A stretch of DNA of 64,000 bases from an uncultured Draconibacterium sp. (GTDB taxonomy: Bacteria; Bacteroidota; Bacteroidia; Bacteroidales; Prolixibacteraceae), in assembly GCF_963675585.1 (NCBI RefSeq), contig NZ_OY776414.1:1157001-1221000 (forward strand). Direction: 5' to 3'. The position numbers and the translations under genes were made by a program. The notes below the pieces were generated by a model. The model was not told the origin of the DNA. It saw only the letters and a list, made by a program, of their open reading frames with translations, and made no database searches. Shown here in pieces: positions 1-64,000 of this stretch. The stretch's first letter is position 1, and each line of letters starts with the position of its first letter.

Positions 1-178
1 TTGATTCGGAACGAGAACTACACTCTTCTTCATATATTATTTTCCAAGGTATTTTAGTTTTCGTGTACCTGTTTAACCCTTTATTATGTTTTTTTATACG
101 CTCCACTAGATTTGATGTTTGCCCAATATATAGCGTCCCATCTAATTCTGATTTGAGTATATAAACAAAAAACTTCAT
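1..178 (-). CDS. GIY-YIG nuclease domain protein, 3'-truncated by window edge
   Basis: The first 59 codons of a reverse-strand gene run off the left end of the window. The translation starts MKFFVYILKSELDGTLYIGQ and continues with TSNLVERIKKHN and TKTKIPWKIIYEE. The pattern VYILKS...LYIGQT...RIKKHN is that of the small (80-100 residue) stand-alone GIY-YIG proteins common in Bacteroidota (UvrC N-terminal-like fold): the YIL and YIG elements sit about ten residues apart and the Arg lies in the following helix. Family members are presumed DNA endonucleases, but the role of these short stand-alone forms is not established. The ATG at 176-178 begins the conserved first beta strand, so the start is secure. 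Roughly the last third is outside the window. Confidence 0.85.
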   Translation of the reverse strand, partial: MKFFVYILKSELDGTLYIGQTSNLVERIKKHNKGLNRYTKTKIPWKIIYEEECSSRSES

Positions 179-206
179 TTTATTTCACTAACGGAGTACG
201 CTATCC

Positions 207-290
207 CGATTTTCTTTAATCTTTGATTAATTAGAAAATCGAGGACTCACGATGACTGTGTCATCGGAGCCGGACTGCGCTACATCCCGA
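207..290. repeat. Pair of strong hairpins upstream of the GIY-YIG gene
   Basis: Two stem-loops lie back to back. The first (207-241) pairs CGATTTTCT with AGAAAATCG and, inside it, TTAATC with GATTAA, with only a TT bulge. The second (250-266) pairs CGATGAC with GTCATCG around TGT. They are bracketed by two related words, GCTATCCCGA (200-209) and GCTACATCCCGA (279-290). No T tract follows either stem, so this is not a simple terminator. The arrangement suggests a repetitive intergenic element or a 5' leader structure of the reverse-strand gene; function unknown. Confidence 0.5.
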
Positions 291-410
291 AAAATGTGAT
301 GCTAATTTAATCAAAAATTAAAATTTCAATAAAATATTTATACGAATTTTTTAAAAATCAATAATCAGTTATTATTGCATATATTGAGCATAAATTCAAA
401 ATGATTAGAA

Positions 411-905
411 ATGGTTGAATTAAATCGTATAGAACTGCATACAATTGGAAAACTAATAACACCACATAAAACCATTGAAAATATTCCGGTTCAGGCTGTT
501 GGGGGAAGAGAATTTACGGGCATTGCAGAACTGGTTCCTGAGCTTGCAGAAGGTTTAAAAAGTTTAGATGGTTTTTCTCATATGATCGTGCTGTTTCATC
601 TTCATAAAAGTAAGGGTTACAGTCTTACTGTAAAACCTTTTATGGACGATAAATTGCATGGAATATTTGCTACCCGTTCGCCTAAACGTCCTTCTGCAAT
701 TGGCATGTCGACCGTAAAGATTATTAAAGTAGAAGCGAATAGGGTATATTTTGAAGGCGCCGACATGTTAGACGGATCTCCGCTAATTGATATTAAACCC
801 TTTTTTGCAAAAGTGGATAATGTTCACGGTGCAATATCCGGGTGGTTAGAAAATAAAGACAGTGATGTGGCAGAAAAAACGCGCTCCGATGACCGTTTTG
901 CTTAA
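411..905 (+). CDS. trmO: tRNA (N6-threonylcarbamoyladenosine37-N6)-methyltransferase TrmO
   Basis: This 164-residue protein carries the TsaA/UPF0066 fold. TrmO uses S-adenosylmethionine to N6-methylate t6A37 of tRNA-Thr in the cytoplasm. Visible signatures are GxLxTPHK near residue 15, GxxxFxGIAELVPEL (31-45), the FATRSPKRPSAIGMSTVKI block (about 85-103) and MLDGSPLIDIKPF (about 118-131), all typical of the family, and length matches bacterial members. The ATG at 411 was chosen because the family N-terminus begins only a few residues before IGKL. It stands alone on the forward strand and converges on the penicillin-binding protein gene, with 12 bp between the stops. Confidence 0.9.
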   Translation: MVELNRIELHTIGKLITPHKTIENIPVQAVGGREFTGIAELVPELAEGLKSLDGFSHMIVLFHLHKSKGYSLTVKPFMDDKLHGIFATRSPKRPSAIGMSTVKIIKVEANRVYFEGADMLDGSPLIDIKPFFAKVDNVHGAISGWLENKDSDVAEKTRSDDRFA

Positions 906-917
906 GTTACGCAGTTT

Positions 918-3296
918 CTATTTCTTTTTAAAAATGCTTTTAATTTTTTTCCAGATTTGTCCTTTTTCTTTGCTTTCAGGAACGGTACGTTTTTCTCCTT
1001 TTTTTAGCTCTGTTTCTGTTTCTTTCTTTCCAAAAATGGATGCTAAGTTAAAATCTCGTTTTTCAATATCCAGTACTTCGCGGTAGTCGGGTTCACTAAG
1101 CATGGCCAATAATTCTTCGTTGGGTTCTGCAAACGAACTGTTTTTAAGCTGGGCAAATTTGCGGTCGTTGTAAGTTTTATGAAAGAATTTACCGACAATT
1201 GGAAGCGCCATATAAGCTCCCTGTCCATAAGTTGTGCTGCGAAAATGCACTCGCGGATCGTCGGCACCTACCCAACATCCGGTTACCAAATGTGGAGTGA
1301 TTCCTATAAACCAGCCATCGGAGTTGTTTTGTGTAGTACCTGTTTTTCCGGCAAAATCGCCGGGAATATTGTAGATGGTACGAATTCCTTTTCCTGTTCC
1401 TTCATCAACCACAGCCTCCATCATATTTATAACTGCCCTGCAGTTTTCGCTTGATACCACCGGATCCTGAGCCAATTCATATTCAAAGGTTTCCAATACT
1501 TTCCCGTTCTTATCTGCAATTTCAGTGAGGTAATGCGTTTTTACCGGTTTCCCGTCATTTACAATTCCAGCGTATGCTTCAACTATTTCTTTCAGTGAAA
1601 TGGAGGCAACTCCCAGTGCCAGCGATGGATAATCGGGCAAATCAGCAGAAATTCCCAGGTCTTCGGCAATTTCAATGGTTTCGTCAATACCGGCTTCCAG
1701 TAAAACTTCAACCGAAACTGTATTAAGCGATCTTGAAAGTGCTCCTTTCATACTGTAGTAACCACCGTATGCATCGTGCGAGTTTCGTGGTGTCCAGTCG
1801 TTGTATTCTTTGTAAACTTTTAACTGATTTATAAAATATGTGTCGGCTTCAATATCTTCTTCCAACGCGGCCAGGTATACAAAAGGTTTAAATGTAGAAC
1901 CGGTTTGTCGAGGCGATGTAACATGATCGTATTTAAAAAAACGATAATCAATGCCACCCACCCAGGCCTTTAATTCCGCTTGTTGCGGATCGATTGCAAT
2001 AAATCCGGCATTCAACAGCTTTAAATAATGTTTCAGCGAATCAAGACGCGAAATATTGGCTTCTTTTAACCCATCCCAGGTAAAAAGGGTAGTGTTTATT
2101 TTGGTATTGTATTTTTTTAGCTCTTCGCTGTAATCGGAACCACTTGTATTTTTGTTTTGAATGGCACTTTTTAGAACAGCAGGATTTTCTTTGAATAAAT
2201 CTCTTGATTTCCAGTGATTGTCGAAAACCTTTTGCAGGTCTTTCATGTACTCTTTTACCGACTGCTGGGCGTAGTACTGCAGATTGTAGTCAATGGTTGT
2301 TGTAATTTTTAAACCATCGGTATATAAATTATACGGTTCTCCGTTCTCGTTGTAATTGTCTTCGCACCAGTCCATTAATTCGGGGCGTAATTTTTCAAGG
2401 AAATAGGGCGCCGGTCCCTGGTTGTATGATATAAGTCGATACTTTACTCCCAGTGGTTTCTCTTTGTATAGAGCTGCTTTTTCGTCGCTTAAATACTCGG
2501 CTTTTACCATTTGGTCGATAACCACATTTCTTCTTCCCAAGGCACGTTCGGGATGCGTTCGCGGATTGTAGTAATTATTGGCTTTTAACATTCCAACCAA
2601 AACGGCAGCTTCGTGAACATCAAGTTTCGAAGGTGGTTTTGAGAAAAATCGTTCAGCGGCCACTTCAATTCCAAAAATATTTTCGGCAAACGAAACCGTA
2701 TTTAAATACAAGGCAAGTACTTCTTCTTTACTATAAATGCGCTCTAAACGATAGGCAATAATCGATTCGCGCAGTTTGTTGATTGGCATGGAGAGCGGGC
2801 CGTAATTAACACGCGGGAAGAGATTTTTTGCAATTTGCTGACTGATGGTACTGCCACCACCGGAGCTGCTCTGATGCATTAAAATCGACTTTACAAAAAC
2901 ACGTGCCAATGCCACTTCATCAATACCACGGTGTTCGTAAAAACGCGAATCTTCGGTGGCAATTAATGCCTGAATTACGTTGGGCGAAATTTCGTCGAAA
3001 GAGGCGTAACTTCGGTTTTCAACATAATACCGACCAAGTATTTTTCCATCGGCAGAATACACTTCAGAGGCCAGCGGATTATTAATTTGCTGGAGTTGCG
3101 CTTTTGATGGAACGGGTCCAAGAACTCCTAAAAATACCAGGATAAAAAACAGGCAACCCAACAGAAACAGAACAGCTGCAGCCTGTGCAATAAAGCGGAG
3201 TACAGGACGCTTGTGTTTTTTCTTTTTTGAATTGCTCTTTTTTGCTGAAACCGGTTTACGGTTCGGGGTTGATGTATTTGATTTTTTATTTGCCAC
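918..3296 (-). CDS. Class A penicillin-binding protein 1A (transglycosylase/transpeptidase)
   Basis: A 792-residue bifunctional peptidoglycan synthase. A basic, Lys-rich cytoplasmic tail (1-32) precedes one membrane anchor (about 34-58). The GT51 glycosyltransferase domain follows, with EDSRFYEHRGID containing the catalytic Glu at about residue 113 and the GGSTISQQIAKN block. The C-terminal transpeptidase has GSTFKP (nucleophile Ser, about 466), SRSLN (SxN motif, about 525) and GKTGTT (about 650). It polymerises glycan strands from lipid II and cross-links stem peptides on the periplasmic face. The tail after the transpeptidase ends in a Lys-rich stretch. The gene is monocistronic, with a 214-bp gap upstream. 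It could equally be called mrcA- or ponA-like; the paralogue type cannot be settled here. Confidence 0.95.
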   Translation of the reverse strand: MANKKSNTSTPNRKPVSAKKSNSKKKKHKRPVLRFIAQAAAVLFLLGCLFFILVFLGVLGPVPSKAQLQQINNPLASEVYSADGKILGRYYVENRSYASFDEISPNVIQALIATEDSRFYEHRGIDEVALARVFVKSILMHQSSSGGGSTISQQIAKNLFPRVNYGPLSMPINKLRESIIAYRLERIYSKEEVLALYLNTVSFAENIFGIEVAAERFFSKPPSKLDVHEAAVLVGMLKANNYYNPRTHPERALGRRNVVIDQMVKAEYLSDEKAALYKEKPLGVKYRLISYNQGPAPYFLEKLRPELMDWCEDNYNENGEPYNLYTDGLKITTTIDYNLQYYAQQSVKEYMKDLQKVFDNHWKSRDLFKENPAVLKSAIQNKNTSGSDYSEELKKYNTKINTTLFTWDGLKEANISRLDSLKHYLKLLNAGFIAIDPQQAELKAWVGGIDYRFFKYDHVTSPRQTGSTFKPFVYLAALEEDIEADTYFINQLKVYKEYNDWTPRNSHDAYGGYYSMKGALSRSLNTVSVEVLLEAGIDETIEIAEDLGISADLPDYPSLALGVASISLKEIVEAYAGIVNDGKPVKTHYLTEIADKNGKVLETFEYELAQDPVVSSENCRAVINMMEAVVDEGTGKGIRTIYNIPGDFAGKTGTTQNNSDGWFIGITPHLVTGCWVGADDPRVHFRSTTYGQGAYMALPIVGKFFHKTYNDRKFAQLKNSSFAEPNEELLAMLSEPDYREVLDIEKRDFNLASIFGKKETETELKKGEKRTVPESKEKGQIWKKIKSIFKKK

Positions 3297-3510
3297 GTTG
3301 TAAAAATACGATTATAATTAGCATCTAACGGGTAGATAACTGATTTGAATGTAAAATTATTGCGCATTGTGTGCTGAATATTGCCTTAAGTTTTTAAAAT
3401 ACTGAGTGTTGTATTCCATTCAGAAAATATACAGGATTTAAATTCAATTTAATTTTATTTATGTTTTAATTGAATCGCTTAAAATGAACGCATTTAAAAA
3501 CTGAATTTAT

Positions 3511-4140
3511 CTATTCGATCAGGTTATTTTTTAAGGCGTACACTATTAATTCGGCGTTGTTTTTCAAATTCATTTTTTCGAGTATTCGAATTCGATGGGT
3601 GCGGACAGTTTTATCGCTAATAAAGAGTTGAGATGCAATTTCGCTGACTGATTTTCCGTTGGCTAGCATTCTCATTATTTGAAATTGTCTCTCTGATAAC
3701 TTTTCGTGTGGCGACTTATTTCTGTCTTCCAGAGAATCAAATAGAATACTTTCGGCTAAAGAGGTGGAGATGTATCTTTTCCCGCTTAGAATTGTTTTTA
3801 TGGCAATGGCAAGTTCTTCGTACAAACTGCTTTTGCATAAATATCCCGAGGCTCCTAATTTTAACGCCCGTATTGCATATTGCTCCTGAGGATGCATTGT
3901 AAGAACCAGAATTTTCGAAACAATTTCTCTTTCTTTAATAATATTGAGCACATCCAAACCACTTTTCCCGGGCATGGAAATATCCATAATTACAAAATCG
4001 TATTCTTGTTTTTTTATAAATTCAAGTGCGTCATCACCGTTTGTGGCTTCGTCTATCACCGCATTTGATATTACTTCTTTTAATATCTGTTTCAAGCCTT
4101 CGCGAACAATGGAGTGGTCGTCTGCAATAAGTACTTTCAT
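3511..4140 (-). CDS. NarL/FixJ-family response regulator
   Basis: A 209-residue two-domain regulator. The N-terminal receiver has the acidic pair at IADDHS, the phospho-acceptor Asp in FVIMDISMPGKSG (about residue 53) and the conserved Lys in LCKSS (about 103). The C-terminal LuxR-type HTH reads LSERQFQIMRMLANGKSVSEIA followed by ISDKTVRTHRIRILEKM. Phosphorylation should drive dimerisation and DNA binding. It sits 11 bp downstream of a HisKA_3 sensor kinase on the same strand, so the two almost certainly form a cognate two-component system. Targets are not evident in the window. Confidence 0.95.
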   Translation of the reverse strand: MKVLIADDHSIVREGLKQILKEVISNAVIDEATNGDDALEFIKKQEYDFVIMDISMPGKSGLDVLNIIKEREIVSKILVLTMHPQEQYAIRALKLGASGYLCKSSLYEELAIAIKTILSGKRYISTSLAESILFDSLEDRNKSPHEKLSERQFQIMRMLANGKSVSEIASQLFISDKTVRTHRIRILEKMNLKNNAELIVYALKNNLIE

Positions 4141-4151
4141 ATAATTATCGT

Positions 4152-6476
4152 TTAATCAAATGGAATTTTAATACTTATTATTGTTCCCTTATTTATGGTT
4201 GATGTAATGTAAACTTTTCCATTAAACTGTTTAACTCTTTCGTGGATGCCAATAAAACCAAGTGATTTGGATGATTGAATTTGTTCCATTTTCATGCCAA
4301 TCCCGTCGTCTGTAATTTTTAAAATGATGAATTCCTTACTGCGATGTAAGTTAATTTCAACATGTTTTGCTTTTGCATGACGCATGACATTTGTAAGAGC
4401 TTCCTGTAAAATACGGTACAAAGCCAGGTTTTTGTTTTCGTCCGACGCCTGTGTCCCATCTGTTACAAAATTGTATTCGATACCGGTTCGCTGGTGAAAT
4501 TTTTGGCAATACCATTCAATGGCAGGAACCAAACCCAAATCATCTAAAAGTCCGGGGCGTAAGTCGGATGAAATTCGCTGTACAGTTCGGATTGTTTCGC
4601 TTACTGTTGAAATCATTCCGTTTATTTTCTTTTTAACATCTGCCCGGTCGCCAACATTGTCTTTGGTCCAACCCAAATCAATTTTTAAGGCGGATAAAAA
4701 TTGTCCAAGTTCATCGTGAATTTCCCTTGATACAGCTTTGCGCTCGTTTTCCCGAATATTATTTTGGTGTTGATATAGTTCTTCCAACAATTTGTGTGCT
4801 TTTTTTACTTTTTCTTCGGCTTGTTTACGTTCTGTAATATCTCTGTTATTTCCGCGTCTTCCCATAAAATTACCCTCTTCGTTAAAAACAGGAATACAAT
4901 TGTGTTCTATCCAACGTATGTCGCCATTTCTGTCGTGTATTTGAAATTCAATTTTACCCACAGGTAAATGTTTTTCTTCTTCGTCGTTGTAATGATTTCT
5001 TACCATATCTACATAGTCGGGATGAACGAGGCTAAAAAATAAATCCGGATTCTGGTAAAAATCGTCGGTGGAATAACCGGTAATCCGTTCGCAGGCTTTC
5101 GACAGAAATAAATATTTCCCTTCTGAACTTAGCCAGTACTCCCAGTCGTAGGTGTTGTTTGCCAGTAATCTGAATTTGTATTCGCTCCTGCCCAAATCTT
5201 TCTCCGCCAATTCGCGTTCGTTTATTTCTGCTTTTAACTCCTTTGTTTTTGCGTCCAGATCTTTCATTATAATCAGGTTTGCAAGTCGCTGTTTTTCACT
5301 TTCTTCAAATTGCATTTTTAATTCTGCAGTTCTTTCTTTTACTTTCGATTCAAGGTCTTCAGTATAATTAAGAAGTTTATTTTGGGCAGTTTTCAGCTTG
5401 CTTGTCATGGCGTCAAAAGAGCGCGATAGTATTCCTATTTCGTCCGTCGATTTTATACCAACTTTATGATCGAGATTACCTTTCATTATTTCTTCCGTTC
5501 CTTTTTGAAATTTAATAATTTGAAGAATTGTATTTCGGGTAATCAGAAAACCAACCGTTGTGGTAATAATAATTAGCACCACGAATATGGATAGCATCAA
5601 TACTATATTATCGCGAATTGGTTTATTGGCTTCTCTTATATCGAATTCGGCTATAACTCCCCATTGCGTTTCACTAATGTAACGGTGCGTCCCCAGTACT
5701 TTTCTTCCGGTATAACTTATATACACGGTAGGTATTTCATCCATTTTAGGCATTAAATTCGATTCCACGTGCTCCATAATACACAGGTTTACCTGCTCGG
5801 TATTTATCTTCTTTTCTAAAATGGTATCGTCTTTAAACTTCGATGGGGTAATTAAATAACCCTCTTTGTTTACCAAATAAATTTCTTCGGTTTCGCCTAA
5901 GCCAACTCTGTTTGTCATTATATTAAAGAGGTGCTCTTCAACTTCAAAATGAATAATAAGTACGCCCGCAAAAACATCTCTTACTTTAATAGCCGAAGAT
6001 GTGCTTAGTATTAAATTACCTGTGCTCTGCGATTTATGAATCTCTCCGAAGAATATGCCCTCAACTGCTTTTGTAAATTCCACCTCTCCTGACAAATTAT
6101 TACCAATTTCGTTATTTGTTGATGCCACAACAATTCCATCCTTATTTAAAACATTTATTTTAACGATGTTGGGATTGGTTTTTATCGTTCGGGCCATTCC
6201 ATTGTTTACTTCATTTATAATTTCGGTTCGGATAAATTTGGAGTCTACAACCAATTCAAAAGTTTTCGATACCGAAAGGATCTGGGCAACATCGGTATAG
6301 TTTTTTAGAAGCATTTCAATGTTACGTGCCCGCGCCTGTGCATTTGAAATTAAGTGGTTAACGGTTTGTTCTTTTACCGTTTTATTGTGAATTTTTAGCG
6401 TAAACAGTAATGAAATAAAAAGCATTATTATTGCTAATGCTATTGGAAAAATCCCGAGTTTCGTTCTCAAATTCAT
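4152..6476 (-). CDS. Membrane sensor histidine kinase (Cache-like sensor, HAMP, PAS, HisKA_3)
   Basis: A 774-residue kinase. Order of parts: TM1 (about 7-27); a ~260-residue periplasmic sensor with Cache-like features such as NGMARTIKTNPNIVKINVLNK and the LVNKEGYLITPS strand; TM2 (about 287-311); HAMP (312-365); a long coiled coil (365-430); one PAS domain (about 432-557, ending RDITERKQAEE); a HisKA_3 dimerisation helix with the phospho-acceptor His in SREIHDELGQ (about 585); and a C-terminal HATPase_c (TDDGIGM, GFIGIHERV). This is the NarX/DesK-type kinase architecture that pairs with LuxR-type regulators, and its partner follows directly. The Cache fold suggests a small extracellular ligand, which cannot be named. 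Confidence 0.92.
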   Translation of the reverse strand: MNLRTKLGIFPIALAIIMLFISLLFTLKIHNKTVKEQTVNHLISNAQARARNIEMLLKNYTDVAQILSVSKTFELVVDSKFIRTEIINEVNNGMARTIKTNPNIVKINVLNKDGIVVASTNNEIGNNLSGEVEFTKAVEGIFFGEIHKSQSTGNLILSTSSAIKVRDVFAGVLIIHFEVEEHLFNIMTNRVGLGETEEIYLVNKEGYLITPSKFKDDTILEKKINTEQVNLCIMEHVESNLMPKMDEIPTVYISYTGRKVLGTHRYISETQWGVIAEFDIREANKPIRDNIVLMLSIFVVLIIITTTVGFLITRNTILQIIKFQKGTEEIMKGNLDHKVGIKSTDEIGILSRSFDAMTSKLKTAQNKLLNYTEDLESKVKERTAELKMQFEESEKQRLANLIIMKDLDAKTKELKAEINERELAEKDLGRSEYKFRLLANNTYDWEYWLSSEGKYLFLSKACERITGYSTDDFYQNPDLFFSLVHPDYVDMVRNHYNDEEEKHLPVGKIEFQIHDRNGDIRWIEHNCIPVFNEEGNFMGRRGNNRDITERKQAEEKVKKAHKLLEELYQHQNNIRENERKAVSREIHDELGQFLSALKIDLGWTKDNVGDRADVKKKINGMISTVSETIRTVQRISSDLRPGLLDDLGLVPAIEWYCQKFHQRTGIEYNFVTDGTQASDENKNLALYRILQEALTNVMRHAKAKHVEINLHRSKEFIILKITDDGIGMKMEQIQSSKSLGFIGIHERVKQFNGKVYITSTINKGTIISIKIPFD

Positions 6477-6561
6477 GAATATGACCGGTTATTTTTGAGT
6501 AGTTATCGAATAATTTGAATGCGTTAACTCTGGAATAAAAACAACCTAATCGATTTTGGGT

Positions 6562-6573
6562 GTATGTACATAC
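6562..6573. promoter_or_regulatory. 12-bp palindrome upstream of the sensor kinase gene
   Basis: GTATGTACATAC is a perfect palindrome about 90 bp before the kinase start codon, within a run of AT-rich DNA. It is the right size for a dimeric LuxR-type regulator and could be an autoregulatory site. Chance occurrence is possible. Confidence 0.25.
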
Positions 6574-6710
6574 TGAATTTACTATAAATATAACGCAAAT
6601 GTTTGATAAATACCTCCTTATAAAGTCATGTTTTCGTTTTTATGTAGTCCGAATAAGATGTATTTTAATAAAGTGTATCACCGCAGACACAACAATAATT
6701 AAATAGAACT

Positions 6711-6746
6711 AAAAAAATCTCATCTTATACCAGATGAGATTTTTTT
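6711..6746 (-). terminator. Rho-independent terminator downstream of the small secreted protein gene
   Basis: A 14-bp perfect stem (6711-6724 with 6733-6746; core ATCTCATC/GATGAGAT) encloses an 8-nt loop and has A/T tracts on both sides, so it can work in either direction. On the reverse strand it lies 121 bp after the stop of the small secreted protein gene and before the sensor kinase gene, separating the two units. Confidence 0.85.
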
Positions 6747-6867
6747 AATTATAAATGATATACATTCAATATTTTAAAACAGCTGGTTGAAATAAACTCT
6801 ACCCCATGAACTTATTTCTCTGTTGTCAACACTGAAATGTAATCATTTATTTCAATCTTCCGAATTA

Positions 6868-7242
6868 CTATACTCCTCCGGTTATCAGAGCTAATAAATC
6901 GCTAATGGCTGAGGTAAAATCCTCCGGAAGATCATCGGGCCAACATGGGCATACAAATGTACCGTCATCAATTGCAGTAACCAAGGTTATCATTCTTTCG
7001 AGAATAACTTCAGGTGGGCATGGAAATATTGCAGTTCCGTCGCAAATGGCTTCAAGTTTGTCAACCTGAAAAGTTAAACCAAACGGAACCCTCATATTAG
7101 CATCGTCAGCAGCTTGTTCAACCAGTTCAACGGCATCAGCTATTTCACCTACAAAATCACAATCAAGATCTTGAGCAAAACTTTGTTGTAATCCCATAAA
7201 GAGTACAAAAAGCCCCAACAAACTCAGCATTTTTTTAATCAT
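6868..7242 (-). CDS. Small secreted protein of unknown function
   Basis: A 124-residue protein that I do not recognise. A clear Sec signal peptide (MIKKMLSLLGLFVLFMGLQQ followed by SFAQ) ends near residue 23. The mature part is acidic and helix-rich, with five Cys arranged as DCDF, ICDG, FPCPP and VCPCWP, and several Pro next to Cys. The CPP and CPCWP elements suggest disulfides or metal binding, but no family motif is visible. The gene has its own terminator and a possible 5' leader hairpin, so it is probably expressed alone. Reading-frame quality (signal peptide, no competing frame) supports a real gene. Confidence 0.7.
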   Translation of the reverse strand: MIKKMLSLLGLFVLFMGLQQSFAQDLDCDFVGEIADAVELVEQAADDANMRVPFGLTFQVDKLEAICDGTAIFPCPPEVILERMITLVTAIDDGTFVCPCWPDDLPEDFTSAISDLLALITGGV

Positions 7243-7280
7243 AATTCAAAATTTTAATGGTTAATAAATAATTTCAATAC

Positions 7281-7321
7281 TAAAGGATGCAGTCTCCGTA
7301 TTTTTTGCGTTGTATCCTTTA
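7281..7321 (-). promoter_or_regulatory. Inverted repeat in the 5' region of the secreted-protein gene
   Basis: TAAAGGAT (7281-7288) is complementary to ATCCTTTA (7314-7321), a perfect 8-bp stem around a 25-nt loop, 39-79 bp before the start codon. It may be a leader stem-loop or an operator. The rest of the 305-bp gap (7243-7547) shows nothing else I can support. Confidence 0.3.
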
Positions 7322-7547
7322 CAAACTGTGCTATAAAAAAGTATTCCAAATTTACCTATACTTTGTTTTTGCAGTATTAATTAAAAAGGAGAAATTGATG
7401 ATTAAAGTGTTGATGTGATGGGGTTTATATGGACTACAGCGGGTGCTCGGAAGGATTACTTTAGGGGTGTGAAATGACTACAATATTATTTTAGGAAGGA
7501 GCAATAGTATTGAAAAATTGAAACCGGGAGACACTTGTTTACTTGTT

Positions 7548-8030
7548 TTAACCGCTAATTAGCAATTTAAAGAAATACCAGGTCATCATTCCAGATGTGA
7601 TAAGTTTTAGAAGGGTTCCGGCTAAAAAGCCGATGAACGAACCAAAGCCCGATTTTAGTGCTGCACTGTGATCTTTTCCTGCAGTGAGTTCACCAATTAC
7701 CGCTCCGGCAAAGGGGCCAATTATAATTCCAAAAGGAGGGAATAAAAACAGTCCAAAAACAAGCCCGATAATACTTCCCCAAACACCCCGTTTACTGCCT
7801 CCAAATTTTTTTGTTCCCCAAACCGGAATAATGTAATCGAGTGCGTAAACAATAACCGTTATTACGGCCCAAACTATCAGGAATTTTGAAGAAAACTGGT
7901 AGCCTTTTGTAAAATGAAGCAGCAATAAACCAATGTAACTTAAAGGCGGGCCCGGAATTACCGGTAATACACAGCCTAAAATTCCGGTGATGATAAATAA
8001 TACGCCAAAACTAATTAGTACAATATCCAT
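7548..8030 (-). CDS. DUF456 family integral membrane protein
   Basis: A 160-residue, Gly-rich, very hydrophobic protein with about four membrane segments. It begins ITGILGCVLPVIPGPPLSYIG and contains GLFLFPPFGIIIGPFAGAVIGE and a terminal GFLAGTLLKLI. The PVIPGPP loop and the IGPFxGAxxGE motif are the hallmarks of DUF456 (YqgC-like). No biochemical role is known. It lies 75 bp after the CPBP protease gene on the same strand and may be co-transcribed with it. Confidence 0.85.
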   Translation of the reverse strand: MDIVLISFGVLFIITGILGCVLPVIPGPPLSYIGLLLLHFTKGYQFSSKFLIVWAVITVIVYALDYIIPVWGTKKFGGSKRGVWGSIIGLVFGLFLFPPFGIIIGPFAGAVIGELTAGKDHSAALKSGFGSFIGFLAGTLLKLITSGMMTWYFFKLLISG

Positions 8031-8105
8031 TATATGTGAAGTATATTTTGATGTAAAAATAGCCGAAACAACATTTGGTATTCTGTTTTTTCGGTGAACA
8101 GCAGA

Positions 8106-8924
8106 TTATTTTCGATTTTTACGTCTCCAGGGAATGCTTGTAAAATAAATCAGCACCAGCGAGAGCAGTATCACAAGTCCACTTAAAACCAGGAAATTTT
8201 GTTTTTCAAGTAAATAAATGGGATGTTCGTGTAAATCTTGCCAGTAAGTTACCGTTAACAGTACCCATGCATTGTTGATTGAGTGTCCTAAAATAGCCAC
8301 AAAAATGTTATTGGTACGTAACATCAGCCAGCCAAGTAATAGTCCCAACACAAAAGTTGCAGGGAACTGCCATGGATTTAAATGAAATAAGGCAAACAAC
8401 AATGCCGACATAAATATGGCTACAAATCCGTTGTAATTTCGCCGGAATCCATTAAAAATAAGCCCCCTGAAAATCAACTCTTCAACAATTGGTGCAATAA
8501 CGGCTACCTTTAAAAAGGCTCCGGTAAAACCGAAATCTCCTTCAAAAATCCGATTGAATAATTCCCAAAACCAGAGTGGTGCCGGAATTAGTTTTTCTAC
8601 CCAGATATTTACCTCTTCCAAAAAATTATGGGCACCCCACAAAAAGGTTGCAATTGGAAGCAATACAAGCGGATTAAATATTTTTACAGGAAATATTTCG
8701 AGAACGGGGCGTTTTGTTTTTCGAATTCCGTACAATAAAATAAAAACAACGGAACCCACTCCAAGTACAATTTTTTTTATGGGATTGTAGAGGTATTCGG
8801 TGTCGTTGTAATAATCAAGCAAAGCCAACGGAAAATCGACAACAGTTTGTATAAAAATGTACAAAATTACCAGATGAATTCCTTGTAAAATGCGTGGATA
8901 ATATTTCTGTTGAGTGTCTTCCAT
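8106..8924 (-). CDS. CPBP-family intramembrane metalloprotease
   Basis: A 272-residue multi-pass protein with about seven hydrophobic segments. The CPBP/ABI signatures are visible: EELIFRGLIFNGFRR (about 144-158, the paired Glu and Arg), then FALFHLNP (about 178-185, catalytic-site His), then GHSINNAW (about 214-221, second His). Relatives include Rce1 CAAX proteases and bacteriocin-immunity proteins; the substrate here is unknown. The flanking genes (DUF456, GtrA) are also inner-membrane proteins but do not reveal a pathway. Confidence 0.88.
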   Translation of the reverse strand: MEDTQQKYYPRILQGIHLVILYIFIQTVVDFPLALLDYYNDTEYLYNPIKKIVLGVGSVVFILLYGIRKTKRPVLEIFPVKIFNPLVLLPIATFLWGAHNFLEEVNIWVEKLIPAPLWFWELFNRIFEGDFGFTGAFLKVAVIAPIVEELIFRGLIFNGFRRNYNGFVAIFMSALLFALFHLNPWQFPATFVLGLLLGWLMLRTNNIFVAILGHSINNAWVLLTVTYWQDLHEHPIYLLEKQNFLVLSGLVILLSLVLIYFTSIPWRRKNRK

Positions 8925-8978
8925 ATTGTTATTAAAGATAGCTTTTAATGCGAAATAACAAAGCTGAAAATTTAAAGT

Positions 8979-9500
8979 TTATGGTCTTACTCTGGCTGCT
9001 TTTAAACTTTTTCCTGTTTTAAATGTAAAGTAGCGCTGTGCCAAATAACTGTATAGCACAACTATAAGGGTTGTTGCAATTTTAGAAGCGGTAGCATACC
9101 AGCCAAAATATTCAACAAAAGTTTTTAGAAATATATAGTTTAATACAATTGATCCGGCAACCGTAAGTAAATAACGAAAGAGCTGAATTTTACCTTCCAA
9201 TTCGGATGAAGTAAAAGTAACGTACTTTGCCAGTAAAAATCCGGTGGAAAAAGTAATTGGGAATACCATTAAAAAGGCTGCAATATGCGGACTTATTGCA
9301 ATAAAACCGAGGTCGACAATTTGCATGTCAAGCACATAACGGTAAAACAGGAAATAAAGCAGGATATCGAACAAGGTATTTGCTCCACCACTTGCTGCAT
9401 AACGAAAAATCTCTTTCGGAATAAATCGTAGAAATGGAAAATAAAACCAATCAATAATTGTGGTAATTATTTCCCCGATTTTCTCGAAAAGATCTCTCAT
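8979..9500 (-). CDS. GtrA-family membrane protein
   Basis: A 173-residue protein with four predicted membrane helices. It shows the GtrA pattern: FIPKEIFRYAASGGANTLFDILLYFLFY opening the first helix, and FLLAKYVTFTSS and YLAQRYFTFK, the paired Y-x-FxF elements after helices two and four. GtrA proteins are linked to flipping or export of undecaprenyl-phosphate sugars in cell-surface polysaccharide modification. No glycosyltransferase is adjacent, so the specific role stays open. Confidence 0.85.
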   Translation of the reverse strand: MRDLFEKIGEIITTIIDWFYFPFLRFIPKEIFRYAASGGANTLFDILLYFLFYRYVLDMQIVDLGFIAISPHIAAFLMVFPITFSTGFLLAKYVTFTSSELEGKIQLFRYLLTVAGSIVLNYIFLKTFVEYFGWYATASKIATTLIVVLYSYLAQRYFTFKTGKSLKAARVRP

Positions 9501-9593
9501 TGAATTGCAATTAATTTGAATTTTTCGTTTGCAAAGAAAATAAAAAAATATGAACCTGATAAAAATGGCTTTACAGTTTGCTTTAAAAGTGAG

Positions 9594-10010
9594 CTACAAT
9601 TCAGGCGGTTTGCGCAGTTGTTTTTTTGTTGCTACTATTTTCTTGCCGGCCAAACGTTTTAATTTCGACGACTTGGTAGGAGAGGTTTTTATGCGTTTTT
9701 TCACCGGTGTTAGTGCATTTTCTATTCTGTCGAAGAATTTTTGGATAACTTCTTCTTTGTTTCTCCACTGGCTACGGTAAACACTCGATACCAGTATTAA
9801 CTCGTTTTCTGAATTAATCCGGTTTTTAAGTTTCTGTTGCAGGATAAGTATTTCAGAATCAGAAAAAGTAGTGGTTTCGGATAATGAAAAGCGCAGTTCA
9901 ACTTGTGTATTTACTTTGTTTACATTTTGCCCTCCCGGGCCGCTGCTCCGCGTGGCGGCAAATTTTAGTTCGGATAATAATTGCTGTTTGCGTGTATCTG
10001 AAAGTTTCAT
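9594..10010 (-). CDS. arfB: Ribosome-rescue peptidyl-tRNA hydrolase ArfB (class I RF domain)
   Basis: This 138-residue protein has the release-factor catalytic GGQ motif in RSSGPGGQNVNKVNTQVELRF (about residues 20-40) and a basic C-terminal tail (KKRIKTSPTKSSKLKRLAGKK...KKQLRKPP). That tail lies in the mRNA entry channel in ArfB/YaeJ. Length and tail separate it from RF1/RF2. It should hydrolyse peptidyl-tRNA on ribosomes stalled without a stop codon. It starts 2 bp after the stop of the Crp/Fnr regulator gene, so the two form one transcript. Confidence 0.92.
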   Translation of the reverse strand: MKLSDTRKQQLLSELKFAATRSSGPGGQNVNKVNTQVELRFSLSETTTFSDSEILILQQKLKNRINSENELILVSSVYRSQWRNKEEVIQKFFDRIENALTPVKKRIKTSPTKSSKLKRLAGKKIVATKKQLRKPPEL

Positions 10011-10012
10011 TT

Positions 10013-10672
10013 TTAGCCGTTTTTACTAATGCTCTCCAGTTTTTGAACATCTTTTACTTCAATTGCTTTTCCTTTTAGTTTTAAAATTCCTTCTTTTTCG
10101 AATTCTTTTAAAAACTTTATGGCACTTTCGGTTGAAATAGATGCAAAATCGGCCAAATCCTGCCGGGTAAGCAGCTGAAAAATATTGGCTTTCTGAAAAT
10201 CGTTTTTTGATAAATATAGCAATGAAGAAGCCAGTTTTCCGCGCATTTGTTTGTACGAAACATTTTTAATAATCTCTAACAAATGTTTTTCGTAACGGTA
10301 ATTTCGTGATGTTATTTCAAGTGCAAATTGTGGATTGTCGATTAAAATTTGTTTCAGGCTTTCTTTCTCGATCATACAAATTTCAGCATTTGTTATTGCC
10401 TGCGTAGAGTAGGTGTGTACGGTTTCCCCAAATACCGATGAAAACGCCAAAAAATCGCCCGGTTTCGAAATGCTAATGTTTATTTGCTTGTCAAATCCGG
10501 TTTGCAGATATACTTTTACCAAGCCTTTTACAACATAAATTACGTATGGGGCAAAAGCTCCCTGCTTAAAAATATTTTCACCTTTTACATATTCAACGCG
10601 GGTTTTATGCTCGTTTAAATCGGTAAAATATTCCAGTTTACAGTCGCCTTTAAATCCTTCAAAGTCACTCAT
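10013..10672 (-). CDS. Crp/Fnr-family transcriptional regulator
   Basis: A 219-residue protein. The N-terminal cyclic-nucleotide-binding-like barrel (about 20-130) contains KGENIFKQGAFAPYVIYVVKG and SKPGDFLAF. A dimerisation helix leads to a C-terminal winged HTH with TRQDLADFASISTESAIKFLKEF as recognition unit (about 168-190). There is no Fnr-type N-terminal Cys cluster, so a [4Fe-4S] oxygen sensor is unlikely. It is divergent from a redox gene cluster, with a long perfect palindrome between them, and is the obvious candidate regulator of that cluster and of itself. The effector is unknown. Confidence 0.92.
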   Translation of the reverse strand: MSDFEGFKGDCKLEYFTDLNEHKTRVEYVKGENIFKQGAFAPYVIYVVKGLVKVYLQTGFDKQINISISKPGDFLAFSSVFGETVHTYSTQAITNAEICMIEKESLKQILIDNPQFALEITSRNYRYEKHLLEIIKNVSYKQMRGKLASSLLYLSKNDFQKANIFQLLTRQDLADFASISTESAIKFLKEFEKEGILKLKGKAIEVKDVQKLESISKNG

Positions 10673-10693
10673 GAAAGTGTTTTTTTAAGTACC

Positions 10694-10723
10694 CAAAAAT
10701 ACATAACTAAACCAATAATTCAA
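10694..10723 (-). promoter_or_regulatory. Promoter of the Crp/Fnr regulator gene
   Basis: Read on the reverse strand, TTG (10721-10723) is followed after 19 nt by TATTTTTG (10694-10701), matching the Bacteroidota -33/-7 consensus. Predicted start of transcription is near 10688, about 15 nt before the ATG. Confidence 0.6.
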
Positions 10724-10768
10724 GCATTGTTTACATCATTGCACGATATTTTACAATCTGCTGCCACA

Positions 10769-10798
10769 TTTTTTTTCTGTCATATGACAGAAAAAAAA
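10769..10798. promoter_or_regulatory. 30-bp perfect palindrome between divergent promoters (candidate Crp/Fnr operator)
   Basis: Eight T, then CTGTCATATGACAG, then eight A form a perfect dyad centred at 10783/10784. The core TGTCATATGACA has the size and symmetry of a Crp/Fnr dimer site. The centre is about 96 bp from the predicted start of the regulator transcript and about 98 bp from that of the redox operon, so one site could serve both promoters from an upstream activator position. A bidirectional terminator reading is less likely, because both flanking genes are transcribed away from it. Confidence 0.65.
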
Positions 10799-10867
10799 CT
10801 ATAAAAGTTCAGCTCGTAGTATGCCACACTTCGGTCTGGTTTTCTGGTATCTGGTTTTTATGTCATC

Positions 10868-10875
10868 TATCTTTG
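10868..10875 (+). promoter_or_regulatory. -7 element of the redox-cluster promoter
   Basis: TATCTTTG matches TAnnTTTG; predicted transcription start is near 10881, about 17 nt before the first ATG. The -33 region (around TTCTGG, 10842-10847) is poor, which fits a promoter needing an activator. Confidence 0.5.
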
Positions 10876-10897
10876 TCTCATAAGTTTAATCACAAAA

Positions 10898-11242
10898 ATG
10901 AAACGAGTAGCAATACCAATAGCAGAGAATAAGTTAAGCGAATATTTCGGAGGATGTTCCTATTACGAAATTTTCGAGATTAAAGATGGTAAGGTAAAAA
11001 ACAAAATTACCGAAATGCCAACAGTATCTGATGTTTCAGAATTACCCGATTGGTTAAAACAGAAGAACATTACCGATGTAATTGCCTACAAGGTGAACAA
11101 GAATATCATTTCTCTTTTTGCCTCGAAAAAGGTAAATCTGTTTGTGGGTGTACCTCAAAATACCAGCGATGTACTAATCGACGAATACCTGCAGGGTAAG
11201 CTGGTATCGGACGAACATATTATTTCCGAATTGATTAAATAA
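10898..11242 (+). CDS. NifX/NifB-associated (dinitrogenase FeMo-cofactor-type) domain protein
   Basis: A 114-residue protein with the RNase H-like FeMo-co-binding fold: VAIPIAENKLSEYFGGCSYYEIFEIKDGKV is the standard N-terminus (usually SxHFGxxxxF; here EYFGGCSYYEIF). Family members bind iron-sulfur or heterometal clusters. No nitrogenase genes are near, so a general Fe-S or redox role is more likely. It is the first gene of the cluster, 5 bp before the polyferredoxin gene. Cys27 in FGGC lies where family members usually have other residues and could be a ligand. Confidence 0.82.
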   Translation: MKRVAIPIAENKLSEYFGGCSYYEIFEIKDGKVKNKITEMPTVSDVSELPDWLKQKNITDVIAYKVNKNIISLFASKKVNLFVGVPQNTSDVLIDEYLQGKLVSDEHIISELIK

Positions 11243-11246
11243 AAGC

Positions 11247-11786
11247 ATGAAGTACACTAAGCTTGTAAAAATAATAGCACAAAAACGGTTTCTTATCCAG
11301 CTCTTGTTAGGCGCAGTTACTTATGTTGCTGTTTCATATTATCATGTTTCGTTGTGGTGGATTTTTGGCATAGGAACCTTTGTGGGGGTAATTTGGGGGA
11401 AGGTTTTTTGCCGCTGGATGTGTCCCATTGGAATTATGATGGAGCTTCTTATGAAATTAAGTCCCAATGATTCGTTAAAAGGAATGTATCAGTACCACAA
11501 AATGGGATGTCCCATAGCTTGGGTTTCAGGTCTTTTAAATCGATTGTCGTTGTTTAAAATTACCTTAAACAAAGATACCTGCAAAAATTGTGGATTGTGC
11601 GACAAAGCTTGCTACATGCCCAGTATTGATCAACAAAAATTTAGTTTATATAAAAGCAATAAGTCAAATCCTGCTGAAGCGTACAGTTGTTCGAAATGCC
11701 TGAAATGCGTTGAGCAATGTCCGAATGGCAGTTTAAGTTACCGACCAGTATTTAGTATAAATCAATATAAAAATTTTAAAAAATGA
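11247..11786 (+). CDS. NapH/RdxA-type membrane polyferredoxin (4Fe-4S)
   Basis: A 179-residue protein with two or three membrane segments in the first ~75 residues, including the cluster-adjacent motif GKVFCRWMCPIGIMMEL. Two CxxCxxCxxxC-type ferredoxin motifs follow: CKNCGLCDKAC (about 112-122) and CSKCLKCVEQC (about 152-162). NapH-like proteins pass electrons between quinol and soluble or periplasmic carriers. Its place between a cluster-binding protein and thioredoxin genes suggests an electron route into a thiol or Fe-S system. The stop overlaps the next start (ATGA, 11783-11786), indicating translational coupling. Confidence 0.88.
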   Translation: MKYTKLVKIIAQKRFLIQLLLGAVTYVAVSYYHVSLWWIFGIGTFVGVIWGKVFCRWMCPIGIMMELLMKLSPNDSLKGMYQYHKMGCPIAWVSGLLNRLSLFKITLNKDTCKNCGLCDKACYMPSIDQQKFSLYKSNKSNPAEAYSCSKCLKCVEQCPNGSLSYRPVFSINQYKNFKK

Positions 11787-12133
11787 AATTATTACACACA
11801 GGACTTCACGAGATTGAAACAGCGGCTGAATTAGAAAAACTAATTGCAGAAAACGAAAATGTAATGGTATGTTGCGGACGAATGGGCCCAATGTGTTTGC
11901 CGGTTTACGATGTAATGGAGGAGTTGGAAGAAGAGCGTACAAATGTAAAATTTGCGGTTATGGCTTTTGATAATCCGGAAGCTGCAGTAATTCGGAATGC
12001 TCCCGATTGTCGTGGTTTTATGGGGCTGCCATTTACCATGTATTACAAAGATGGGAAAGTTGCAACCGCTACCAGCAGCATCCAGAACATGCAACAGGTT
12101 TCAAGCATTCTTGACGAAGAATTTGGAGCTTAA
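11783..12133 (+). CDS. Thioredoxin-like protein with unusual CC-x5-C site
   Basis: A 116-residue protein with a thioredoxin-like layout: N-terminal helix, central strand ENVMVCCGRMGPMCLPVYDVM, FAVMAFDNPEA, then LPFTMYYKDGK with the cis-Pro before beta-4, and a final helix. The canonical WCGPC is replaced by CCGRMGPMC, so the redox pair, if any, is not CxxC. It overlaps the polyferredoxin gene by 4 bp and precedes a thioredoxin reductase, which points to a dedicated thiol carrier. An alternative is a scaffold or cluster-binding role. Fold assignment is fair; function is inferred. Confidence 0.7.
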   Translation: MKLLHTGLHEIETAAELEKLIAENENVMVCCGRMGPMCLPVYDVMEELEEERTNVKFAVMAFDNPEAAVIRNAPDCRGFMGLPFTMYYKDGKVATATSSIQNMQQVSSILDEEFGA

Positions 12134-12223
12134 AACAGGTTCCACATACAAATAATGTTGTTCCTGAAAAAGTGATTTGTTTTTGCGGGAACAACAGAAT
12201 TGAATAAATTAACACGAAGAACG

Positions 12224-13144
12224 ATGAATGAAATATTCGATACAATAATAGTGGGAGCCGGTGCTGCTGGTTTAACAGCAGGTATTTATGCATCGCGGGC
12301 AAAACTATCGACACTTATTTTAAACGAAGGCGCTGTTGGCGGACAAATGGTTTTAACCGAAGAAATTGCAAACTATCCGGGAGTACCAACTACAAAAGGA
12401 TATATGCTGGCCAACAACATGAAAATGCAAGCCAAAAGTTTTGGGTGTAAAATAAAATCGAATGTTAAAATTAAAAGCTATAAACTGGAAGGCGATGTAA
12501 AAAACATTGAACTGGAAGACGGCAGAGTATTTCAGGGAAAATCGGTAATACTTACTCCGGGTGGCAGGCCACGTTCGTTAAATATCGAAGGCGAAGACCA
12601 GTTTAAAGGCAAAGGAATTTCGTACTGCGCAACTTGCGATGGCGACTTTTTTACCGATAAAGAGGTGGTTGTAGTTGGTGGTGGAAATTCGGCTTTGGAA
12701 GAAGCGGTTGCGCTTACAACTTTTGCAACAAAGGTTACTATCGTTCATCAGTTCGATCATTTTCAGGCATTCGAACATGCGATTCAAGAGGCTAAAAACA
12801 ATCCAAAAATTGAGTTTGTTATGGAATCGGAGTTGCGCGGTTTTTATGGTAAGGGGCAGCTGCAAAAAGTTAAAATAGAACATTTGCCTACGGGTAAAAT
12901 GTCGGAGTTATCCACCGATGGGACCTTTATTTTTATTGGTTACCAGCCAAACACCGAAGATCTTGCCGATTTAATAGAATTAAATATGCGGAATGAAATT
13001 GTTGTTGATTCGGATATGAAAACCAGTGTTAAAGGTATTTTTGCAGCAGGCGATTGTATTAACAAAAAATACAGACAGGTAACCACGGCTGTTGCCGAGG
13101 GAACAATTGCAGCATTAAGCGTTTCGGAGTATTTGCGCAGTTAA
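12224..13144 (+). CDS. trxB: Thioredoxin reductase
   Basis: A 306-residue flavoprotein from the ATG at 12224. FAD-binding GAGAAGLTAGIYASRA is near the N-terminus, the redox-active CATCDGD sits at about residues 133-139, NADPH-binding GGGNSALEEA at about 152-161, and the C-terminal FAD motif GIFAAGDCINK near 272-282. It reduces thioredoxin with NADPH in the cytoplasm. An in-frame TTG at 12200 would add eight residues (MNKLTRRT) not found in the family, so the ATG is preferred. Two thioredoxin-type partners are encoded on either side. Confidence 0.95.
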   Translation: MNEIFDTIIVGAGAAGLTAGIYASRAKLSTLILNEGAVGGQMVLTEEIANYPGVPTTKGYMLANNMKMQAKSFGCKIKSNVKIKSYKLEGDVKNIELEDGRVFQGKSVILTPGGRPRSLNIEGEDQFKGKGISYCATCDGDFFTDKEVVVVGGGNSALEEAVALTTFATKVTIVHQFDHFQAFEHAIQEAKNNPKIEFVMESELRGFYGKGQLQKVKIEHLPTGKMSELSTDGTFIFIGYQPNTEDLADLIELNMRNEIVVDSDMKTSVKGIFAAGDCINKKYRQVTTAVAEGTIAALSVSEYLRS

Positions 13145-13190
13145 AAATGATCGAAATAAAATAAATACAAACAGATAGAGAATATAGATA

Positions 13191-13613
13191 ATGGCAAAAC
13201 AAGAAGTAAAAGTTAACTGGCTGGAAAATATGGCCTTTGAAGCGGAAATTAATGGACACAAAATTATATTGGATGCGGCTGAACCCGTTGGTGGAGAAGA
13301 TCGCGGGCCAAGACCAAAACCATTGATGTTAACCGCTTTAGCCGGATGCACAGGAATGGACGTTGTGTCTATTTTGAAGAAAATGCGGGTAGAGGTGGAG
13401 GATTTTAGCGTTAGCGTGGAAGGCGATTTAACGGAAGAACATCCGAAACAGTTTTCTAAAATGAATGTTATATATAGCTTTAAAGGGAAGGACCTTCCAT
13501 TGGAAAAACTAAAAAAAGCCGTTAGTTTGTCGGAAGAAAGATATTGTGGAGTAAGTGCTTTGTACAAAAAAGTAATTGAAGTTACTTCCGAAATAAAAAT
13601 TATTGAATCGTAA
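13191..13613 (+). CDS. OsmC/Ohr-family protein
   Basis: A 140-residue protein with the OsmC fold. GGEDRGPRPKPLMLTALAGCTGMDVVSILKKM carries the first conserved Cys (about residue 57) and SLSEERYCGVSALYKK the second (about 121). This pair forms the peroxidatic site of OsmC/Ohr thiol peroxidases, which act on organic hydroperoxides. It lies between thioredoxin reductase and a thioredoxin, which fits a peroxide-detoxifying unit supplied with electrons by its neighbours. Cytoplasmic; no signal peptide. Confidence 0.9.
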   Translation: MAKQEVKVNWLENMAFEAEINGHKIILDAAEPVGGEDRGPRPKPLMLTALAGCTGMDVVSILKKMRVEVEDFSVSVEGDLTEEHPKQFSKMNVIYSFKGKDLPLEKLKKAVSLSEERYCGVSALYKKVIEVTSEIKIIES

Positions 13614-13616
13614 ATT

Positions 13617-14039
13617 ATGTCGATAACACTTATTGTAATTCTTGTAGTTGTAGTGGCGCTGGTTGCGCTAATTACTGTGAACTATTTTCGAATGAAAAAT
13701 GCGAAACCTGTAGCAAACAGTAAACAAATTAAAGTTCTGAATAATAAAAATTTTAAAGCTGCTACAAAGCGGGGAGTGGCTTTGGTTGATTTTTGGGCAC
13801 CCTGGTGCGGGCCATGTAAAATAATTGCCCCGGTTGTAAACGAAATAGCCGATAGCCAAAACGAATTTATGGTGGCAAAAGTGAATGTGGATCACAATCA
13901 GCAGTTGGCACAAAAATTTAAAGTACGAAATATTCCAACCATGCTTATTTTAAAGGATGGTAAAGAAGCCGGACGAATTGTAGGTGTAAAAACCAAAAAA
14001 GCAATTCTAAGGGAAGTAGAGGCCGTTATGGCCAGCTAG
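13617..14039 (+). CDS. Membrane-anchored thioredoxin
   Basis: A 140-residue protein. One N-terminal membrane helix (about 3-24, SITLIVILVVVVALVALITV) is followed by a complete thioredoxin domain with VDFWAPWCGPCKII (active site about residues 57-61) and the cis-Pro motif RNIPTMLIL. The anchor is an addition to the usual ~105-residue thioredoxin. Which side of the membrane the domain faces cannot be read with certainty; a periplasmic position is plausible. It starts 3 bp after the OsmC stop and ends the cluster. Confidence 0.92.
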   Translation: MSITLIVILVVVVALVALITVNYFRMKNAKPVANSKQIKVLNNKNFKAATKRGVALVDFWAPWCGPCKIIAPVVNEIADSQNEFMVAKVNVDHNQQLAQKFKVRNIPTMLILKDGKEAGRIVGVKTKKAILREVEAVMAS

Positions 14040-14121
14040 AACAGATGTTCTTGTTCGCCGGTCAGAATTTTGGCCATAAAAAGTCAGGTATTTAGAAGCA
14101 AAATACAGTTCGAAATAAATT

Positions 14122-14157
14122 AAACCGCTTTTTACCTAGGTAAAGGGCGGTTTTTTT
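14122..14157 (+). terminator. Terminator of the redox cluster
   Basis: AAACCGC (14122-14128) pairs with GCGGTTT (14147-14153), with the inner palindrome TTTACCTAGGTAAA (14131-14144) extending the stem, followed by a T tract. It sits 82 bp after the thioredoxin stop. Confidence 0.85.
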
Positions 14158-14303
14158 GTTGGCTTATCACTAAATCTTATTCAAACAGGTATAAATCGCT
14201 GAATGCACATCAGGGTTTAAGTAGTGATTTTCAAACCTTTTGTTAGGTGCAAATCAGCATCGAATTTTATACTACAAGCCGAAGTTCAGATATCTTTGAA
14301 GTA

Positions 14304-14386
14304 TAAATTCGAAACACAAAACAATACATATCGAAGTTGCTTCTACAAAGAAATTGAATCCTGGAGTGGACGCCAGGATTTTTTCT
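14304..14386 (+). ncRNA. Candidate small RNA between thioredoxin and exonuclease III genes
   Basis: After the cluster terminator, a -7 box TATCTTTG (14291-14298) is followed by about 55 nt with no credible reading frame. A strong forward-strand terminator comes next: AATCCTGG (14357-14364) pairs with CCAGGATT (14373-14380), then TTTTCTTTTT. The terminator has no U tract on the reverse strand, so it does not belong to the exonuclease gene, and no forward-strand gene ends here. A short transcript of roughly 80 nt is the simplest explanation. The -33 box is weak. Confidence 0.35.
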
Positions 14387-14411
14387 TTTTACACTCCATT
14401 GAATTTGAAAA

Positions 14412-15176
14412 TTAGTTGATTTCTATTCCAACCGGACAGTGATCTGATCCCATAACTTCGTTTAATATAAACGCATTTGAAAGTGAAGGCAATAGTTTCT
14501 CGCTCACTAAAAAATAATCGATCCTCCAGCCTACATTCTTGCCACGTGCTCCGGCCCTGTAACTCCACCACGAATATTTTCCTGTTTCTTCGGGATAAAA
14601 GTGCCTGAATGAATCCAGAAGTCCACCATTGGTAAATCGGTCCATTCCATCTATTTCTTCCTGCATGTAACCGGCCGATTTATTGTAATTGGGTTTGGGA
14701 CGCGCCAAATCAATGTCTTTGTGCGCCACATTAAAATCGCCGCAAACAACAACCGGCTTTGTTTTCTCAAGCTCTTTCAGGTAATCGAAAAATGCTTTGT
14801 CCCATTCCTGACGGTACTCAAGTCGTTTTAATTCGCTGCCTGAGTTTGGGACGTACACATCAACCAGAAAAAAATCGTTGTATTCGAGGTTTAAAACCCG
14901 CCCTTCAGTATCGTGCTCTTCAATTCCAATACCACGCGAAACACTTAGCGGTTCCTGTTTTGAAAGAATTGCCGTTCCGGAGTAGCCTTTTTTTTCGGCC
15001 GAACTTGAATAAATAAAGTAACCTTCTATTTGCGCGAGAGTTTCCGCCACCTGATCGTCTTGCGCTTTTGTTTCCTGCAAACACAAAATGTCAGTATTCA
15101 TCGATTTAAAATCTTCAAAAAAATTCTTTTTGGCCACGGCACGAATTCCGTTCACATTCCACGAGATAATCTTCAT
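14412..15176 (-). CDS. xth: Exodeoxyribonuclease III
   Basis: A 254-residue AP endonuclease/3'-5' exonuclease of base-excision repair. The fold markers are MKIISWNVNGIRA at the start (Asn at position 8), LCLQETKAQ (metal-binding Glu), VDVYVPNSG, VVCGDFNVAHKDIDLARPK (catalytic Asp and Asn), SWWSYR and the terminal GSDHCPVGIEI (His-Asp pair). The upstream TTG-like extension reaching 15218 adds 14 residues not seen in the family; the ATG at 15176 gives the exact N-terminal strand. It is transcribed alone. Confidence 0.95.
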   Translation of the reverse strand: MKIISWNVNGIRAVAKKNFFEDFKSMNTDILCLQETKAQDDQVAETLAQIEGYFIYSSSAEKKGYSGTAILSKQEPLSVSRGIGIEEHDTEGRVLNLEYNDFFLVDVYVPNSGSELKRLEYRQEWDKAFFDYLKELEKTKPVVVCGDFNVAHKDIDLARPKPNYNKSAGYMQEEIDGMDRFTNGGLLDSFRHFYPEETGKYSWWSYRAGARGKNVGWRIDYFLVSEKLLPSLSNAFILNEVMGSDHCPVGIEIN

Positions 15177-15258
15177 TCTTATTGATTTATTTTTGCGGTT
15201 AAAATAATAAATACACATTACTCGCGGAAGTGTTCACCAAAGTTTTAAACAGAAAAAA

Positions 15259-15284
15259 GCCTGTTTACATATTTGCAAACAGGC
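15259..15284 (-). terminator. Terminator of the FadL-family gene
   Basis: GCCTGTTT (15259-15266) pairs with AAACAGGC (15277-15284) around a 10-nt loop. On the reverse strand the stem is followed by TTTTTTCT. It separates the porin gene from xth. Confidence 0.85.
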
Positions 15285-15328
15285 CTTTTACTTAATATAT
15301 TCTACTTAACTCAGTAATGAAAATTCTT

Positions 15329-16594
15329 TTAGAAAGAAAAACCCAATTCCAATTCAAACTGGTTCATTTCAATTTCAATGGTTTGTCCCGATGGAGGATC
15401 CATTGGGTTTGCGCCTTTAACGCTATTGTTTAATGCGTAGTTCATTGCTACATGAAACTGGTTTCCGCTTTTACCAACTTCTTTTGATAAACCAAGCGAA
15501 ATTTGATTTTGAACTACACCCGGAGCCAAAATGTTAAACATTACTTCCGATTCCTGTACCGGATTTTGACCGATTGAAACACCACCTCTGAATTCCCATG
15601 TGTCGATACCTGCATAGTTTAAACCAACTTTATATACCATAACGTTTTCCCATCCAAAACCGGCGCCTTCGTCTGTTCCAAGCGGGCTGGTCATTAAATT
15701 GGGTAACATTGGATTTCCAATCGAATTTATTTCGCTGTACATAATTGATTTTACATCGGCCATTACGGTAAAGTCTTCCACAACTTCCCACGAGAAACCG
15801 GCTGTCCAGCTCGATGGAATGTTAAAGGCTCCCTGCTCTGCAAAAAGACCGGCATAATCTTCGAATTCGCTCATAAATACCTGCGACTGGTACATAACGC
15901 CAATTGAGAAATTGTCGGTTAACTGACCCAGGTAACCAATTTTAAATCCGTAGCCAAAACCACTGTCGGTTCCGTTACCCGAAAGGGCAGCCGGATTTGA
16001 TGAAAAAGCACCAAAAGAAAGTAAGCCGTTGGCTTCAAAAGTTTGATAAGCAACCACACCGGTAACACCAATACTGTGTTTCTCTCCCAGTTTTTGCGAG
16101 AAAGTTACATTTCCAAACATCTGAATCAGGTTAACACCTGTGGTTTCAGAAGATGGATCATAAAATGTGGCTGTTGGATAATTGGTATTCATTCCTCCAT
16201 TGCCAAAAAGGGCAGCCGAAATTGCCGATTTTTCATTCAACATCCAGTTGGCTCCAAGCGATGGAATTACAAAAAGTTTGCTGTCGCTTTCAATGGTACC
16301 GGGCATTAAACCAAAAGTACCTTCCATGCCCGAAGGGTTTCCTGCAACTGTGTACTGACGATTTGGATTAAATAAGCCAACTCCAAGTTGGTATTTATTG
16401 CCTAAGAATGCTGCTCCTGCAGGGTTTCCATTAATTAATGAGCCCTGGTAAAAGGCTATTCCTGCTCCTGCCAAACCTTTGTTAATAGTTCCGTAGCCAG
16501 TGCTAAAGTATCCATCGGTAGCCATTACCTGAACAGATACAAAAAGGCTCACCAGCGCTAAAACAACTGTTTTCCTAAAATTTAGATTTTTCAT
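15329..16594 (-). CDS. OmpP1/FadL-family outer-membrane transporter
   Basis: A 421-residue outer-membrane beta-barrel. The Sec signal peptide runs to about residue 25 (LALVSLFVSVQVMA before TDGYF). The mature N-terminus has the FadL plug motif GYGTINKGLAGAGIAFYQGSLINGNPAGAAFL (compare the NPA element), and the protein ends in Phe (ELGFSF), typical of barrels assembled by BAM. FadL-type channels import long-chain fatty acids and other hydrophobic compounds. The ATG at 16594 gives a normal signal peptide; a TTG twelve bases upstream is less likely. No fatty-acid catabolic genes are adjacent. Confidence 0.9.
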   Translation of the reverse strand: MKNLNFRKTVVLALVSLFVSVQVMATDGYFSTGYGTINKGLAGAGIAFYQGSLINGNPAGAAFLGNKYQLGVGLFNPNRQYTVAGNPSGMEGTFGLMPGTIESDSKLFVIPSLGANWMLNEKSAISAALFGNGGMNTNYPTATFYDPSSETTGVNLIQMFGNVTFSQKLGEKHSIGVTGVVAYQTFEANGLLSFGAFSSNPAALSGNGTDSGFGYGFKIGYLGQLTDNFSIGVMYQSQVFMSEFEDYAGLFAEQGAFNIPSSWTAGFSWEVVEDFTVMADVKSIMYSEINSIGNPMLPNLMTSPLGTDEGAGFGWENVMVYKVGLNYAGIDTWEFRGGVSIGQNPVQESEVMFNILAPGVVQNQISLGLSKEVGKSGNQFHVAMNYALNNSVKGANPMDPPSGQTIEIEMNQFELELGFSF

Positions 16595-16669
16595 AGTATT
16601 TAACAATTTTTATAGATATAAATCGCCGATAAAAGTATCGCATAAAAAAAATGCCGCCATCCAATTGAT

Positions 16670-16685
16670 TATGATAGTTATCATA
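16670..16685. promoter_or_regulatory. Dyad TATGATA-N2-TATCATA upstream of the FadL-family gene
   Basis: A perfect 7-2-7 inverted repeat 75-91 bp before the porin start codon. Size and symmetry fit a dimeric repressor or activator site. No matching regulator is encoded nearby. Apart from this and the promoter at 16934, the 374-bp gap 16595-16968 shows nothing I can identify. Confidence 0.35.
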
Positions 16686-16933
16686 CCTAACGTGTTCAAT
16701 ATTGTGTTATAAATCATCTTTTTATTTGAATTTCTATTTAAAAAAAATGTTATAAGAATGTAAACGAATGTTTAAATTAAAAAGATTCGCCTTTGATTAA
16801 GAGTTCGAAAAACTTTGACTTCGGCGATTGGCAGGAGCTTTCACGAAATGTTTCCCGAATTTGGCAGCATAGATAAATAGTTAAATCTTCCTATCAAACC
16901 TGTCTTACTATTCTCTTTCAAACTTCTAATCCG

Positions 16934-16941
16934 TATTTTTG
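16934..16941 (+). promoter_or_regulatory. -7 element upstream of the 1158-residue protein gene
   Basis: TATTTTTG matches TAnnTTTG, with a predicted start near 16947, about 22 nt before the ATG. The -33 region shows only TTTC. Confidence 0.4.
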
Positions 16942-16968
16942 TTAAAGTAAGTACTAAAAAAGTTTTAT

Positions 16969-19900
16969 ATGAGTAATAATAACGCACCCATCAAACTAAA
17001 GAAAAGAGATCGTCGCGACATGATCCAGTACATCAATTTACAACTGGCGTCGCTTGGTCAACCTTTATTTGCTGATGATTCAGATTCGGGTACTAAATAT
17101 GCCAATGCTAAATTTCAGTCATTAACTGAAGGTTTAATTAGTAGTTTCCGCGAGAAATCGCGTTTGTTGAGCGACCATCTTTCGCCCGCCGACACCCGAA
17201 TTCAAAACTTTATTGATGATTATTTGAAAGAAGTAGAGTTTGATAAGGAATTTCGTTTGCCAAGCGAAACGTTGGTTTTAAACCAAAAAGGAATGGCGCG
17301 CGAGCTTAGTTTGCCTCCGGATGGTAATGAGTTTAAGAGCGACCTGGTAAGTTCTTATCGTCTGAAACAGGGAATTCTGAACAATCCTGCAGCAGATAAG
17401 CGTACTACTAAAGGTACCTTTCATATTGTTCGCGGAGGATTACCGGTTCCTTTGGATAAAAAGGAAGTGCCGAAAATTACTTTCGCACACATGTTAAATG
17501 CCGCGGTAAATCCGCCTGAAGATTTAAAATTACTGCCATTTACATCAAAACAGGAAAACAAAGCCAAAGTGTTTGTTTCCTTGCTGTTACGTCCTGTAGT
17601 TTGCCCTGAAGTTGAAGGAGTAATTAGTGAAAAAAGTATGGAAGTTCGCTTTTTTGCTCCGGGAAGTCTGGTGAGTAACCTCGACTTTGTTGAAACCATT
17701 TTTGGAAATGCAGGCGATCACAATTTGGCTATTAACGATGCTGCTCTTGATATTACACACTGGACCGGTCATACCGGATGTATTATTTTGGCACCGCATT
17801 TAACCAAATTAAAAAAGAAAGACATTGGTTTACCTCACTACGACGATGCGTCGGAACGTCAGAAACACGACGGAATGTGCTGGAAAGACAAAGATGAACT
17901 GTACAATGACGGATCGGCTTTTAAACTTACCTGTCGCGACGAGCGTGGGGTAGTGGTAACTATAATTGCTGATAATTATTATGGTTATTCTAAAAAAGAA
18001 ATAAAAACTCAGATTAGTTACTCGGCCAACCTTTTTGGTTTGGTGGAAGAAGAACATTCCGGTGGTGCAATTGCATTTCCGCGCGGAAACATGAGTGACA
18101 AAGTGTTTGGCACCAACTTTACCAACAAATTTGATTTACCTTATTCTTTTGATGATGTAAAAAAATTGCTGGCCGATAAAATTGAAGTTCAGGAAGGAAA
18201 TTATGCCATCGATAAGAAATTTGAAAATGTAATTTATATTCCTGAAAACGCAGATATTAGTGTTGATCAGAGTTCGGTAAGCTGGACCTATAAAGGGAAA
18301 GAGTACAGTTTAAAACTTTCGCCCGATAAAACCTATGTACATCCAACCGGACACAAATTTCAATTGGTAAAACATCCGACACAACAAATGTGGAGGATAA
18401 TTGATACTGCTCCGGAGGGTATTTTCTGTCATAAACCAAGTACTGTTTCGGGTGGAGGAAAATCGGAAATCTCAAAATCGATGCAAAACGCCATCAAGTA
18501 TGGTTCTTTTTACATCGAAAATCTGGAAGAAGCCCAAAATAAAGTTGATGAGATTATTAACCGCGACTACTCGCACCGATGGAAAAACATCAGAAACGAT
18601 TCCGGTAAATCTCGTCCCTTTCTTAGTAAAGAAAGAGCTTTGGGATCTGCAGTAAAACTGTTAACTCCTTCTGATCAGTACAGCGATGAGTACAATAAAT
18701 TCTTAGAAGAAATTCCGGACCACATTCGTACACTGGCCTTTTTTGTTAAGCGCCATTACCGTGGTTTTGAAGAAAAAGGAATGGCCTGGAAAGAACTGTT
18801 TACCGTTGAGATTGTAAACGGACGTCCGGGGAATGTACTTCGTTACAAACACAACCCAATTGCTGCCAGTTATGTTCGAATCGGATTTAACCAGGAAGGA
18901 AGATGGTATTTGCACAAATTGCGATCAGACTTTGTTCCTTCAATGAAAATTCAAACTGAAGATGATATTTCGGCAACAATTACAATTCCTTCAAATCGTT
19001 TAAATAATTTAAACAAGGAATACACCAACAAGAGTGTTAAGCTGGTTGCCAACTGCGAAAGTTATTTGTTTCAACGTCCGGATGAAGCTGTGATACGGGG
19101 GTACGATAAAGAGGCTGAAATGGAGATTGTTGAGAACAATACCTTTTTAACGAATTACGAACCGCTAACCAAAGAAAACGCACAGGAGCTGATTGAAAAT
19201 GCAATTAGTTTTGAAAGATACACTCAGCCGGTAAAAGACTTTATTACTGAAGTTGCCAATAGCGAAAACGATACTTATTTTGTAACGCCTTCGCATACAC
19301 GAATTGTGGATGGAGAGCCTACAAAAAACCCGCGTTACCTTCAACGAAATATTTTTAAGGAGGAAACACAAGATGCGTATCTGGGGGAAATAGGTGTTCG
19401 TTTGTACCGGAAAATTAAACCAAAAGATCCGGTAGTATGGCCTGTAAATGCTGTGTTGCCCGGGCGAAGAAATAATCCTGCCGACCCGGAAGCAGGCATT
19501 CGTCCGCTTAGTGTGTACAATCCTATTCATTACCAGGAACTTCCTGAGTTGTTTATGGATTTTATTGCAAGTATCACCGGTAAATCACCATCAACAACCG
19601 GAGCCGGGTTAGAGGGAGCTTTAACAAAAGGACCATTTAATATGCTTGCTCCAACAACCGACTTAAATAATGCATTGCTTTCCTATATTCTTACCGAATA
19701 CCAGGGATTTAGTTCTGCTGCCGGTTACATTGGTTCCGAAAACAGATTCGATCACGACATTAGTATCTTAATTCCTGAAATTTGGGCTCGTTTGGTACCT
19801 GAAGATCGCGATCCAAAGAAACTGATTGAAAACAAATGTCTTGAAAAACTGGAAGATTTTGAATACAAAGGGAAAAAAGTACTGGCCAGTCGTTTGGGAT

Positions 19901-20445
19901 ATCGAATTACCAAAAACTTTGCTTTCCGTTGTATGAACCGTTTGTTTGACGAGCCGCTGGCCGTGTTTAACGAGCGGATGTTAAAACCTGAATTGCAGGG
20001 AATGGATGAATACGTAGATGGTATTGATAATATTACTGATGCTATGAAACGCGCTTCCTTGCCATATTTTGAAGATGGTAGTGTTGCAGCCGCCATTCCA
20101 CCGCTAAAAGTATTGTTACATGTTATGGCATATGGACACTATGAAGGCAAAGATATCAGTGATCCGGAATTGCGTAAGTTGTTTGAACGGGAAGAAGTAA
20201 TTAAAAGCGATTGGTACAAAGCTCGTTTAGAACTGAAACAAAAACACGATGTTGCTTTTTATGTAGCACAAGTAGGGTATTTGGAAGATTTTATGGACAA
20301 CAAAGAAAATGCGAGCCTTATTGTTCCAATGGACATTCCCGGACGCCTGGCTAAGGTGAAAGAAATGTTGCAGCATGTAGAATCGAAACAATACATTAAA
20401 GAGTTAGTTGGTACCATTGGTGCCGATCCGCTGTACAAGAAGTAA
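16969..20445 (+). CDS. Probable PPi-type phosphoenolpyruvate carboxykinase (large, otherwise hypothetical)
   Basis: A 1158-residue soluble protein without signal peptide or membrane segments. Its length fits the ~1100-1150-residue PPi-dependent PEP carboxykinases known from Propionibacterium and Entamoeba, which convert oxaloacetate and PPi to PEP, phosphate and CO2. Elements that could form the PEPCK active site are HWTGHTGC (about 263-270), DNYYGYSKKEIKTQ (about 335-348, compare the Tyr and paired Lys of GTP-PEPCK) and a P-loop-like STVSGGGKSEIS (about 491-502). A conserved-looking SITGKSPSTTGAGLEGALTK lies near 870. The gene is monocistronic with its own terminator. The assignment rests on remembered family features, not a search; a different large enzyme family is possible. 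Confidence 0.5.
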   Translation: MSNNNAPIKLKKRDRRDMIQYINLQLASLGQPLFADDSDSGTKYANAKFQSLTEGLISSFREKSRLLSDHLSPADTRIQNFIDDYLKEVEFDKEFRLPSETLVLNQKGMARELSLPPDGNEFKSDLVSSYRLKQGILNNPAADKRTTKGTFHIVRGGLPVPLDKKEVPKITFAHMLNAAVNPPEDLKLLPFTSKQENKAKVFVSLLLRPVVCPEVEGVISEKSMEVRFFAPGSLVSNLDFVETIFGNAGDHNLAINDAALDITHWTGHTGCIILAPHLTKLKKKDIGLPHYDDASERQKHDGMCWKDKDELYNDGSAFKLTCRDERGVVVTIIADNYYGYSKKEIKTQISYSANLFGLVEEEHSGGAIAFPRGNMSDKVFGTNFTNKFDLPYSFDDVKKLLADKIEVQEGNYAIDKKFENVIYIPENADISVDQSSVSWTYKGKEYSLKLSPDKTYVHPTGHKFQLVKHPTQQMWRIIDTAPEGIFCHKPSTVSGGGKSEISKSMQNAIKYGSFYIENLEEAQNKVDEIINRDYSHRWKNIRNDSGKSRPFLSKERALGSAVKLLTPSDQYSDEYNKFLEEIPDHIRTLAFFVKRHYRGFEEKGMAWKELFTVEIVNGRPGNVLRYKHNPIAASYVRIGFNQEGRWYLHKLRSDFVPSMKIQTEDDISATITIPSNRLNNLNKEYTNKSVKLVANCESYLFQRPDEAVIRGYDKEAEMEIVENNTFLTNYEPLTKENAQELIENAISFERYTQPVKDFITEVANSENDTYFVTPSHTRIVDGEPTKNPRYLQRNIFKEETQDAYLGEIGVRLYRKIKPKDPVVWPVNAVLPGRRNNPADPEAGIRPLSVYNPIHYQELPELFMDFIASITGKSPSTTGAGLEGALTKGPFNMLAPTTDLNNALLSYILTEYQGFSSAAGYIGSENRFDHDISILIPEIWARLVPEDRDPKKLIENKCLEKLEDFEYKGKKVLASRLGYRITKNFAFRCMNRLFDEPLAVFNERMLKPELQGMDEYVDGIDNITDAMKRASLPYFEDGSVAAAIPPLKVLLHVMAYGHYEGKDISDPELRKLFEREEVIKSDWYKARLELKQKHDVAFYVAQVGYLEDFMDNKENASLIVPMDIPGRLAKVKEMLQHVESKQYIKELVGTIGADPLYKK

Positions 20446-20467
20446 TTTACCCGATTTTAAAATACAG

Positions 20468-20503
20468 GAGCCGTTTTCGCATTAAGAAAACGGCTCTTTT
20501 TTT
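20468..20503 (+). terminator. Terminator of the 1158-residue protein gene
   Basis: GAGCCGTTTTC (20468-20478) pairs perfectly with GAAAACGGCTC (20486-20496) around a 7-nt loop, followed by seven T. It lies 22 bp after the stop codon. Confidence 0.93.
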
Positions 20504-20526
20504 ATTGTTTTCATACGTAAATATCC

Positions 20527-22212
20527 TTAATATCCAGCAGCCTGACCGTCTTTTCTCGATTCAGAAGCTCCAAAATATACCTTGTTCTTTTTATCGAATA
20601 ATATGGCCTGGTATCCTCCGTAAGGGCCTAGCGCATACGAAATGCGGTGGCCTTTGCTCATTAATTCGCGAATGGTTTGGTATTCAAATCCACTTTCCAG
20701 AGAAACAACACCGCCGTCCGTCATTTTTTCACCTGTTGGCTGGCTCGATCCGTCGTGACTGATTCGTGGTGCGTCACCGGCTTCCTGCAAATTCATGCCA
20801 AAATCAATCAGGTTACAAACTATTTGCACGTGTCCCTGTGGTTGCATGGCGCCTCCCATTAAACCAAAACTGATAAATGGTTCGCCATCTTTGGTAATAA
20901 ATGCAGGAATTATAGTGTGAAACGGGCGTTTGTGTGGTTCGTAAACATTCATGTGGCCTTCTTCCAATGCAAACAATTCGCCGCGGTCTTGTAAAATAAA
21001 TCCGAGTTTTCCCGGAGTCATTCCCGAACCCATGCCGCGGTAATTACTTTGAATCAGCGATACCATATTTCCGTCTTTGTCGGCAGTTGTCAGGTAAATG
21101 GTATTTCCCTGTTCCAACTCACCGGCAGGATAGGACCGGGCCGAACGATTCTCGTTAATAAGCGTTGCCCTTTCTTTTCCATATTCCTTTGAAATGAGTG
21201 CTTCGATTGGAATCTTGTTAAAATCCATGTCTGAATAATATTTGGCGCGGTCCTCGTAGGCCAGCTTTTTGGCTTCAATAAAGGTGTGCATGTATTCCGG
21301 TGTGCCGAATCCCATTTTAGCAATATCGAAGTTTTCCAAAATGTTTAACATTTGTAAAACAGCAGTTCCTTGTCCGTTTGGCGGTAGTTCCCAAACATCG
21401 TATCCTCGGTAGTTGGTCGATATGGGTTCTACCCATTCCGATGTATGATCTTCGAAATCTTTCATGCTTAAAAAACCGCCTTGCTCCTGAATGTAGGCAA
21501 CAATTTTTTCAGCAATTTCTCCTTTGTAAAACACATCCCTGCCTTGTTCTGCAATCAGTTTAAAGGTGTTTGCCAGGTACAGATTTTTAAATATTTCACC
21601 TTTCTCAGGTGCTTTTCCATCCGGCATAAAAATTTCTTCAAATCCGGGATATTCTTTCAAATAAGAACTTCTGCCCCAGTAGTAGGCAATCAACTCGGTA
21701 AGTGGAAATCCGTTTTCAGCATAGTAAATGGCGGGACTAAGTATTTCATGCATGGTTTTGCTTCCAAATTTTTTATGCAATTCGAACCAACCGTCCACAC
21801 AACCCGGCACCGAAACAGGAAGCGGACCCAGTGACGGGATTTTTTCGTAGCCATTTTCTTTAAAATAATCCAAAGTTAAGTTGTATGGTGAACGCCCACT
21901 GGCATTTAATCCATATAGTTTTTTCGATTTTGCATCCCACACAATGGCAAACAGGTCGCCCCCCATTCCGTTTCCGGTAGGTTCAACCAGGCCCAGTACT
22001 GCATTTGCAGCAATGGCTGCGTCGATGGCATTTCCTCCGGATTTAAGTATGTCTAATGCAGCTTGCGTGGCCAAAGGCTGGCTGGTGCAGGCCATGCCGT
22101 TTTGCGCAATAACTTCGCTGCGTGTGGCAAAAGTTAAACCGGTCACCCTATCCTGGGCAAAAACCAGGCTTCCAACTAGTAAAAAGAAAATAGTGCTGAT
22201 AAAATGTTTCAT
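20527..22212 (-). CDS. ggt: Gamma-glutamyltransferase (glutathione hydrolase)
   Basis: A 561-residue Ntn-hydrolase with a signal peptide (MKHFISTIFFLLVGSLVFAQ), so periplasmic or secreted. Large-subunit motifs include GGNAIDAAIAANAVLGLVEP and GNGMGGDLFAIVWD. The autocleavage region is NTIYLTTADKDGNMVSLIQSN, where the nucleophilic Thr starts the small subunit (about residue 366). SGMTPGKLGF, FGLMGGAMQPQGHVQ and the terminal YGGYQAI follow. It removes gamma-glutamyl groups from glutathione and related peptides. The region around the nucleophile departs from the usual TTHxSVxD by reading NTIYLTTAD. Its relatives are often annotated as acylases or GGT-like proteins, so substrate is uncertain. Confidence 0.88.
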   Translation of the reverse strand: MKHFISTIFFLLVGSLVFAQDRVTGLTFATRSEVIAQNGMACTSQPLATQAALDILKSGGNAIDAAIAANAVLGLVEPTGNGMGGDLFAIVWDAKSKKLYGLNASGRSPYNLTLDYFKENGYEKIPSLGPLPVSVPGCVDGWFELHKKFGSKTMHEILSPAIYYAENGFPLTELIAYYWGRSSYLKEYPGFEEIFMPDGKAPEKGEIFKNLYLANTFKLIAEQGRDVFYKGEIAEKIVAYIQEQGGFLSMKDFEDHTSEWVEPISTNYRGYDVWELPPNGQGTAVLQMLNILENFDIAKMGFGTPEYMHTFIEAKKLAYEDRAKYYSDMDFNKIPIEALISKEYGKERATLINENRSARSYPAGELEQGNTIYLTTADKDGNMVSLIQSNYRGMGSGMTPGKLGFILQDRGELFALEEGHMNVYEPHKRPFHTIIPAFITKDGEPFISFGLMGGAMQPQGHVQIVCNLIDFGMNLQEAGDAPRISHDGSSQPTGEKMTDGGVVSLESGFEYQTIRELMSKGHRISYALGPYGGYQAILFDKKNKVYFGASESRKDGQAAGY

Positions 22213-22449
22213 TTCTCGTGGTTTATTGTTGTCAGGAAGCCTAAAAATAGCAAAAATTATGGTGTAGCAAGAGCTTCGGTTTTGGGAAACAGGAATAATG
22301 GCATTTTAAACATAACCAATTGAAAAGTCTGCCGGAATACTTTTTAACAATCCATAAAAACTTATATAAATTGCTTGTAAATTCGGGTTAAACTCTGAAC
22401 TTTAAACTTTCAACCTGTCTGCCACAAAGCAGGCTCGAAACTCATTTTA

Positions 22450-25311
22450 ATGGAACGATTTCTTTCTCAATGTGCTAATTATATTTATCAGAAGCATTCT
22501 AATGAATTGAATGAACTTTGTCTGGTTTTTCCTAACCGCAGGTCGGGCGCTTTTTTTACCCAATATATGCAGGATGTGATTAAACGGCCGGTTGTTGGCC
22601 CTAAAACCACCACTGTAAATGAGCTGATATCATCCTATTCTGATTTGCACAAAGGAGAAAAATTACAGTTAATTTCCATATTATACGATGTTTTTAGAAA
22701 ACATACCAAAACCACAGAAACCTTTGATGAGTTTTATTTTTGGGGCGAAATTTTGCTGGCCGATTTTAACGACATAGATCGTTATCTGGTAAATGCCAAA
22801 GATGTTTTTACAAATATCTCCGATTTAAAGGAAATTGAATCGATCTTTGATTACCTCACTCCCGAGCAAAAAAAAGCGCTGGAGCAGTTTTGGGGAAGTA
22901 TGGCGGTTGTCGATAAAAAAGGATTTCAGGAAAAATACACTTTTATATGGGATAAGCTTTTCCCTGTTTATGTTGATTTTAAAAAGGAATTGCAAAAGGA
23001 CGATCTCGCTTTTCCCGGGATGGTTGATCGCACAGTAGTTGAGAATCTGGACAGTGCTGAACTGGAATTTAAGTATAAAAAATACTATATAATTGGTTTG
23101 AATGCCCTAAACACTTGTGAAAAGAAGTTTTTTACGCACTTGGTGAATTTGGGTAAAGCTGAATTTTTATGGGACTTCGATAAGTCTTATCTGGAAGACA
23201 TTCAAAATGAGGCCGGTTATTTTTTGCGTACAAACCTGGTCGAATTTCCGCCACCTGACGATTTTGAATTAAATACCGAAATTTTTAGTCAACGAAAGAA
23301 TATAAAGCTGGTTGCCGTTTCGTCGGTGTACGGGCAGTCGCAACAAATTCCAAATTTTCTGACGGAAACGAGGTTGGATTATAAGGAGAAATTTGATAAT
23401 ACCGCAGTGGTTTTAGCCGATGAATCACTCCTGTTTTCAGCAATGGGAGCAATTCCTGAAAACATTGGAACAGTAAATGTTACCATGGGCTATTCTGTTC
23501 GAAACTCGGTAATTCACGGTTTTTTGATGTTGTTGGTTACGCTGCTTAAAAACAAACGAAAAGAGGGAAGTGGTTTTGTTGCCTATCATCGTTACGTAAC
23601 CGATGTTTTAAACCATCAATTGCTTGGTGATTCGGAATCAGAAAAAAGCAAAGCATTTGTAGCTGAGTTAAAACGGACAAACAGCATTACGGTTGACCTT
23701 AGTAAAATAGATTTTGCACCGCTTTACAAGCAAATATTTCTTTTGCCCGAAAAAGTGGAAGAATACAGTCATTATTTTTTGAAAGTTTTGGGCATGTTGC
23801 ATCAACAGTTTAAAGCGTCTGAAGTCAATAACGCCATGTTGCTGGAGATAATTTATTCCATTTACCAGGCCGTTGAAAAGCTTGGTATTGTTGTAAAAGG
23901 TGTAATCGATTCGCAAAAAAGAGAGATTAATGAAGCTGTATATTTTCGCCTGTTTTCGCAGTATTTAGGTCAGGTTTCAGTGGCATTTGAAGGCGAGCCA
24001 TTAAGCGGATTGCAGGTGATGGGTATATTGGAAACCCGTTGTCTCGATTTTGAGAATTTGATTGTACTGGGTTTGAATGAAAACAAGTGGCCGCGAAAGT
24101 TTACTGCACCTTCGTTTATTCCCTTTAATATTCGCAAGGGTTTTGGCTTGCCGGGTATCGACGAGCAGGATGCAATGTATGGGTATTATTTTTACCGGCT
24201 TATTCAGCGTGCAAGAAATATTACTGCAACTTATAGTGTTGTAAAAGAAGGAATCGGTACAGGTGAGTTGAGCCGTTACGGTTATCAGTTGCAATACGAT
24301 TCGATTCATAAACCGGAAATGAAAAATCTGGATTTTGTATTTGCCAACGATCCTGTTCAGTCCATAGAAATAAAGAGTTCGAAAGATGTTGTGCAAAAAT
24401 TGCTTGAAAACAATTCGGAGGAACATCCGCTTTCTCCAAGTGCTATAAATACCTATTTGCATTGTACGCTTAAATTTTATTTTCGTTATGTGGTGAATTT
24501 GCCGGAACCCGATGAGGTAAAAGAGGAAATTGATGGAGTGGTTTTTGGAAATATCTTTCACGATACGCTGGAAGAATTGTACAAACCATTTGTGGGGAAA
24601 GTGGTAAATAAAACCGATCTCGAAAATATGTTGAAGGATCGGGTGCGTCTTGAAAATGAAATTACCAAACAAATTGCCATACACTATTTAAAAAAGAAAA
24701 AACCCATTAAAGGGCCTGTAAAGTTGCAGGGAAAAACTTTACTGATTTTTGAGAATGCAATAACATATTTGAAACAGCTTTTGCGGGTTGATTTAGCGAT
24801 TGCTCCCTTTTCGGTTATTAGTCTGGAAGAAAAGTACAAAAGATGGATTGAGCTGGAGTTAAACGGGGCCAAAACCAATTTGTGTATTGGTGGAAAAATT
24901 GACCGGGTTGACAAAGTGGATGGCCAGTTGCGAGTGTTGGACTATAAAACCGGAAATGTTGAATCGCTGGGTTTTTCGAAAATTGAAGATCTTTTTGACG
25001 CTGAGATTAAAAAGCCCAAAAAAGAGATCTTGCAGGCTTTGATTTATTCGTGGGGACTGTCAGAAAATATATCAAACGAGGCTATCCAACCTGCAATTTA
25101 TAGTTTAAGAAGTCTGTTTTCCGAATCATTTTCGCCAAATGTTAAACTCAATAAAAACGATGTTTTATTTGAGGATCTCAAAGAAGATTTCGAAATCAAT
25201 TTAAAACAACTGGTTACGGAAATTTATTCAGAGAGAAATACATTTAAACAAACCGAGCACATTGAAAAATGTCAGTATTGCCCGTATAGTGGGATTTGCA
25301 GAAGGTTTTAA
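22450..25311 (+). CDS. AddB-like PD-(D/E)XK exonuclease with Fe-S cluster
   Basis: A 953-residue protein resembling the AddB/RexB subunit of bacterial recombination nucleases. The N-terminus has LCLVFPNRRSGAFF, a degenerate helicase-like opening, and ETRCLDFENLIVLGLNENKWP near residue 535 is the UvrD-like motif with inactive helicase features. The C-terminal nuclease has HDTLEELY, GKIDRVD (about 816) and LDYKTG (about 828). Four Cys frame the nuclease: one in LHCTLKFYFRY (about 672), three in CQYCPYSGIC (about 941-950), as in the AddB 4Fe-4S cluster. No AddA helicase is in the window. Likely role: double-strand break end processing. Confidence 0.85.
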   Translation: MERFLSQCANYIYQKHSNELNELCLVFPNRRSGAFFTQYMQDVIKRPVVGPKTTTVNELISSYSDLHKGEKLQLISILYDVFRKHTKTTETFDEFYFWGEILLADFNDIDRYLVNAKDVFTNISDLKEIESIFDYLTPEQKKALEQFWGSMAVVDKKGFQEKYTFIWDKLFPVYVDFKKELQKDDLAFPGMVDRTVVENLDSAELEFKYKKYYIIGLNALNTCEKKFFTHLVNLGKAEFLWDFDKSYLEDIQNEAGYFLRTNLVEFPPPDDFELNTEIFSQRKNIKLVAVSSVYGQSQQIPNFLTETRLDYKEKFDNTAVVLADESLLFSAMGAIPENIGTVNVTMGYSVRNSVIHGFLMLLVTLLKNKRKEGSGFVAYHRYVTDVLNHQLLGDSESEKSKAFVAELKRTNSITVDLSKIDFAPLYKQIFLLPEKVEEYSHYFLKVLGMLHQQFKASEVNNAMLLEIIYSIYQAVEKLGIVVKGVIDSQKREINEAVYFRLFSQYLGQVSVAFEGEPLSGLQVMGILETRCLDFENLIVLGLNENKWPRKFTAPSFIPFNIRKGFGLPGIDEQDAMYGYYFYRLIQRARNITATYSVVKEGIGTGELSRYGYQLQYDSIHKPEMKNLDFVFANDPVQSIEIKSSKDVVQKLLENNSEEHPLSPSAINTYLHCTLKFYFRYVVNLPEPDEVKEEIDGVVFGNIFHDTLEELYKPFVGKVVNKTDLENMLKDRVRLENEITKQIAIHYLKKKKPIKGPVKLQGKTLLIFENAITYLKQLLRVDLAIAPFSVISLEEKYKRWIELELNGAKTNLCIGGKIDRVDKVDGQLRVLDYKTGNVESLGFSKIEDLFDAEIKKPKKEILQALIYSWGLSENISNEAIQPAIYSLRSLFSESFSPNVKLNKNDVLFEDLKEDFEINLKQLVTEIYSERNTFKQTEHIEKCQYCPYSGICRRF

Positions 25312-25317
25312 ATGTTT

Positions 25318-25947
25318 TTAGAACTTTGAAAGAAAGTCGAAAACCATTTTTGATTTACTGTAGATGCTTTCATTCGCTTCCTTAATATCATATTCCAGCG
25401 TAATTGTCGGAATATTTCGTTCAATACCACAGTATGTACCAAATGAGCCGGGAGTAGGATAGCCAAGATCTTCTATAACCGGATAGTTGCAAATTTTAGC
25501 AATTTTCTCAGCTATTTTTTCAGTTGGCCCATCAAAGTTGATGCATTTTAGCGGAGCATGCAAAGTTAAAATGATGTCTGGCTTTACTTTATCCAAAAGT
25601 TCTATCATAAACTTTGTTTCTGCCTCGGAACCTGGCGAATCGCCCGAATAGTTTTCGTCTTTATCAGTAAGTTTCCAGTTTTTAGTCGGGTAATTCCGAT
25701 TTAAATCAACACCATTACTATTGGTTCTTATTCCACGTTCTTTTCCCCACGGATTGAGGCAGGGAATAAAAAGAAGTGTGTTGTTTCGTTTCGAAAGATC
25801 ATTCTCACGTAAATATCTTTCTATTGCATATTCGCCTTGTGGCTCTTCTCCGTGAAAAACACCAATAATCAGAATTAATTTGGAACTTTTGTTCTCCGAA
25901 TGTTTTTCAATCAAACATACTTTTGGGGGAGGGAGGGGAGGTTTCAT
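25318..25947 (-). CDS. M14-family zinc carboxypeptidase (MpaA-like)
   Basis: A 209-residue small M14 peptidase. Zinc ligands are seen as HGEEPQGE (H-x-x-E, about 31-38) and the His in LTLHAPLKC (about 129). The substrate-binding motif NGVDLNRNYPTKNW (about 77-90) and the catalytic Glu in ITLEYD (about 187) complete the site. It resembles murein-peptide amidase MpaA, which trims gamma-D-Glu-mDAP bonds, and has no signal peptide, so cytoplasmic peptide recycling is plausible. An unusual Pro-rich start (MKPPLPPPK) comes from a pure G/A tract. It ends 6 bp from the convergent nuclease gene and begins 6 bp after trmD. Confidence 0.85.
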   Translation of the reverse strand: MKPPLPPPKVCLIEKHSENKSSKLILIIGVFHGEEPQGEYAIERYLRENDLSKRNNTLLFIPCLNPWGKERGIRTNSNGVDLNRNYPTKNWKLTDKDENYSGDSPGSEAETKFMIELLDKVKPDIILTLHAPLKCINFDGPTEKIAEKIAKICNYPVIEDLGYPTPGSFGTYCGIERNIPTITLEYDIKEANESIYSKSKMVFDFLSKF

Positions 25948-25953
25948 AGTTGA

Positions 25954-26643
25954 CTATTCGCCTAAGTATTTTTTATACAAATCAGGTCTTAACTTTCTAG
26001 TTCTTTCAATGGCTTGCTCGTGTTTCCAGTCGTCAACCAGTTTGTCGTTGCCACTTAATAAAACCTCAGGCACTTTTAATCCCTTGTATTCGGCCGGCCT
26101 GGTATAAACAGGTGGGCTTAAAAGATTATCCTGAAACGAATCGGTTAGGGCAGAAGTTTCATCGCCAAGTACTCCCGGCAAAAGGCGAACCACACTATCT
26201 GTAATAATTGCAGCAGCCAATTCGCCACCGGTTAGCACGTAATCACCTATCGAAATTTCTTTGGTTATATAGGTATCTCTAATTCGCTGGTCAATTCCTT
26301 TGTAATGCCCGCAAAGGATAATAATATTCTCTTTGAGCGAAAGGGAATTTGCCTCCCTTTGATTAAAAACACCTCCGTCAGGAGTCGTAAATATAATCTC
26401 ATCGTAATTTCGTTCAGCCTTTAAAGTTTCAATTGCTTTTTCTATCGGCTGAATTGCCATTACCATTCCTGCACCTTTCCCAAATGAATAGTCGTCAACT
26501 TTTTTGTGTTTGTTTTCCGAATAATCACGCAAGTTGTGGAGATGAATTTCGGCAAGCCCCTTTTCTTTGGCTCTTTTTATGATTGAATGATTAAACGGAC
26601 CTTCTAATATTTCCGGTAGTACAGTAATTATATCTATCCTCAT
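25954..26643 (-). CDS. trmD: tRNA (guanine37-N1)-methyltransferase TrmD
   Basis: A 229-residue SPOUT methyltransferase that makes m1G37 in tRNAs reading CNN/CGG codons and prevents +1 frameshifts. Signatures: [21 protein letters not shown] at the start, [26 protein letters not shown] (knot region), [15 protein letters not shown] and the C-terminal [18 protein letters not shown]. The ATG at 26643 matches the family N-terminus; an upstream in-frame start at 26694 would add 17 hydrophobic residues outside the family. It is followed at 6 bp by the M14 peptidase gene, not by rplS as in many bacteria. Confidence 0.96.
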
Positions 26644-26896
26644 TGTTTGCAAAATTTCCGCAAAGGTAAACAATAAATTGAGGAGTAGAATCATCGGACT
26701 ATATATCTAGGAAACCACATAAGATGACATATGTGCGTGCAAAAGTGCTGTGATGTGACAAAATGACTGGTAAAAATGAGGTAATTGGATAAATTTTGTC
26801 CGATTTATTCTGATGGAACAGGAATTGATTTATGGATTGTGAATTTGATAACAAAATATTTAAACAAAATAATTAAAAGAAAAAGGAGAAATAGTC

Positions 26897-27340
26897 ATGA
26901 GTTTAGTAAAATTTCACAATCCAGCGTACAACGCAAACAACGTTTTAGTTAATGAGTTATTTAACAACTTCTTTAAAAACGATTACAGTGAACAATACGT
27001 AAAAAATGGGGCAAAACCAGCCACAAATGTATTTGAAACTGAAAAAGATTTCAAAATCGAAGTTTTACTTCCGGGTTTTGTTAAAGAGGATGTAAATCTG
27101 AATGTGCACAATAACATTTTAACCATTAAAGTTGACAAAGAGAAAGAAGAAAAAGCGGTAGAGTACAAATATGCACACCGCGAATTTGGAGTCTATAATT
27201 TTGAAAAACAATACAAGCTGCCAAAATCGGTGGATACCGAAAAAATTGAAGCAAAATTTGAGAACGGTATTTTAGTTCTTAATCTACCTAAAAAGGAGGA
27301 AGCTTTACCAAAGGCGCCGGTTGATATTAAAATTGCATAA
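26897..27340 (+). CDS. Hsp20/alpha-crystallin small heat-shock protein
   Basis: A 147-residue ATP-independent holdase. The alpha-crystallin domain (about 38-135) begins TNVFETEKDFKIEVLLPGF and contains the conserved AHREFGVYNFEKQYKLPKSVD and FENGILVLNLPKKEE (the G-x-L element), with a C-terminal P-V-D-I-K-I tail corresponding to the IxI assembly motif. The start is preceded by AAAAGGAGAAA, a good Shine-Dalgarno sequence, unusual among the genes here and consistent with strong expression. Monocistronic with its own terminator. Confidence 0.95.
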   Translation: MSLVKFHNPAYNANNVLVNELFNNFFKNDYSEQYVKNGAKPATNVFETEKDFKIEVLLPGFVKEDVNLNVHNNILTIKVDKEKEEKAVEYKYAHREFGVYNFEKQYKLPKSVDTEKIEAKFENGILVLNLPKKEEALPKAPVDIKIA

Positions 27341-27366
27341 TTAATAGTTGAATGGATTTAATAGTT

Positions 27367-27404
27367 GAAAGCCTGCTTGTTGTAACAAGCAGGCTTTCTT
27401 TGTT
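27367..27404 (+). terminator. Terminator of hsp20
   Basis: A perfect 15-bp inverted repeat (27367-27381 with 27384-27398; core AAAGCCTGCTTG) is followed by TTTGTTTTTT, 26 bp after the stop codon. Confidence 0.93.
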
Positions 27405-27532
27405 TTTTATTTCATGTTTTATTTGATTTAGGTATTACAAATTGTAAATTTATTTTGCATTTAATTTATAAGTGTTATATTTACACTTTAAATGAATTGA
27501 AAACCTAATTCAATAATTAAATAAAACTAATC

Positions 27533-29473
27533 ATGTGTAGAACTATCCTGTTCTCAGTATTAATAGTATCTCTCACGTTAGTGGCCGGTGCAATGAACTA
27601 TGAACTAAAATCACCTGATGGGAGTATAGTTGTGAATGTTTCGGTCGATAACGAGATTAACTATACCATAAGTTTCAATGGTGAAAAAATAATCAGCCCG
27701 TCAACCCTTGGTTTTACTTTTAAGCAGGCACCTCCAATAGGCAATAAACTGGAGGTTTTATCATTTAAAGAATATTCAACAGACGAAACCTGGACTCCGG
27801 TACTAAAACGATTTGATAGAATCAGGAACAATTACAAAGCATTACGAATAGAAACTCAGGAAACTAAATTTCCTCAACGAAAAATGACACTGGAGTTTCG
27901 CGCATTTAACGATGGGATAGCATTTAGAACTGAATTTCCGGAACAATTTGGTGAACGGGAGAATGTAATTACCAATGAATTGACTCAGTTTAACTTTTCT
28001 GGCGATTTTACGTGCTGGGCTGTGAATTACGGAAGTTATACCACTTCGCAGGAAGTAGAATTTTTTGAACGTAAAATTGCGGACATTACATCTGAAATGG
28101 TAATCGGTTTGCCAATGACGGTTAAGGTGACAGACGAATGTTATGTTGCAATTACAGAGGCTGCATTGGTGGATTATGCCGGAATGTACCTGAAAACTGA
28201 TACCCGATCGAATGGTTTAACGTTACGCAGTGCATTGGCTCCCGCAAAAGGACAGGCTGAAAATAGCGATAAAGTCGTTTTTAAAACACCTCATAAAACA
28301 CCCTGGAGAGTTATTATGATCGGTGATGCTCCGGGTAAACTGGTTGAATCGGAAATCGTTCAGAATTTGAATGAGCCCTGTGCCATTGAAGATCCATCGT
28401 GGATTAAACCCGGAATTAGTGCCTGGGATCATTGGTGGAGTGGTGAAGTTAAAATGGAACAATCTGTAATTCTTGAATACATTGATCTGGCCGCTTCAAT
28501 GGGTTGGCCGTATATGTTAATCGACTGGCAATGGTATGGTGAATTTAATACCGAAAAGGCAGATATTAAAACAGTAGCCCCTCAATTGAACATGCCTGAA
28601 ATACTCGATTATGCCAAAAGTAAAAACGTAAAATGCTGGTTGTGGATGTACAACACCGATGTAGACCGTTTTGATTTTGAAGAAGCCTGTGCTTTGTATG
28701 AAAAATGGGGGATTGCCGGAATTAAAATAGATTTTATGGATAGCGATGCCCAGGCAATGGTAAACTGGTATCACCGGGTTGTTAAAACTGCTGCAAAATA
28801 TCATTTAATGGTCGATTTTCACGGTGCGTATAAACCAACAGGGTGGCGTCGTACTTATCCGAACCTGATGACCCGCGAGGGAGTGATGGGCAACGAATAC
28901 AATAAATGGTCGTTGCGGGTTACTCCCGAACACATGTGTACCTTACCATTTACCAGAATGCTGGCAGGACCAATGGATTTTACTCCGGGTGGTTTTTTAA
29001 ACAGAAATCCGGATAAATTTTTGAACGGTACACCGGCAAATGTGTTGGGAACACGCTGTAATACCCTGGCGCAGTTTGTAATTTACGACAGCCCTTACAC
29101 TGTTGCATGCGATCATCCTGATAATTACAAGGGAGAAGTTGGAGTAGAATTTCTTCAAAAAGTACAAGCGGTTTGGGATGATACAAAAGTTTTAAACGGT
29201 GCAATTAGCGAGTACATTACAATGGCTCGACGAAGTGGCAAAAACTGGTTTGTTGGTGCAATGACAAACAGCGAAGCCAGGGAGTTGGAAATTACACTCG
29301 ACTTTTTACCCGAAGGAGAATTTAAAATGACCAGTTTTTCGGATAACAAAAAAACAAAACAGGATGCTGAATCGGCTGAAAAAGCTGAACGTAGAGTTGG
29401 AAAAGACGATTCGGTAAAAATAAAAATGCAGGCCGGTGGCGGTTTTGTGGCAGTATTTGAACCGGTAGAATAA
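27533..29473 (+). CDS. Glycoside hydrolase family 97 (retaining alpha-galactosidase / beta-L-arabinopyranosidase type)
   Basis: A 646-residue secreted enzyme. A signal peptide (about 1-20) is followed by the N-terminal beta-sandwich (about 24-280, starting YELKSPDGSIVVNV), a TIM barrel with GISAWDHWWSG and WGIAGIKIDFMDSDAQ (about 396-411), TREGVMGNEYNKW (about 447-459) and PMDFTPGGF, and a C-terminal beta domain. The Asp in KIDFMD and the Glu in REGVMG match the nucleophile and acid/base of the retaining GH97 branch rather than the inverting SusB branch. Calcium is normally required. AraD and AraB genes follow directly, which favours release of L-arabinose. The Lys/Ala/Glu-rich segment near residue 605 is an odd low-complexity insert. 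Confidence 0.88.
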   Translation: MCRTILFSVLIVSLTLVAGAMNYELKSPDGSIVVNVSVDNEINYTISFNGEKIISPSTLGFTFKQAPPIGNKLEVLSFKEYSTDETWTPVLKRFDRIRNNYKALRIETQETKFPQRKMTLEFRAFNDGIAFRTEFPEQFGERENVITNELTQFNFSGDFTCWAVNYGSYTTSQEVEFFERKIADITSEMVIGLPMTVKVTDECYVAITEAALVDYAGMYLKTDTRSNGLTLRSALAPAKGQAENSDKVVFKTPHKTPWRVIMIGDAPGKLVESEIVQNLNEPCAIEDPSWIKPGISAWDHWWSGEVKMEQSVILEYIDLAASMGWPYMLIDWQWYGEFNTEKADIKTVAPQLNMPEILDYAKSKNVKCWLWMYNTDVDRFDFEEACALYEKWGIAGIKIDFMDSDAQAMVNWYHRVVKTAAKYHLMVDFHGAYKPTGWRRTYPNLMTREGVMGNEYNKWSLRVTPEHMCTLPFTRMLAGPMDFTPGGFLNRNPDKFLNGTPANVLGTRCNTLAQFVIYDSPYTVACDHPDNYKGEVGVEFLQKVQAVWDDTKVLNGAISEYITMARRSGKNWFVGAMTNSEARELEITLDFLPEGEFKMTSFSDNKKTKQDAESAEKAERRVGKDDSVKIKMQAGGGFVAVFEPVE

Positions 29474-29566
29474 AACCTAATGTGGTTTAAACAGTAAACA
29501 GATTTATAAATTAGAACTGCGGTTAATTTGTAACAGTAATAAACGGCAGAAAGAAGTTAAAATATC

Positions 29567-30250
29567 ATGCTCGAAAAATTAAAAGAAGAAGTATTCCAGG
29601 CCAATCTCGACCTTGTTAAACATGGTCTGGTAATTTTTACATGGGGAAATGTAAGTGGAATTGACAGAGAGAAAGGATTGGTAGTAATTAAACCAAGTGG
29701 TGTTTCGTACGAAAAAATGAAGCCCAAAGATATGGTTGTGCTAAATCTTTACGGACAAGTTGTAGAAGGAAACTTAAAGCCTTCAAGCGATACACCAACG
29801 CATTTGGTTTTGTATCGCCAGTTCGAAAATATTGGAGGTGTGGTTCACACGCATTCCGAGTGGGCAACCAGCTGGGCACAGGCAGGTAAAGGTATTCCGG
29901 CAGTTGGAACAACACAAGCTGACTATTTTTATGGCGAAATTCCTTGCACACGCAAAATGACCAAAGAAGAAATTGAAGGTGAATACGAACTGGAAACAGG
30001 AAAAGTAATTGTTGACCGTTTTAAGGATATGGATGCAGATTCAGTTCCGGGAGTATTGGTGAACAATCATGGCCCGTTTTCGTGGGGAAAAGATGCGCAC
30101 GATGCAGTACACAACGCTGTTGTTATGGAAGAGGTCGCAAAAATGACATTCAGAACATTTCAGCTCAATCCCGAAACAACAATGGATCAGGTATTACTCG
30201 ACAAACATTTTTTGCGTAAGCACGGTAAAAACGCGTATTACGGACAATAG
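29567..30250 (+). CDS. araD: L-ribulose-5-phosphate 4-epimerase
   Basis: A 227-residue class II aldolase-fold enzyme converting L-ribulose-5-phosphate to D-xylulose-5-phosphate. Visible residues: TWGNVSGID (about 26-34), [10 protein letters not shown] (phosphate loop, about 44-53), [12 protein letters not shown], the zinc-binding [12 protein letters not shown] (two His, about 94-96), the later [11 protein letters not shown] (third His, about 168) and catalytic acidic residues before it. Length equals E. coli AraD. It is 76 bp before araB in the same direction, forming an araDB pair. araA is absent from the window. Confidence 0.95.
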
Positions 30251-30325
30251 AAATCAGTTCAAAGTTCAATGTTTAAAGTTCAAAATTTTAAGAAAATCAA
30301 AAATACTAATCAATAATAAATTGTT

Positions 30326-31990
30326 ATGGCAAAATATACAATCGGCTTAGATTATGGTTCGGACTCGGTTCGTTCTTTAATTGTAAATGTAGAAACTGGA
30401 GAAGAAGTGGCCAGTGTAGTTTTTAACTATCCGCGCTGGCAAAAACAAATGTATTGCGATGCTCCAAACAACCAATTCCGTCAACATCCGAAAGATTATT
30501 TGGAAGGTTTGGAATACACGATAGTTGAAGCGTTAAAACAGTGTCCGGAAGGCGTTGCTGAAAATGTAGTTGGAATTTCGGTTGACACTACCGGTTCTAC
30601 TCCGGTTGCAGTTGACGAAAAAGGAACACCACTGGCGTTAACTGCCGGTTTTGAGGAAAATCCAAACGCCATGTTTGTTTTGTGGAAAGACCACACCGCA
30701 GTAAAAGAGGCAGATCAGATTAATGAACTGGCCAAAAAATGGGAGGTGGATTTTACCAAATTTGAAGGTGGTATTTACTCGTCGGAGTGGTTTTGGGCGA
30801 AGTTGCTCCACGTAATTCGCGAAGATGCCGGTGTGTATCGCGCTGCTTATTCGTGGGTGGAACATTGCGACTGGATTCCTGCTGTTTTAACCGGCGATAC
30901 GAATCCAAAAACATTAAAACGCAGTCGTTGCGCTGCCGGGCATAAAGCAATGTGGCACGAAGCTTTCGGCGGATTACCGGCTGAAGAATTTTTGGTAGAG
31001 CTTGATCCGCTGCTTTCGGGATTAAAAGACAGACTTTACAAAGAAACATATACCTGCGATGTGGCAGCAGGAAAATTATCTGCTGAATGGGCAGAAAAAT
31101 TAGGACTTTCAACCGATGTTGTAATTGGCGTTGGTGCTTTCGATGCGCATCTTGGTGCTGTTGGAGCAGAAATTGAGCCGTATTACCTTTCAAAAGTAAT
31201 GGGTACTTCTACCTGCGATATGTTGATTGCTCCAATGGAAGAAGTGGGTGATAAACTGGTAAACGGTATTTGCGGACAAGTTGATGGTTCAATTATCCCC
31301 GGTATGATGGGACTGGAAGCCGGTCAATCGGCATTTGGCGATATTTATGCATGGTTTAAGCGACTTCTTGAATGGCCGTTAAAAAACATTTTGGCCGAAT
31401 CGGAATTAATTGATGAAGCAACCAAACAGAAATTAATAGACGAAACTTCGGATAAGATAATAGCAAAATTAAGTGTTGAGGCAGAAAAAATTCCAATTGC
31501 AGAAAGCGGAATTGTAGCGCTCGACTGGATGAATGGTCGTCGTACTCCTGATGCCAACCAGGCTTTAAAAGGGGCAATTGCAGGCTTAAACCTTGGATCG
31601 GATGCGCCACGCATTTTCCGTGCTTTGGTTGAAGCAACAGCCTTTGGTTCAAGAGCAATTAACGATCGTTTTATTTCAGAAGGTGTTCGTATTGACGGAG
31701 TAATTGCACTGGGTGGTGTGGCTAAAAAATCGAAACTGGTAATGCAAATTGTTGCCGATGTTTTGGATATGCCAATTAAAGTTGCCCGTTCGGAACAAGC
31801 TTGTGCACTGGGAACAGCAATGGCTGCTGCTGTTGCTGCCGGAGTTTATTCAAATACTTCTGAAGCTCAGAAAAATATGGGTGGAGGTATCGAAACTGAA
31901 TATCATCCGATTCCTGAAAACGTAGAGAAATACAAAGCACTCTACGAAAAGTATCAAAGCTTTGGAAAATTTGTTGAATTTGAATTTTAG
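30326..31990 (+). CDS. araB: Ribulokinase
   Basis: A 554-residue FGGY-family sugar kinase that phosphorylates L-ribulose. The N-terminal ATPase fold opens with IGLDYGSDSVRSLIVN. VGISVDTTGSTPV and the long kinase core follow, with GVGAFDAHLGAVGAE (catalytic Asp), KVMGTSTCDML and the second FGGY-type signature GVIALGGVAKKSKLVMQIVADVLDMPI near residue 460. Length matches AraB (about 560), longer than xylulokinase. Its pairing with araD fixes the pathway as L-arabinose catabolism through the pentose phosphate route. Confidence 0.95.
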   Translation: MAKYTIGLDYGSDSVRSLIVNVETGEEVASVVFNYPRWQKQMYCDAPNNQFRQHPKDYLEGLEYTIVEALKQCPEGVAENVVGISVDTTGSTPVAVDEKGTPLALTAGFEENPNAMFVLWKDHTAVKEADQINELAKKWEVDFTKFEGGIYSSEWFWAKLLHVIREDAGVYRAAYSWVEHCDWIPAVLTGDTNPKTLKRSRCAAGHKAMWHEAFGGLPAEEFLVELDPLLSGLKDRLYKETYTCDVAAGKLSAEWAEKLGLSTDVVIGVGAFDAHLGAVGAEIEPYYLSKVMGTSTCDMLIAPMEEVGDKLVNGICGQVDGSIIPGMMGLEAGQSAFGDIYAWFKRLLEWPLKNILAESELIDEATKQKLIDETSDKIIAKLSVEAEKIPIAESGIVALDWMNGRRTPDANQALKGAIAGLNLGSDAPRIFRALVEATAFGSRAINDRFISEGVRIDGVIALGGVAKKSKLVMQIVADVLDMPIKVARSEQACALGTAMAAAVAAGVYSNTSEAQKNMGGGIETEYHPIPENVEKYKALYEKYQSFGKFVEFEF

Positions 31991-32010
31991 TAGAATTAAT
32001 AATTAGTTTT

Positions 32011-32050
32011 AGTAAGGGTTTCACTTTTAGTGAAGCCCTTACTTTTTTTC
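32011..32050 (+). terminator. Terminator of araDB
   Basis: A 15-bp stem (32011-32025 with 32029-32043, one G-T pair; core GTAAGGG/CCCTTAC) with a 3-nt loop is followed by a T tract, 21 bp after the araB stop. Confidence 0.93.
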
Positions 32051-32207
32051 AAACTTTCTTCCCCGAAGAGTCCAATCCCTCAATTCGCGATTAATTTGTA
32101 TCATTTCATGTGGTTTTATACTTATGTAAGATTATTATTTAACATTTTTGCGTCATACGTGTTTTGTAGTTTTAATACACATTAATTTTTAGATTTTGAA
32201 AGCATTT

Positions 32208-33302
32208 ATGAATACGATAATAATTTTACTGGTAGTAATTGTAGTACTTGTTATTGCCATTACAAACCAAAATAAGTTTGGGGCTATACCAAAAGGCGAA
32301 CGTTTTGAACGAATAAAAAAGTCGCCAAATTTTAAAGACGGTAAATTTCAGAATTTGAGTGAAACACCTCAAATGTCGGAAGAAGCGAGGTTTTCGACAA
32401 TGCTTAAAGAACTCTTCTTTTCAAAAAACAAAAGACCCGAAAATCCAATTCCATCCATTAAAACCGATTTGCATTCTTTAAATCCGAATGAGGATGTAAT
32501 TGTTTGGTTTGGGCATTCATCGTATTTTATACAAATCGATGGGAAAAAGATTCTTGTCGATCCGGTTTTTAGTGGTTCTGCGTCACCTTTTTCATTTAAT
32601 GTAAAAGCATTCGACGGAAGTAATTTTTACCAGCCGGACGACATTCCTGAAATTGATTATTTGGTAATAACACATGATCACTGGGATCATTTGGACTATA
32701 AAACGGTTCTGGAGCTGAAACCTAAAACAAACAGAATTATTACCGGCTTAGGTGTTGGAACTCATTTTGAGAAATGGGGATTTGAAACTTCAAAAATTGT
32801 TGAGACCGATTGGTTTGAAGATGTTCTTTTAGACGATGGATTTCGTTTTTATTGTACGCCGGCCCGCCATTTTTCGGGACGTGGTTTAAAACACAAAAGA
32901 TCGCTTTGGGTATCGTTTTTATTGGAAACACCAGGTAAAAAGATTTTTATTGGAGGCGATGGCGGATACGATGCTCATTTTAAAGAAATTGGCAAAAAAT
33001 ACGGCCCCATCGATTTGGCAATCCTGGAAAACGGTCAGTACAATAAAGCGTGGAAATACATTCACATGATGCCGGAACAGGTTTTACAGGCTGCCGTTGA
33101 TCTGAATGCAAAACGGATTTTTCCGGTACATTCAGGAAAATTTGCGCTGGCAAATCATGCCTGGGACGAACCATTAAAACGAATTACTGAATTGAATAAG
33201 AATACAATTCCATTGGTAACTCCGCAGATTGGTGAACTGGTGTACCTAAATGAAACTCAGCAAACATTTACAAAATGGTGGTTAAATGTTGATATGCAAT
33301 AA
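32208..33302 (+). CDS. Metallo-beta-lactamase-fold hydrolase (UlaG/NAPE-PLD-like), membrane-anchored
   Basis: A 364-residue protein. The N-terminal hydrophobic helix (MNTIIILLVVIVVLVIAI) anchors it or acts as a signal. The hydrolase core has VIVWFGHSSYFIQIDGKKILVDPVFS (about 98-123), the metal motif ITHDHWDHLD (HxHxDH, about 152-161), PARHFSGRG with the third His, GGDGGYDAHF (bridging Asp) and a final HSGKF. This order is that of the NAPE-PLD/RomA-UlaG group, whose members hydrolyse phosphodiesters or lactones; the substrate is unknown. The ATG at 32208 is preferred to a TTG four codons earlier. Confidence 0.88.
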   Translation: MNTIIILLVVIVVLVIAITNQNKFGAIPKGERFERIKKSPNFKDGKFQNLSETPQMSEEARFSTMLKELFFSKNKRPENPIPSIKTDLHSLNPNEDVIVWFGHSSYFIQIDGKKILVDPVFSGSASPFSFNVKAFDGSNFYQPDDIPEIDYLVITHDHWDHLDYKTVLELKPKTNRIITGLGVGTHFEKWGFETSKIVETDWFEDVLLDDGFRFYCTPARHFSGRGLKHKRSLWVSFLLETPGKKIFIGGDGGYDAHFKEIGKKYGPIDLAILENGQYNKAWKYIHMMPEQVLQAAVDLNAKRIFPVHSGKFALANHAWDEPLKRITELNKNTIPLVTPQIGELVYLNETQQTFTKWWLNVDMQ

Positions 33303-33327
33303 ATAATACTAGCGATAATATTTTTGC

Positions 33328-34653
33328 TTATTCCTCTTCAAAACAGTAGAGCGATTTAAATCCACGTAACAAAAGTTGATTGCCAACAACTACTGGCGAT
33401 GCATGAAAGTTATCATCCAGAGTATTTGATGATAGTATCTCAAAGTTGTTACCGGCCTTAATTACCAGGCAAATATCTTTAGCAGCAATGTAAATTCGAT
33501 CGGCCACTCCGGTTGGCGACGAAAATATGGAACTGATACCTTCCAGTTTTTGTTTGGAGTAGTTGATTGTTCCGTCTTTTGCATCGAGGCATGAAATATA
33601 GCCATTATTTACCCTCAAAAAATAAAGCTTTCCATCCATTAAAACCGGATTTGGAGTATAGGGTGTTTCTCCTTCGTGTTTCCATAAAATGCTCTTGGTT
33701 TCGCTAATATCACCTTGGGCAGTAGTTAAATCAATGGCTTGCAGGGCAGTTCCTCTAAAACCACTCATTACAAACAAAATTCCATCGGCATAAACCGGAT
33801 TTGGAATTACATTTGCCGTTAATCCGGTACTGGTCCAAAGGAGTTCTCCGGTTTCAAAATCGTTGCTTCTAACGTTTGTTGTGGCACTTGTAATTACCTG
33901 GGTTTTTCCGTTGGCTTCAATAACAAATGGTGTCGACCACGAAGTACGCTCGTCGCGCTCCAACTTCCAAATGTCTTCGCCTGTTTTTTTATTTATGGCA
34001 AACAGTAACGATTCTCCTTCATGATCCCACTGAATAAAAATCCGGTCACCGTAAAGGTAAGGTGAGGCACCTTCCCCAAAACTCATACGCTTTTCCATCT
34101 GTCCAAAATCGCGTTTCCAGATTATGTTGCCCTCAAAATCGAGGCAGAATAAACCGCGCGAACCAAAATAAGCATAAATGTATTCACCATCGGTGCAAGG
34201 CGAATTGGATGCCCAGCTGCCCAAATCGTGGGTGCTTTCCTGCGGTAATTCGCGTGCAACTGTGGTTTCCCATTCAATTTTGCCGTTTTCCCGATTTACT
34301 AAAATTACTTTGAACTCATGTATCAGGTCGGTTTTCGTGCCCGACATTCTGCGTTGACCTTCGCTTTCTTCTTTTTCTTCCAGTTCAATTTTTTCATCAG
34401 TTTGAACAGCAGTCTGAACAATGATCTTATCTTCCCAAACAATTGGAGTTGCGTGTCCTTTCCCCGGTATTTCTGTTTTCCATTTCAGGTTTTTAGTTTC
34501 ACTGAACTCAATCGGTGGATTGCCTTTTATGGCTGCACCGGTTCCCAGCGGACCGCGCCATTGAGCCCAGTTATCAGCATCGATGTTTTGAGAAAAGCCG
34601 ATTGAAGCAAGAAAAAATGTAAAAAGAATGGTGAAAGTTAGCCTGGTTTTCAT
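33328..34653 (-). CDS. Secreted PQQ-like beta-propeller protein
   Basis: A 441-residue exported protein (signal peptide about 1-21, ending IGFSQN). It contains repeated propeller blades of the PQQ/quinoprotein type: NWAQWRGPLGTG, NLKWKTEIPGKGHATPIVWEDKI, NRENGKIEWET, LDFEGNIIWKRDF, AINKKTGEDIWKLERD, DFETGELLWTSTG and LDAKDGTINYSK. The opening WAQWRGP is characteristic of a family widespread in Bacteroidota and Planctomycetes. The blades probably serve as a scaffold; PQQ binding or enzymatic activity cannot be concluded. The gene converges on the metallo-hydrolase with 25 bp between stops. Confidence 0.85.
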   Translation of the reverse strand: MKTRLTFTILFTFFLASIGFSQNIDADNWAQWRGPLGTGAAIKGNPPIEFSETKNLKWKTEIPGKGHATPIVWEDKIIVQTAVQTDEKIELEEKEESEGQRRMSGTKTDLIHEFKVILVNRENGKIEWETTVARELPQESTHDLGSWASNSPCTDGEYIYAYFGSRGLFCLDFEGNIIWKRDFGQMEKRMSFGEGASPYLYGDRIFIQWDHEGESLLFAINKKTGEDIWKLERDERTSWSTPFVIEANGKTQVITSATTNVRSNDFETGELLWTSTGLTANVIPNPVYADGILFVMSGFRGTALQAIDLTTAQGDISETKSILWKHEGETPYTPNPVLMDGKLYFLRVNNGYISCLDAKDGTINYSKQKLEGISSIFSSPTGVADRIYIAAKDICLVIKAGNNFEILSSNTLDDNFHASPVVVGNQLLLRGFKSLYCFEEE

Positions 34654-34731
34654 AGTTGTTTCATTTTGGTTTACTTATTATCAGACTAAAATACAATATC
34701 AGGGTTTAATCCTTTGTATAAGTGCGGTAAT

Positions 34732-35442
34732 TTATGGTTCTGTTTCGAAACTATTTACCGTTTCGAATTGCCATATTTCCAAAAGTTGTGAAACCGGAAT
34801 TTCATAGGGCGAATAATTCCGGTTGGAGGAAACCAAAAGGAAATTTTTATCTTCTAATCGTTTGTAAACCAGTTTAAAAACAATTCCCTCGTCTTTGGTT
34901 ACAACAATGCAGGCTTTGCCGTCTTTTATGTGGCTCCAGTTTTCCACAAACGAACAGGTTACCCACGAACCTTCTTTTATGGGTAGCATCGAATCGCCCT
35001 GGATTTGAAAAGTGCGGTAGGTTTTTTCTTCAGGCAAAAAAGGAAGTTTAAATTTTGGCAGCCCTGAAATAAAGTCAAGATCGCCATAACTGTTTGTATA
35101 GCCGGCCTGTGCTTTTACCGGAACCATTTCAATGTTTTCTTTTCCTTCGTTATCCACCGAAATAGTGAGCAAACGCAATTTATTTCCGGTAATATCTACG
35201 TCGAAACCTTTTTCAATTTGCGAAAGCTGAAACTCGGACAATACTTCAAGCTGGTATTTTATAAGTGCATCCAGCGAAATGTTAAAATACTCTGCTATTT
35301 TTATGAGTACGCGAAAAGGGGGCTGTACATTTTTTTCGTAGCCCGAAAGGGTAGTGCGGGTAAGTTCCAGTTCGGCAGCCAAATCCATTTGCGATTTTTG
35401 GCGACGCGTTCTAAGAAATTTTAAGTTTTGTGCGAAGTACAT
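34732..35442 (-). CDS. XRE-family HTH / S24 (LexA-like) self-cleaving repressor
   Basis: A 236-residue regulator from the ATG at 35442. The N-terminal HTH (about 3-62) reads NLKFLRTRRQKSQMDLAAELELTRTTLSGYE. The C-terminal S24 peptidase domain has the likely Ala-Gly cleavage point in VPVKAQAGYTN, the nucleophile Ser in GDSMLPIKEG and the general-base Lys in IVFKLVYKR. RecA-stimulated self-cleavage, as in LexA and CI-like repressors, is expected. A longer start at 35463 would place the first codons inside a REP hairpin whose conserved CCATGC supplies an accidental ATG. It is divergent from the dinB-dnaE pair and is the likely repressor of that damage-tolerance cassette. Confidence 0.88.
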   Translation of the reverse strand: MYFAQNLKFLRTRRQKSQMDLAAELELTRTTLSGYEKNVQPPFRVLIKIAEYFNISLDALIKYQLEVLSEFQLSQIEKGFDVDITGNKLRLLTISVDNEGKENIEMVPVKAQAGYTNSYGDLDFISGLPKFKLPFLPEEKTYRTFQIQGDSMLPIKEGSWVTCSFVENWSHIKDGKACIVVTKDEGIVFKLVYKRLEDKNFLLVSSNRNYSPYEIPVSQLLEIWQFETVNSFETEP

Positions 35443-35457
35443 AGTTTTTTTGTTTTG

Positions 35458-35600
35458 CGCCATGCTTTAGCTTGGCGAATGTAATTATCAATATCAATCG
35501 GCTTTAGCCTTTACTATTTGAGAATATTTGTTGCAATTTTAATGGCTGAAGCCACTTCTGTTGTTGCTTTATAATTACCGGGCTAAAGCCACGGTGTAAA
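35458..35600. repeat. Inverted pair of REP-like units (R1, R2)
   Basis: R1 consists of hairpin CGCCA...TGGCG (35458-35477, loop TGCTTTAGCT) and GGCTTTAGCC (35500-35509). R2, reversed, has GGCTGAAGCC (35544-35553) and the hairpin ACCG...CGGT around GGCTAAAGCCA (35577-35595). Each unit is about 50-65 bp and carries the shared words GCTTTAGC and GGCTTTAGCC. R1 abuts the start of the S24 regulator gene. Confidence 0.8.
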
Positions 35601-35650
35601 AATTTCTTTTGTATTTTCATTTTACCGATTGTCGATGCTATTCTTATTTT

Positions 35651-35706
35651 ACACCATGCTTTAGCTTGGTGTTTATGGTTTATCAATACAAATTAGGCTT
35701 TAGCCT
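35651..35706 (+). repeat. REP-like unit R3 overlapping the transposase 3' end
   Basis: ACACCA...TGGTGT hairpin (35651-35672) with the loop word GCTTTAGC, then AGGCTTTAGCCT (35695-35706). The transposase stop codon (35700-35702) lies inside the second palindrome. Confidence 0.8.
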
Positions 35707-36134
35707 TTAAATACATTAAATCCATATTTCTGAATAAACTCCTGATATTCTTCCTCCCAGGTTTTCTTTTTATGATGTTCTTCCTGATTTTGAATATACT
35801 TTCTTACTGCGTTTACCTGCGATTCACTAACACTGACAGCAAAATATTCTTTTTGCCAGATTAGTTTCGGGTGGTTGTCTGTATTTTTATTGAACCCAAA
35901 AGATGACTCACCTTTGATTAATTGCATAACCTTTTCAATTGTTTGGTCATTCTTTAACCGAAAAAGACAATGTACATGGTTGTTGTATCCATAGACAACT
36001 TCCATTGGTATCTCTTTCTCAAGCGCATTTTTATGGATATGCTCAAAAAGTATTTTTCTTTTCTCTTGTGAAATAACTGGTTCTCTGTTTTTTACTGTCC
36101 AAACAGCATGAATCCAAATTTTTACGTATGACAT
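35700..36134 (-). CDS. REP-associated tyrosine transposase (RAYT, Y1_Tnp)
   Basis: A 144-residue Y1 HUH-type single-strand transposase. MSYVKIWIHAVWTVKNREPVI is the typical N-terminus, NNHVHCLFRL holds the HUH metal-binding pair (about 61-63), and the catalytic Tyr is in AVRKYIQNQEEHHKK (about 116). WQKEYFAVSVSES is the conserved WQxxYFxxSVS block. RAYTs nick and move REP hairpins; they are usually domesticated single-copy genes. The ATG at 36134 is used; an upstream in-frame extension to 36248 reads through REP DNA and is not part of the family. The protein looks intact. Confidence 0.93.
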   Translation of the reverse strand: MSYVKIWIHAVWTVKNREPVISQEKRKILFEHIHKNALEKEIPMEVVYGYNNHVHCLFRLKNDQTIEKVMQLIKGESSFGFNKNTDNHPKLIWQKEYFAVSVSESQVNAVRKYIQNQEEHHKKKTWEEEYQEFIQKYGFNVFKG

Positions 36135-36149
36135 AACTTTAAACTTAAA

Positions 36150-36202
36150 GGCTAAAGCCGTTTCTGCATTGTGTCTCACAATCACCGGGCTAAAGCACGG
36201 TG
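36150..36202 (-). repeat. REP-like unit R4
   Basis: GGCTAAAGCC (36150-36159) followed by the hairpin CACCG...CGGTG (36183-36202) around GGCTAAAGCA. It is the reverse-oriented partner of R3 on the upstream side of the transposase. Confidence 0.8.
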
Positions 36203-36261
36203 CAAAAAGTTTTTCTTCCAACTTCAATCTTCCAACTTTCTTTTTCAAATATAATAAAAAT

Positions 36262-36300
36262 GACTAAATTATAGTCGAAATATTGACGACATTATTGTCA
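36262..36300. promoter_or_regulatory. Candidate damage-regulon operators upstream of dinB
   Basis: GACTA-N5-TAGTC (36262-36276) is an exact 5-5-5 dyad. TGAC-N9-GTCA (36284-36300) follows and ends 5 bp before the dinB ATG. Their position over the presumed promoter suits repression by the divergently encoded S24 regulator. No copy was found in front of the regulator itself. Confidence 0.4.
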
Positions 36301-36305
36301 TTTTA

Positions 36306-37520
36306 ATGAATAGAAACATAGTACATATAGATTTAGATACGTTTTTTGTTTCCTGCGAGCGTTTATTAAACTCGGAGTTGAACGGAAAACCTGTACTGGT
36401 TGGCGGTACCAGTGGGCGGGGAGTGGTGGCGGCTTGTAGTTACGAGGCACGGCAATACGGTGTGCATTCGGCAATGCCCATGCAAATGGCACGGCGGCTT
36501 TGCCCCGAGGCAATTGTGGTAAAAGGGAACAGTTCGGTTTACAGCAAGTTTTCAGAAAGTATAACTGACATTATAAAAGAGGAATCGCCGCTGTACGAGA
36601 AATCTTCCATCGATGAATTTTACATCGATGTAAGTGGAATGGATAAATTTTACGGTTCGTATTTGTGGGCGCAGGAGTTGCGGAAGCGGATAATTCGTGA
36701 AACGGGGCTGCCTATTTCCTTTGGGCTTTCAACAAATAAAACGGTATCGAAAGTGGCAACGGGTGAAATAAAACCCAACAACCACTTAAAAATAGAAAGC
36801 GGGCAGGAAAAGAATTTTCTGGCTCCCCTGCTGGTAAAAAAGATTCCGATGGTGGGCGACCAGACTTACAAGCTGTTGCTGAGTATGGGCGTTCGCTACG
36901 TAAAAACCATTCAGGAAATGCCCATTGAACTGATGGAAAAAGTGATGGGAAAAAACGGAATTGCCCTTTGGAAAAAAGCGCAGGGAATTGATAATTCGCT
37001 GGTGGAACCTTACCACGAGCGCAAATCCATTTCGTCGTCGCTAACCTTTGAGAAGGATACCATTGATGTACAGGCGCTAAAAAAACTGTTGCTGGCCATG
37101 GCGGAAAAACTGGCTTTTTATCTGCGCAACGGCAACAAACTTACTTCGTGTGTTACGGTAACCATTCGTTATTCCGATTTCGACACCCGCACCCGGCAAA
37201 AACGAATACCCTACACTTCGCTCGATCACACGCTGATTGCCACTACCATGGAACTTTTCGATCAGCTTTACAACCGGCGGGTTTTGGTGCGTTTAGTGGG
37301 CGTACGGTTTAGTCACCTGGTTGGAGGAAGTTACCAAATGCGATTGTTTGAAGACAATGCCAACCTGATAAAATTGTATCAGCAAATGGATAAAATGCGT
37401 AACCGTTTCGGGCAGAATGCTGTTCGGCGCGCATCTACTCTGGGAACCCGAGGAATTGGGCAAATGAGCAACCCGTTTAACGGACAGCCGCCGGTTATTC
37501 CGGCACACCGAAGGATGTGA
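36306..37520 (+). CDS. dinB: Y-family DNA polymerase IV
   Basis: A 404-residue translesion polymerase. Catalytic residues are in IDLDTFFVSCE (first Asp, about residue 8) and SSIDEFYIDVSG (Asp-Glu pair, about 102-103). The steric-gate region is FFVSCE, with AACSYEARQYGVHSAMPM as the fingers motif. The little-finger domain follows, and QMRLFED (about 345-351) fits the beta-clamp binding consensus QxxLF. It incorporates nucleotides opposite damaged bases at low fidelity. It is followed by a DnaE-type polymerase at 123 bp, an arrangement seen in Bacteroidota mutagenesis cassettes. Confidence 0.94.
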   Translation: MNRNIVHIDLDTFFVSCERLLNSELNGKPVLVGGTSGRGVVAACSYEARQYGVHSAMPMQMARRLCPEAIVVKGNSSVYSKFSESITDIIKEESPLYEKSSIDEFYIDVSGMDKFYGSYLWAQELRKRIIRETGLPISFGLSTNKTVSKVATGEIKPNNHLKIESGQEKNFLAPLLVKKIPMVGDQTYKLLLSMGVRYVKTIQEMPIELMEKVMGKNGIALWKKAQGIDNSLVEPYHERKSISSSLTFEKDTIDVQALKKLLLAMAEKLAFYLRNGNKLTSCVTVTIRYSDFDTRTRQKRIPYTSLDHTLIATTMELFDQLYNRRVLVRLVGVRFSHLVGGSYQMRLFEDNANLIKLYQQMDKMRNRFGQNAVRRASTLGTRGIGQMSNPFNGQPPVIPAHRRM

Positions 37521-37643
37521 GACATGAAAAGAAACAGGATTGAAATGATTGAATGAGATTGAAAAAGGTTGATTTTTATGGCTTTATCCCATCAATCATC
37601 ATCAATCTCGAGTCAATCTTTATCAAACTAATTTTTTAAAAAG

Positions 37644-40600
37644 ATGCTACTAAATTGTCATACTTATTACAGTTATAAATTTGGAACCATTTCCATCGAT
37701 CAGTTGATTGAGGAAGCCATTGATAAAAACTACCATTCGCTGGTTTTAACCGATATTAACAATACATCGGCAGCCATCGATTTTATCCGGCGTTGCCAGG
37801 GAAAAGATTTAAAACCTGTTCTGGGCATCGATTTCAGAAACGGTGCCAGGCAAAAATACATTGGCATTGCAAAAAACAACCAGGGTTTCCGGGAATTGAA
37901 TGAGCACCTTACTTTTCATCTGCATTCGGGAAAAGAGTTTGCAAACAGAGCGCCAATATTTTTGAATGCTTTTGTTGTGTATCCGATAGGAAGTATTCAT
38001 CCGAAACACCTGAATCGGGATGAATTTATTGGCGTGCGGCCGTCGGAAATAAACAAACTGTTTGGCGATTTACGAAATTACCCCGAAAAACTGGTGATTT
38101 TGCAGCCGGTTACTTTTCGCAATAAACGCGATTTTAATGTGCACCGGCTTTTGCGCACCATGGACAACAATACTTTGCTGAGCCGTTTGCCCAAAAGCGA
38201 AGAAGCCAGCCCCAATGAGATCATGCAATCACGGAATGAAATTCTTTATCACTTTCGCGATTTTCCGCAGATAATTGAAAATACACAAGGATTAATTAAA
38301 AGCTGTTCCATTGATTTTACCTTCAAACAAAACAAAAATAAAAAGTGCTATACTTCTTCTTCCGAAGAGGATTTTAAGCTGCTTAGCAAACTGGCGTGGG
38401 ATGGTATTTTGTATCGTTTTGGAGAGCCTTCGCCCAGGGTAGTGGCCCGAATGGAAAAGGAACTGAAAATTATCCGGCAGATGGATTTTTCGGCCTATTT
38501 TCTGATTAACTGGGATCTGGTGGAATACGCCCGCAGCCAGGGATGTTACTATGTGGGGCGGGGAAGTGGCGCCAATAGTATGGTGGCGTACCTGCTTCGA
38601 ATTACCGATGTCGATCCGCTTGAACTGGATCTGTATTTCGAGCGTTTTATCAATCCTTCGCGGCAAAGTCCGCCCGATTTTGATATTGATTTTGCCTCGC
38701 GTGACCGCGATCGGATTACCCGTTATATTTTCGACAGGCACGGCTGGAACAAAACGGCGCTGGTGGGAACGTACATTACTTTTCAGTACAAATCGATGAT
38801 TCGCGAGCTCGGGAAAGTTTTTGGTTTGCCTGCGCACGAAATCGAAAAATTGCAGGCTACAAAAGATTTTAGCAGTTTGGATGATATCGGAAAACTGGTG
38901 CTTCAGTACAGCCAACTGATTCATGGATTTCCGAGTCATTTGAGTGTACATTCCAGCGGGATTTTAATTTCTGAAGAGCCGATAAGTGCTTACACGGCTA
39001 CCATTATGCCGCCCAAAGGTTTTCCAACCATTCATTTTAGTATGCTCGAAGCGGAAGATCTTGGTTTTGCCAAATTCGATATTCTGGGGCAGCGCGGTTT
39101 AAGTAAAATTGAAGATGCCATTCGTCTTGTTCAGGAAAATACGGGTGATGAAATTGATATTCACGACCTGAAAACATACAAGGATGACGACCGCATAAAA
39201 GAGCTGTTAAAACATGGAAATACAATTGGCTGTTTTTATGTGGAATCGCCGGCCATGCGCATGTTGCTGACCAAACTGGAAGCCGACGATTACCTGCGTT
39301 TGGTGGCGGCAAGTTCCATTATTCGCCCCGGAGTGGCACAAAGCGGAATGATGCGCGAGTACATTTTGCGTTACCGCGATCGCAGCCGGTGTGTGGAAGC
39401 CCAAAAGGAAGCGCCCGCACTTTACGAGCTTCTTGAAGAAACTTACGGCGTAATGGTTTACCAGGAAGATGTAATAAAAGTGGCGCACCTTTTTGCCGGA
39501 CTTACTTTGGCCGAGTCGGATATTTTGCGGCGCGGCATGTCGTGGAAGTTTAAGCAACGCAACGAGTTTGGTAAAATAAAGGACAAATTTTTTTCCAATT
39601 GCGAAGAGAAAGGCTACGATTATGCATTGGTTACGCGTGTTTGGACCCAGATTGAAAGTTTTGCCAATTATGCTTTTTCGAAGGGGCATTCGGCGTCGTA
39701 CGCGGTTGAAAGTTACCAGGCCTTGTTTATAAAAGCCTATTATCCGTTGGAATACATTGTGGCCACCATTAACAACGGCGGTGGTTTTTACCGTACCGAA
39801 TTGTATGTGCACGAAGCGCGGATGCACGGCGCCAAAATTTTTCCACCCTGTATCAACCGCAGCGAAAATCAAACGGTAATCAATGGAAATGTAATTCATT
39901 TGGGATTTGGCTTTTTAAAAAGCCTTGAAACCACTACTATCAATGCGATTTTAAACGAACGTTACCGGGGCGGTTATTACCGGAGTTTGCAGGATTTTTT
40001 GGGGCGCGTACCCATTTCGCTGGAGCAACTCAGTATATTAATTCGTGTGGGCGCTTTTAATTTTACCCGGAAATCGAAAAAAGAATTGCTTTGGAATGCA
40101 CATTTTATTCTGGCTAAATCGAAAAAAACAGCACCCGAACGCACGCTGTTTCAGCAGGAAGTAAAAGAGTTTGCAATTCCCGAGTTGTATTATCATCCGC
40201 TGGAAAATGCCTACGACGAAATTGAATTGCTGGGATTTCCGGTTACCCGATCGACGTTTGAATTGCTAGAAAATATGCCTTTGCCAAAAACACTGGCTGC
40301 TGATTTGCCACAGCTAATCAATCAAAACGTAGTAATTGTAGGTAGTTTGGTGCATGTAAAACGAACCCGCACCAACAATGCAAAAACTATGAGCTTTGGC
40401 GTTTTTATTGATTACCAGGGGCACTGGATCGACACGGTTCAATTTCCGCAAATTGCAGCACGTTACCCGTTTTCGGGTGGTGGCTGCTACCTGATAAAAG
40501 GCAAAGTAGTGGAAGAATTTGGCTTTATAAGTATTGAAGTAGCCGAATTGTACCGACTGCCCAACGAAAATATGGAAGAACCTTCAACACGCTTAAAACC

Positions 40601-40682
40601 GGTGGATTCTGCGGTTTCCAAACCACAGTTGCAGAGTGAAAAATTAAAGTTGCAATCGAATTATCCGGAAGAACAGTGGTAA
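37644..40682 (+). CDS. DNA polymerase III alpha subunit, short error-prone type (DnaE2-like)
   Basis: A 1012-residue C-family polymerase, shorter than replicative DnaE (about 1160). An N-terminal PHP domain opens LLNCHTYYSYKFGTISIDQLIEEA. The polymerase core has GCYYVGRGSGANSMVAYLL, the catalytic PPDFDIDFASRDRD (Asp triad, about 349-353) and YAFSKGHSASYAVESYQALFIKAYYP. The C-terminus has an OB-fold domain (VVIVGSLVHVKRTRTNNAKTMSFGVF). The clamp-binding and tau-binding C-terminal tail of replicative alpha is missing. Together with dinB and an S24 repressor it fits an inducible translesion module in which ImuB is replaced by a true polymerase IV. Confidence 0.9.
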   Translation: MLLNCHTYYSYKFGTISIDQLIEEAIDKNYHSLVLTDINNTSAAIDFIRRCQGKDLKPVLGIDFRNGARQKYIGIAKNNQGFRELNEHLTFHLHSGKEFANRAPIFLNAFVVYPIGSIHPKHLNRDEFIGVRPSEINKLFGDLRNYPEKLVILQPVTFRNKRDFNVHRLLRTMDNNTLLSRLPKSEEASPNEIMQSRNEILYHFRDFPQIIENTQGLIKSCSIDFTFKQNKNKKCYTSSSEEDFKLLSKLAWDGILYRFGEPSPRVVARMEKELKIIRQMDFSAYFLINWDLVEYARSQGCYYVGRGSGANSMVAYLLRITDVDPLELDLYFERFINPSRQSPPDFDIDFASRDRDRITRYIFDRHGWNKTALVGTYITFQYKSMIRELGKVFGLPAHEIEKLQATKDFSSLDDIGKLVLQYSQLIHGFPSHLSVHSSGILISEEPISAYTATIMPPKGFPTIHFSMLEAEDLGFAKFDILGQRGLSKIEDAIRLVQENTGDEIDIHDLKTYKDDDRIKELLKHGNTIGCFYVESPAMRMLLTKLEADDYLRLVAASSIIRPGVAQSGMMREYILRYRDRSRCVEAQKEAPALYELLEETYGVMVYQEDVIKVAHLFAGLTLAESDILRRGMSWKFKQRNEFGKIKDKFFSNCEEKGYDYALVTRVWTQIESFANYAFSKGHSASYAVESYQALFIKAYYPLEYIVATINNGGGFYRTELYVHEARMHGAKIFPPCINRSENQTVINGNVIHLGFGFLKSLETTTINAILNERYRGGYYRSLQDFLGRVPISLEQLSILIRVGAFNFTRKSKKELLWNAHFILAKSKKTAPERTLFQQEVKEFAIPELYYHPLENAYDEIELLGFPVTRSTFELLENMPLPKTLAADLPQLINQNVVIVGSLVHVKRTRTNNAKTMSFGVFIDYQGHWIDTVQFPQIAARYPFSGGGCYLIKGKVVEEFGFISIEVAELYRLPNENMEEPSTRLKPVDSAVSKPQLQSEKLKLQSNYPEEQW

Positions 40683-40697
40683 TTGCAATTTTTTAAA

Positions 40698-40767
40698 GAA
40701 TCCGAAGGATTCAAATATTTATAGAAAAGAATCAAACGTATTTTAGCTACGACTCCGGCCGGAGTCG
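40698..40767. repeat. Intergenic palindromic repeat pair after dnaE
   Basis: GAATCC-GAA-GGATTC (40698-40712) and the 18-bp perfect palindrome CGACTCCGGCCGGAGTCG (40750-40767) lie 38 bp apart. They differ from the CACC/GGCTTTAGCC REPs next to them. Short GAATCC/GACTCC palindromes of this sort recur between genes in many Bacteroidota; their function is unknown. Confidence 0.55.
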
Positions 40768-40836
40768 AATTCCTCTTGTTGCACCAATTCTAATAATATA
40801 CGAATTATTCAAAATCGATTAAACAAGATTGTATTA

Positions 40837-40958
40837 CACCATGCTTTAGCTTGGTGATTTTGAGAATTATTTGGAAGAACGGCTTTAGCCATTAATTTCC
40901 CCTGAACGGCTGAAGCCAGTTTTATAGCTACTGGAGGTCACCGCACTAAAGTGCGGTG
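40837..40958. repeat. Inverted pair of REP-like units (R5, R6)
   Basis: R5: hairpin CACCA...TGGTG (40837-40856) and GGCTTTAGCC (40881-40890). R6, reversed: GGCTGAAGCC (40908-40917) and the perfect 8-bp hairpin CACCGCAC-TAAA-GTGCGGTG (40939-40958). They belong to the same family as R1-R4 and form a BIME-like inverted pair on the far side of the polymerase genes. The rest of the 437-bp gap 40683-41119 shows no gene. Confidence 0.8.
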
Positions 40959-41119
40959 CAAAACACAATGACTTTTATAAATATCCTTTCCTTTTCAAAT
41001 TACTTCTGACTACATTTGGGTTTGTCAAAATATTGTCAAACTTAAAAACAGGAAAGATTGATTTTGGAGTTGAAGATTCTTCTTCGTGCTTCTGTATTTG
41101 GTCTTCCAACTTGTTTCAA

Positions 41120-42160
41120 ATGAAAGCTGTTTACTACGAAGAATTTCAGGGAAAAGTAGAAATCAAAGAAGTTGCAAATCCGACGGTTTCACCCGGCAGT
41201 GTAATTGTAAAAGTGGCTGCTACCGGAATTTGTCGCAGTGACTGGCATGGCTGGATGGGACACGATCCGGATATTGTTTTGCCCCATGTTCCCGGGCACG
41301 AGTTGGCCGGAACCATTTCAGAAATTGGCTCCGAAATTAAAAACTTTAAAGTAGGCGACCGGGTAACTGTGCCTTTTGTAAGTGGTTGTGGTTGTTGTCC
41401 CGAGTGCCAAACGGGAAATCATCAGGTTTGCGACAAGCAGTTTCAGCCCGGTTTTACGGCCTGGGGATCGTTTGCCGAGTTCGTTGAAATAAAGTATGCC
41501 GATATAAATTTGGTTCATCTGCCCGATGAAATTGACTTTGTAACAGCAGCAAGTCTGGGCTGCCGCTTTATTACTTCGTTTCGTGCGGTTATCGACCAGG
41601 GCAAAGTAACTGCCGGACAGTGGGTAGCCGTGCACGGTTGCGGCGGTGTTGGGCTTTCGGCCATCAACATTGCAGCCGGTGCGGGAGCCAGTGTTATTGC
41701 AATTGATATTGACGATAGCAAACTTGATCTGGCGAAAAAACTGGGAGCTAAAATCGGCATTAATGCAAAGCAGGTTGATTCGGTTCCGGCAGAAATTATT
41801 AAAGAAACGGTTCGTGGCGCGCATCTTTCCATTGATGCACTGGGAAGCCAGGAAACCTGTTTTAACTCCATTTCGTGTTTGCGAAAACGGGGTAAACACA
41901 TACAAGTTGGATTAACAACTGCCGACCACAAACATCCGAAAATACCCATGGACAAAGTGGTGGCACACGAAATTGAAATTTTGGGAAGTCACGGTATGCA
42001 GGCGTTTCGTTACGATGCTGTGTTTGAAATGATAAAAGCTGGGAAAGTACATCCTGAATTGATGCTGGGAAAAACCATTTCGTTGGAAGAAGCACCTGAG
42101 GCTCTTGTAAATATGAATAAGTTTGAAAATTTGGGAGTAACTGTTATAACTAAATTCTAA
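41120..42160 (+). CDS. Zinc-dependent medium-chain alcohol dehydrogenase
   Basis: A 346-residue MDR dehydrogenase. Catalytic zinc ligands are in [10 protein letters not shown] (Cys) and VPGHELAG (His-Glu). The structural zinc site has four Cys in [16 protein letters not shown] (about 92-107). The NAD(P) fold is [13 protein letters not shown] (about 173-185), with [12 protein letters not shown] supplying an Asp that favours NAD(H). The in-frame ORF extends upstream to 41033 but those 29 residues are unlike the family, so the ATG at 41120 is used. Substrate unknown; it precedes an omega-amidase gene by 34 bp. Confidence 0.88.
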
Positions 42161-42194
42161 TCTGCGTTTATCTGTGCAATCTGCGAGAAACAAT

Positions 42195-42962
42195 ATGAAA
42201 AACCTTAAAATAACCATCATACAACCCGATATAATCTGGGAAAACCCAAAGAAGAACCTGGAGAAATATTCAAAATGGCTTGAAAACGTTGGGGATTCAG
42301 ATGTAATTATTTTTCCCGAAATGTTTACCACCGGTTTTTCGATGGAGCCTGAAAAGTTAAAAGAACCGATGGACGGAATTTCTGTTAACTGGATGAAAAA
42401 ACTGGCTGCTGAGAAAAATGTTGCTTTGGTTGGCAGCCTGATAATTAAGGAGAATGGTAAAATTTATAACCGGGCACTTTGGGTATTTCCCGATGGAACG
42501 ATTGAGAAATACGACAAACGCCATTTGTACACCATGGGGCAGGAGCACCTTCATTATTCGCCCGGAAAAGAAAAAACGATTGTGGAATACAAAGGCTGGA
42601 AATTCTGTCCGCAAATCTGTTACGATCTTCGTTTTCCGGCTTTTGCACGAAACCTGGAGGACTACGATGTCGTTTTTTATATGGCCAACTGGCCCTCGCC
42701 ACGCCATCATGTCTGGAAAAATCTTCTGATTTCGCGTGCCATTGAAAATCAGGCTTATTGTTTTGGAATAAATCGTACCGGAACCGATGGAACCGGATTA
42801 AAATATCGGGGCGATTCTGCCTGCATTTCGCCAAAAGGAATAGCTGAATTTATGGGCGAATCAGAAACTACAAAGACCTTTGAAATATCGTGGACAGAAC
42901 TTCATAATTTTAGAAAACGTTTCCCGCTGCTGAACGATCGTGATTCATTCCATATTTTGTAA
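42195..42962 (+). CDS. Omega-amidase / carbon-nitrogen hydrolase (YafV-like)
   Basis: A 255-residue nitrilase-superfamily enzyme. The Glu-Lys-Cys triad is visible: Glu in IIFPEMFTTGF (about 43), Lys in YDKRHLYTMGQE (about 108) and Cys in PQICYDLRFPAF (about 142). YMANWPSPRHHVWKNLLISRAIENQAYCFGINRTG is the family block for omega-amidases, which deaminate 2-oxoglutaramate and 2-oxosuccinamate as metabolite repair after glutamine transamination. The first family-like Met is at 42195; the extension to 42174 overlaps nothing conserved. It is probably co-transcribed with the alcohol dehydrogenase. Confidence 0.88.
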   Translation: MKNLKITIIQPDIIWENPKKNLEKYSKWLENVGDSDVIIFPEMFTTGFSMEPEKLKEPMDGISVNWMKKLAAEKNVALVGSLIIKENGKIYNRALWVFPDGTIEKYDKRHLYTMGQEHLHYSPGKEKTIVEYKGWKFCPQICYDLRFPAFARNLEDYDVVFYMANWPSPRHHVWKNLLISRAIENQAYCFGINRTGTDGTGLKYRGDSACISPKGIAEFMGESETTKTFEISWTELHNFRKRFPLLNDRDSFHIL

Positions 42963-43052
42963 TTCTTCTTTCTAATTTCTCAAAATTTCACTGGTTTATT
43001 CCGAAGCTTCCCCTTTACATGATATCTGCAAGAATAGATACTTATCTGATAT

Positions 43053-43159
43053 AACTATGTTTTTAGTTGTGTAATATCCACTGAAACAGATAGATATGGT
43101 TTCATATAAAAAATAACTAATTATTTAGTTTGAAAACTAAAAACTTAGTTATATGTTTG
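43053..43159 (+). promoter_or_regulatory. tonB-cluster promoter with BlaI-type operators
   Basis: Two identical dyads AACTAA-N4-TTAGTT occur at 43115-43130 and 43135-43150, their centres exactly 20 bp apart. A third with one mismatch (AACTAT-N4-TTAGTT) is at 43053-43068. The promoter TTTG (43129-43132), N19, TATGTTTG (43152-43159) interlocks with them: the first dyad overlaps the -33 box and the second fills the spacer. A bound repressor would block RNA polymerase. BlaI, encoded downstream, is the obvious ligand. Predicted leader length is about 84 nt. Confidence 0.75.
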
Positions 43160-43249
43160 TTCGTATAAATTATAACAGGATTAAAGCAGGGAGCTGGTTG
43201 TTTATTGAACGGTAATTCAAATAAAAATTAACCAGTAATCTTAAAAATC

Positions 43250-43939
43250 ATGGAAACAAAAAAATCGAGAAAAGCAGATTTAGAAAGTAAAAGAAGCACG
43301 TTCTTTTTAATTGGAATTGTTGTGGCATTGGGAATTTCGTTGGTAGCTTTTGAATGGACTACTAAACCCATTAGAGCAGAATCGTTGGGAATGATTCAAT
43401 CGCTGGCTGTTGAGGAAGAGATTATCCCAATTACGAGGGAGAAGGAAATAAAACCTCCGCCACCGCCTCCGCCACCAAAAGTTATTGAAGTGTTAAACAT
43501 TGTGGATGATGACATTGAGATTGAAGACGAGTTGGTAATAGAAGACACTGAAGCCGATGATGAAACCATAATCGATGTTCAGCCCGTAATTGAAGCGGCC
43601 GAAGAGGAAGAAGAAGATATGAATCAGATTTTTCTGATTGTGGAGGAGCCGGCAGAATTTCCTGGAGGAACGCGTGCTTTGTACAATTTCATTAGTAATG
43701 CGGTTCGTTATCCGGTAATTGCGCAGGAGAACGGAATTCAAGGTAGAGTGTATGTAAAGTTTGTAGTTAACGAGGAGGGAAAAGTAAGCGACGGAGAGAT
43801 TACGCGTGGTGTGGATGCATCGCTCGACAAAGAAGCACTTCGGGTAATTAACAGTTTGCCAAAATTCAAACCCGGGAAACAAAGAGGAAAACCCGTAAAA
43901 GTGTATTACAACGCGCAAATTATATTTCAGTTGCAATAA
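43250..43939 (+). CDS. TonB-family energy transducer
   Basis: A 229-residue protein. The cytoplasmic basic start is followed by a membrane anchor (about 16-36, FFLIGIVVALGISLVAFEW), a Pro-rich segment (IKPPPPPPPPKVIEV, about 67-81), an acidic linker (EIEDELVIEDTEADDE) and a C-terminal TonB_C domain (about 125-229, EEPAEFPGGTRALYNFI to KVYYNAQIIFQLQ). TonB couples the ExbBD proton-motive complex to outer-membrane receptors. It is the first gene of a cluster with BlaI and BlaR1, and no receptor or exbBD is adjacent, which suggests a regulated role. The operators upstream imply BlaI control. Confidence 0.9.
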   Translation: METKKSRKADLESKRSTFFLIGIVVALGISLVAFEWTTKPIRAESLGMIQSLAVEEEIIPITREKEIKPPPPPPPPKVIEVLNIVDDDIEIEDELVIEDTEADDETIIDVQPVIEAAEEEEEDMNQIFLIVEEPAEFPGGTRALYNFISNAVRYPVIAQENGIQGRVYVKFVVNEEGKVSDGEITRGVDASLDKEALRVINSLPKFKPGKQRGKPVKVYYNAQIIFQLQ

Positions 43940-43966
43940 ATTGTTGAACCAATAAATAAAGTAAAA

Positions 43967-44737
43967 ATGAAAATTTTAAAATTAGTAGTTCCAGTAGTGT
44001 TTTTATTCCTTGGCATGGTATTTACTGCAAACAGCCAGGAAAAATCGAATAACAAAGACGATGTTTTTGTTATTGTAGATGAAATGCCTGAGTATCCGGG
44101 TGGTGATGAAGCTCTGCGTAAAGACATTGCCAATAGTGTGAAATATCCTGAAGATGCTGTTAAAAAAGGTGTTCAGGGAAAAGTGTATGTTACTTTTGTA
44201 GTTGATGAAAATGGTAAAGTTTCGGACACAAAAATAGCACGCGGTGTTGATCCGTCTTTGGACAAAGAAGCCATGAGGGTAATGAACGAATTAAAAACAT
44301 GGACACCCGGGAAACAAAAGGGAGAACCTGTAAAGGTTTCGTACACAGTGCCAATAAATTTTGCGCTTAATTCGGGCGACTCAAAAGAAAAAAGTCATTC
44401 CAAAGTGAATGAAAAAGGTGATGTTGTGTTTTTTATTGTTGAAGACATGCCTGAGTTTCCTGGAGGTGACGAAGCACTCAGACAATTTATTGCCACTAAC
44501 GTGAAATACCCGGAGGATGCAAAAAAGAATGGAATTGCGGGTAAAGTTTACATTAGTTTTGTTGTGGATGAAAACGGTAAAGTTGCCGATACCAAAGTTG
44601 CGCGTGGAGTAGACCCATCGCTCGATAAAGAAGCGCTTCGTGTTGTAAATTTATCGCCAACATGGAAGCCTGGGAAACAGAGAGGCGAAGCAGTAAAAGT
44701 TCAATATACTGTACCGATCAGTTTTGCTTTAAATTAA
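43967..44737 (+). CDS. Secreted protein with two TonB_C domains
   Basis: A 256-residue protein with a signal peptide (MKILKLVVPVVFLFLGMVFT, ending ANSQE) and two tandem TonB_C domains, about 33-126 and 152-256. The repeats share FVIVDEMPEYPGGDEALRKDI/FFIVEDMPEFPGGDEALRQFI, KVYVTFVVDENGKVSDTKIARGVDPSLDKEA and WxPGKQ. There is no membrane anchor or Pro-rich linker, so it is not a classical TonB; it would lie free or lipid-associated in the periplasm. The duplicated domain is nearly the same as the one fused to BlaR1 two genes on. Likely a partner or decoy in the same signalling system. It starts 27 bp after the tonB stop. Confidence 0.85.
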   Translation: MKILKLVVPVVFLFLGMVFTANSQEKSNNKDDVFVIVDEMPEYPGGDEALRKDIANSVKYPEDAVKKGVQGKVYVTFVVDENGKVSDTKIARGVDPSLDKEAMRVMNELKTWTPGKQKGEPVKVSYTVPINFALNSGDSKEKSHSKVNEKGDVVFFIVEDMPEFPGGDEALRQFIATNVKYPEDAKKNGIAGKVYISFVVDENGKVADTKVARGVDPSLDKEALRVVNLSPTWKPGKQRGEAVKVQYTVPISFALN

Positions 44738-44749
44738 TTTTTTTTGTCT

Positions 44750-44795
44750 ACCATACCTAAATAAATAGTTGTAAAACTAAGTGTTTAGGTATGGT
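44750..44795 (+). promoter_or_regulatory. BlaI-type operator pair inside a long inverted repeat before blaI
   Basis: Dyads ACCTAA-N4-ATAGTT (44755-44770) and AACTAA-N4-TTAGGT (44775-44790) are centred 20 bp apart, the same spacing as in front of the tonB cluster. A perfect 12-bp inverted repeat, ACCATACCTAAA (44750-44761) with TTTAGGTATGGT (44784-44795) and then TTTTTG, encloses them and could also act as the terminator of the preceding gene. A promoter TTG (44769-44771) with a poor -7 (TATGGTTT, 44790-44797) has the same geometry as the upstream one. Confidence 0.65.
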
Positions 44796-44837
44796 TTTTG
44801 TTATTATTGTGCAGGCTATATATTTAAATGCAATAAA

Positions 44838-45233
44838 ATGAAGGAACTAACAAAGGCTGAAGATCAGGTAATGCAGTTGTTGTGGAAACAGGAGAAAGCA
44901 TTTGTAAAAGATATAATCGAACAAATGCCGGTGCCGAAACCTGCATATAACACGGTTTCTACAATCATTCGTATTTTAGAGAAGAAAGGATTTGTTGGAC
45001 ACAATGCCTACGGAAAAACGCACGAATACTTTCCGTTGATAACACGTAAAGAGTACACTCGGTCGTTTATGAAAAATTTTATGCGAAATTATTTTAGTGG
45101 CTCTTTTCAGGAAATGGTTTCGTTTTTTGCCAAAGAAGACAACATGAGCTTATCTGATTTGGATGAGTTGATGGAGGATGTGAAACGCGATATACAAAAC
45201 GAAAATCCGGACAGCGATGAACAACTTGGTTAA
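44838..45233 (+). CDS. BlaI/MecI-family repressor
   Basis: A 131-residue winged-helix repressor: KELTKAEDQVMQLLWKQEKAFVKDIIEQM opens the domain and PAYNTVSTIIRILEKKGFVGHNAYGKTHEYFPLI is the recognition helix and wing. The C-terminal helices (about 75-125) mediate dimerisation. In the classical system BlaI is cleaved after BlaR1 senses its signal. Here it overlaps the BlaR1 gene by 17 bp and is preceded by paired dyads, so autoregulation is likely. The ATG at 44838 is the family start; the ORF upstream of it crosses the operators. Confidence 0.93.
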   Translation: MKELTKAEDQVMQLLWKQEKAFVKDIIEQMPVPKPAYNTVSTIIRILEKKGFVGHNAYGKTHEYFPLITRKEYTRSFMKNFMRNYFSGSFQEMVSFFAKEDNMSLSDLDELMEDVKRDIQNENPDSDEQLG

Positions 45234-46632
45234 TTTTATTCTCGAATCAGGAATTAGTCTTTCGTTGCTTGCGCTTATTTACATCTTGTTTTTGCGCAAA
45301 GAAACCTTCTTTCGGCTCAACCGAATATTTTTATTGATTTCAGTTAGTTTTTCCATTTTACTTCCCTTTTTAAAATTTAGAATATACGAACCTAAATCCA
45401 TTATGTTGGCCGAGGTAACTGTAACTCCGTACCAAAATTTAATGGAAGCAGTTACAATTTATGGTCAAGACTTGTCGGGAACACTTGTACAAACAATTAG
45501 TTCCAGCCATTTAATCATATTTATTTATCTGGCCGGCTTGGTCTTTTTTCTCGCTCGATTGATTTTTCGCCTGATACAAATTTCGTTGTTAATTCACGGA
45601 AATCCGGTTCAGCAGGTTGGAGGAGTAAAGTTTGTATCGGTAAATAAAGAGTTTAGTCCGTTTTCGTTTCTGGGCTGGATATTTATAAATCCTGAAAAAC
45701 AGCAGGACCGGGGTTATGAAAAAATTGTGGCTCACGAAATGGAACACATCAAACAGGGACATTCGTTTGATGTTTTAATTCTTGAATTTATGACCATTAT
45801 ACAATGGTTTAATCCTTTTATGTGGTTACTAAAACGGGTTATTCGCGAAAACCACGAGTTCCTGGCTGATCAGGCAGTTCTTGGATCAGGAATTAGCGCT
45901 GCTCAGTACAAACAACTCCTGTTAAGTCAGGCAGTTGGTTTCCAAATTGAGATGGCAAATAATTTTAATACATCGCTGGTGAAAAACAGAATAAAAATGA
46001 TCTCAAAAATACGATCTTCAAAAATTGCCAATTTTAAATACGTATTTGGAATTCTGTCGGTACTTGCTTTACTAATTGTTTTTGCCTGCGAGCAAAAAGA
46101 ATCGGTTGAGGTTCAAACGCCGCTAATTCCTGAAAATTCAAAACTGGAGCTCACTCTGCAAGATGATAAAATCCGTCTGGATGGCGCTGACTCTGATATT
46201 CAAAAAATAGAGGAAATGTTAAACTCAGGGAAATTGGTTTTAACAAAAGATAGTTTGGGAAATTCATTTATTTCGGTGGTAAAAGAAGTGAAACCTAAAG
46301 TGCTCGATTCGGAAGAACAGGTATTTTTTATTGTTGAAGATATGCCGGAGTATCCGGGTGGTGATTTGGCTTTGCGTAAGTTCATAGCCAACTCGATACG
46401 CTATCCTGAAGCTGCCGTTGAAAATGGCATTCAAGGCAAAGTTTATGTAACATTTGTGGTTACCGAAAATGGCGATATTGCCAATGCTAAAATTGCGCGA
46501 GGTGTTGATCCTGTGCTTGACAAAGAGGCTCTTCGCGTCGTAAATATGCAACCCAAATGGAAACCGGGTTATCAGCGTGGAAAAGCAGTAAATGTAAGTT
46601 ACACTGTGCCAATTAATTTTGTATTACAGTAA
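45217..46632 (+). CDS. BlaR1/MecR1-type M56 metalloprotease fused to a TonB_C domain
   Basis: A 471-residue membrane sensor-protease. About four membrane helices (two near 1-60, one at about 92-118, one at about 282-296, FGILSVLALLIVFAC) flank the cytoplasmic M56 protease with zinc motif AHEMEHIKQGHS (about 171-182) and downstream ENHEFLADQAVL (third ligand Glu). The usual penicillin-binding sensor domain is missing. Instead the periplasmic C-terminus carries one TonB_C domain (about 368-471, FFIVEDMPEYPGGDLALRKF). The signal is therefore not obviously a beta-lactam. It overlaps blaI and precedes a TPR gene by 36 bp. Confidence 0.9.
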   Translation: MNNLVNFILESGISLSLLALIYILFLRKETFFRLNRIFLLISVSFSILLPFLKFRIYEPKSIMLAEVTVTPYQNLMEAVTIYGQDLSGTLVQTISSSHLIIFIYLAGLVFFLARLIFRLIQISLLIHGNPVQQVGGVKFVSVNKEFSPFSFLGWIFINPEKQQDRGYEKIVAHEMEHIKQGHSFDVLILEFMTIIQWFNPFMWLLKRVIRENHEFLADQAVLGSGISAAQYKQLLLSQAVGFQIEMANNFNTSLVKNRIKMISKIRSSKIANFKYVFGILSVLALLIVFACEQKESVEVQTPLIPENSKLELTLQDDKIRLDGADSDIQKIEEMLNSGKLVLTKDSLGNSFISVVKEVKPKVLDSEEQVFFIVEDMPEYPGGDLALRKFIANSIRYPEAAVENGIQGKVYVTFVVTENGDIANAKIARGVDPVLDKEALRVVNMQPKWKPGYQRGKAVNVSYTVPINFVLQ

Positions 46633-46668
46633 AACAAAAATCAGAAGATTAATAAGGAATAGAAAGCC

Positions 46669-47919
46669 ATGCAAATCAAAAAACAACTGTTTTTTTTAGT
46701 CGTATTTGTTTATCCTTTTATCGGATTTTCGCAAAAAAATATCGATCTGCTAATTTTAAATAAGAAATACGATCAGGCTTTAACCGAAATTGAAAAACAA
46801 ATTGAAACACATCCTAAAGCTGGTTTGTATTTGAAACAGGGAATGATTTACCAAAATCTTCAGGATTATCAACAAGCTTTGCAAGCATTTACAACCGGCT
46901 TACAATTCGCTCCCGATAATATTGAATTATTATCGCAGGCTGCCGAAAGCTTCTCTATTCTTGGAAATAACATTGATGCCATTAATTTTTATACACGAGC
47001 CTCGGATCTGGCTCCTGAAAATTTAAGTATGGCTGCAAAACTTGGTCGCGTGTACATCAACTTAAAAAATTACAAAGCTGCATACGAAGTATTTTCATCC
47101 ATTTATGAACTAGACTCTACAAATGTTTACTGGAACAAACAATTGGCCTACGCTGCATTCAGAACATTTAAACGCGAGCAGGCCAGCTACTTATACGAGA
47201 AAGTGCTGGAAGCTAATCCGCGGGATCATAGTTCGTATTCCAACCTGATTCATACCTACAATTGGAAAAAGGAGGGTGGCAAAATATTGGAAACAGTGGA
47301 TAAAGGATTGGCTCAATTCCCGAATGACCCTGAGTTGTTATACGAGCGTGCCATGTATATGTATAAAACAAAACAATATGGTTTGGCGATGGAAAACTTT
47401 GATAACTTCCTGAAGTTTGAAAAGGATCCGGCTTATGAAACCATGATGAATATTGCCATTAGTACCTATTTTGCTGATTACGTGGAAAAGGCATTGGAAC
47501 GTTTTAATAAATTAATGCAGCTTAATCCGAATGATCCCCTGGTAATGTATTACCAGAGTTTATGTTATAAAAAAATGAATGATTTTGAAAAATCGGAAGA
47601 GTTAATGCAATGGGCTATAGATGCTTCCACTCCAAATTATGTTGCCGAAATGTATCATCATTTGGGGCAAATATACGGGCAACAACGCAAGTTTAGTGAA
47701 TCGGTTATTGCTTTGGAAAAAGCACATGAACTAAACCCTAAAAAAAAGGAAGTATTGTTTGAAATTGCAACTACTTACGAAGAGTTTAATTCGAATAAAA
47801 CCCTGGCTTTAAATTATTATCGGGTTTACCTTGAAGAAGTTGGCGATGGTGGAAAAAACAGAATATATGCACTCGATCGTATTGAAAAGCTAAAGGAGGA
47901 TTTGTTTTTTGAAGAATAA
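46669..47919 (+). CDS. Exported tetratricopeptide-repeat protein
   Basis: A 416-residue protein with a signal peptide (about 1-21, LFFLVVFVYPFIGFSQ). At least nine TPR-like repeats follow, for example YLKQGMIYQNLQDYQQALQAF, LSQAAESFSILGNNIDAINFY, AAKLGRVYINLKNYKAAYEVF and MYHHLGQIYGQQRKFSESVIAL. TPR arrays form protein-binding superhelices. As last gene of the TonB-BlaI-BlaR1 cluster it could be a periplasmic partner of the TonB_C proteins; no enzymatic domain is present. Stops of this gene and the PAP2 gene converge 31 bp apart. Confidence 0.85.
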   Translation: MQIKKQLFFLVVFVYPFIGFSQKNIDLLILNKKYDQALTEIEKQIETHPKAGLYLKQGMIYQNLQDYQQALQAFTTGLQFAPDNIELLSQAAESFSILGNNIDAINFYTRASDLAPENLSMAAKLGRVYINLKNYKAAYEVFSSIYELDSTNVYWNKQLAYAAFRTFKREQASYLYEKVLEANPRDHSSYSNLIHTYNWKKEGGKILETVDKGLAQFPNDPELLYERAMYMYKTKQYGLAMENFDNFLKFEKDPAYETMMNIAISTYFADYVEKALERFNKLMQLNPNDPLVMYYQSLCYKKMNDFEKSEELMQWAIDASTPNYVAEMYHHLGQIYGQQRKFSESVIALEKAHELNPKKKEVLFEIATTYEEFNSNKTLALNYYRVYLEEVGDGGKNRIYALDRIEKLKEDLFFEE

Positions 47920-47950
47920 TTTGAAACTGTAGTTCGCTGAAAATCAGCAG

Positions 47951-48616
47951 CTAATTATTACCTCTAACTACTCTTTTTGTAAGCAAAGATTTATCCATCC
48001 ACGACTTTTTTGATTTGTAAAAAAGCAACCAGCTTGTTAAAATACCAAGTATTCCAATCAACGATCCCACAACAGTATCAATTAAAAAATGCTGCGACAA
48101 GTACACCCTCGAATATGCAGTGAGCAAAGCAATACACAAACAAATACATTTCACTACATTGTTTTTGCTAATTAACGCCAGCATAAAAAAGATATTAAAG
48201 GCAGTTGCAGTATGTCCCGACGGAAAACTATGCAGCGAATACAACCTTACCCCATCAACCAAATGAAGTTTGTAAGTTTCATAAAGTTCGAAATACTTCG
48301 ATGGCCTGTAAATATTTGTAAATAAAAACCACTTAAATAACTGAACCACAATGTTTGTGAAGATACTTCCTAATGCAAAAATCACACTTAACCTGTAATT
48401 CACAAAGAGTAAAATAGCCAGTAAAACAAGGTAGAATAATCCATCACCGAGGTTAGTTATTATCTTAAAAAAGAGATCAGCAAACCGAGAATTCCATGTA
48501 TTTAACAGAATATGCAACTCGGCTTTTGAGTAAATAAATAGCAAAATACTACTTAGTAAAATCAGTAAGCCGTACGGAATTAGAAAGTATTTATTTTCGG
48601 TTAAAAGTCGTTTCAT
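47951..48616 (-). CDS. PAP2-family membrane phosphatase
   Basis: A 221-residue protein with about six membrane helices and all three PAP2 phosphatase motifs: K-x6-RP as FKWFLFTNIYRPSKYF (about 88-103), PSGH in HSFPSGHTATAF (about 128-139), and SR-x5-H-x3-D as SRVYLSQHFLID (about 169-180). Family members dephosphorylate lipid phosphates such as phosphatidate or undecaprenyl pyrophosphate on the outer face of the inner membrane. The following GT39 gene, divergent from it, also acts on lipid-linked substrates. Confidence 0.9.
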   Translation of the reverse strand: MKRLLTENKYFLIPYGLLILLSSILLFIYSKAELHILLNTWNSRFADLFFKIITNLGDGLFYLVLLAILLFVNYRLSVIFALGSIFTNIVVQLFKWFLFTNIYRPSKYFELYETYKLHLVDGVRLYSLHSFPSGHTATAFNIFFMLALISKNNVVKCICLCIALLTAYSRVYLSQHFLIDTVVGSLIGILGILTSWLLFYKSKKSWMDKSLLTKRVVRGNN

Positions 48617-48834
48617 ACTAATTGTAGAAAATTTGGAGATTTGGTTTCAGCAAAGTGCAACTATTACGATTCAAAAAAATAGAGCCAACCAATTCGTATC
48701 AATCTCCCTAAACGGTTTCATTGTTCTTTTTTAACTTCATAATTATTGTTGCCCAAAAATAATAAATTTGCACTCCTGTAATGTTGCTGAATTGTGAAAT
48801 TTATACGGCAATAAATTAAACTAGAATTAAGAGT

Positions 48835-50394
48835 ATGAATATAAAGCCACTGAACAGTAGGTATTTACCCATTTTATTATTTCTATTTGCATTGTTGGTG
48901 TATGTTTCTTACAGCTGGGGAGTAAGTATTTATATCCTCGACGAAGCAAAAAATGCGACCTGCGCACGCGAAATGTTTGAATCGAACGATTTTTTTGTGC
49001 CAACTTTTAATTATGTACTTCGCACTGATAAACCACCTTTGCATTATTTTTTTATGATGCTATCGTATGCAATTTTTGGTGTAAATCCTTTTGCTGCCCG
49101 CTTTTTTTCGGCAGTGTTTGGGGCCTTAACAATTCTGATTACTTACTTATTTACCAAAAAATTTCTGGATAAAAGAGCAGCTTTATTTACCACTTTGGTT
49201 TTATTGGCGTCTATTCATTTGTCGCTACAATTTCATTTGGCAGTTCCCGATCCCTATCTAATTTTCTTTTTTACGGCAACACTGTTTTTGTTTTATTCGG
49301 CCTTAAAAACCAATAAGTTAAGTCATATAGTGTTGATGTATGCAGCAATCGGATTGGGAACACTTTCAAAGGGACCGGTTGCTATTTTGCTGCCGGGTCT
49401 TATTTTTTTATTGTACCTGATTTTTTCGAAGCAGTTTAAATGGAAAATAATAGCAAGCTTAAAACCTTTTTTAGGCGTGCTTATTGTTTTAGCAATAGCT
49501 GTGCCCTGGTACCTGGTTAATGGTTTACACACCAATTGGGAGTGGACACGTGGATTTTTTCTGAAACACAATGTCAACCGCTTTTCAGGAGCGATGGAAG
49601 GACATGGAGGTATATTCCTGATTACCTTTTTATACGTATTTGCAGGCTTATTTCCTTTTGCGCTTTTTTTTCCTCAGGTTTTTAAAGAAGCCTATAAAAA
49701 CAAGTCAAATAATTTTATTCTTTTTAATCTGATTGCCGGATTAACAGTAGTTGTATTTTTTTCTGTGTCGCAAACAAAACTAATTAACTACACGGTGCCG
49801 TCGTACCCATTTATCGCTGTTTTAACCGGATATTATTTTGCATTCAAACTGCAAACATTTCGGCAAATCAGAACAAATTATTTCTTTCTGCTTTTTCTTG
49901 GAATTTTGATTCCGATTGGCGGTTTTATTGGACTGAAATACGATCCTTCGCTTGCTCCGGTGAATACACAGGCTCTGTGGTTTGCCGTGCTGCCTTTGGG
50001 ATTAATTTGTGCTTATTTTTTCAGAAAAGAAATTGTGAAATTTATACTGCTTATTGGAGCAACTACACTTCTAACTGCTTGTGTGTTTTTCGCAATCGTT
50101 TTTCCGGTTTTCGATCAACAAAATCCGGTGGTTCAAAGCCTTCCACTTTTGAAAGGAAAAGAAGTTGTTTATTTTGAAAAATTTAATCCGTCCTATTCCT
50201 TTTATTTGAAGAAGAAAATCGAAAAAATAGAAGCAAATCAAATCAATGACTTTTTCAATTCGAATCCTGAAGGTGTTATCATTTCTACAAAAAAGAGATA
50301 TGAAAAAGCTGAACTTGCCGGCGATTACACCATTTTATATTCGGGCAAAGACTTGTTTGAATCACCAACAAGCATTTTAATTGGTGCGAAATAA
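48835..50394 (+). CDS. GT39/ArnT-like membrane glycosyltransferase
   Basis: A 519-residue integral membrane protein with about ten to twelve helices. The first periplasmic loop has the catalytic acidic residues in YILDEAKNATCAREMFESND and the motif RTDKPPLHYFFMMLSYAIFG, as in the ArnT/PMT (GT-C) family. These enzymes move a sugar from polyprenyl phosphate to lipid A, proteins or other acceptors on the periplasmic side. A soluble C-terminal domain (about 430-519) follows. Acceptor unknown. Codon use and composition match the neighbours. Confidence 0.88.
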   Translation: MNIKPLNSRYLPILLFLFALLVYVSYSWGVSIYILDEAKNATCAREMFESNDFFVPTFNYVLRTDKPPLHYFFMMLSYAIFGVNPFAARFFSAVFGALTILITYLFTKKFLDKRAALFTTLVLLASIHLSLQFHLAVPDPYLIFFFTATLFLFYSALKTNKLSHIVLMYAAIGLGTLSKGPVAILLPGLIFLLYLIFSKQFKWKIIASLKPFLGVLIVLAIAVPWYLVNGLHTNWEWTRGFFLKHNVNRFSGAMEGHGGIFLITFLYVFAGLFPFALFFPQVFKEAYKNKSNNFILFNLIAGLTVVVFFSVSQTKLINYTVPSYPFIAVLTGYYFAFKLQTFRQIRTNYFFLLFLGILIPIGGFIGLKYDPSLAPVNTQALWFAVLPLGLICAYFFRKEIVKFILLIGATTLLTACVFFAIVFPVFDQQNPVVQSLPLLKGKEVVYFEKFNPSYSFYLKKKIEKIEANQINDFFNSNPEGVIISTKKRYEKAELAGDYTILYSGKDLFESPTSILIGAK

Positions 50395-50424
50395 ATTAAA
50401 ACGTATGTTTTGAGGCGCAATGTG

Positions 50425-51375
50425 TCAATTCGTATTTCCGGTTTTTTCGTTTACCAGATTTGAAAGTTGTACGCGGCTTTTTACTCCGGTTTTTGTAAAA
50501 ATGCGGTGGTTGTGGTCTTTTACAGTTTGTAAGGTGATAAAAAGTTTTTCTGCTATGGCCTTGTTCGATTTGCCACTACATATCTCCAGTATAATTTCTG
50601 CTTCACGTTTCGAGATTTCATAAAGCGTACAAAAGGCATCGAAATTTATATTTTTCGAACTCTCCTGCAACTGCGAATTCAATAATATTTTAACAGGAAT
50701 AAAAACACTTGAGCCAAATAACAATATAATTGCCAGGCTTGTAGAAACAAAACCGTAGATGTTAAAAACACTCATAATGGCCGATTGGGCAACAACGATG
50801 AACAAATACAATGCGGCCCATTTTCTGGTAAAGCCTGTTTCTTTATCTAAAGTTGCACTTTGTTTGGGATAAACAAACGGATAAATAAAAAATAAATGAA
50901 TTACCAGGTTGAGCGCCACAATTATTCGCACAACAAATAAATCAGGATCTTCAGGAATTTGTAAAATTTGTTTATGTATTAACAATGCCAACACAAAAAT
51001 CAGCACTACTAAAGTTGGAAAGTATCCCCAAATGAAAACTTTGGTGAATTTATAAGCATTTAAATTGAAGGCAAATTTTAATAACATAAACCAACTCACA
51101 ACCAAAAATGGAATACCAATTATGGGAATAAAAACGGCCAGTTTGGCTGATAAATCCGGATTAAAATTCAAATCACTAATTATTAATCGTAAAGCAGTGT
51201 TTCCCCAAATTCCATAAATGTAAAACGAGAATAAAAAGATTTGCTGGTAAAGCAGTGTGGACAAGACCGGCATTTTATAACGCTGATAGTTTTGGTAGGC
51301 TATCATTATTCCAACCACGGTCATTCCTGCCGAAACCACAAATGCAATTATATACGAAATACTTTCAATCCACAT
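50425..51375 (-). CDS. Seven-helix membrane protein with LuxR-type HTH
   Basis: A 316-residue protein. The first ~240 residues form about seven membrane helices with no recognised sensor signature. The C-terminus is a complete LuxR-type HTH: YEISKREAEIILEICSGKSNKAIAEKLFITLQTVKDHNHRIFTKTGVKSR (about 255-305). The protein is therefore probably a membrane-bound transcription factor. The ATG at 51375 begins at the first helix and is preferred to a TTG at 51405. It is divergent from the next membrane-protein gene, a possible target. Confidence 0.87.
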   Translation of the reverse strand: MWIESISYIIAFVVSAGMTVVGIMIAYQNYQRYKMPVLSTLLYQQIFLFSFYIYGIWGNTALRLIISDLNFNPDLSAKLAVFIPIIGIPFLVVSWFMLLKFAFNLNAYKFTKVFIWGYFPTLVVLIFVLALLIHKQILQIPEDPDLFVVRIIVALNLVIHLFFIYPFVYPKQSATLDKETGFTRKWAALYLFIVVAQSAIMSVFNIYGFVSTSLAIILLFGSSVFIPVKILLNSQLQESSKNINFDAFCTLYEISKREAEIILEICSGKSNKAIAEKLFITLQTVKDHNHRIFTKTGVKSRVQLSNLVNEKTGNTN

Positions 51376-51580
51376 ATCAGTTGTAACTAAAGTAGTGATG
51401 TGCAATTTTACGAACTCCTTGTATTTACTGCTAACTACGAAAGTAGTGAATTATATAAATCCAACTTTAGTAGGAAGGATTTTTTTCGGTGGTGTCGTAC
51501 ATTTGAACTAACAAAAACAAAAAACAATGTTCAATGCCGAAAGGTAATGAAATAGAAAACAAAATTTAAAAATCAGAAAA

Positions 51581-52288
51581 ATGGAAAGTTTAAATCATTT
51601 TAGTTTGAAGCCTTCGGCTGGTGGTAGTTTTAGTTTTGGATGGAATAAGATATTCGGAAAAGCATTTCTGCCACTTCTTGTAGCTGTAATTATTGTTGGT
51701 ATCCTTAATGGTCCTTCGGGCGGTGCCAACTGGAAACTAAACGGAGATCATGATTTTGGTCCGATGTTATTTCTTGTACCACTGGCTTTATTTGGTATGG
51801 CTTACGCATTTTTATTTATGCCCGTAATTAAATACGGAGAAAACTATTTATTTCTAAAAGCCATGCGTGACGAAGAGGCAGATTTAAAATTATTATTCGA
51901 TGGATTTAAAACCAAGTATTTAAATATTGTTTTGGCCAATTTAATAGTTGTTGCTTTGGTTCTAATTGGATTTATAATGCTAATAATACCCGGTATTATT
52001 GTACTTTGCAGATTGTCCTTTGTTTCGTTTCTGGTAATGGACAAAGATTTGGATGCGATGAAAGCAGTTGAAAAAAGCTGGCAGATGACACGAGGTTACG
52101 GATGGACAATATTTGGAATGGGAATCATGTCGTTTTTTATAGTTATTGGCGGAATAATCGTATTTATTGTTGGAGCAATATTTTCAATTATGTGGATTCA
52201 CGCAGCTTTTGCTTCGTTGTACCAGGCGGTATTGAATCAAATGGATGATGACAATCCAATTCCTATTTTGGGAGTAAACGAAGAATAA
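51581..52288 (+). CDS. Integral membrane protein of unknown function (DUF975-like)
   Basis: A 235-residue protein with about six hydrophobic segments. SFSFGWNKIFGKAFLPLLVAVIIVGIL at the start, LIIPGIIVLCRLSFVSFLVMDKDLDAMKAVEKSWQMTRGYGWTIFGMGIM in the middle and HAAFASLYQAVL at the end resemble the repeated helix pairs of the DUF975/GlpQ-membrane-domain group (W-x-M-T-R-G after a short amphipathic helix). These proteins have no defined activity. Own terminator downstream; the membrane LuxR protein is encoded divergently 205 bp away. Confidence 0.7.
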   Translation: MESLNHFSLKPSAGGSFSFGWNKIFGKAFLPLLVAVIIVGILNGPSGGANWKLNGDHDFGPMLFLVPLALFGMAYAFLFMPVIKYGENYLFLKAMRDEEADLKLLFDGFKTKYLNIVLANLIVVALVLIGFIMLIIPGIIVLCRLSFVSFLVMDKDLDAMKAVEKSWQMTRGYGWTIFGMGIMSFFIVIGGIIVFIVGAIFSIMWIHAAFASLYQAVLNQMDDDNPIPILGVNEE

Positions 52289-52310
52289 AAACAAAAAACA
52301 GTTCAAGCGA

Positions 52311-52338
52311 AAAACCCGGATATTATCCGGGTTTTTTT
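52311..52338 (+). terminator. Terminator after the membrane-protein gene
   Basis: AAAACCCGGAT (52311-52321) pairs with ATCCGGGTTTT (52325-52335), extending into seven T. It lies 22 bp after the stop. Confidence 0.92.
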
Positions 52339-52498
52339 ATGCCTAATTAGTCGCATTTAAAACCATAAAATACACTTAAACTTAAACTAACCCGTTTGTA
52401 ATTCAGACTAAACCGGAATACAGAATAGTTAGAATTTAACATTTGTCCGTTTTATTTTATAAAATGCTTTGTGTATTTTGGAAACTTAAAATTTATCT

Positions 52499-55375
52499 AT
52501 GAAGAAGTTGCTGGTTTTGTTATTTATGTTTGCAGGTATTACTGCAAAGTCTCAGTATTTTCAGACAGGACAAGACCCGGCATCCTTAAAGTGGAGACAA
52601 ATAAATACCGAGAATTTTCAGTTAATCTATCCCGATTATTTTGAAAACCAGGCACAAAGGCTGGCACAGAAATTAGAAGTAGTATATAACTTTGGCGGTT
52701 ACTCTTTGAAACACAAACCCAAAAAGATCTCGGTAATTTTGCACACTCAAACGGTACAGTCAAATGGGTTGGTTGCTTATGCTCCCAAACGATCCGAATT
52801 TTACACAACACCGCATCAGTCGATTTACCCGCAAGATTGGCTGGAGCAGTTGGCGATTCACGAGTTTCGACATGTGGTTCAAATTGATAAAGTAAACGAA
52901 GAGCTTCCGGAAATTATAAAATTGCTTTTGGGCGAACAAGGCACAGCATTAATATTTGGTGCCTATTTACCATGGTGGTTTATTGAAGGAGATGCTGTAG
53001 TAACTGAAACAGCTTTGGGGAATTACGGGCGCGGACGTTTCCCGTCATTTTTAGTTGAACACCGCGCTCAAGTGGTTGAGAAAGGAAAATATTCATACGA
53101 CAAAGCCTATTTGGGATCGTATAAAAATTACGTTCCAAACCATTATAAACTGGGCTACTATCTGGTTGGAAATTCGAGGGTACGATATGGAAGTGATATG
53201 TGGGAATCGGTTGTAAAAAGGGTAGGCGAAAAACCATTTTCCTTAACTCCGTTCAACAAAGCGCTAAAACTTGAAACCGGATACAACAAGGTTCAACTTT
53301 ACAATTCAGTTTTCGACAGTCTGACACAGGTATGGCAAAACGAAGATCAAAATTTTAATTCTGTTCCATTTAATACAATAACGAAGCCACAGAAAACGTA
53401 CTCAAATTACACCTTTAACTATTGGCTCAATAACGACGAAATTATCTCATACCGAACTGCTTTAAATAAAATTCCTGCTTTTGTAAAAATCGATAAAAAT
53501 GGGAGAGAACAGACAATTTTGAATCCGGGAAGCATATTTGATGAATCGGTAAATTACCGCAAAGAATGGATTGTTTATGCTGAGCGCATACCCGACCTTC
53601 GCTGGTCACACAGCGGGCGTTCAAAAATTTGCCTCTACAATGTAAATACGAAAAATAAAGTGAGCTTCTCTCCCGAGCTCAAAGCATTTTCGCCAACTCT
53701 TTCTCCAAATTTGAATGAGGTACTTGTTGTTGAAAGTGACTTTTCAAATAATTATTTTTTATCCGTTTATCGAATTACCGACGGAAAACTTTTGCACCGA
53801 ATAAGTACATCAGAAAACAATTACTTTTTTTCGCCGGAGTGGATCAACGAAAAGGAAATTGTAGCAATTCTGTTAACGAACCAGGGCAAACGTATTGCAA
53901 AATTTAATTTGGTTTCCGGTGAACACGAAATTCTTTTCGACACCGATTTAGGAGAAATCAAACAACTACGTTATACAAATAGTAACCTATATTTTATTAG
54001 TGGTTATTCAGGAAAAAATGCCTTGTATTCGTATAATTTTGAAAGTAAACAAATTGAACAGATTTACGATCCTCGTTTTAGTGTTGAATTTCCTTCTATA
54101 AATTCTGAAAATCAAATTCTTTTAAGTGACTATACCGCGGATGGTTTTCGATTAATTGAAGTTCCTTTAAATACTTCAAAACCTTTGCCGGATGTTGAAA
54201 AGGAGGATTATCCGATGACAAAGAAACTGGCAACACAGGAGTTGGGAATTCCCAATCTGTTGGTTAGCGACTCTGCGCATTACGAATCTTTGGCTTATAA
54301 AAAGCCGGCCCATATTTTAAACTTTCATAGTTGGGCCCCGGTATTCATCGATGTTTATGATTACGAGTTTGCTCCGGGGGTAAGTTTAATGTCGCAAAAC
54401 AAACTTGGTACTGCCGAAACTGTTCTGGGCTACAAATGGAATACAACTGAAAAAACGGGTCAGTTTTACGGTAAGTATACTTACAAAGGTTGGTATCCGG
54501 TCATTGATTTTGAAGTTACCAGCGGCAAAGAGGCTTCCTCGTACTGGTTAATAACCGAGCGAACAAGAGACGGTGAAGTTGTTAGCAGAGACACGACTTT
54601 AGAACGTTTCAAATACAAAGCCACATCCTTAAATGTCGATCTTAGTTTACCACTAAACCTATCATCCGGGGCATATTTCAGACTTTTTCAACCTCAGGTA
54701 AAATATGAAATGTCGTTGTACCAGAAAGACGAGTCAACGATTGATCATTTTTTAGCAGGAACGTATCAGTCGTTGTCATATCGTTTATATTTTCACCAGT
54801 TTTTGCGTCAAAGTTATCAGGATGTATATCCGAATTTTGGATTTGTTGCTGATGTAAATTACCGGCATTCACCAAATTCGACCAATGTTTTTGGTAATTT
54901 GAAAGCTGCACAAACTCAAGTTTATCTTCCGGGATTGCTTCGTAATCATGGAATTAAACTTTATGCCGGAGTGCAAAGTAAAAAGGCAGGCGATATTTTG
55001 AGCTTTTCAAATGCGATCTATTTTCCTCGGGGATGGCATAATATTGAGTCTACAAAATTAAATTCCTTCTCGGCCAACTATAAACTTCCAATTGTACATC
55101 CCGATCTAAGTGTGGGAGGCTTGGCTTACTGCCGAAGAATAAATGCAACTTTATTTGCAGATTATGCCAATCTTGAAGGGAATATATATGAGAATGGTGA
55201 AATTGCCGGATCATATTCCAGCAACATATCTTCTTATGGAATGGAACTATTAGGTGACTTTAATTTTCTGCGTTTTTATGCTCCGGTAAAAATTGGAGTC
55301 AGAACTTCCTATTTGCCGCAACATGACAACTTTGTTTTTGACTTCTTGCTGTCCGTCGACTTTAACTCGCTCTAA
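52499..55375 (+). CDS. Secreted gluzincin with TolB-like propeller and outer-membrane barrel-like end
   Basis: A 958-residue exported protein (signal peptide about 1-18, MKKLLVLLFMFAGITAKS). Residues 20-270 resemble the peptidase MA domain: AIHEFRHVVQ (HExxH, about 121-130) followed about 40 residues on by PWWFIEGDAVVTET, whose Glu would be the third zinc ligand. Residues 290-590 are a WD40/TolB-like propeller (LRWSHSGRSKICLYN, FSPTLSPNLNEVLVVE, FFSPEWINEKEIVAIL). The last ~330 residues alternate polar and aromatic residues and end in LLSVDFNSL, as expected of an outer-membrane beta-barrel. Length and order match a Bacteroidota family without known function; activity as a surface protease is inferred. 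Confidence 0.75.
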   Translation: MKKLLVLLFMFAGITAKSQYFQTGQDPASLKWRQINTENFQLIYPDYFENQAQRLAQKLEVVYNFGGYSLKHKPKKISVILHTQTVQSNGLVAYAPKRSEFYTTPHQSIYPQDWLEQLAIHEFRHVVQIDKVNEELPEIIKLLLGEQGTALIFGAYLPWWFIEGDAVVTETALGNYGRGRFPSFLVEHRAQVVEKGKYSYDKAYLGSYKNYVPNHYKLGYYLVGNSRVRYGSDMWESVVKRVGEKPFSLTPFNKALKLETGYNKVQLYNSVFDSLTQVWQNEDQNFNSVPFNTITKPQKTYSNYTFNYWLNNDEIISYRTALNKIPAFVKIDKNGREQTILNPGSIFDESVNYRKEWIVYAERIPDLRWSHSGRSKICLYNVNTKNKVSFSPELKAFSPTLSPNLNEVLVVESDFSNNYFLSVYRITDGKLLHRISTSENNYFFSPEWINEKEIVAILLTNQGKRIAKFNLVSGEHEILFDTDLGEIKQLRYTNSNLYFISGYSGKNALYSYNFESKQIEQIYDPRFSVEFPSINSENQILLSDYTADGFRLIEVPLNTSKPLPDVEKEDYPMTKKLATQELGIPNLLVSDSAHYESLAYKKPAHILNFHSWAPVFIDVYDYEFAPGVSLMSQNKLGTAETVLGYKWNTTEKTGQFYGKYTYKGWYPVIDFEVTSGKEASSYWLITERTRDGEVVSRDTTLERFKYKATSLNVDLSLPLNLSSGAYFRLFQPQVKYEMSLYQKDESTIDHFLAGTYQSLSYRLYFHQFLRQSYQDVYPNFGFVADVNYRHSPNSTNVFGNLKAAQTQVYLPGLLRNHGIKLYAGVQSKKAGDILSFSNAIYFPRGWHNIESTKLNSFSANYKLPIVHPDLSVGGLAYCRRINATLFADYANLEGNIYENGEIAGSYSSNISSYGMELLGDFNFLRFYAPVKIGVRTSYLPQHDNFVFDFLLSVDFNSL

Positions 55376-56329
55376 GCTCAAATTTGTTCCTTTTGATCAG
55401 GATATAGAAATATCCAATATTATTTTGAATTAGTTAGTTAAAATCGAAGCATTTAGCTCCAAATTTCCAGATGTAAATATTTTGTGAATACATTTTGTTT
55501 GCATTAATGTGTTTATTTGTAGCTATTTATGGCAGAATAAGTCAGATTTTAACGCCTTCACATTTTAATGAAATTAATCTCTTGCCCACATGTGAGGAAA
55601 TATCTTCGGGAAATACAGGAATAATTACCTTTTTGAGTAATTAAATTATTGAATGCTGCATAGCGCTTAAAATTTTATAATGTGCAATAACGAGATAATA
55701 GCAATGGAGTAGAGAGAGAATAAAACGAGTGTATTCCATATTATATAAGTTAATCGGTACCACTTTATAAATTGATAAGAATAGGGGTATAAAATGATCG
55801 GCTCGACCAATTTATAATTCAGTTAGTTTTGTATCATTAGTAGAAATGTGAAATACTATTTTGACATTTGTAATTACAGTTTAAAATCATGTGCTAATAC
55901 AAATGTGTATGTCAAATTCTGACAACTTTACTGCTGATACAAATGTATACGCATGCTTTAGGCAATACTTCTTTACATTATTACTCATAATTTAACAAAC
56001 AACTCAATATTGGTTACAAAAATAATTTGTTGTCTATGTTAAAACCTTGTGTCGGTTTTGAAAATAACTCTTTTAATTACATCTCTAATTACTGCGAATA
56101 ATTGCAATATCTGTGTTATTTAACACTCACTATATTAATTAGTTACATTCAGTTAATTATTTGGAATTATAATAATTTTGATCAATAGGGGAGTTGTGGC
56201 TGTATTATTTGTTTGTAAATAATCCTATGTAGCTGTTGTCTAGTTGTTTATATTAATTACCTAAAGTGTATTGTAAGATTTATTTGCTGGTTTTATAGCA
56301 CTTTAGTAAAATCAATTGTAGTTAGTAAC
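55376..56329. other. Gene-free AT-rich region before the XRE gene
   Basis: About 950 bp with no credible ORF and no RNA family that I recognise. Notable words are ACATTTGTA at 55864-55872, reverse-oriented ACAAATGT at 55900-55907 and 55938-55945, and the small dyad TGTCA-N5-TGACA (55911-55925). These resemble the -7/operator words found in the small-RNA units downstream. Possible reverse-strand promoters lack a well-spaced -33 box. It may be the decayed left half of that array. Confidence 0.4.
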
Positions 56330-56360
56330 TTGCAAATAGAAAAATTAATTATTACATTTG
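56330..56360 (+). promoter_or_regulatory. Promoter of the XRE regulator gene
   Basis: TTG (56330-56332), 20 nt, TACATTTG (56353-56360) is a near-consensus Bacteroidota promoter; the start would be near 56366. The repeated words ACATTTGT (56355-56362) and GCAAATGT (56373-56380) lie in inverted orientation just after it and may be an operator. Confidence 0.6.
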
Positions 56361-56405
56361 TATCAACCACATGCAAATGTTACCAAACACTAAATGGGCG
56401 TATAT

Positions 56406-56413
56406 TACATTTG
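56406..56413 (+). promoter_or_regulatory. Second TACATTTG box, immediately before the XRE gene
   Basis: A perfect -7 word 17 bp before the ATG but without a -33 partner. It is either an activator-dependent second promoter with an ~11-nt leader, or a second copy of the ACATTTGTA operator word. Confidence 0.4.
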
Positions 56414-56429
56414 TATTTAATTTTGAATA

Positions 56430-56840
56430 ATGAAAGATCGTATAAAACAATACATTGAACAGAAGGGGATTTCAGCGGGGGAACTTGCTGTTATGCTTGA
56501 TGTGCAGCGGTCTAATATTTCCCACATCCTTAATGGACGAAATAAACCCGGTGCTTCTTTTATTGAAAAATTACTATTGACTTTTCCTGATTTAAATGCC
56601 AGGTGGTTATTAACCGGCGCAGGACAAATGATAGAAGGTGTTGAAACACCTGTCCAGAAGAATGAAACATTACCTTTCAAACCAGCAGTAGAAGTGGAGG
56701 AACCTGTCGAAGTTAAGCACAATCCTGCAAAAAAGGTACAACCTGAAGAAACTTCTGTTAATCCGGAGGAAGAAGATACGTTGGATCGATTAGTAGTTTT
56801 ATATAAGGACGGTACATTTACAACATTCAAAAAACGATAA
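56430..56840 (+). CDS. Small XRE-type HTH regulator
   Basis: A 136-residue protein. Residues 3-62 form a lambda-repressor-like HTH: IKQYIEQKGISAGELAVMLDVQRSNISHILNGRNKPGASFIEKLLLTFPDLNARWLLTG. A variable acidic linker (about 70-115) leads to a conserved-looking C-terminal tail, DRLVVLYKDGTFTTFKKR. Similar HTH proteins with an (I/V)VxxYxDGTFxxF tail are frequent in Bacteroidota, often several per genome, and their targets are not known. It is the only credible protein gene in 2.8 kb and is followed on the same strand by a set of small-RNA-like units with related promoter words. A phage or mobile origin is possible, but no other phage gene is near. Confidence 0.85.
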   Translation: MKDRIKQYIEQKGISAGELAVMLDVQRSNISHILNGRNKPGASFIEKLLLTFPDLNARWLLTGAGQMIEGVETPVQKNETLPFKPAVEVEEPVEVKHNPAKKVQPEETSVNPEEEDTLDRLVVLYKDGTFTTFKKR

Positions 56841-56879
56841 AATTAATTCAGGTATTACAATTTAGATTTAATTTTATAG

Positions 56880-56939
56880 TCTGGAATAACAAATATAAAA
56901 AGGTCATCTCTTCGTCAGGTGGCCTTTTTGCATTCCAGA
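56880..56939 (+). terminator. Terminator of the XRE gene, enclosed in an outer stem
   Basis: AAAAAGGTCATC (56897-56908) pairs with GGTGGCCTTTTT (56918-56929) around UCUUCGUCA. An outer 8-bp stem TCTGGAAT (56880-56887) with ATTCCAGA (56932-56939) encloses it. The same nested design recurs in units B and C. Confidence 0.85.
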
Positions 56940-57257
56940 AAATTGATATAAGTTGACATCCTGGTTTATATATTGGAATGTGTTAGTCTTGATTGGTATA
57001 TGCAATGTGAACTTTTCGGCTGAAACTTAAATATGTTTACATATTTAACACTAGGAGTGACGGAATCGATTTGGGCTTTACCAAATCGTTATAAGTAATG
57101 TAGAGTAGTTTACACAAGCCACATAATAATTTTGGCATTTATTCATTTTATTGGTTTCTTGTTTGTAGTGATATTGTAAAAGTATTGTAAACACTGCTGT
57201 TTTGTGTGTTTATTTACAATTCTGTTATTTTGCTTTTTGATGTAAAGTTTACAAATG
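56940..57257. other. Spacer between XRE gene and small-RNA array
   Basis: No gene. It contains CTGGTTTATATA (56961-56972), a 12-mer repeated exactly at the 3' ends of units B and C (57720-57731, 57951-57962), so it may hold the remnant of another unit. TTTACATATTTAA (57036-57048) resembles the -33 word of units B-D. Confidence 0.4.
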
Positions 57258-57289
57258 TTTGTATTTGTAACATAAATGAATTACATTTG
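57258..57289 (+). promoter_or_regulatory. Promoter of unit A
   Basis: TTTG (57258-57261), 20 nt, TACATTTG (57282-57289). Both boxes are exact. Predicted start near 57295. Confidence 0.65.
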
Positions 57290-57294
57290 AACAT

Positions 57295-57420
57295 ATTTGT
57301 TGTTATAATTGTAGAGAATAGTGGTGTGCGGATTTAATATTGTAGAAATGCAATAATCCGGTGTCAGTCATACTCCGGAACATAAAGATCGTTAATATAT
57401 TTAACGGTCTTTGTTGTTTT
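57295..57420 (+). ncRNA. Candidate small RNA, unit A
   Basis: A transcript of about 120 nt with no plausible reading frame. It would contain a bulged hairpin (57329-57360: CGGAT and TATTG pairing with CAATA and ATCCG) and a strong terminator (AAAGATCGTTAA, 57384-57395, with TTAACGGTCTTT, 57401-57412, then GTTGTTTT). TCCGG/CCGGA around 57356-57379 offers an alternative stem. Its terminator closely resembles that of unit D (shared CGTTAAT and ACGGTCTTT). Function unknown. Confidence 0.55.
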
Positions 57421-57561
57421 AAAGCTACAAGTTACTTCATAGGTAGTTAACAATGTTAATATTCTTAAACTGAACTCCAAATAACGCTAGCGGTCAATTT
57501 ACATATCTAAAATACGCATCTAAATTAAATTTCATATTTGTGAAATTATTTTTCAAAAAAG

Positions 57562-57593
57562 TTTGCATATGTAAATTAGTATTTGTACATTTG
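57562..57593 (+). promoter_or_regulatory. Promoter of unit B
   Basis: TTTG (57562-57565), 20 nt, TACATTTG (57586-57593). The -33 box is part of the near-palindrome TTTGCATATGTAAA (57562-57575), and the -7 box part of GTACATTTGTA. Predicted start near 57599. Confidence 0.7.
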
Positions 57594-57598
57594 TAATG

Positions 57599-57726
57599 TC
57601 AATATAAGAGACAAATAAAAAAGACAGGATGATTACATTATAATAGATTCAATTTACAAACCCAATTTAGAAGTTGATAAATCCAGAAGTCGCTTGGCCA
57701 CTAGTAATAGTGGCCATTTCTGGTTT
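57599..57726 (+). ncRNA. Candidate small RNA, unit B
   Basis: About 128 nt, mostly unstructured and A-rich at the 5' side, with a nested 3' hairpin: outer stem CCAGAA (57683-57688) with TTCTGG (57718-57723), inner stem TGGCCACT (57695-57702) with AGTGGCCA (57709-57716) and loop AGTAAT. The longest ATG frame is four codons, so it does not encode a protein. The U tract after the inner stem is short, so the end point is approximate. Confidence 0.6.
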
Positions 57727-57792
57727 ATATACTTGTGTAATAAAAATGTAAAATCAGGCATTTAAAAAGATTAAATATTTTTTTCAAAAAAA

Positions 57793-57824
57793 TTTGCATA
57801 TGTAAATTAGTGATTGTACATTTG
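57793..57824 (+). promoter_or_regulatory. Promoter of unit C
   Basis: TTTG (57793-57796), 20 nt, TACATTTG (57817-57824), again with TTTGCATATGTAAA at the -33 box. The spacer has two changes relative to unit B. Predicted start near 57830. Confidence 0.7.
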
Positions 57825-57829
57825 TAATG

Positions 57830-57957
57830 TAAATATAAAAGACAAATAAATAAGACAGGATGATTACATTATAATAGATTCAATTTACAAACCCAATTTA
57901 GAAGTTGATAAATCCAGAAGTCGCTTGGCCACTAGTAATAGTGGCCATTTCTGGTTT
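57830..57957 (+). ncRNA. Candidate small RNA, unit C
   Basis: Near-identical sister of unit B: same length, same nested 3' hairpin (57914-57954). Substitutions are confined to the unpaired 5' region, the pattern expected if the 3' structure is under selection or the duplication is recent. Confidence 0.6.
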
Positions 57958-58022
57958 ATATACCTTGGTAGTGATCATGTAAATCCGATTGTAAATAAAA
58001 ATTGTAAATATTCAAACTAATG

Positions 58023-58054
58023 TTTGCATATGTAAAAACAAGTAGTTACATTTG
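58023..58054 (+). promoter_or_regulatory. Promoter of unit D
   Basis: TTTG (58023-58026), 20 nt, TACATTTG (58047-58054), with the same TTTGCATATGTAAA word, exactly 230 bp after that of unit C. Predicted start near 58060. Confidence 0.7.
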
Positions 58055-58059
58055 TACTG

Positions 58060-58150
58060 TTGAAAGTTTAGCAGAGACCCTTATTTTTTATCCTAAATAT
58101 ATTTTAGAGTTTAAATACAAGACCGTTAATTCTGACGGTCTTTTTGTTTT
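58060..58150 (+). ncRNA. Candidate small RNA, unit D
   Basis: About 90 nt. The promoter is of the B/C type but the body has diverged. It ends in a canonical terminator: AAGACCGT (58119-58126) with ACGGTCTT (58135-58142), then TTTGTTTTT. An internal CTAAA-N5-TTTAG hairpin lies near 58093. It ends about 65 bp before pyrK and could read into it if termination were leaky. A 63-codon ORF crossing this unit from 58020 spans both promoter and terminator and is not credible. Confidence 0.55.
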
Positions 58151-58188
58151 TATAGATCGATTGGAATCTGAAAAGCATATAATTCTAT

Positions 58189-58205
58189 TATATTTGCATG
58201 CAAAT
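58189..58205 (+). promoter_or_regulatory. pyrK promoter -7 box overlapped by a palindrome
   Basis: TATATTTG (58189-58196) matches TAnnTTTG and lies 18 bp before the pyrK ATG. It overlaps the perfect 14-bp palindrome ATTTGCATGCAAAT (58192-58205), which shares TTTGCAT with the -33 word of units B-D. No well-spaced -33 box is present. Confidence 0.5.
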
Positions 58206-58214
58206 TTTTAATAC

Positions 58215-58991
58215 ATGCGAAAAAAATTTGTTGCCGATTTTACGGTGGTAGAAAATAAAGCACTCAACTCTACCAATTTTCTAATAAAAATAAAAAGCGA
58301 TTCTGCTTTACCCGAGATTAAACCCGGGCAATTTGTAAATGTTGAAATAAAACAAGCTTCAGAAGTTTTTTTACGCCGACCATTTTCAATATTTGAAGTT
58401 GATTATAAGGATAATACGCTCTCGATGATTATTAAAATATTGGGAAAAGGCTCTAAGATACTAACAGACATAAAAGTTGGTGATTCTGTAAGTTTGGTTT
58501 ATCCGCTTGGTAAAAGTTTTACTTATCCTGAAAAGCAGGATAGAATATTGCTTATTGGAGGAGGAAGTGGTGTAGCACCTATGCTTTTTTTAGCAAAAGA
58601 ATCAGGATTAGCAAAAGAGCAAGTTGATATTTTATTGGGAGCCCGCAGCAGTGAAGATCATATTAATGTTGAGGAGTATTCGCAATTCGCCAATTTACAC
58701 TATGCATCAGAAGATGGTTCTTTAGGCGAAAAAGGATTTGTTACACAACATTCAGTTTTTACAACTGATTTGAAAGCTTATACCAAAATATACGCTTGTG
58801 GACCTGATGGTATGATGCGTGCAATTGCAAAAGAAGCAAAAACTGCTGAAGTATTTTGTGAAGTTTCGCTTGAGAATTTGATGGCATGTGGTTTTGGTGT
58901 TTGTTTGTGCTGTATAGAGCCGACAAATAAAGGCAACCAGTGTGTGTGTACTGATGGACCGGTATTTAATATTAATGATTTGAAATGGTAG
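58215..58991 (+). CDS. pyrK: Dihydroorotate dehydrogenase electron-transfer subunit
   Basis: A 258-residue ferredoxin-reductase-like protein. The FAD domain has RRPFSIF (about 55-61), the NAD domain GGGSGVAPM (about 116-124) and YACGPDGMM, and the C-terminal [2Fe-2S] site is [29 protein letters not shown] (about 223-251) with C-x4-C-x2-C plus a distal Cys. It passes electrons from dihydroorotate oxidation to NAD+. It overlaps pyrD by 7 bp, forming the heterotetrameric class 1B enzyme. Confidence 0.95.
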
Positions 58992-59896
58992 ATTTAAAAG
59001 TAAAATTACACGATTTAGAGTTTAAAAACCCGGTTACACTAGCTTCGGGAACTTGTGGTTTTGTACGCGAAATTGCTGATTTTTATGATCCTGGATTGCT
59101 GGGAGGGCACTTTTTAAAAGGAACAACCCTTAAAAACAGAGATGGCAATGAATATCCACGAATGGCAGAAACTGCATCAGGAATGTTAAATGCCGTTGGT
59201 TTGCAAAATAAAGGAATAGACTATTTTATTGAGAATATTTATCCCGAAATTCAGGATTACGATACACAATTAATTATAAATGTAAACGGTTCAACAGTTG
59301 AAGATTACATTGCATTAGCTGAAAAAGTAAATCAACTTGATAAAATACCGGCCATAGAGTTAAATATTTCGTGTCCAAATGTAAAAGAGGGGGGAATGGC
59401 TTTTGGAGTTACCTGCCCGGGAGCTGAAATGGTTACTCGCGAGGTGAGGAAAGTGTATGATAAAACAATGATCGTTAAACTTTCGCCAAATGTTACCGAT
59501 ATTTCAGAGATTGCAAAGGCGGTAGAGGCGCAGGGTGCCGACTCCGTTTCGTTGGTGAATACATTTTTGGGAATGGCAATCGATGCCGAAACCCGAAAGC
59601 CAAAATTATCGACTGTTACAGGTGGATTGTCGGGGCCAGCAATAAAACCAATTGCACTTCGTATGGTTTGGCAAGTGTCAAATGCTGTAAAAATACCCGT
59701 AGTTGGTATTGGTGGAATAATGAATACTGAAGATGCCATCGAATTTTTACTGGCAGGTGCGTCTGTAATTCAGGTAGGAACCGCAATATTTAAAGATCCG
59801 ATGATTCCACTTAAGATTGTTGATGGAATAAGTGAGTACCTCGATCGTCATAACATACAGTCAGTTAGTGAATTAATTGGTGGTTTACAATTGTAG
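58985..59896 (+). CDS. pyrD: Dihydroorotate dehydrogenase, class 1B catalytic subunit
   Basis: A 303-residue FMN enzyme of pyrimidine synthesis, oxidising dihydroorotate to orotate in the cytoplasm. Motifs: [44 protein letters not shown] (substrate loop), [11 protein letters not shown] with the catalytic Cys of class 1 enzymes (about residue 130), [31 protein letters not shown] and [26 protein letters not shown] (FMN phosphate). The adjacent pyrK confirms class 1B. Confidence 0.96.
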
Positions 59897-59935
59897 AATT
59901 CAGTTGGTTTTGTAAACAATGAATTTACAAGTCTG

Positions 59936-59958
59936 TCTTCGATAAAATCTATCGGAGA
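59936..59958 (+). terminator. Weak stem-loop after pyrD
   Basis: TCTTCGATA (59936-59944) pairs with TATCGGAGA (59950-59958), one T-G pair, 5-nt loop. No T tract follows, so termination is doubtful. Confidence 0.3.
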
Positions 59959-60112
59959 TAAATACTATTTAGTACTATTTTCTTCTATAATTCTTATTAA
60001 TTTTCATTTAAATCTAAATTTGTTGCGAAATAAAATTGCAATGTGAACATTTCAATTTATGTTCTGTTGTTTAAAGTGCAAATAGCAAAATAGAATTAAA
60101 AGAATAAGAATT

Positions 60113-61408
60113 ATGGCAAGTTTTAACATTGTTATGCCCAAATTAGGTGAGAGTATCCAGGAAGGAACCATCACCAAATGGTTTGTAAAAGAGGGAGATA
60201 CAGTAGAAGAGGACGACATGTTGTTCGAAGTAGCTACTGATAAGGTAGACTCTGAAATCCCTTCTCCGGTAGACGGAGTTATTACAAAGATACTGTACGC
60301 AGAAGACAGCCTTGTTGCTGTTGGTGAAGTGTTAGCCGTTATTAGTCTCGACGGAGAACAAGAGGAAACAAGCACTGAAGAAGTTGCAGAAGAAACGAAA
60401 ACCGAAAAAGTTGAAACCGTTTCTGAAGAATCTGAAAATTCTGTTGACGATAGCAGAAAGCTCTCTAACCGTTTTTATTCTCCATTGGTTAAAATAATTG
60501 CCAAAGAAGAAAATGTATCATTGGAAGAACTTGAGTCTATTGAGGGTACAGGAGCCGGTGGCCGGGTTCAAAAGAAGGATATTTTAGCCTACATTGAAAA
60601 CAAAGGAACAGCAGCTCCGGCAGCTAAAGCACAACCTGCAAAAACAACAAGTGCTCCGGTAGTTGAACGAAAAGCTCCAATGCCGGTTTCGATTGGTGCC
60701 GGTGATGCGGTTATTGAAATGGATCGGGTACGTAAGTTGATTGCCGACCATATGGTGATGTCGAAGCAGGTATCGCCACACGTAACTTCGGTGGTAGAAG
60801 CTGATGTAACAGAGCTGGTTCTGTGGAGAAATAAAAATAAAAATGCTTTCCAGGAGAAATACGGCGATAAAATTACGTTCATGCCGATATTTACTGAAGC
60901 AGTAGCTGCTGCACTTGCTGAATATCCACTTGTAAATTCATCGGTTGACGGCGATAAAATTATTCTGAAGAAAGACATAAATGTTGGAATTGCAGTTGCA
61001 AAACCCGATGGTAACTTAATTGTTCCGGTTATTAAAAATGCCGAACAACGTAACCTGATCGGAATAACCAAAGAATTAAATCGTTTGGCAAATGCAGCGC
61101 GCACCAATAAACTGGAACCGGCCGAAATTCAGGGAGGTACCTTTACAATTACCAATTTTGGTTCGTTTGGAAATATTATTGGAACACCTATTATTAGTCA
61201 ACCTCAGGTTGCCATTCTTGCAACCGGAATTATTGAAAAGAAACCAGCTGTGTTAGAAACACCAAGCGGAGATGTTATTGCAATTCGTCATAAAATGTAC
61301 TTGTCGTTGTCATACGACCATCGTATTATTGATGGTGCACTGGGCGGAGCATTTTTACGCAGAATAGCTGATTTACTCGAACAATTTGATACAAACCGCG
61401 CAATTTAA
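60113..61408 (+). CDS. 2-oxoacid dehydrogenase E2 (dihydrolipoyl acyltransferase)
   Basis: A 431-residue E2 subunit. The lipoyl domain (about 1-80) carries the lipoylated Lys in FEVATDKVDSEI. An acidic linker, a peripheral-subunit-binding domain (about 122-160, SPLVKIIAKEENVSLEELESI...GRVQKKDIL), an Ala/Pro linker and the catalytic core (about 195-431) follow, ending with the active-site His in SYDHRIIDGALGGAFL. It moves acyl groups from E1 to CoA. The gene directly following encodes a fused E1 of branched-chain type, so the complex is probably branched-chain 2-oxoacid dehydrogenase. E3 is not in the window. Confidence 0.93.
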   Translation: MASFNIVMPKLGESIQEGTITKWFVKEGDTVEEDDMLFEVATDKVDSEIPSPVDGVITKILYAEDSLVAVGEVLAVISLDGEQEETSTEEVAEETKTEKVETVSEESENSVDDSRKLSNRFYSPLVKIIAKEENVSLEELESIEGTGAGGRVQKKDILAYIENKGTAAPAAKAQPAKTTSAPVVERKAPMPVSIGAGDAVIEMDRVRKLIADHMVMSKQVSPHVTSVVEADVTELVLWRNKNKNAFQEKYGDKITFMPIFTEAVAAALAEYPLVNSSVDGDKIILKKDINVGIAVAKPDGNLIVPVIKNAEQRNLIGITKELNRLANAARTNKLEPAEIQGGTFTITNFGSFGNIIGTPIISQPQVAILATGIIEKKPAVLETPSGDVIAIRHKMYLSLSYDHRIIDGALGGAFLRRIADLLEQFDTNRAI

Positions 61409-61413
61409 GAAGA

Positions 61414-63462
61414 ATGAAAGATTTAAAAATTCCAAAAATATACAGCATTAAAAAAACTCCAAAAGAAACTTTGGAGAATTGGTACCGACTAATGACAGTT
61501 GGTCGTGCCATTGATGAAAAAGCACCTAATTATTTAAAACAAGCTATAGGTTGGTCGTATCATGCACCCTATGCGGGTCACGATGGAATTCAATTGGCAG
61601 TTGGTCATCATTTTAGAAAAAATGAAGACCACATGTACTTGTACTACCGCGATATGTTAACTGCGCTTGCAGGAGGAATGACAGCTGAAGAAATTATTTT
61701 AAACGGTATTTCAAAAGCTACTGATCCATCCAGCGGCGGTCGTCACATGTCGAACCACCTTGCAAAGCCGGAATGGAATATTCACAGTGTGTCGTCTGCC
61801 ACAGGAAACCATACTTTGCATGCAGTTGGAACCGCACGTGCAATTAAATACTATGGCGAAAAAACAGTTGCCATAAGTGGTCAGGGCGAATCGTCGGTAA
61901 GTGAAGGTTATGTTTACGAAGCAATTACCGGAGCTGATAAAGAAGAATTGCCTGTAATTTTTGTTGTCCAGGACAATGGTTATGGAATTTCGGTTCCGAA
62001 AAAAGACCAGACTGCACAACGAAAAGTAGCTAACAACTTTTCAGGATTTAAAAATCTTCGAATCATTCATTGTAACGGAAAAGATGTGTTCGATTCGATG
62101 AACGCAATGGCTGAAGCAAAACGTTTTGCAATAGAAGAAAGTAAACCTGTTCTTTTGCAGGCCAACTGCGTGCGAATGGGCTCTCATTCCAATTCAGATG
62201 ATCATCTTCTTTATCGGTCTGATGCAGAAAGAAACTATGTGCTGGAATATGATCCGCTTGCTAAATACAGAAGGCTTTTGCTTCGTTACGAACGTTTTAC
62301 TGAAGATGAATTACAGGCCATTGAAGCAGATACGAAACTTGTAATAAAAGCTGCTCACAAGGCTGCAATGAGTGCTCCCGATCCTGATCCGGCTACAATT
62401 CATGATTTTGTTTTTTCAGAACCAATGGTATCCGAAAAATATCCGGAAGGATTGCATTCAGCTCAAGGCGACAAGAAAAAACTAATTACTGCCTTGAACG
62501 AAACATTAAAAGCTGAATTCAGGCACAATCCCGATACTTTTATTTGGGGGCAGGATATGGCCAATAAAGATAAAGGCGGAATTTTTAATGTATCGAAAGG
62601 GATGCAGCAGGAGTTTGGTGAAAAACGTGTTTTTAATGCACCAATTGCCGAAGATTTTATAATGGGAACCGCCAATGGAATGTCGCGATTTAACGATAAA
62701 ATCCGCGTGGTTATTGAGGGTGCAGAGTTTGCCGATTATTTTTGGCCAGCTATGGAACAGTACGTTGATACAAGCCATGATTTGTGGCGATCGAACGGTA
62801 AATTTTCACCAAACATAACCATTCGTCTTGCTTCGGGAGGTTACATTGGTGGTGGAATGTATCACTCGCAAAATATTGAAGGTTCGCTGGCAGCTATTCC
62901 GGGAGTTCGTATTGTTTATCCGTCGTTTGCAGATGATGCAGCCGGTTTGTTGCGTACTTCAATGCGTTCTGAAGGATTGACAATGTTTATGGAACCCAAG
63001 GCGCTATATCAGGATCCAAAAGCAGCAACCCCTGTTCCTGATGATTTTGAGGTTCCGTTTGGTAAAGCACGAATCAGAAGAGAGGGCAGCGATTTAACTT
63101 TAATTACGTATGGAAATACCACTCATTTAAGTTTAGACGCAGCTGAAAAATTAGCTGCTGAAGGAGTTAATGTTGAAGTAATTGATTTACGTTCGCTAAT
63201 TCCACTTGATGAAGAAACAATTCTGAAATCAATAAAGAAAACAAACCGTGTACTAATTGTTCACGAAGATAAAGTGTTTGGTGGTTTTGGTGGCGAGTTA
63301 AGTGCCATTATAACTGAAAAAGCTTTTGAAGATCTTGATGCTCCGATAAAACGGGTTGGTTCGCCATTTACACCTGTTGGTTTTAACCGTATTTTGGAAA
63401 AAGCTATTCTTCCGAATACGGAACGAATTTACAAAGCAGCAAAAGAATTAAGTGAATATTAA
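61414..63462 (+). CDS. 2-oxoacid dehydrogenase E1, fused alpha-beta subunits
   Basis: A 682-residue thiamine-diphosphate enzyme in which E1 alpha (about 1-330) and beta (about 345-682) are one chain. The alpha part has YHAPYAGHDGIQLAVG, SGGRHMSNHL and the ThDP-Mg site GQGESSVSEG...VQDNGYGIS (Gln in place of the usual Asp of GDG). The beta part has RVFNAPIAEDFIMGTANGMS, IEGAEFADYFWPAMEQ and the C-terminal VLIVHEDKVFGGFGGELSAI. It decarboxylates branched-chain 2-oxoacids and loads E2 lipoyl. It starts 5 bp after the E2 gene. Confidence 0.92.
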   Translation: MKDLKIPKIYSIKKTPKETLENWYRLMTVGRAIDEKAPNYLKQAIGWSYHAPYAGHDGIQLAVGHHFRKNEDHMYLYYRDMLTALAGGMTAEEIILNGISKATDPSSGGRHMSNHLAKPEWNIHSVSSATGNHTLHAVGTARAIKYYGEKTVAISGQGESSVSEGYVYEAITGADKEELPVIFVVQDNGYGISVPKKDQTAQRKVANNFSGFKNLRIIHCNGKDVFDSMNAMAEAKRFAIEESKPVLLQANCVRMGSHSNSDDHLLYRSDAERNYVLEYDPLAKYRRLLLRYERFTEDELQAIEADTKLVIKAAHKAAMSAPDPDPATIHDFVFSEPMVSEKYPEGLHSAQGDKKKLITALNETLKAEFRHNPDTFIWGQDMANKDKGGIFNVSKGMQQEFGEKRVFNAPIAEDFIMGTANGMSRFNDKIRVVIEGAEFADYFWPAMEQYVDTSHDLWRSNGKFSPNITIRLASGGYIGGGMYHSQNIEGSLAAIPGVRIVYPSFADDAAGLLRTSMRSEGLTMFMEPKALYQDPKAATPVPDDFEVPFGKARIRREGSDLTLITYGNTTHLSLDAAEKLAAEGVNVEVIDLRSLIPLDEETILKSIKKTNRVLIVHEDKVFGGFGGELSAIITEKAFEDLDAPIKRVGSPFTPVGFNRILEKAILPNTERIYKAAKELSEY

Positions 63463-63472
63463 AAAAGAAACA

Positions 63473-63979
63473 ATGAGTAAAACAGCAATAATATATAGCT
63501 ACAATACACAAAAATCGAAAAAAGTAGCAGAAAAAGTAATTGCAGCTTTTGGAGAAACAAATATTGAAGCCGTTAACGCCGAAGAGTTATCGAAAGAGGT
63601 TTTTGAGAACTACGATAATTTTATAGTAAGCGCACCTACCTGGTTCGATGGCGAACTACCAAATTATTGGGATGAGTTTCTTCCTGATTTGGAAGAGATG
63701 GATTTATCGAAAAAAACATTTGCCATCTTCGGATTAGGCGATCAGAAAGGTTATCCTGAGAATTACTGCGATGCAATTGGACTTTTGGCTGAAATTCTGG
63801 AAGAATGTGGTGCTAAATTAGTAGGGCAGACTTCAATAGAAGGTTACACATTTGAATCGTCGAAAGCCAAACGCGGAGATGTGTTTGTTGGACTGGCACT
63901 CGATCAGGAAAACCAGCCACGTTTAACAAAAGACCGGGTTACCAACTGGGTAGAACAACTTAAAAAAGAATTCTTATAG
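63473..63979 (+). CDS. Flavodoxin
   Basis: A 168-residue long-chain flavodoxin carrying FMN and transferring single electrons at low potential. FMN-binding loops: IIYSYNTQKSKKVAEKV (phosphate loop), SAPTWFDGELPNYWDEF (the WFDGELP loop with aromatic stacking residue) and GLGDQKGYPENYCDAIG. The family usually reads GSTTGNTE in the phosphate loop; here it is YSYNTQKSK, a noticeable departure. The ATG at 63473 is preferred to a GTG at 63452 that overlaps the E1 gene. Possible partners are pyruvate oxidoreductases elsewhere in the genome. Confidence 0.9.
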   Translation: MSKTAIIYSYNTQKSKKVAEKVIAAFGETNIEAVNAEELSKEVFENYDNFIVSAPTWFDGELPNYWDEFLPDLEEMDLSKKTFAIFGLGDQKGYPENYCDAIGLLAEILEECGAKLVGQTSIEGYTFESSKAKRGDVFVGLALDQENQPRLTKDRVTNWVEQLKKEFL

Positions 63980-64000
63980 TAGAATTTTCTATTTGCAATA

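Follow-up and report, generated by a model that had tools for sequence, protein, structure and literature searches.

The window analysed here is a 64,000-nt stretch of DNA from an uncultured Draconibacterium sp. (contig NZ_OY776414.1, positions 1,157,001 to 1,221,000). It contains a gene for an XRE-type regulator, followed by 1.37 kb without a convincing gene and then by a pyrK-like gene and pyrD. Four compact promoter-hairpin units, A to D, lie in the intervening stretch; the features of the locus are:

56430-56840, plus strand: XRE-type regulator of 136 aa (HTH_19/HTH_3; Pfam HTH_19 E 2.6e-10, HTH_3 E 2.8e-8)
56897-56929, plus strand: hairpin and T-run 3' of the XRE gene, a probable terminator recognised by eye and absent from the computed list of terminator-like hairpins
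57258-57289, plus strand: unit A promoter, TTTG-N20-TACATTTG (exact pattern; definition from PMC7366714)
57291-57419, plus strand: putative family A RNA with terminal hairpin at 57382-57414 (alignment with 18 relatives; z-score -3.05)
57562-57593, plus strand: unit B promoter (exact pattern), with the dyad TTTGCATATGTAAA over its -33 box
57597-57731, plus strand: putative family B RNA, first copy (R2 148.6 bits and R3 E 5.5e-13, both models containing the row of this unit; covarying stem, 20 loci)
57793-57824, plus strand: unit C promoter (exact pattern), dyad TTTGCATATGTAAA as in B
57828-57962, plus strand: putative family B RNA, second copy (unit C; R2 148.0 bits; 135 of 138 positions as in unit B)
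58023-58054, plus strand: unit D promoter (exact pattern), dyad TTTGCATATGTAAA as in B and C
58056-58149, plus strand: putative family D RNA with intrinsic terminator at 58119-58142 (conserved block GACCCT(n)ATTTTTTA; R1 69.2 bits, the model containing the row of this unit)
58189-58196, plus strand: TATATTTG, probable -7 box of pyrK, 3' of the unit D terminator (from the sequence, with an equivalent in relatives)
58215-58991, plus strand: pyrK-like gene, dihydroorotate dehydrogenase electron transfer subunit (DHODB_Fe-S_bind E 2.6e-12; NF000798 E 7.6e-53, under the cut-off of that model)
58985-59896, plus strand: pyrD, dihydroorotate dehydrogenase (NF005574 411.7 bits, cut-off 269)

The pyrK-like gene forms the right border of the cluster, unit D ending about 65 bp 5' of its start. 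The XRE protein scores below the cut-off of the HigA-type antitoxin model TIGR02607 (19.6 vs 47.7 bits). On the other side of its gene lies about 1 kb (55376-56429) without evident genes, in which several TACATTTG-like boxes occur on both strands. In this upstream region a single 37-nt piece, close to the XRE start, is common to the window and locus L002, with no further similarity to the window at E 1e-3; the last 115 nt or so are the most conserved among the Draconibacterium-type relatives.

The four TTTG-N20-TACATTTG promoters reported by the first-pass annotation are all present, on the plus strand and within 800 bp. The exact pattern occurs five times in the 64-kb window, against 0.01 expected from 100 dinucleotide shuffles, and 14 times in the 6.03-Mb genome, four of these in the cluster (reversed control: 2). 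The fifth match in the window is on the minus strand at 27024-27055, distant from the cluster. With a loose spacing of 16 to 24 and a TAnnTTTG box there are 9 matches in the window for 8.4 expected; what is unusual is therefore the exact box and its clustering. TTTG near -33 with TAnnTTTG at -7 is the consensus of the Bacteroidota primary sigma factor, sigma-ABfr, according to PMC7366714, and the -7 consensus is also given in PMC9723704. All four unit promoters conform to this definition, so that similar spacing is to be expected while the clustering is left unexplained by the promoter type. The exact 20-nt spacing thus holds for the four units of the window, but neither as a fixed rule nor as the oddity it was first taken for, being largely standard for sigma-ABfr: in 19 loci all 20 B units have a spacing of 20, but 12 of the 15 D promoters found by pattern have 19. 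In these loci a separate promoter precedes most B and D units. At L025, L044 and L045, D stands close behind B with no D promoter seen, and the two may share one transcript. At L002 (226-545, minus strand) the promoter and first bases of D are nearly identical with those of unit B, as though gene conversion had copied them.

By sequence the four units are not repeats of a single RNA; they represent three families, namely A, B (comprising units B and C) and D, with one promoter design in common and no evident mutual sequence similarity. The multi-copy set of the earlier reading has accordingly to be given up, three different families being present of which one only is duplicated in the window, whereas the sequence does contain separate small units beside an XRE gene, each with a promoter and a hairpin. 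The predicted RNAs measure about 110-130 nt (A), about 135 nt (B) and about 90 nt (D). Family A is recognised by the block TTGTAGAGAAT and its terminator, family B by the blocks GACAGGATGAT, TTTACAAACCCAATTT and AAATCCAGAAGTCGCTTGG with a hairpin, and family D by GACCCTT(T)ATTTTTTA with a terminator, the length of the D block differing by one base among relatives. Conserved blocks predicted to be unpaired are GACAGGATGAT, TTTACAAACCC and CAGAAGTYGCT in B, GACCCTTTATTTTTTATC in D and the same TTGTAGAGAAT in A. Adjacent near-identical copies, each with a promoter and a hairpin as in tandem sibling RNAs, are found in B and C only; these two are the products of a recent duplication, judging from their near-identity over the transcribed positions. 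They differ at 57600, 57608 and 57620, all in the 5' part. Confinement of the changes to an unpaired 5' portion, as previously described, is correct as to their distance from the terminal hairpin, but position 57600 falls within a weak 5' stem predicted for unit B only. Since alignment rows were chosen by conserved blocks (for family A the window and 18 relatives, selected by TTGTAGAGA or placed by hand), identity over the whole gap and motif counts against shuffles are the fairer measures of conservation. Across the whole xre-pyrK gap of 11 Draconibacterium-type relatives, A, B and D stand out as islands with identities of 0.82-1.0, compared with 0.51-0.76 between the islands, the pyrK -7 box forming a fourth. 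Elsewhere in the window's genome, between a hypothetical gene and an rpsO-like frame, L032:1501-1587 (G000:C4:3431984-3432070, minus strand) contains ACCCTTATTTTTTATC, an exact match to 16 nt of the D block, with a G+C hairpin and a T-rich tail behind it; it scores 38.7 bits with the D model and is possibly a distant relative of D.

The strong 3' hairpins were recovered: four terminator-like structures lie in 56800-58300 for 0.1 expected, and the minimum free energies of units A, B, C and D give z-scores of -3.05, -3.85, -3.06 and -2.60 against shuffles. Single folds place the terminal hairpin in 19/19 rows of A, 19/19 of D and 18/18 of B. The 8-bp terminal stem of B is paired in 99.4% of cells (22 rows, 20 loci) and shows double changes in five of its eight pairs (18 cells), compared with 2.4 pairs and 5.3 cells in shuffles; none of 500 shuffles was as high, and slid structures gave 0-1 such pairs. 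Further pair types were not in excess in this stem (7 vs 8.3 in shuffles). Because the stem hardly varies inside the main clade, where none of 20 predicted B pairs has double changes (alignment A1), the covariation rests on the deep relatives. These have a T-run behind the hairpin; the B tail of the main clade has 2-7 T in its last 12 bases, and termination of B is less sure on account of these few T's. For family A, RNAalifold gave no common structure, probably because MAFFT misaligned the A terminators. The absence of a known RNA family was upheld by Rfam 15, with no match at gathering score in the 64 kb; at E up to 10, the region 55400-58300 has seven matches (E 0.58-10), all far under gathering and none credible. 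That the units lack reading frames is true in so far as no frame is conserved in start and length, and a coding reading is rejected on this ground. It is not literally true, a 63-codon frame (58020-58211) crossing unit D. The D transcript could not use this frame, its ATG lying upstream of the D promoter, and among six relatives (frames of at least 35 codons) a shorter frame with a different start runs over the D DNA in L002, L004 and L011; the 63-codon frame is probably not a gene. A mini-ORF after GATGAT in family B was likewise dismissed, being variable in length and missing in some deep relatives by eye.

The units prove to be conserved in related genomes, and they adjoin homologues of the 136-residue HTH protein. 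An XRE match was found in 28 genomes of our genus sample (37 genomes of Draconibacterium, Maribellus and kin) and in 38/42 family genomes. All three RNA families are present in the xre-pyrK gap of 19 of the 28 genus xre loci, namely the window's own and 18 relatives. The B motif TTACAAACC(C/T) is found in 26/28 of these gaps, with 0.085 expected (200 shuffle rounds, largest 2), and in none of the 28 kilobases 5' of the same loci; the D block is found in 19/28 gaps and never in shuffles. A covariance-model search with R3, a model of the B core, gave a match in 26/37 genus genomes (124 candidates scored per genome), 20 of the 26 being positive by construction since they supplied model rows; the six others are G002, G008, G011, G012, G013 and G034. 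Twenty-eight of the 29 R3 matches lie a few hundred bases 3' of xre on the same strand, the exception being that of G011 (E 0.0013), a genome without an XRE match. No R3 copy was detected elsewhere in the genomes with B at the xre locus, at the scoring depth used, and three XRE-bearing genus genomes (G019, G023, G027) had no R3 match. The model thus matches 25/28 genomes with XRE and 1/9 without, several of the nine being incomplete (Fisher p 3.5e-5, a value that ignores kinship and the choice of model rows). As a second B model, R2, reaches 36.9 bits on the opposite strand and some divergent B members score 33-43 bits, the latter are assigned by motif and place, not by their R2 score.

Exact 18-mer matches in named genomes fall in Draconibacterium, in Maribellus (both Prolixibacteraceae, Marinilabiliales) and in two MAGs of Bacteroidales that have this locus as well (L044, L045). 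The 18-mer matches of genome contigs at L041, L047, L049 and L056 are attributed to chance, having no R3 match at E up to 1. The same applies to L127, the sole match on a viral contig, and spread by phage, judged on 18-mer matches in genome and viral contigs, is rejected. Presence in G576 is rejected as well, since L064 is the terminator that follows an smpB-like frame. Two B-like units each are found in L026 and L027. L065 to L068, in two neighbouring genera, have a single one each, marked by TTTACAA(A/G)CCC, by ATGACAGGATGAT or a similar sequence and by a terminator (R3 E 0.35, 0.0017, 0.11 and 0.0026, respectively). The R3 family search (41 genomes, 112 candidates each) had matches in G000 and G012 only, and did not recover the B-like units of G336, G337 and G355; the order and phylum searches (295 and 395 genomes), with 11 candidates scored per genome, are weak negatives. 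Absence of B elsewhere is consequently not proven, few candidates having been scored and real B-like units having been missed by the family search.

In a tree of XRE and PyrK from 42 loci, a branch with a support of 98 has every B-bearing locus on the same side. L023 and L028 lie on this side too, without B, and look like losses, with support of 56-80 for their exact placement. Outside the B clade, the 11 family loci read at both ends have an xre-pyrK gap of 12-166 bp and no B motif. Such short gaps without B outside a single clade of bearers argue that the xre-pyrK neighbourhood is old and that B entered it once. The 19 loci in which D was found all belong to the main Draconibacterium/Maribellus part, the only part in which A was aligned; at L020, L022 and L024 D was not found although pyrK is retained. 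A, D and the window's duplicate of B probably came later than B.

These promoters and hairpins, the conservation and covariation, the synteny and the single clade of bearers are properties of the DNA itself, and they suggest to us that the xre-pyrK stretch probably encodes a group of regulatory small RNAs that are transcribed independently and act in trans. Each RNA would be made from its own sigma-ABfr promoter and ended by its own 3' hairpin. B would have arisen first and once, in the old XRE-pyrK gap; the cluster would have grown afterwards, its latest step being the duplication into B and C in the window's genome. How the RNAs might be controlled is suggested by TTTGCATATGTAAA, a 14-bp dyad two bases short of a perfect palindrome, which covers the -33 box in three of the units, B, C and D, and is present in unit A in degenerate form only. 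At up to two mismatches, TTTGCATATGTAAA-N14-TTTG has four matches in the 6.03-Mb genome (reversed control: 3), and its only exact copies are the three of units B, C and D, the fourth match having two mismatches. In the 20 B promoters of the 19 loci the second half, CATATGTRAA, is nearly invariant and the spacer that follows varies. The D promoters of the relatives (15 found) keep the dyad more loosely, and in the deep relatives B is without it. We consider it rather likely that the dyad is an operator, through which the RNAs would be under joint control, the adjoining XRE protein being the simplest choice of regulator. The confinement of the exact promoter to one locus makes this protein the first candidate, and that it controls the RNAs, putatively via the dyad, has in our judgement an even chance. 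Within 350 bp 5' of xre the exact dyad is absent from all 46 loci. Forms with up to two mismatches occur there in 11/46, a count that has no chance control, and of these only the dyad of L024 is placed, by eye, at the -33 position of the XRE promoter. With no exact dyad 5' of xre, autoregulation through it is unsupported, and another protein could bind. Nor does adjacency prove control: in Neisseria, the sibling sRNAs next to lrp were unchanged when lrp was deleted or overexpressed (PMC5362039).

A competing view is that the likeness of the promoters is a relic of duplication, the dyad being no operator and the XRE gene an unrelated neighbour. It is consistent with the recent duplication of B and C, with the B-like D promoter and leader of L002, with an XRE-pyrK neighbourhood older than the RNAs, and with the loose dyad of the relatives' D promoters. 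However, the half of the dyad outside the -33 box is, with one variable position, as constant as the box itself in the 20 B promoters, next to a variable spacer; descent alone fails to explain a constant half beside a varying one, and we regard this view as unlikely.

The cluster of regulatory RNAs proposed here would act through the conserved unpaired blocks on mRNAs or on an RNA-binding protein, and base-pairing with targets is the mode that we infer for it. Searches for complements pointed to no clear targets: with up to one mismatch in ten genomes, the complement of the B block has 55 places for 32 of the reversed control, 10 of the 55 being the B genes themselves (leaving 45 vs 32). For the longer form of the D block the complement has 5 places, in 4/10 genomes, against 17 control places, and four of the five are the D gene itself; this pattern cannot match the shorter D form present in the window's genome and in close kin. 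In 12 loci, pairing of the three RNAs among themselves or with the xre or pyrK starts did not consistently exceed shuffles. One exact 15-nt complement of the B block lies outside the xre locus of one relative (L097; G017:C5:49462-49476, minus strand). The RNAs could instead be sponges or ligands of a protein, either an RRM-type RNA-binding protein or XRE itself, with the unpaired blocks as protein sites. Very conserved unpaired blocks without a clear excess of complements would fit such a role, as would the retention of CAGAAGTYGCT without its pairing partner in L020, L022 and L024, and the phylum offers a precedent in the binding of FopS sRNAs by RbpB in Bacteroides (PMC11697453). We judge this role improbable.

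Pyrimidine operons of other bacteria use terminators in U-rich leaders, a precedent that makes it conceivable that the units are a cis leader or attenuator tuning pyrK-pyrD to the pyrimidine supply. Unit D, with a U-rich tract and a terminator some 65 bp before pyrK, is the foremost candidate, and in the loci read the RNAs are indeed located between xre and pyrK. However, individual promoters precede most B and D units, and a conserved -7 box (TATATTTG in the window, equivalent to the TATCTTTG stretch of 11 relatives, identity 0.92-0.99) lies between the D terminator and pyrK, whose transcript thus probably starts 3' of D; with this box, and with pyrK staying at three loci where D is not found, an attenuator is disfavoured and in our opinion improbable.

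To our knowledge, few sRNAs of Bacteroidota have been characterised outside a handful of model species. The birth of sRNA groups is rarely visible. Here origin, growth and losses can be traced in named genera that include type strains, among them Draconibacterium orientale and Maribellus sediminis with islands A, B and D, and the locus of the RNAs also offers candidates for both the regulator and the operator. We tentatively envisage, as a possibility that we would rate somewhat doubtful, a module new to Bacteroidota in which an old XRE regulator beside pyrKD gained its own bank of sRNAs under a common operator, a first RNA gene in the gap 3' of it being followed by two further families; if so, one DNA-binding protein would drive several different RNAs from a single 1-kb locus. 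A literature search, most subscription journals being outside its reach, yielded nothing describing an xre-pyrK sRNA cluster. Among multi-member sRNAs of the phylum, FopS/GibS of Bacteroides thetaiotaomicron are comparable, and the FopS promoters also are of the sigma-ABfr type, but FopS RNAs are about 65-70 nt long, with 14 paralogues and a different seed (PMC11697453); their R1' seed is absent from the window, where 27 nt of the published consensus find no counterpart at up to three mismatches. Rfp18 of Flavobacterium psychrophilum is likewise a conserved Bacteroidota sRNA, with a regulatory effect (PMC9723704), and belongs to another lineage. A close parallel is with tandem sibling sRNAs (AbcR1/2, PrrF1/2, OmrA/B, csRNAs, NmsRA/B), whose genes stand in a row and in which duplication produces near-identical copies. 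Some of these clusters also adjoin a regulator gene: AbcR of S. meliloti lies between ArsR and LysR genes and the NmsR sRNAs lie beside lrp, according to PMC4211561 and PMC5362039, respectively. Unlike these siblings, the units described here comprise three families with one promoter design, in Bacteroidota; on sequence they are set apart by the Rfam search, which gave no match. Tandem sibling sRNAs, some of them beside regulators, are thus known; new, as far as the sequences indicate, would be the three families, their common dyad promoter and an origin that can be traced.
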